Made by a program: the position numbers and the translations under genes | Notes under the pieces: generated by a model | Told to the model about the DNA's origin: nothing | The model's database searches: none | Seen by the model: only the letters and a program-made list of their open reading frames with translations | NCBI RefSeq assembly: GCF_000006405.1 | Contig: NW_003205750.1 | Coordinates: 1 to 20,293, forward strand | Reading direction: 5' to 3' | DNA: 20,293 nt | From: Perkinsus marinus ATCC 50983 | Taxonomy: Eukaryota; Perkinsozoa; Perkinsida; Perkinsidae | In this document: positions 1-20,293 of the stretch, piece by piece | How the letters are laid out: each line of letters opens with the position of its first letter | How positions within the stretch are numbered: the stretch's first letter is position 1

Positions 1-204
1 ACTCGAGGAGTCGTGCCGCTGCTTCGGCAGTTATATTAGTATTGCACTTGCCTTACTTGTCGCCTATTTTCAATGACTTGAAGCTGGGAGAAGAGTCGCA
101 TTCCTTGCTATTTCAAGGGTGGTCTTTCGTTAAATCTGCACGCGCCCATTATCATTAGGCGTGCCTTGATTAAATTAAACTCCTAAACTTTCAAATAAAC
201 CGGT

Positions 205-444
205 GAAGCCGCCTGTGCACAGGAGATCGGGAGAGGGGTATCGGAGACTTGACGTTCTTTGACGACCTGGCTAGCGCATATCGGTGCCAGGATTCGAGCC
301 TGGGTGGCGCTGATGGTAGATCTGAACTCTACCACTCCGCCAACTAGGCTGCATGAACGTCAAGTCTTCGAACCCAGGCCTAGCGATCCGTAGTGCCACC
401 GAGGTCACTCAACCGAGTAGGGCACTAGGATCACAGGCCTCTCC
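205..444 (-). repeat. Terminal split repeat, outer copy (B2 in element sense)
   Basis: A 240-bp direct repeat of 709-948, offset 504 bp, with one difference seen (A372 versus G876). It forms the 3' end of the element. It contains the palindrome CCTGTGCACAGG (212-223), a 13-bp stem formed by 245-257 with 355-367, a second nested hairpin around TAGTGCC/GGCACTA, and tRNA-like A and B boxes on the minus strand. Confidence 0.95.
287..342 (-). promoter_or_regulatory. tRNA-like Pol III A-box and B-box in the outer repeat
   Basis: On the minus strand, TGGCGGAGTGG (342-332) fits the tRNA A-box consensus TRGYNNARNNGG. GGCTCGAATCC (300-290) differs from the B-box GGTTCGANTCC at one base. The boxes are 31 nt apart, as in a tRNA gene. 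The B-box lies in a perfect T-arm: CCAGG / 7-nt loop / CCTGG at 303-287. The D-stem is poor; instead a 7-bp stem TGGTAGA/TCTACCA with a 7-nt loop forms at 334-314. It is therefore tRNA-derived or tRNA-mimicking, not a normal tRNA. No run of four T follows closely on the minus strand. The same boxes recur in the other copy at 836-846 and 794-804. Confidence 0.5.
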
Positions 445-449
445 TGCAC

Positions 450-466
450 GGGCGGGTTGGGTTGGG
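450..466 (+). other. G-quadruplex motif in the repeat spacer
   Basis: GGGCGGGTTGGGTTGGG: four GGG runs with loops C, TT, TT on the plus strand. The motif covers 16 of the 21 bases that separate the 205-444 and 466-707 repeats and shares one G with the latter. In element sense the strand is C-rich. Confidence 0.7.
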
Positions 467-707
467 TAAAGAAACTCGAGGCACGGCCTCGATAACTACA
501 TGAACACTCCAGTTCATCAGTAAACTGATATCATACCCTATGAGAGGTTCACTTAACACATATCCTCTGCGGTGCGTATGAAACTGTGATAACACAACTC
601 CTTGCGCTCGCCTCTGGCTCGCGCGACAGACGTCGGGATCGTACTAGGCTTTCAGGCTCTCTCCTGTTATGGCTCTTTCACTCTCCGTACCTGAACGGTA
701 CTCCCCA
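466..707 (-). repeat. Terminal split repeat, internal copy (A2 in element sense)
   Basis: A 242-bp direct repeat, with no difference seen, of 6246-6487 (offset 5780). It abuts the 709-948 copy with one base between. This abutment is expected to match the end-to-end junction of the circular replication intermediate. Short hairpins include CGAGGC-ACG-GCCTCG near 476-490 and GTACC-TGAAC-GGTAC near its right end, 5 bp before the junction. Confidence 0.95.
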
Positions 708-708
708 T

Positions 709-948
709 GAAGCCGCCTGTGCACAGGAGATCGGGAGAGGGGTATCGGAGACTTGACGTTCTTTGACGACCTGGCTAGCGCATATCGGTGCCAGGATTCG
801 AGCCTGGGTGGCGCTGATGGTAGATCTGAACTCTACCACTCCGCCAACTAGGCTGCATGAACGTCAAGTCTTCGAGCCCAGGCCTAGCGATCCGTAGTGC
901 CACCGAGGTCACTCAACCGAGTAGGGCACTAGGATCACAGGCCTCTCC
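709..948 (-). repeat. Terminal split repeat, internal copy (B1 in element sense)
   Basis: Second copy of the 240-bp repeat. The recombinase ORF runs 14 bases into it on the minus strand: its TGA stop is at 937-935. It carries the same internal hairpins and tRNA-like boxes as the outer copy (A-box 836-846, B-box 794-804). Confidence 0.95.
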
Positions 949-2263
949 CATCCTCTTCCGACGAGCCTACCTTGTTCCCGCGTGGCCGATGGGGCGTCTT
1001 CGCGGATTTCCGTTTCTTCTCCTTGGGTAAATCCTCTGGTCGCGCCGCACTTCCGGACCCTCCCACGAGCCTCTCCGGTGCCGAAGGAGTGATTAACGGC
1101 TCCGCTGGTGAGTCCAATGTAGGTTTCGGCCCTTCGAACATAGTGCGGGTCAAATCGCTTTGCATGGCGAGTTTGTACGTCCCATCTCGCGAGTATCTTT
1201 CCTGAAGACATCGCGCCGACTTCCACCGACCCATCTCTACGACTTTTCCTTCGTCCACGCATTGGTCGAGAAGCAGTTGTGCCCCAGTACGCCTCAGGCT
1301 ATGCGTGGATACTCGGTTGTTACTCGGCACTCTATCGCTCAGTATCCTTCTGATAATTGTTGTCATTCGCTCCGTAAATGCCTTACGGTCGAGAGGAATC
1401 ACCCTCTCGTCCTCCTGCCTTCCCTTTACCCATTCTACTAGCCGGTGGAATGGGCAAACGGGATCCCTCGGTACTCGGCAGCAACAGCCGATCGCGATCG
1501 TACACCCCTGGCCAAGCTGGTCAGTCTTCGATCGCGCGATGAATATCTCGGCTCTCGCAGCTTCCGCCGACTGGAAAACTAGCGTTACATCCGCTATCGT
1601 TAACGCGAGAAGCTCACTTACTCTCAGCAAGGCAGATATACCCACGAGTATGCCGGTAATGACGCCTTGCTCCGAAGGGTCGGATATACTTGCTACAGCA
1701 CGAACATCCTCGCAACTGAGAGTAGCCGCTCTTCGCTGCTCGAAGATTCCGGACTGGACGCAAAGCTTCTCCGCGGCGCGCAGATAGAGTTTGATCTGAC
1801 CTTCCTCTAAAGGGCTGACGGTTTCTCCTCTTTCTTCTCTAGCCAGCTGCTTCGCGATCCTGCAGTACTGCTCTACTGTCTCGAAGACATAGTTTGCTCT
1901 CACCAAACTTATAATGAATATACAAGCGGTTTCGGCCCGAAACGGGACTGGTTCCTTTCCCGCAATCGTGATGAGCTCGAAGTACTTCGATCGCACATTC
2001 GCATACTTCCTCTGCGTGCTGGCACATCTGGCGCCATCCTTGAATCTCAACACCTCTCTCTCCGTTATCTCAGCCGCCGCCTGACGTGCCAGCTTGAACG
2101 AACCACGTCTCGTTCCCCTCCGGCCAGAGTTCCGCTCAATCGCAATTGACGACCCTTTCGGGGTGGCCGCCGTTTCGGAGGTCGTCTTCCTGACCTTGTT
2201 CCCTGCTCCGAGTAAGTTGGAGAGCTCCGTTTGACACTTGGACGATGGAATTACGAACGACAT
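935..2263 (-). CDS. Tyrosine recombinase of the YR retrotransposon
   Basis: A 442-aa phage-integrase-type recombinase that would insert the circular DNA copy of the element into the genome. Catalytic residues are visible in order: R214 in a LLRVSELL box, K246 in the beta-hairpin (RSKTDQ), H321-x-x-R324 (THSLRR), W347 in GRWKS, and nucleophile Y357 in QERYSRD. Residues of about 60-200 would be the core-binding domain; the N-terminal 60 residues and the last 60 are basic and low in structure. The ATG at 2263 is the first in frame. The TGA stop lies inside the terminal repeat. RT lies 121 bp upstream. A 7-bp hairpin CTGTTAG-G-CTAACAG (2294-2280) and an AACAG splice-acceptor-like site lie 17 bases before the ATG, suggesting expression from its own spliced mRNA. 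Confidence 0.95.
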   Translation of the reverse strand: MSFVIPSSKCQTELSNLLGAGNKVRKTTSETAATPKGSSIAIERNSGRRGTRRGSFKLARQAAAEITEREVLRFKDGARCASTQRKYANVRSKYFELITIAGKEPVPFRAETACIFIISLVRANYVFETVEQYCRIAKQLAREERGETVSPLEEGQIKLYLRAAEKLCVQSGIFEQRRAATLSCEDVRAVASISDPSEQGVITGILVGISALLRVSELLALTIADVTLVFQSAEAARAEIFIARSKTDQLGQGCTIAIGCCCRVPRDPVCPFHRLVEWVKGRQEDERVIPLDRKAFTERMTTIIRRILSDRVPSNNRVSTHSLRRTGAQLLLDQCVDEGKVVEMGRWKSARCLQERYSRDGTYKLAMQSDLTRTMFEGPKPTLDSPAEPLITPSAPERLVGGSGSAARPEDLPKEKKRKSAKTPHRPRGNKVGSSEEDGRGL

Positions 2264-2279
2264 TCTTTCTTACCACGAC

Positions 2280-2366
2280 CTGTTAGCCTAACAGGTATAA
2301 GGCCCCACTCTCACCAACACAACCACTAAGTTAGTTCGAAACGAAACACATCCGGTTCGCACTCAC
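2280..2366 (-). other. Possible intron between the RT and YR ORFs
   Basis: A strong donor (CCG|GTGAGT, from 2366) follows the RT stop by about 18 nt, and an acceptor (CTAACAG|GTC, ending 2280) precedes the recombinase ATG by 16 nt. An 87-nt intron lying wholly in the spacer would remove a hairpin. The acceptor could equally serve a far-upstream donor or a trans-spliced leader. This is inferred from signals only. Confidence 0.35.
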
Positions 2367-2384
2367 CGGTCCTCCATCTAGTTC

Positions 2385-4574
2385 TCATAACCATTTGGCA
2401 GCTATCGGCTGACGGATACTCCGGAGGATTTTATCAATCCTCAGCTCCTTCACGTCATCGAAGCCGCTCCACATATTCCTTGTCACTGTATACCCCGCGC
2501 GAGAGATCGTATCTGCCACTACGTTAGACACACCTTCCACGTGTATGGCCTTCATGAGTGGGGTGGTTAAGGATGGCCGACTCATCGTGAGTAGCCGCAT
2601 CAACTTATTCAGTGCAGCTGACTTGGCGTACAGCTTGCATAAAGCATTCACGGCGGCGGAATTGTCGCACATGACCAGTACCATTTGATCCTCCGGTCTA
2701 GATAGTATACCCACGACGGCGGATAGCAATTCCAGAAAACACATGTGGCCTGATTCTGGTCGGTCCCCTACCCGGAAGGATGGTATATAGTCGGCGATAA
2801 TGGCTTGAACTTCTGCGCAAGTGAAGTCCATATGATACCACTCAATCTTTCGGCCATCTTCTGATACAATCGCCCCTCCGGCGGCCTTCGTGGACGCATC
2901 GCACATGATAACGGCGCGTTCTTCCCCCAAGCTGGGAACCAGGCCGGGGAATGGTGATGCTGTCACATTGTCGAGAATTCCCTTGATATAACTCGCCGCC
3001 TCGGCGAGACTCGATCCTATCCTGATCCTTCGCACCCTGCGACGCTTGACGGCGCCTCGTTCCTTGCTTTTAGGCTCTATAGCCTTGATCACGCCAAAGA
3101 AGGGGCGCAGTTGACTTCGAAGCCTGTGGAAAATGCTTGAGGCCCAGACGAGCCTTCCCAGGGTTTTTTCCACGAGCTGGACGGGAGCGGTCGAAGCTTT
3201 CCGGGACAGCTCTGTCAGAGACTCAATGATGAGGGCTCTCTTTTCCACCGGTAAGACAACTCGCAACCGGGGCAGATCGAGTTCGAAGCCGAGCACTTTG
3301 GGGCCGGAGCTGCAGAAGAACTTGTCGAGAGCAACGTCAACGTCCAGGATAAAGTCGGTTAACAGAAGGACCAAGACGGTGGTACGTGCCATCTTCAACG
3401 TAGTTGGACATCCCCGGTCATCGATATATACCATCGCCCGATCGAATGCCCCACAACACCTTAACATCCTCGAGGCAATCTTTGTCAAGCTGCTTGAGAA
3501 TCTTACGAAGAGAAGAGGAGACGACTCTCCTCCGAACGGGAGGACCTTGTGCCGGTACCTTTTACCGTTCACCGTATTCGTTGTCCACCATGTATCCTGT
3601 TCGTCCAGTCTCACCAATCTGAAAGCTCCACGTATATCGCTCTCGACCCACAGTAGAGGACTTGCATCGCCGCCCGTCCTCGCCCTCTTCAGGCATAGTT
3701 CAGCCAACACTACAGCGCTTTTCGCGTTAGGTAACCGTAAGGTCTCATGTATATGGGGGTCTATGACAGAGTTGACCCCATTACGGCGGAGGTCATCCAC
3801 AAGCCTCACCTTCTTTAGAACCCCATCCTCACCGTAGGATGGAACACATGCCAGGCGGGTTGTCGCCTTGATCCTCCCCTCATCCTCAGGTGCTATAGGA
3901 ACCATTCGTCCGAGCTCTATTTCCTTCTGTATCGTACTCTCCACTTCCTGCGAGAACGTCTCAGCCGAGACATAATTAGTCCAGACCTCACGGGTCACCG
4001 GGTACCAACCATGAGGAGAAGGTTTCTCTTTGGTCGGCCAGCATCCACTGATTGGAATATCGGAGGTGGTCCCAAAAGGGACTCCTCTATCCATGAGGCT
4101 CATGTACGCCACGTCCAGTGGTTCTGAAGTCTCTGATTGCATGGCTTCCAAGATCGCTTGCATGAGCGGAATCCGGATATTCCCACCAGCTGCAGCTTTC
4201 CGTTCGGATACTCCCAAAGTTGTGGCCCAGTTTCGTCGGATCTTCTCCGCCGCCGCGAGCAAAGCCGGCTTGAGTTTTTCGAGGCAGTCACTCTCAGCCT
4301 GGCGCTTTCTTCCGAGTGAGATCCATTCGTCCAGTGCCGTACCGATTTGCGAGGCGCTTATCTCGTCGATAGCCTCCTTAAGTGAGGCTCCGAGCCTCTC
4401 CACCTTGGTCGAAGGGATCAGGTCGCTGTCAGCGTACACGGATGTATCCGCACCAGTTCCATCCACCAAGGATGCTGATTCTCCAACCGCGGCCGCAGCG
4501 CACTTCCGAAGGCCTTCCCTTGCCAGTCCAAGGCATGCTGCCTTAGGATTATCTATCGCCCGTCCAGTCTTCAC
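2385..4574 (-). CDS. Reverse transcriptase with RNase H domain
   Basis: Reverse transcriptase fused to RNase H, making the cDNA of the element. Numbering from the GTG codon at 4574: an N-terminal region of about 200 residues, then RT with motif A Asp D313 (ESDIRGAF), the palm LPFGGESSP motif, and YIDD at 383-386. Next come thumb/connection motifs (SRKAS, LGRLVWAS). RNase H has its four acidic residues D559 (MCDAST), E615 (FLELLSAV), D637 (MCDNSAA) and D688 (VADTISR). No methyltransferase follows. The frame is open up to a stop at 4682-4680 but has no ATG there; the first in-frame ATG is near residue 137, although the open frame extends about 36 codons above 4574. Translation probably relies on splicing, frameshifting or reinitiation. 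A TGTCTCAG|G acceptor ends at 4642. The true N-terminus is unknown. Confidence 0.95.
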   Translation of the reverse strand: MKTGRAIDNPKAACLGLAREGLRKCAAAAVGESASLVDGTGADTSVYADSDLIPSTKVERLGASLKEAIDEISASQIGTALDEWISLGRKRQAESDCLEKLKPALLAAAEKIRRNWATTLGVSERKAAAGGNIRIPLMQAILEAMQSETSEPLDVAYMSLMDRGVPFGTTSDIPISGCWPTKEKPSPHGWYPVTREVWTNYVSAETFSQEVESTIQKEIELGRMVPIAPEDEGRIKATTRLACVPSYGEDGVLKKVRLVDDLRRNGVNSVIDPHIHETLRLPNAKSAVVLAELCLKRARTGGDASPLLWVESDIRGAFRLVRLDEQDTWWTTNTVNGKRYRHKVLPFGGESSPLLFVRFSSSLTKIASRMLRCCGAFDRAMVYIDDRGCPTTLKMARTTVLVLLLTDFILDVDVALDKFFCSSGPKVLGFELDLPRLRVVLPVEKRALIIESLTELSRKASTAPVQLVEKTLGRLVWASSIFHRLRSQLRPFFGVIKAIEPKSKERGAVKRRRVRRIRIGSSLAEAASYIKGILDNVTASPFPGLVPSLGEERAVIMCDASTKAAGGAIVSEDGRKIEWYHMDFTCAEVQAIIADYIPSFRVGDRPESGHMCFLELLSAVVGILSRPEDQMVLVMCDNSAAVNALCKLYAKSAALNKLMRLLTMSRPSLTTPLMKAIHVEGVSNVVADTISRAGYTVTRNMWSGFDDVKELRIDKILRSIRQPIAAKWL

Positions 4575-4621
4575 TTCGATCGAGTCTGCTCTCTCTCGGT
4601 TCGCCTCGCAATATGCCCCAT
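4571..4621 (-). CDS. Short upstream ORF overlapping the RT frame
   Basis: An ATG at 4621 opens 16 codons (MGHIARRTEREQTRSK) whose TGA (4573-4571) overlaps the GTG codon (4574-4572) of the RT frame. It is the only ATG between 4575 and the stop that bounds the RT frame at 4682. It could feed RT by termination-reinitiation or frameshift, or be chance. Only geometry supports it. Confidence 0.25.
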   Translation of the reverse strand: MGHIARRTEREQTRSK

Positions 4622-4682
4622 CGACAGGCCCTTGAGCGTCCCTGAGACAAGGACACTCACACTCGGGGAGGGACTCAAATCA

Positions 4683-5144
4683 ACCTATAGCGCATCGAAA
4701 ATCCGAGGTTGGCGACTTGCCACAGTCGGTTACCGGTCGGAGTACCGGTCGTCCCACCGGATGGGAGCCCAACGAGGACGGTCAAGTTGACTGAGTCAAC
4801 GAGTCCAACCGTCTAACATGGCTAATAAGCCTGCAACTCCGTCCTCACAAGACGCACTTGCTGCGTAGATTCCTCCGTTCTCACGCCGGGGCGATGCCCT
4901 CAGCGGGGGAGCCGAGATTTGATCGCATCAAGGATATTTCGAATCCTTGGCATCGTCTCTCTGCGACTCCGGGTCTCTCAGTCCTCATGCCCACGTGCAT
5001 GAGTAACCAGACCCTTCCACACTGGTCTCCCCTATGCCCTTTCTAAGCATAGCGCACCAGTGACCAACGCAACAACTCAGACTCATTTATCAAGTCATTT
5101 CAAAGGGAACACATCCAGATCACATCATCTGATAACGCTTGGGC
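4683..5144 (-). other. Structured spacer between Gag-like and RT ORFs
   Basis: A 462-bp stretch without a convincing ORF. It holds a nested hairpin at 5020-5062 (CACTGGT pairs with ACCAGTG, with CTATGC/GCATAG inside) and a 7-bp hairpin at 4929-4949 (CAAGGAT / 7-nt loop / ATCCTTG). It is long for a spacer inside a retroelement and may guide translation or splicing of the RT ORF. Confidence 0.5.
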
Positions 5145-6236
5145 TCACTTCTTGACTCGGTCCTTCGTCGACGACCTCGATTCGCCTTCTCTTCTACGCT
5201 TCTCGTGAGAGAACTGGCAGGCGTCACCATACTCGCAGCGGCCTTCGAGGAATCCGTAGCAAATACCACGCTTGCGCTTTCTCCTATCGGTCTTCTTCTC
5301 GCTCTTCATGTTGCTCCTCGTCGTCGATGAACTGGACGATGAGATAGCTCGTGGTTGTCCTGGACGAACCGACTTGAGCTGAGCATCAACTTTTAGCTGT
5401 GCGAACTTGTTACTATTGTTGTAACAGTCAACCAGGCGGACATGAGCTTCGGAGTAGGCGGTCTCCACAAACCGGCGAAAGGCCTCGTCGATGTCCAACG
5501 CTGTTTCCCAACCGTAGGTGGATGCCGCCTGGGCAATCCGGAATCCGTAAGCCTGAAGGGTAAACCAATCTATATCGAGTCGTTTCTCCTTGACTTTGTC
5601 CTCTGTAACAGTGGCGAGCATGACGCCAAGACAGAACCGACTGTAACATTGAGACCACAGAGCCCCACCGATGACGCCCTTCTCCTCTCTCGGAAGAGTC
5701 AAAGACTGCGGCACATCGTTAAGGATAAAGTCGAGCTTCACAGGATCGGAACGACCTAGCTTTGTCGTGTCCTTCTTGGCCTTGCTTTCCACAAGGTCCT
5801 TGAAGTCGATGAAAACCGAGGGATTATCCGTCAGACGCTTCCATATCAGCACCGGTGGCATGAGTTCACTCGCAATGTGGTCGATGCCCACCATTGACTT
5901 CAGAAGCTCGGCTCGTCTACGCATTTGGGCAGCCCAGTCCTTCTCATTGCGAGCTAGAGGGAGAGCTTTTTGGCCTGCAGCGAATAAGTCAACTTGGAAA
6001 CCAGCATCCTTCACGCACGATCTCAATGCACAACCGACCATTATCTTCTTATCTTTCAACTCGTCCGTGGCTATGCCGGTAACCAGAGTTTCCACTTGCG
6101 CATCGGTCAGGTTAGACAACATCATTACTTGTAGCACGTTCTCCTTCTCAAGCTCTGCAGTGACCTTCTCAACCAGGCCGGGCTGCCCATCACAATGACG
6201 TTGAACAATCTCCTTAGCTCCGTCGGACAACGACAT
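5145..6236 (-). CDS. Gag-like protein with C-terminal CCCH zinc finger
   Basis: A 363-aa first ORF in the position of Gag. Most of it (about 1-290) is predicted mainly helical and has no motif I recognise. A basic tract (DRRKRKRG) then leads into a CCCH zinc finger: C326-x7-C334-x5-C340-x3-H344, followed by a basic tail. This finger would replace the CCHC knuckle of ordinary Gag in binding RNA. The ATG at 6236 is the first after the 5' repeat and lies 9 bases from it. A Gag role is inferred from position and nucleic-acid-binding features. The stop is TGA at 5147-5145. Confidence 0.8.
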   Translation of the reverse strand: MSLSDGAKEIVQRHCDGQPGLVEKVTAELEKENVLQVMMLSNLTDAQVETLVTGIATDELKDKKIMVGCALRSCVKDAGFQVDLFAAGQKALPLARNEKDWAAQMRRRAELLKSMVGIDHIASELMPPVLIWKRLTDNPSVFIDFKDLVESKAKKDTTKLGRSDPVKLDFILNDVPQSLTLPREEKGVIGGALWSQCYSRFCLGVMLATVTEDKVKEKRLDIDWFTLQAYGFRIAQAASTYGWETALDIDEAFRRFVETAYSEAHVRLVDCYNNSNKFAQLKVDAQLKSVRPGQPRAISSSSSSTTRSNMKSEKKTDRRKRKRGICYGFLEGRCEYGDACQFSHEKRRREGESRSSTKDRVKK

Positions 6237-6245
6237 TGGATGAGA

Positions 6246-6487
6246 GTAAAGAAACTCGAGGCACGGCCTCGATAACTACATGAACACTCCAGTTCATCAG
6301 TAAACTGATATCATACCCTATGAGAGGTTCACTTAACACATATCCTCTGCGGTGCGTATGAAACTGTGATAACACAACTCCTTGCGCTCGCCTCTGGCTC
6401 GCGCGACAGACGTCGGGATCGTACTAGGCTTTCAGGCTCTCTCCTGTTATGGCTCTTTCACTCTCCGTACCTGAACGGTACTCCCCA
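6246..6487 (-). repeat. Terminal split repeat, 5' copy (A1, leader)
   Basis: Copy of 466-707 at the 5' end of the element. It ends 9 bases before the Gag-like ATG, so it probably holds the promoter and most of the 5' untranslated leader. No TATA-like signal stands out. Confidence 0.93.
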
Positions 6488-6500
6488 GTATACTATTAAT

Positions 6501-6600
6501 TTTCTTGGTATTTCATTAAAGCCATGGGTAAAACGTTAATTAAAAAGGTAAAACATTAACCAAATGGGTAAAAAATTGAATTTGTCCGTAAAAGATTAAT
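6501..6600 (+). repeat. Degenerate 20-bp tandem array
   Basis: Five consecutive 20-bp units in exact register, with approximate consensus NNNATGGGTAAAACATTAAT; the core GGTAAAA..TTAA is kept in the three middle units. The array begins 13 bp after the retrotransposon end. Confidence 0.75.
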
Positions 6601-7290
6601 TTGACCTGGAAATGCTGTAGTCACTATATTGGTAAACCTAACTCATTATCTGTAGTAAGACTGGTATTAAGATATTATAGTACTTGGTCCGCCACAGGGA
6701 GCTCGCGCATTAACTAAGCCAAAGAGTCAGGCAACATCAGTGATGAACACTTTAATTCAGGGCAAGTGACCCGATCCGAATTGTCGTTAAAAGGCCTCGG
6801 GAGACGTTTCCGGAAAATCACACTATAACCTATGGACTCGGAATCCGAGTTTCGGATCGAGATTTCCGAGACCCGGAGATCTGTAACCAAGTTCTCGGAC
6901 TTGGGACTCGGAATGCGGCGTTCCGAGCGCCTTAGCAGAGCTAAGTTAGCACTTCAACAGGCTTATGAACCAGGAGTCCTGGCCGCGTGGGTCTGGCAGG
7001 GTGGGCCGGACAAAGACACTCAAGGACCCAGAATGTAAATAGTACTCAGTGAGTCACTCACTGTGAGTGTGCCAGCAATACATGCCTGCACCCTCTACGG
7101 TACTCGCTCCCGAGAGTGATGGGATCGAGAGAAAATATAGAAGCTCCTCTTATCTGTGACCATGCCATGATATACGGAACACGGGGAAGCTCCGTCCGCC
7201 TTACGGTAAGATCCCTACAGTGCGAATTGCTATCGAAGCTTCGCGGCCATCAGCGTCGAATTCTAACCTCGGTTAACTACTACACCATTT

Positions 7291-7410
7291 CCAGACCTAC
7301 TTAAATGAAGCCCAGACCAAGTTAGTGAAACCTCAGACCAATTAAATAAAGCCCAGACCAAAATAGTAGGACCCCGAGCCAATTTAGTGAAGCCTAGATC
7401 AAATGCACTA
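7291..7410 (+). repeat. Degenerate 20-21-bp tandem array
   Basis: About six units around CCCAGACCAANTTAGTGAAG, each 20-21 bp, with unequal divergence. The sequence is unrelated to the array at 6501 but has the same period. Confidence 0.7.
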
Positions 7411-8220
7411 CAACTTAGAGTGCTCGAAGCTCAATACGGTACCGGGTTCCTTCCAAGAGGAAAGCACAGGCTCGTGATAGCGATAGACAGATAGCGGAGC
7501 CAGTATGCGCTATCTCATTAGGTTGAGAGATGTTGCTGACTCTTTGAGAGTCTTGACTCAAGGGAGAACTTGCCATGCTAAGGAGTATGTATGACAAGCT
7601 CAAAGGCTATCGCGAGACGCCTATTGTGCTCACCGGTGGCTGCACGCATACGCATAATGAATGCTGCTCATTACGCTAGCACAAAGCACACTCTGCCTTT
7701 GGAGTAGTACCCTGGTACAAGTAAACAACGATAAGAAACTCGGAAGGCCAAACGGGATCGATAATAACGGTATAGCCAGGTATCTAGCTACAGGTCAGTC
7801 GATCAGATGAGAAACAGCTCATTCCAGCAAACGGTCACTGTTCACGGCGTGAACAGTTCACGCAGTTTACGTGTACACTGTGATAACCCGGCTCATGTCC
7901 TCTTTGGAACGATCCGATTCACTTTCCCAGTTGAGAGTCAGGAAACTTGGAAATTATTACTCGGCTTTCTCGTATTGAGACATCTCTACGTTGTGATAGA
8001 ATAATATGTCGGAATCATACGATAGAGTGCACCGAAGTAATCTGGCGTGCACTGCTCTGTTACAAAATAATGCAGTTATTGGCGATAAGTTATCGCAGTT
8101 GTGTATATGAGCTCGAATGCGTCATGAGTATAAGGCTACCCGTATATTAGCCATGTCTTCCGCTAGCAGCTTGAGGGGGTCATTCCCTCATCTACCAACT
8201 GACCACTAAGGAAAGAATCA

Positions 8221-8230
8221 TTGAAGTCAG
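8221..8230 (+). promoter_or_regulatory. Possible splice acceptor before the secreted-protein gene
   Basis: TTGAAGTCAG ends 36 nt before the ATG at 8267. It would suit a trans-spliced leader or a 5' UTR intron. This is a signal-only call. Confidence 0.3.
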
Positions 8231-8266
8231 TTGAGTCTTCGAGTGTCTCGCAATCGCTTTTTCCCA

Positions 8267-8668
8267 ATGTCCTTGAAGACGATCATCACTATCTTGGGCA
8301 TCTTATCGATGGTTCAGTGCTTCCCACCTAGCCCGGAGTACTGCACCGTTCCGAACGTGAACTTCACGACGACTATCTTCTTCCACGTAGGCGCTCCAGA
8401 CTTGCTCGAGATGCTCTACTTCTACAAGCAGGGAGGGAAGAAGGGCGCTAACGTGACTGGTACCATTCCTTGGACAGTTGATGATAATACTACCACACTA
8501 TTCATGAATACCACTAATGCAAACTTGACTTACTTCGCTGACCTCATGCACTTCAATGTGACCGAATGGGGTAGGATTCCCTACAACGACACCATAAATG
8601 CCTTCACACTGTCCGTGAATGGGACTCCTACTGAAGCATATTCTGGCAGGTGTCCGAAGGCTCGCTAG
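8267..8668 (+). CDS. Small secreted N-glycosylated protein, family unknown
   Basis: A 133-aa protein starting at the only suitable ATG (8267), preceded by a pyrimidine tract. Residues 1-18 form a clear signal peptide (MSLKTIITILGILSMVQC, with cleavage likely just after). The mature part of about 115 residues holds eight N-x-T sequons (NFT, NVT, NTT, NTT, NLT, NVT, NDT, NGT) and two cysteines, one near each end (EYC and GRC), which may pair. There are no membrane segments after the signal and no anchor motif, so export to the surface or outside the cell is likely. The alternating polar/hydrophobic pattern suggests a beta-rich fold. I do not recognise a named family; it resembles the many small secreted hypothetical proteins of parasitic alveolates. 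It is the only plus-strand gene supported here and seems intronless. Confidence 0.65.
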   Translation: MSLKTIITILGILSMVQCFPPSPEYCTVPNVNFTTTIFFHVGAPDLLEMLYFYKQGGKKGANVTGTIPWTVDDNTTTLFMNTTNANLTYFADLMHFNVTEWGRIPYNDTINAFTLSVNGTPTEAYSGRCPKAR

Positions 8669-9068
8669 TTTCGTGTAATGTGGTAGATCGCTCATGAGCA
8701 TCTCATTACTCCGTTTAGATTTTTGGAGGTTGGCAGAAGGAATTCAAGTTCTTCCCCGAAGCTATTTCATTTCACTCAATAATTTCCCCCACTCGGCATT
8801 ATAGAAGCATCATTGGTTTTTCGGGTCAGGTGTGGCCGTTCTGTCGAGGCTATATCTTACAATTTTGAGCCGTAATGCTCTCGTCCGCGTTCGAGTCAAG
8901 TCAATAGGGCTACACCGGAAGTCATGGACTTCGAATGCACAGTCGTATTGTCTTCTCACACGAGTGAGAATTATGACCCCTTATGTCGGAACAATTCCTT
9001 GTGTGTTACCCTACACGAAGCATGTGGACTGTACACCTTTTCAATCTCAAATTCAACAATCAAAAGAA

Positions 9069-9270
9069 CAAATTAGATGAATGAAATTTGATTTTCGACA
9101 AGTGAAAGGTGTTTTTCGCGAAATGAAAGTTCAAATTCGAAATGAAAGTTCGATTCTCGTGGACCGGTTGAAAATGAAAGTTCAAATTCGTAAATGAAAT
9201 TTTTGAATTCGGAAACGCAAGTTCAAATTCGTCGAACACAAGACCAATTTCGACCAATGAAAGCTCACTT
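9069..9270 (+). repeat. Degenerate array of AATGAAAGTTCAAATTCG units
   Basis: About eight diverged units of 18-22 bp, some separated by unique inserts. Near-perfect copies start near 9122, 9173 and 9224. It is the third array of about 20-bp period within 3 kb. Confidence 0.7.
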
Positions 9271-9534
9271 TCATCAACGCGATCAACTCTCGGAGGTCTC
9301 AGCAAAACCGTCACTGATACAATAACAAGTGGGAAAGTGGCCATACCGCCTTACCTTAACTCCGTCTCTGGAAAAGGAATAAATTCTGAATGACAGGAAA
9401 GTCACGCGCCACAAAATTGAAAATCTCAACTATTGGAGATAAATATGTGCTAATTTTCTACCTGAGGGCCATAGATTATCTCAAAGTTCTTGAAATGGTA
9501 AAATTTTGTGAGAAAAATCCATTTACTGAACGGC

Positions 9535-9600
9535 ATGTGCAAGGATCGAACCCACATCCATCCTCATCAACGTCAACGGCCACTACGCTGACCCTGATGC
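9535..9600 (-). repeat. tRNA-like SINE-head candidate
   Basis: On the minus strand, CAGCGTAGTGG (9590-9580) resembles an A-box and GGGTTCGATCC (9553-9543) contains a good B-box; 26 nt lie between. The T-stem pairs poorly, so it is not a functional tRNA. No second copy of its body is visible in the window. Confidence 0.3.
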
Positions 9601-10008
9601 ACAAATCTGTGACATTATCCGCCAGATCTTGCTTTCGGATCAGATCCGGGAGCACTATTAATCTGCTTACCTGAATCAGATCATAATAATATCTGGAAAC
9701 TATGATCCTGATCCTGAACCCTGTTGCATTGGGCAGAATCTTGGTCCACGATCCTGATAAGCGATCCATGATCCACATTTATAGTCCGGGTCCCCGATCC
9801 CCGAGGAAAGTGCATGATTGGTTATCAGTGGATCACGCACATGGGAAATTCTATGCCTCCTCGATGCAACTCCGGAGATCCATGATTTATTTGCTCAGTG
9901 GATAAAGCTGAATCGTCCCCATCATCGAAGGATACGAGGCCGTGATCCGAGAATAGTCTCACACGCAGAAATTTGCACGTTACGCATTTTCGAGACTGAA
10001 TCCTGTTA

Positions 10009-10038
10009 TAGCGATATCTCCGAGCGATAATATCGCTA
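10009..10038 (+). other. Hairpin TAGCGATAT / ATATCGCTA
   Basis: 9-bp perfect arms (10009-10017 and 10030-10038) around a 12-nt loop. The AGCGATA motif recurs within the next 50 bases. Confidence 0.6.
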
Positions 10039-10120
10039 AACGGTTCGACAAAATTCGATAAATTTCAGCGATAGTATCTCTGTGATACTCAAATTTGATC
10101 CGTTTGAGTGGCATACCATG

Positions 10121-10457
10121 GCGCACATTTTTTGAACACAAGAACTACAGGGACAAACTTAGTGGTCACTACATATGCGAAGAGCTTGATGGCATGATCA
10201 GCACAACTCTCGACACTGTCTGCTGCTTCGACAGCGCATTCGGTCCACCCGACAATTCCCTCTATCAGTTTCAGGCTCCCGCCTCCCTTTCTTTCTTGGT
10301 AGTTGTGGAGGTGTCAGCGAGCCAGAATAACCCTGGCGCACTTCTCGCCTGCTTCAATCTCAATTTGCCGTTGCAAATTGCACATGACCTCTTGAGTTTC
10401 CCGAAGCTTCGCTCAATAGCAGGGTCTGGTATTGAGCGACGCTTCGGGTCTGCCTAG
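10121..10457 (+). pseudogene. Coding-like fragment, possible exon or gene remnant
   Basis: An open frame without an ATG at its head but with coding-like codon use (many C/G third positions), following an acceptor-like ACTACAG that ends at 10150. It reads DKLSGHYICEELDG onward to a TAG at 10455, with Cys-Cys and short hydrophobic runs. The style recalls the secreted protein at 8267, but there is no clear alignment. The last 58 bases run through a 19-bp inverted repeat, so the real reading frame may end earlier. No upstream exon with a signal peptide was found. It may be a decayed secreted-protein gene or a chance ORF. Confidence 0.25.
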
Positions 10458-10463
10458 CAGACC
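10400..10463 (+). other. Tandem strong hairpins
   Basis: Arms 10400-10418 and 10430-10448 pair over 19 positions with one mismatch (T10408 opposite C10440) around an 11-nt loop. A second hairpin follows at 10447-10463 (GGTCTGC / CTA / GCAGACC), overlapping the first by two bases. It could be a foldback-element remnant or a structured RNA. Confidence 0.75.
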
Positions 10464-11245
10464 TCACACATCTATGAGCGATATTGAACGCAGCGTTCGG
10501 AACACTCAGCGATGGCGGCACGCGACAGCGCTACGCTATATTACGTAAACGTTGAACGTTCAGAGCATGCCTTCCGCGAGAGAAACACAGTCTGCGTATG
10601 ACTCTTTGTCGCAAGAAGTTCGAAGAAGTTGCACCTCCGAACGAGCCCACTGGTACATGTAATATCTGTTGACAACCTCAGCCGCACGAGTCACCATTTC
10701 TACGGTTTCAGCGTAGTTACTCTTGATAGAACAACGCAGAAGGCAATATTGTAAGGGTGTTATTTTGCAAGTCGGTCGGACTGACTCGGCTCGCGCCTTG
10801 ATTATATCACGCACCGTGCATCGCTCCGCTCAAAGTCGTAGACGACAGTCGGAAGATCCGGGTCAAGCGCTCACATCAGTGATCCATTCATTGTCTCAGC
10901 TAAACATGAGCAGGCGAGATCTACGTGTGATCCGGCTCCACGGGTCACCTACTTCATCGTGATGAAGGACACTTTAGACAAAACCTCAGAAAATACTGTA
11001 AAAAAGAATACCCGATCCACCCGTCCAATTTTTCTCTTAAGATCAGTCATGGATCAGCATGCGCATACGGGCCCAGCACATATATACACCCTCAATTTAA
11101 CAGTCAAATTTCGACTGATGAACTCACATCAGAATCGTAGCAGATCCGGAGCGCTACCAGCGCACACAGAATCTGTGTCACAGATGATCTATGATAGATT
11201 GCCCGCCTGAATATCGCGCTTCAACACGAATCTCTCAGTTGACAT
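10458..11245. other. Spacer, nothing recognised as a gene
   Basis: Holds short palindromes (GAACGC-A-GCGTTC near 10486) and a further GATC-rich part around 10855-10925. ORFs here lack family motifs, matching splice signals or both. The 3' end of the four-exon minus-strand gene lies at 11246. Confidence 0.5.
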
Positions 11246-12137
11246 TCACGAGTAAGGATTCATGTTCTCTTCCGACCTGACAGGGTACCGACACGAACGA
11301 ATCAAATTTCCCCCGCACCACGAGACTCACCTTTCCAGTGTCACAAACACACCGCTACGCGTCTTCGTCGAATCATCATAAGAGTTAGCTTCTCGAACAA
11401 ACCAATCTTTCGACAGGCCGTGGCAGTGTCCATGACAGAGGGAATTCGTACGACATGAAATGACCCTTGCCCTTATAAAAAATCCAAATTGAGCAAAACA
11501 ACGCTGTAGCTAGCACAGAAAAAAGGCGTTTATCATTCACATTACCGATTAATATTGTTCGCATATCAGTAACCATAACTGCCGTCACTTCTAGGACTCC
11601 ACGCCGGTTTTACCATTAACGCCCAAGGCCGATACCTCCCCCCAAATCGAAGGCCCCTATCTCCACGAGGATGGAGATACACCATACAGCCGGGCTCTAA
11701 TGGGACGAACGTCGATCCTTGAAAGGGGTGCGCCTCGAGATCATCAGGTAACTGCTCTGAGACCGGTGCCTTCGCTTCCCCTCGAAGAATTTGCTCTGAG
11801 GAAGAATCAGGATGCAGATAAAATTTAGTAAATCAAAAATTATCAATTTCCGGATCTGTTAACAGCTTAGGTGGAATGTGTAGAAGCTCAGCACACCGCG
11901 AACTGGGCAGTACGAAATTTACTCACATCCGAAACCGTAGGAAGTCTCGATGACCCTTCCATTTTCCTCACCCCAAGTGATATCATCCTCCTTGATCGGC
12001 ATCAAGCGTAACCAAGCAGTAGTCGGATCGGAGTAAATCGATCCTTCCAAGGTCTCGCACATCGGCACTCTATATGGTATATCGCTATGACGCTCCCGAG
12101 CGGCTTTCTTCGGGACTGATGACGATGTAGTCGACAT
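11246..12137 (-). CDS. Four-exon gene, protein of unknown function (about 193 aa)
   Basis: Exons on the minus strand: 12137-11927, 11780-11614, 11503-11331 and 11276-11246. Introns are 146, 110 and 54 nt. Donors are GGAT|GTGAGT, AATG|GTAAAA and GAAAG|GTGAGT; acceptors are TTCGAG|GG, CTACAG|CG and TGTCAG|GT. Total 582 nt, 193 codons plus stop, in one frame throughout. The best-looking acceptor for intron 1 (TTCCTCAG, ending 11796) would create an in-frame TAG, so the weaker one 15 nt on is chosen; this and exon 3 are the least sure parts. Exon 1 is polar (MSTTSSSVPKKAARER) and then acidic/aromatic. Exon 2 carries PLEPGCMVYLHPRGDRG and a basic-aromatic RFGGRYRPWAL. I recognise no domain. A TAG acceptor lies 4 nt before the ATG, which would suit leader trans-splicing. 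Confidence 0.5.
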
Positions 12138-14193
12138 TGAGCTACTTCGATATGGTAAAAGATTCAGATCTGGGAAACATAGTCTCCACTAATACGAGGT
12201 GATCACACCCAAGCAGCTCGCAATTTCTCGATTTATCTATAGTAATTTTATTTACATTTCTAGAGTATACGAGTCACGAGTGAAACGTTCATCACACTGA
12301 AGCCTTCTCTTGATAGATATGATGGTGTGCTGAGATCACCAAAGTATCTCCAGTGGCGAGATACGATAAATTCCATTGAAACAATTGTGGATGCACATTC
12401 CGTACAGCAGGGCGGAATGGCACAAAACCGAACCTCATTTGTATCTTGCGCACTGAACCTCAAGATACCATCATAAGGCGAATCGCATCGGCTAGAGTAT
12501 CTGCTTTTTCCCCGATGCACGCTAACTGTCTTCTATAATCATATTTAAGCATTTAAGTCGCTGATAATTGACGATTTCAACAACCAATATTCCACAGTGT
12601 GGAGCACATCGTTATGTTAATCCATGTGGAGACGAGGCTCGGTTGTGTTTTACACCGGTTTTCAACTGTACGAGATCTGCTGACCCTGTCGATTCTACGA
12701 CTGTGTTTAATCTCTTCCCTTCACGTCTTATCGCACACAACGAGTTTGTTTCCTCCTATACCGTAGATCACACCAATATTAATGAACACGTGAAATCACA
12801 GCATTAATGCAAGGCTAGAATCGGAATAGATATGTAGTTACAATGAATCGGTCTGATTGGATCGATTAGAATGGCGCGCGCTACTTACAGCTATTTATTT
12901 GTTCGATTTCACTTTCGATTTCTGTTGTCTATCATAATCAATGGTAGGTTATCAGTGATGATGGTTATTATTAATATACGCTCCGAAGCCTCTCTAGAGA
13001 GCTTGTGCGGAATCATTAAACTCATACTGAACTACTCTCTTATAGTAACACCATGCACACATCTGCTGATGTGAGGCTAATTGCAATTGTCGTTGCAACG
13101 GATTCGTTTGGATCAAGTGTCCATGAATACAAACTTGTTTGGAAGCATTGATTTCGTATAATAATAACTACAGTTGGATCTTCTTGAACGGCAGAAGTGT
13201 TTAGAATTCCAATAGTAATTATAGAGGAAACTATGGGAATGATCGATTCCAATGGTAATTATAGAGGAAACTATGGGAATGATCGATTCCAATGGTAATT
13301 ATAGAGGAAACTATGGGAATGATCGATTCCAATGGTAATTATAGAGGAAACTATGGGAATGATCGATTCCAATGGTAATTATAGAGGAAACTATGGGAAT
13401 GATCGATTCCAATGGTAATTATAGAGGAAACTATGGGAATGATCGATTCCAATGGTAATTATAGAGGAAACTATGGGAATGATCGATTCCAATGGTAATT
13501 ATAGAGGTAGAATCGCGGTAAACAACCCTGGACTGACTCGAAGCTGTTGATCTAAGTAGCCATGATATACACAACAGTTGAGTGAATCCAATAGTTAAAT
13601 CGATAACAAACGTACCAAATTTAATTATAGTTATTATCTTATATATCAATATATTTATAATGTTATAATTATTAATAATTACTATTGGTATTATGTGACC
13701 ACCGATATCCCTATTATTTATATTAATATCATGTTAATAAGTTAGAGACTTGCAAGCTTCACTAGTGTTTTCGAATAAAGCCGACAATACAAACTAACTC
13801 GACAAACTGAATATTTTAAAAGTAGAAGGGAAAGATGGTCAGAGGAATTATCAGTTTTCTGTGGCGTTTCGTGAGCATTTGGGCTCAACTAATGCAACCA
13901 TTGTTGAAACCGTTTGGTGATCACTAAACTCATTCTGAACAAACACTCCTACAGCGGCATTAGTGTCTTATCAAAACTTGCAAGTTCTCATATTCGCGCT
14001 CGAGAAGCTCTTCACAACTCAACTTCAAAAGACAACCCTCGTGCCGTTGCTTTGTAGTTTTTTTTCTGGTGTGTAGCTTGACCAGCAGGAGTTCCACACA
14101 GGACACACCTCCTACTTCCCCACCACTACTAATACGCAAAAAAAAGACACTTTTGTAGAAACTGATGGCATAATATTATCATTATCAATATTA
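12138..14193. other. AT-rich spacer with minisatellite
   Basis: Upstream of the unknown gene and downstream of the dehydrogenase. It contains the 40-bp minisatellite (13204-13507), a very AT-rich island (about 13615-13745) and an ATTATC-type microsatellite that runs into the dehydrogenase stop codon (14170-14215). ORFs at 12568-12807 (+) and 12520-12260 (-) lack ATG starts and family motifs. No gene can be supported. Confidence 0.6.
13204..13507 (+). repeat. 40-bp minisatellite, about 7.5 copies
   Basis: Period 40 bp. Six full units starting at 13241 and every 40 bases to 13441 show no difference by eye; a partial unit with one change (AATAG for AATGG) stands at the left and a partial unit at the right. 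Each unit joint forms GGAAT-GATCG-ATTCC, a short inverted repeat. Forty is not a multiple of three, so it does not encode a protein repeat. Confidence 0.95.
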
Positions 14194-15344
14194 TCAGTTA
14201 TTATCATCATTATCAAAATCGAACTTCAATCGACGCAACAGTTCAGCGTCTCGAGCGCCACCAATGCGTTTGATATCCGCGTCGGACCAGTCGTAATTCC
14301 CCTTGCCGTTTTTCACACCAAGTCGACCATCACCGACCAACCGTTCACTCCTATCATCGTGGGTATCCCTAAAATGCAGCAAAAAATTAGTCAAAAAATA
14401 CAAAATTTTCGCAGTTACTTTCCGAGTTGAGGGAAAAATCTCGCATGAGTGTCCTCAACGAGATCAAGCCCGGCAAAGTCGTTTTGTTGGAAGGGGCCGA
14501 TCGTGTTAAAACGACGACCAAAACCGTTGTAAACAACAGAGTCGATCGTCTCGGGACTGGCGACACCCAACTTGACGAGATGGAGGCATTCACGGTAGAG
14601 AGCTGCTTGTAGACGGGCACAGACGAAGCCGTCGATCTCCTTATTCATCTGAGGGGAAGAATATCAGGAAAAACAGGAAAATACCGACCGGAAAATTCGT
14701 AATACCGAAAAATTACCATTATGTCCGTAAAAAATGACGACACAGATCTTGAAAAAACGACAAAAAAAATACCTCGCTGAAAAAATAGCATGAAAATACC
14801 AAGAGTGAATACTCACCACTGCTGGCTTCTTGCCGCAACTTTTCAAGAATTTCTCAACTTTCTCAACCGCATCACCATCAGTTTTCCGACCAGGGCAGAC
14901 CTCAACCAAAGGCACCAAGTAAGCTGGACCGATGAAGTGAGCGGCCAGCAGGCGTCCAGGCTTATCGAGTTTAGAAGCGATTTCCGTAACGGAAAGACTA
15001 CTAGTGTTGGTGCACATCACAAAATGTTCCTTCCTGCAGGCATTTTCAATCTGTTTGAAAACACTCTGTTTCACACCAGTGTCCTCAAGTACGGCCTCAA
15101 AAACAAAATCGGCGTTTTTTACTGCGGATTCGATCGACTCAGCAGCATAGATCTCGCCAGGCACTGCAGTAGGGGGAACATGATTTTCCCTTAGGAATTC
15201 TCGTTGATTGATAGCATTCTCAACACCAGCTTTCAAAGCTTCTGAGCTCGTATCGAACATATGCACATGATGGGGACCACCCGCAGAGATGCACGCGGCG
15301 ATACCGCTGCCCATGAGCCCACTACCGATAACGGCAACTTCCAT
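14194..15344 (-). CDS. 3-hydroxyacyl-CoA dehydrogenase-like (HADH/CRYL1 family)
   Basis: NAD-dependent dehydrogenase of the HADH family, which oxidises a 3-hydroxy group (3-hydroxyacyl-CoA, or L-gulonate in CRYL1-type members). Exons: 15344-14817, 14648-14419 and 14368-14194; introns 168 and 50 nt with GTGAGT/CTCAG and GTAACT/TTTAG. Together 933 nt, 310 aa, a normal family length. Residues 6-14 hold the Rossmann GSGLMGSG loop, and D31 follows strand beta2. Catalytic H136 and E148 keep the family 12-residue spacing (AHFIGP...PLVEV), and S115/S116 match the substrate serine. Residues 179-192 (KEIDGFV.ARLQ) begin the C-terminal dimer domain, ending in NGKGNYDW. The usual HFxNP Asn is Gly139, and the Asn of GFxxNR is Ala187. 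No targeting peptide or PTS1 is seen, so it is probably cytosolic. KEIDGFV..RLQ favours the CRYL1-like branch; the substrate is uncertain. Confidence 0.93.
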
Positions 15345-15367
15345 GATGAACAAAAAAAAGACGGCAA

Positions 15368-15377
15368 CTGCAAATTC
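15368..15377 (-). promoter_or_regulatory. Possible splice acceptor before the dehydrogenase ATG
   Basis: GAATTTGCAG on the minus strand ends 23 nt before the start codon, with a T8 run in between. It fits a trans-spliced leader addition site or a 5' UTR intron. Signal-only. Confidence 0.3.
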
Positions 15378-16949
15378 ACGTTGGTTTCATTCGTACACTT
15401 CGGGAACTGCAAATCTGAGCAGCAGTTGAGGAAACCCGACATAGATCTTGACAACACTTTTTGGGAAAAAATGGAAATGATGACGTTTCGTGCGGAGGAA
15501 ATACAGCTGAGGAGAACAAGGGGACATTTTGTGTTCACTCGTAACACAACAGTTTCCTGTAGCGTCGTCCGCCGACTCAAACCCCGGAATAACTGGTGGC
15601 AACTCAACCTCTTGAAGATGGGTTGCATGAGTTGGGCAGCATCAGAACATGGCAAGTGAGAGGCTACACCGAAAAGACTTGGCAAAGGGTGCAATAATCG
15701 GGGCCGATAGTGTACGTGCCACCTTCCGAGGTTTGAGTCAGCCGACGACGCTACATCTTCCTCGATGAGCCTTTTGTATTGGAAACAGCGAAGCGGCGAG
15801 CGGAGCATGTATTGCCACTCGGTGCATTTCCTCGTTCGAGTTGTTCCTCCACGACTACACCAGTTGAGTTCTCGAAACACATACCACTCCAAAGAGTGTA
15901 GTTTATACAGGGCCCATCCTTCTAAACCGGAATATCAGCCAACCTCGAAAGCAGTACTATTTTGAAGATCTCCCTGACTCAGCTCTAGACTCCGTATATT
16001 GGACGATAAGGAGAAAGCTGTGTAGACTCCATTTCTGGAGTGCTTCTCTATAGCGATGGTCCAGCGATATGCAACAAAATTTTTATGGAATGGTAAATCT
16101 GATCTTTCCAGTAAGTTGAATCATGCTTAACCGCGCATACAGCAAAATGGGCGCTACTAACACTTCTCCACACATGTTTCGATAGAGAGTAAAATGATGA
16201 CCATTGGAAAGAAGAGCTCGCCGAGTGCTTCAAAATGGCTGCTGATATTCACATGCGTTGAGAAATGACTATCACTCTGCATATCATGCATAGAATATGA
16301 ATATGATTACTCTATCGTCCGATAGTTGTGTGGTGTGGAATCCGTTTGCCCAATCTGTCCCTCCTAGCTATGGCTAGTAGGAGGTTGCATTCATGTTATT
16401 CCTGCAAATAGTAACGCCCTGGCTAGTGTTATAAGTCAATGTCAAGAGGACTGTGGTGTCGAACAGCGGCCCAACGGGTGGTCACATATACTCCATATTC
16501 ATTGAATCGATAGTTGATATGTGTAACAAGCAACTCTTGATGCGAGTCTGTGTTTCGAAATCGGTTTATCGAACAACCTCATACTCTCATAGCCGTGCGG
16601 GATTAATTCTGTACAGTTACTGTTTGTCCATCATCACCATTACTGCGAATGATCTCTTCATCCCTACAGTGTCGCCATAACATCACCAAAGTCCTACAGT
16701 CTTCTTATGACTATCATTAACGCATCGGGGGTACTCTTATTGCCCTTCTACCATCACACTACATCACTGATGACTGGAGTCTTGATTACTACTCCTCTTA
16801 GGAGCACTTGTCAATGGCCTTCTACAAATAATGTGTTCATGAGCACTACTCTCACGAACACCTCTGACGCTGACGCGCACGCCATGGTGATCGATTTTAC
16901 TTCCCCCAAATTCCAACACTACTTTTTTCTTGAGTTTTTTGCGAATAAG

Positions 16950-17030
16950 GGTAATATGCATTCAGGGAGTTTCGAACCAGGGACCTTACCAAGACTAACA
17001 ACCCCGCCTACCACTACACCACTACAACTC
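16950..17030 (-). repeat. tRNA-like SINE-head candidate
   Basis: Minus strand: TGGTGTAGTGG (17021-17011) fits the A-box, GGTTCGAAACT (16978-16968) keeps the B-box core GGTTCGA, and 32 nt separate them, as in a tRNA. The D-stem, anticodon stem and T-stem pair poorly and no T4 terminator follows closely. A tRNA-derived SINE head fits better than a tRNA. Confidence 0.35.
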
Positions 17031-17696
17031 AACAATCAACTACACCAGACACCAACGAATCAGAACTGTTCCTAGAAAGCTCATCAAAACTACTCAACGA
17101 CTCTTGCCAAACGGAATATAATTGTTACAACAACTGCGTATTATAACTGCGATCGAGCTCATATCATTTTTCCAAGTACGTCTTGTGAACCCTGAGAGAA
17201 CAAAATCCTCATTTGGGAATTTCACTAAACCACAGAATGAAAACTCTACTTTTTACTGCGCAAAATTTCCACTTTACCGAACTAAAGAGTAGCGAAAATT
17301 GATTCCAAAAAATTATAATTATTATTCACTCACTTTTCAATTTAACTGCAATCATTTCACACAGCGACTTTCGCAAGTCCTCGCAAACGCGGGCAACCAC
17401 CATCAAAAATCAAAATCATATTTATCCAGAAACACATAGCGTCTCGACGGGAAAACTCCTCATAAATTTTTCACATATTTCTTGATCAGTTCATCATGTA
17501 AATTCACACGTCACCTTATGAACATCATTCGCCCCCCTATTTTCACAGCTTCAATACCCTCATTTCTCAACAACACCCCCAAACGTTTTTTTCGAGCATT
17601 TACCCATTAAAAATTTCTTTCCCAAATTTTCCGGTTCAAACGAATACCCCCAAAATTTAATGAAATTCCTCTGATATTTTTCAGACGTACTGCTGA

Positions 17697-19924
17697 CTAC
17701 CTAAATGTGAGCGAAACCCGCGGGTAGTGCTTCGAAATATAATTCTCTTTGGTGATCTGATGTAGATAATTCTTCTGCGTATCACCAGCCATGATAACGA
17801 CACTTCCGTTCTCTAGTCGAACATGATACGCAGTATCGGATCTAACACAAAAACGACTTTTAATACAACAGCAACATTTGTTTTTATGCACAATTTCTTC
17901 ACATTAACATTTTGCATACGTGTGAAAACTTATTATGCATAACTGGTAGTTTTCGAATCATTATCATCATCAACACCAGTGAGGGGAATATGCACATGGT
18001 CAACAACTACAATATGAAAATTGTGAGGGAATTTTGGGAAATTTTTTGTACACTCCTACTATAGGTAGTAGGGAAACTCCTGGGCTCAGCTGAGGAAAGT
18101 AAATATATATTCCTCCAATAGTGAGAAAAATAAGCGCTGTTGAGGAAAACACGAAAACCGCGTGGAGGGAAAATATGCACATGGTCATCAACCACATGTG
18201 TTGGTGATGATGACAATATGAAAATTTTAGGAAAATTGTGTCACCAGTCGCGAATGTACATAACAAAAATTTCTACATCTCAAAGAGACTTTCCCAACTT
18301 CTTTTTAATTTCCGCCAAATACAACAATCACAAAAATTACAAAAATACACCTCTTCGGGAGAGCCCAGCCAAAGGTAAGAATAAAGCCAGAAACTTGCAA
18401 GCGGCAATGAACATATAAATGGAGTTTCACCACCCTAGTGAAAAATATATTTCACGACTACTGCGTGTCACCGCGAATATCGCGTTTTTCACCGAAAATT
18501 ACGACGCCACTTCGCGTAAAACGGGTTATGAAACTCCAACAATATGACCAATAAATTGCTCCTCTCATAATAAACTTCATACCAAAATTTCCCAAACTCT
18601 CACCGCATCCATAACAACAATAACAAAAGTTATCAAAACCAGAGCAATGCAATCCTCCCCTTCCCCCCTCTTATTACGGTGCTCCCATCAGTTTTAGTGA
18701 AAATATTCTTTCCGCGCCAAAGCTCACACAAGGGATGGGACAGTCCTCCCGCAATTCAGGTTCGTTATCACTGTGATAAGCAACTCCTAAAATATGGAAA
18801 AATTCCAATTTCGATTATTTATAAATTTTCACTACCCGCCCTTCCAGAGTGATAAACGTTCGCCACACAGTAATTGAAATTAACTTTATCCTCTCCATAA
18901 ATCGGTCTGAGAAAGTGCCTCTAAATTTTTTCCCAAAACCGGACGTTTTAACCCACGCTAAAACGCTCTTCACTCGGTGCATTATACCCAACACAAACGG
19001 CGGAAACGCATCTGCCACATATTCGCTCTCAGAAAAGGTATACCTATCGAAAACCATCATCACCATCACCAACAACCGCTCCAATTCTTCACTTACCGCA
19101 TGCCTTTCGGTGACGAAAATTGCACAATATCTCTACCATAACTCACAGTATTCCAACACACATGCTGTTCACTCATGAGCATTGATAAATATAATTCACT
19201 CTCCTCAACAGAAAATACGCCACTTTGATATCGAACATCACAGCCCAATAACGGGAACCTAAACCCCAAAGATTCATTTCCTGCCCCCGCAACAAGATAC
19301 AAATCAGGTCCGACTTGATCATAGTCATCGGGGGAAATTCCGAACCATGTATAGTAACCAGTGCTCCTGCTCTTCCTTCTTCTTCATGAGCTTCACACGA
19401 TCGCATATCACCAAAGCCATGAGCGAATCGGCACCACTCGCCATGAACACAGCGCCGTCCATGTTCCCAATACCAGCATAGATAGCGCTTATGATGCTTA
19501 TCATCGTTGGAAGAAGTGGATCTGATAGAAATTAATTCAACAAGTTTATGCAACCTTTACGACTACAATTATCTAGAATCTATTCGCATGAATAACTACC
19601 TGGGAAATTTCGGGAAAATATTTTTTTAACCTACCTGGGAAATTTCGGGAAAATATTTTTTTAACCTACCTGGGAAATTTCGGGAAAATATTTTTTTAAC
19701 CTACCTGGTAAATTTCGGGAAAATATTTTTTTACCAGAAACGAAAAAATTCCTTTCACGCACCACAGGTGTTACGAACTCTCGATAAATTGCTCTTCCCA
19801 ATACACTAACCCATCAGTACATCACTTACTCTGAATTGGAGCTTCCATCAGATCTACTGTGCTCGCTTGACCCCACTGTATGAGCTAAGGCTTGATCCCA
19901 CGTCGTAGGCTTTTTATGGAGCAT
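17697..19924 (-). CDS. CCCH zinc finger-AlkB-type 2-oxoglutarate/Fe(II) dioxygenase fusion
   Basis: AlkB proteins remove alkyl groups from nucleic acid by oxidation. Exons: 19924-19830 (from ATG), 19521-19412, 19280-19097, 19043-18974, 18920-18836, 18786-18678 and 17841-17697. Introns are 308, 131, 53, 53, 49 and 836 nt; total 798 nt, 265 aa, in frame. An acidic/Ser N-terminus leads to a canonical CCCH finger (C-x8-C-x5-C-x3-H: CWYWEHGRRC, CVHGEWC, CRFAH). The AlkB fold follows: RYTFSESEY, NFNYCVANVYHSG, iron ligands H and D in AYHSDNEPEL, VSFGAERIF, distal His in TQKNYLHQI, and 2OG-binding arginines in RVSLTFR, where the usual N of RxNxTxR is S. The iron triad is complete. The intron joining exons 2 and 3 (19411-19281) is chosen only because the frame must change there. 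CACAG 17 nt before the ATG may accept a spliced leader. An RNA substrate is inferred from the finger. Confidence 0.85.
18166..18230 (+). repeat. Dispersed repeat X, copy 1
   Basis: Shares GGGAAAnATGCACATGGTCATCAAC and TGTGTTGGTGATGATGACAATA with 20237-20293. Similarity continues leftwards (GAAAAC..CGCG). A shorter relative lies at 17981-18022. The unit folds imperfectly around CACATGTG (TCATCA against TGATGA). Confidence 0.85.
18429..18529 (+). repeat. Dispersed repeat Y, copy 1
   Basis: About 100 bp, strongly similar to 20008-20112. It holds TTTCACGACT, then the 13-base CGCGA-ATA-TCGCG hairpin (18472-18484) and ACGACGCCACTTC. This copy is bracketed by a 9-bp inverted repeat, GGAGTTTCA (18421-18429) and TGAAACTCC (18529-18537). 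It lies in the last intron of the CCCH-AlkB gene. Confidence 0.85.
19522..19829 (-). other. First intron of the CCCH-AlkB gene
   Basis: Donor TTCAGA|GTAAGT and acceptor TTTCTATCAG|A; 308 nt. It joins an upstream exon ending GA with one starting A, giving Glu and keeping frame into the zinc finger. A 35-bp tandem repeat occupies nearly half of it. Confidence 0.8.
19596..19735 (-). repeat. 35-bp intronic tandem repeat, four copies
   Basis: Units start at 19596, 19631, 19666 and 19701 with few differences. On the transcript strand each unit reads a T-rich stretch, then TTTCCCAG|GTAG (TTTACCAG|GTAG in the first-transcribed unit), that is, an acceptor directly joined to a donor-like GT. Confidence 0.9.
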
Positions 19925-19941
19925 CGCTAACAAGAGCTCAC

Positions 19942-19952
19942 CTGTGAAGAAA
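19942..19952 (-). promoter_or_regulatory. Splice acceptor before the CCCH-AlkB start codon
   Basis: TTTCTTCACAG on the minus strand ends 17 nt before the ATG at 19924. It may be a spliced-leader addition site or the end of a 5' intron; if an intron, more coding sequence could lie upstream, partly beyond the window. Confidence 0.5.
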
Positions 19953-20007
19953 GAGATCCTAGTATGGAATATATTACATATATAAACTACACGGTGATAA
20001 CAAAAAT

Positions 20008-20112
20008 TCACCCTAGTGATATGAAAAACGTATTTCACGACTGCTGCATATCACCGCGAATATCGCGTTTTTCACCTACTTTTACGACGCCACTTCACGT
20101 AAAACCGATTAC
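20008..20112 (+). repeat. Dispersed repeat Y, copy 2
   Basis: Second copy of the 18429-18529 repeat, same orientation, about 1.58 kb away, with the CGCGA-ATA-TCGCG hairpin at 20055-20067 kept and mismatches elsewhere. It lies just upstream of the first exon of the CCCH-AlkB gene. Confidence 0.85.
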
Positions 20113-20236
20113 GTAAAATAAAAATAAAACTCCAATGTAAAATATCAAATCATCAACATCATAAGCCGCGAGAAATTTACGAATGTCGAAATTAAATTCT
20201 TCGCACTTTATACGATGAATGTGAAAACACTGCGCG

Positions 20237-20293
20237 GGGGGAAACATGCACATGGTCATCAACTGCATGTGTTGGTGATGATGACAATACGAA
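20237..20293 (+). repeat. Dispersed repeat X, copy 2 (cut by window end)
   Basis: Copy of 18166-18230 in the same orientation, running to the window edge. In the left cluster X precedes Y; here Y precedes X, so the two are independent repeats rather than one duplicated block. Confidence 0.8.

What the first reader, a model, noticed from the sequence alone, without database searches (positions are those of the whole stretch)
17697..19924. CCCH zinc finger fused to an AlkB dioxygenase, hidden in seven exons
Seen: a canonical C-x8-C-x5-C-x3-H finger spliced in frame to a full AlkB fold with the H-x-D...H iron ligands and the C-terminal arginines. Known: AlkB homologues remove alkyl groups from DNA or RNA, and CCCH fingers usually bind single-stranded RNA. 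Inferred: an RNA demethylase or repair enzyme with its own RNA-targeting module. I do not recall a characterised protein with this architecture.
Basis: partly seen in the sequence, partly recalled or inferred. Interest (0 to 1): 0.9.

Follow-up and report, generated by a model that had tools for sequence, protein, structure and literature searches.

The report
Zinc-finger AlkB demethylase in Perkinsus
A single-celled oyster-parasite relative carries one gene that joins a zinc finger of a kind known for gripping single-stranded RNA to an enzyme domain of a kind that strips methyl groups off nucleic acids, which makes it a candidate, still untested, for an enzyme that repairs or edits chosen RNAs.

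Summary
The finding is real. One minus-strand gene encodes a CCCH zinc finger followed, in the same reading frame, by a complete AlkB dioxygenase. A Perkinsus olseni protein (P0001, "hypothetical protein") has both domains, aligns along the whole length (245 of 326 identical) and fixes the splice that joins them. Three corrections to the exon model: the finger-AlkB intron is 19314-19259; the ATG at 19924 is internal, because a first exon lies outside the window; the TAG at 17699-17697 lies inside a splice donor, because a last exon lies at 17191-17164. That makes nine coding exons (eight in the window), 330 aa. A second copy in the assembly keeps GT and AG of all eight introns; dN/dS 0.09.

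The finger matches tristetraprolin's first finger; the AlkB domain matches human ALKBH3, then ALKBH2, in sequence and predicted fold. It belongs to an AlkB subfamily that replaces the usual YGD lid motif by QWS/QFS (24 of 24 rows) and rarely keeps the base-reading Asp (1 of 24). The finger is in 2 of 39 rows, both Perkinsus. Best reading: an RNA-directed oxidative demethylase with altered base specificity. RNA binding, activity and substrate are inferred. New architecture of known parts.

The parts
19830..19941 (-). coding exon 2 (first in the window); conserved (E)LLLAML motif then a Ser-rich stretch
   Evidence: acceptor CTTCACAG|GT and donor AGA|GTAAGT, both kept in the C42 copy; ELLLAMLHKKPTTWDQ aligns with P. 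olseni ELLALLKGKPTSWDE
19315..19521 (-). coding exon 3: CCCH finger and linker
   Evidence: linker LVTIHGSEFPPMTMIK conserved in P. olseni P0001
19419..19478 (-). CCCH zinc finger C-x8-C-x5-C-x3-H (CWYWEHGRRCVHGEWCRFAH)
   Evidence: matches tristetraprolin finger 1 (1m9o, E 7e-7) and TIS11d (1rgo, E 1.6e-6); 24 of 29 residues identical to P. olseni over the finger region
19259..19314 (-). 56-nt intron between finger/linker and AlkB domain (GTCGGA...GGTTTAG)
   Evidence: ends identical in the C42 copy; junction equals the P. olseni protein
19097..19258 (-). coding exon 4: start of AlkB domain (FPLLGCDVRYQSG... Q-F-S-S-P lid region)
18957..19043 (-). coding exon 5 (AlkB)
   Evidence: acceptor GATAG, donor GTGGGT, kept in C42
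18836..18906 (-). coding exon 6 (AlkB; FNYCVANVY)
18678..18786 (-). coding exon 7 (AlkB; HSDNEPEL, CVSFGAERIFSL)
18767..18775 (-). iron ligands HxD (His-Ser-Asp), followed by Asn where ALKBH3 has Asp (HSDDE)
   Evidence: H and D in 39 of 39 aligned rows; aligned to ALKBH3 HSDDE
17701..17841 (-). coding exon 8 (AlkB; third His at 17762-17760; PRVSLTFR)
   Evidence: third His in 39 of 39 rows
17164..17191 (-). coding exon 9: completes the last Arg codon, then VHKTYLEK and stop TGA
   Evidence: RVH start of the tail shared with P0001, P0002, P0019, P0026

Best explanation
A nine-exon Perkinsus gene makes a 330-aa protein: two short N-terminal LLxLL stretches, one tristetraprolin-type CCCH finger, a linker of about 30 residues and an ALKBH3-like Fe(II)/2-oxoglutarate dioxygenase. 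Shown by sequence: fusion, splice sites, metal and cofactor residues, purifying selection, orthologue in P. olseni. Inferred: the finger grips short single-stranded, probably AU-rich, RNA and holds the catalytic domain on it; the AlkB domain flips a methylated base in and oxidises the N-methyl group, which leaves as formaldehyde. Because the YGD lid motif is replaced and the base-reading Asp is Asn here (Ala or Ser in most relatives), the base is probably not simply m1A/m3C as in ALKBH2/3. The same genome keeps a separate ALKBH2-like gene that could do duplex-DNA repair.
For: Fused orthologue P0001, 245 of 326 residues identical. GT and AG of all eight introns kept in the second copy. 28 exonic differences between the copies: 20.5 synonymous, 7.5 non-synonymous by path-averaged count, dN/dS 0.093, none of the residue changes inside the AlkB domain. 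Finger nearly as conserved between species (24/29) as the AlkB domain (165/190), against 35/73 in the N-terminus. Finger matches TTP and TIS11d RNA-binding fingers. Closest solved relatives by sequence and by fold are ALKBH3 then ALKBH2; the AlkB part of the P. olseni model has block pLDDT 83-98, mostly 89-98. ALKBH3 demethylates m1A and m3C in ssDNA and RNA (passages of PMC11065319; PMC8254245). Separate ALKBH2-like gene at C212.
Against: No biochemical, transcript or localisation data. Tristetraprolin works with two fingers; a single one may bind weakly. One tristetraprolin stacking Tyr position reads His here (recalled assignment). The finger region of the model is unreliable (block pLDDT 30-39), so finger-enzyme geometry is unknown. 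ALKBH3 prefers single strands of DNA as well as RNA. In E. coli AlkB, changing the equivalent Asp to Asn cuts m1A activity about 200-fold (3.7 to 0.018, as listed), so an m1A eraser is doubtful; yet 7 of 15 other rows carry Asn there too. 22 of the 24 subfamily rows have no finger, so the finger is not needed for the core reaction. The two copies differ in residues outside the AlkB domain, one of them in the finger (E/D, not a metal ligand).
Confidence: 0.55

Rival explanations
1. A DNA-repair AlkB: the domain repairs ssDNA (replication forks, transcription bubbles) and the finger helps it bind ssDNA or R-loops.
For: Closest relatives ALKBH3 and ALKBH2 are DNA-repair enzymes, and most of the best fold matches are their DNA-bound structures.
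Against: Lid motif and base-reading Asp of those enzymes are not kept. A separate ALKBH2-like gene exists. The finger is of the tristetraprolin RNA type.
Confidence: 0.22
2. The finger is a protein- or RNP-docking part, not a substrate reader; the enzyme's own lid chooses the substrate and the finger only places it in an mRNP or on the ribosome.
For: 22 of 24 subfamily rows do without a finger. The N-terminal LLxLL stretches, shared with three finger-less relatives and predicted helical at low confidence, already look like a docking motif.
Against: The finger is nearly as conserved as the catalytic domain and keeps the TTP-like CxFAHG core.
Confidence: 0.18
3. Two neighbouring genes, or a mis-joined gene model.
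For: Finger frame and AlkB frame differ in genomic DNA, and no transcripts were seen.
Against: Co-linear fused protein in P. olseni with the same linker. Splice sites conserved in the second copy. No ATG in the AlkB frame before the domain.
Confidence: 0.02

Closest known systems
Human ALKBH3 (PDB 2iuw, 8jnk, 8jnr, 9ncz)
   Same: Best sequence and fold match; HxD...H, N-x-Y and both Arg kept; single-strand DNA/RNA demethylase of the same fold
   Different: No CCCH finger (recalled); ALKBH3's HSDDE reads HSDNE here and its A-W-Y-G-E lid stretch is replaced
Human ALKBH2
   Same: Second-best match; same catalytic core
   Different: Prefers duplex DNA; this genome has a separate gene closer to ALKBH2
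P. olseni FOZ63_025499 (P0001)
   Same: Same two Pfam domains in the same order, full-length alignment, orthologue
   Different: Uncharacterised; 342 against 330 aa
Finger-less AlkB subfamily (P0002-P0004, P0008-P0026; no organism named)
   Same: Same clade (support 100/99), same QWSxP lid and FNYCV motif, three with the same N-terminal LLxLL stretches
   Different: No CCCH finger found in any of the 22
Tristetraprolin / TIS11d finger 1
   Same: C-x8-C-x5-C-x3-H, CxFAHG core
   Different: Those proteins carry tandem fingers and no enzyme domain
ALKBH8 (RRM + AlkB + methyltransferase; recalled)
   Same: Also an AlkB domain with its own RNA-binding domain
   Different: RRM instead of CCCH; tRNA wobble hydroxylation (recalled); no RRM or methyltransferase match here

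Membership tests
AlkB family (2OG-FeII_Oxy_2) | Pfam PF13532 over its cut-off | tested here: met
   74.2 bits against 31.2
AlkB family (2OG-FeII_Oxy_2) | HxD...H iron ligands and C-terminal Arg pair | tested here: met
   H, D, H in 39 of 39 rows; Arg 38 of 39 and 39 of 39
AlkB family (2OG-FeII_Oxy_2) | AlkB-type double-stranded beta-helix fold | tested here: met
   on the P. olseni orthologue: AlkB part block pLDDT 83-98; 8jnk TM 0.82 by target, E 5e-17
AlkB family (2OG-FeII_Oxy_2) | oxidative demethylation | not testable with these tools
   needs an enzyme assay
ALKBH3 orthologue | best match ALKBH3 | tested here: met
   phmmer E 3e-13 and profile E 6e-21, ahead of ALKBH2
ALKBH3 orthologue | base-reading Asp after the HxD (HSDDE) | tested here: not met
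   Asn in both Perkinsus rows; N 2, A 16, S 5, D 1 of 24; role of the Asp from passages, its residue equivalence recalled
ALKBH3 orthologue | A-W-Y-G-[DE] lid motif | tested here: not met
   Q-[WF]-S in 24 of 24; YG[DE] in 10 of 15 others, read by eye; ALKBH3 reads AWYGE
Tristetraprolin-type CCCH | C-x8-C-x5-C-x3-H spacing | tested here: met
Tristetraprolin-type CCCH | two tandem fingers | tested here: not met
   one finger in the joined protein
Tristetraprolin-type CCCH | binds AU-rich RNA | not testable with these tools
   needs a binding assay
Pfam zf-CCCH families | score over the curated cut-off | tested here: inconclusive
   window protein 14.6 (finger alone 19.8) of 24.6; P. olseni 27.6, over
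ALKBH8 | RRM and methyltransferase domains | tested here: not met
   no such Pfam match at E 1

The most novel reading that the evidence does not exclude
A natural mRNA-directed eraser: a tristetraprolin-like finger aims an AlkB enzyme at AU-rich RNA, and the Asp-to-Asn/Ala/Ser change with the QWS/QFS lid gives this subfamily a base specificity unlike ALKBH2/3 (for example m1G or another Watson-Crick-face methyl), in a lineage where related parasites such as Plasmodium and Toxoplasma have no detected eraser.
Probability: 0.2. Interest if true: 0.75.

Novelty: new variant of a known kind. Interest (0 to 1): 0.52.

Why it matters
If it acts on RNA, it would be an AlkB enzyme that carries its own tristetraprolin-type RNA grip, linking RNA demethylation directly to the recognition of AU-rich message ends in an alveolate. 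A review reports no eraser homologues in Plasmodium or Toxoplasma (PMC9778586, passages read), so an eraser in their relative Perkinsus would be informative. The finger-less relatives with a changed base-reading residue offer a natural experiment on what that residue does; the passages I read probe it with engineered E. coli AlkB.

Tried and rejected
Exon junctions: frame-keeping GT/GC-AG pairs between the finger and AlkB were listed. Short introns with acceptors at 19382-19364 and the CAG at 19281 were rejected because the P. olseni protein shows another junction and because the second copy lacks two of these acceptors (19367 and 19281). My first query protein (298 aa) used a wrong junction (intron 19398-19364); it still found P0001, and alignments from then on use the corrected join. 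The window sequence in A4 and A5 (322 aa) ends at LTFR, before exon 9 was found. A first dN/dS (0.057) used the gene ends 19924 and 17697; with all nine exons it is 0.093, because exons 1 and 9 add residue changes; the larger value is the one reported.

Other fusions: the search with the finger and linker of P0001 had 11 candidates and returned only P0001; the profile search scored the best 8000 candidates and gave 35 proteins, one with a finger by precomputed Pfam. These searches need shared exact words, so a finger fused to another AlkB type could be missed. Of 26 viral AlkB loci, an open frame was picked by a simple rule for 22 and none showed the motif. The genome-contig scan gave 63 pattern matches and no relative, so no prokaryotic source was found at that sensitivity.

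Literature: the listed rows (25 of 744; 1 of 1; 15 of 17; 15 of 608; 15 of 44; 12 of 378; 2 of 2) showed no title or abstract start on a CCCH-AlkB fusion; the library holds open-licence papers only. Passages only were read of PMC9778586, PMC12787238, PMC11312118, PMC3265494, PMC8254245, PMC11065319 and PMC7968990. PMC3265494 (find) has no mention of zinc finger, CCCH or Perkinsus.

Species was not settled: Perkinsus, not P. olseni, is inferred from 75% protein identity.

Full report
What is there. The window is contig C156:1-20293 of a 54.46-Mb eukaryotic assembly. On the minus strand, 19941-17164, lie eight coding exons of a gene whose first exon is outside the window at C156:22389-22314. The join is supported by four lines: (a) a P. 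olseni protein of 342 aa aligned along the whole length, 245 of 326 residues identical with 20 gap columns (P0001); (b) a second copy on contig C42 in the same order with the neighbouring dehydrogenase gene (C42:21346-22361 and 25686-26433), which carries all nine exons, with exons 1 and 2 on one contig without N between them; (c) GT...AG ends for all eight introns, kept in that copy; (d) 28 exonic differences between the copies, 20.5 synonymous and 7.5 non-synonymous by path-averaged count, dN/dS 0.093, with one in-frame 3-base indel. The residue changes lie in the N-terminus (I/L, N/S), the finger (E/D, not a metal ligand), the linker next to the indel (S/P and two more) and the tail (Y/D); none is in the AlkB domain. 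The introns inside the window are 19829-19522, 19314-19259, 19096-19044, 18956-18907, 18835-18787, 18677-17842 and 17700-17192; the first intron leaves the window and in this copy holds a stretch of N. The protein is 330 aa (329 in C42).

The stop lies inside the donor TTTAG|GTAGTC; exon 9 adds VHKTYLEK, and the same RVH start of the tail is in P0001, P0002, P0019 and P0026. The ATG is internal. The acceptor CAG at 19281 is CAC in the C42 copy. The core observation, finger plus AlkB in frame, stands.

The finger. CWYWEHGRRCVHGEWCRFAH has C-x8-C-x5-C-x3-H spacing, one match in the six-frame window against a simulated mean of 0.017. Its best solved relatives are a C3H1-type protein (9y10, E 3e-7), tristetraprolin (1m9o, E 7e-7), a cytoplasmic zinc-finger protein (6nzl) and TIS11d (1rgo, E 1.6e-6). 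A review says CCCH domains bind RNA sequences or structures and that tristetraprolin recognises AU-rich elements through its main chain (PMC12787238, passages). The window's finger is below every Pfam cut-off, the P. olseni one is above that of zf-CCCH_4. Between the two species the finger region is 24/29 identical, the AlkB domain 165/190, the linker 16/28, the N-terminus 35/73. The genome has at least 70 PF00642 matches, so a donor for the finger is easy to imagine; the other finger-like matches to this finger in the genome are only 32-43% identical (six places besides the two copies).

The AlkB domain. The P. olseni model (38-row alignment) has block pLDDT 83-98, mostly 89-98, over the AlkB part and 30-39 over the finger. 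Foldseek's first 25 rows are ALKBH3 and ALKBH2 structures (8jnk E 5e-17, TM by target 0.82); sequence searches agree. In a tree of 39 rows, the two Perkinsus rows fall in a 24-row clade (100/99) on a long stem; the tool warns that long branches meet here, so its wider place is unsure. All 24 rows have Q-[WF]-S where 10 of the 15 others have Y-G-[DE], and at the position after the iron-binding Asp they read A 16, S 5, N 2, D 1. In E. coli AlkB the matching Asp135 bonds to the base; a review lists m1A repair at 3.7 min-1 uM-1 for the wild type and 0.018 for D135N, and D135S or D135T raise m1G repair (PMC11065319, passages; PMC7968990, passages). That Asp135 matches this column rests on recall plus the ALKBH3 alignment. 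So the subfamily probably reads another base, or another form of it, than canonical repair enzymes. Asn also occurs in 7 of 15 other rows, so the Perkinsus residue alone is not diagnostic.

Distribution. The finger occurs in 2 of 39 rows, both Perkinsus (Pfam scan of the 38 without the window gives 1). Tandem LLxLL stretches at the N-terminus (MTNSSGAEILNLLQKG...ELLLAMLHKKP; ELLSLLQKG in C42) are shared with the finger-less P0002, P0019 and P0026, which suggests that the finger was inserted between an old N-terminal motif and the AlkB domain. No prokaryotic relative was found in the one scan made. The same genome has a second AlkB pair (C212, C76). One 113-residue open stretch of the C212 copy is closer to ALKBH2 (E 1.2e-13) than to ALKBH3 (E 4e-9) and has the normal HSDDE; the PF00642 list, itself a lower bound, shows no finger beside either copy.

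How it most likely works. Shown: a fused, conserved gene with intact catalytic residues. Inferred: the finger holds single-stranded, perhaps AU-rich RNA; the dioxygenase oxidises a methylated base within reach of a linker of about 30 residues. ALKBH3 demethylates m1A and m3C in ssDNA and RNA and has been placed in the clearance of m1A and m3C from mRNA with ASCC3 (PMC8254245, passages), so a built-in RNA grip on an ALKBH3-like enzyme is coherent. Against it: one finger only, no assay, and an active site that may not take m1A.

Novelty. The parts are known families; this combination was not seen in the listed rows of the paper searches but is visible in public databases as an uncharacterised P. 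olseni protein. I rate it a new variant of a known kind.

Noticed in passing
window 935-6275 (-): Three adjacent ORFs of a DIRS-like retroelement (label recalled): tyrosine recombinase-like (Phage_integrase, 21.9 bits, below cut-off), reverse transcriptase (31.2 bits, over 29.6) and a gag-like ORF ending in its own CCCH finger (below cut-offs).
   Followed up: partly
window 14664-15386 (-): 3-hydroxyacyl-CoA dehydrogenase NAD-binding domain (152 bits), also next to the AlkB gene on contig C42.
   Followed up: partly
C212:264663-265289 (L004) and C76:236207-236833 (L005): A second AlkB gene pair in the same genome; the C212 copy is ALKBH2-like with canonical HSDDE.
   Followed up: partly
window 19596-19768: 35-base tandem repeat in the intron after exon 2, several copies here, a gap in the alignment with the C42 copy.
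   Followed up: partly
window 18439-18533 / 20022-20116 and 18167-18222 / 20238-20293: Dispersed intronic repeats of 95 and 56 bases; units like the 56-base one also occur several times in the first intron of the C42 copy (by eye).
   Followed up: no
N-terminus: C156:22389-22314 and window 19941-19906: Two LLxLL stretches, kept in Perkinsus and in finger-less relatives P0002, P0019, P0026, predicted helical at low confidence; possibly a docking motif of unknown partner.
   Followed up: partly
proteins P0002-P0004, P0008-P0026: A 22-member AlkB subfamily with QWSxP lid and mostly Ala/Ser at the base-reading position (21 of 22); organisms unknown.
   Followed up: partly
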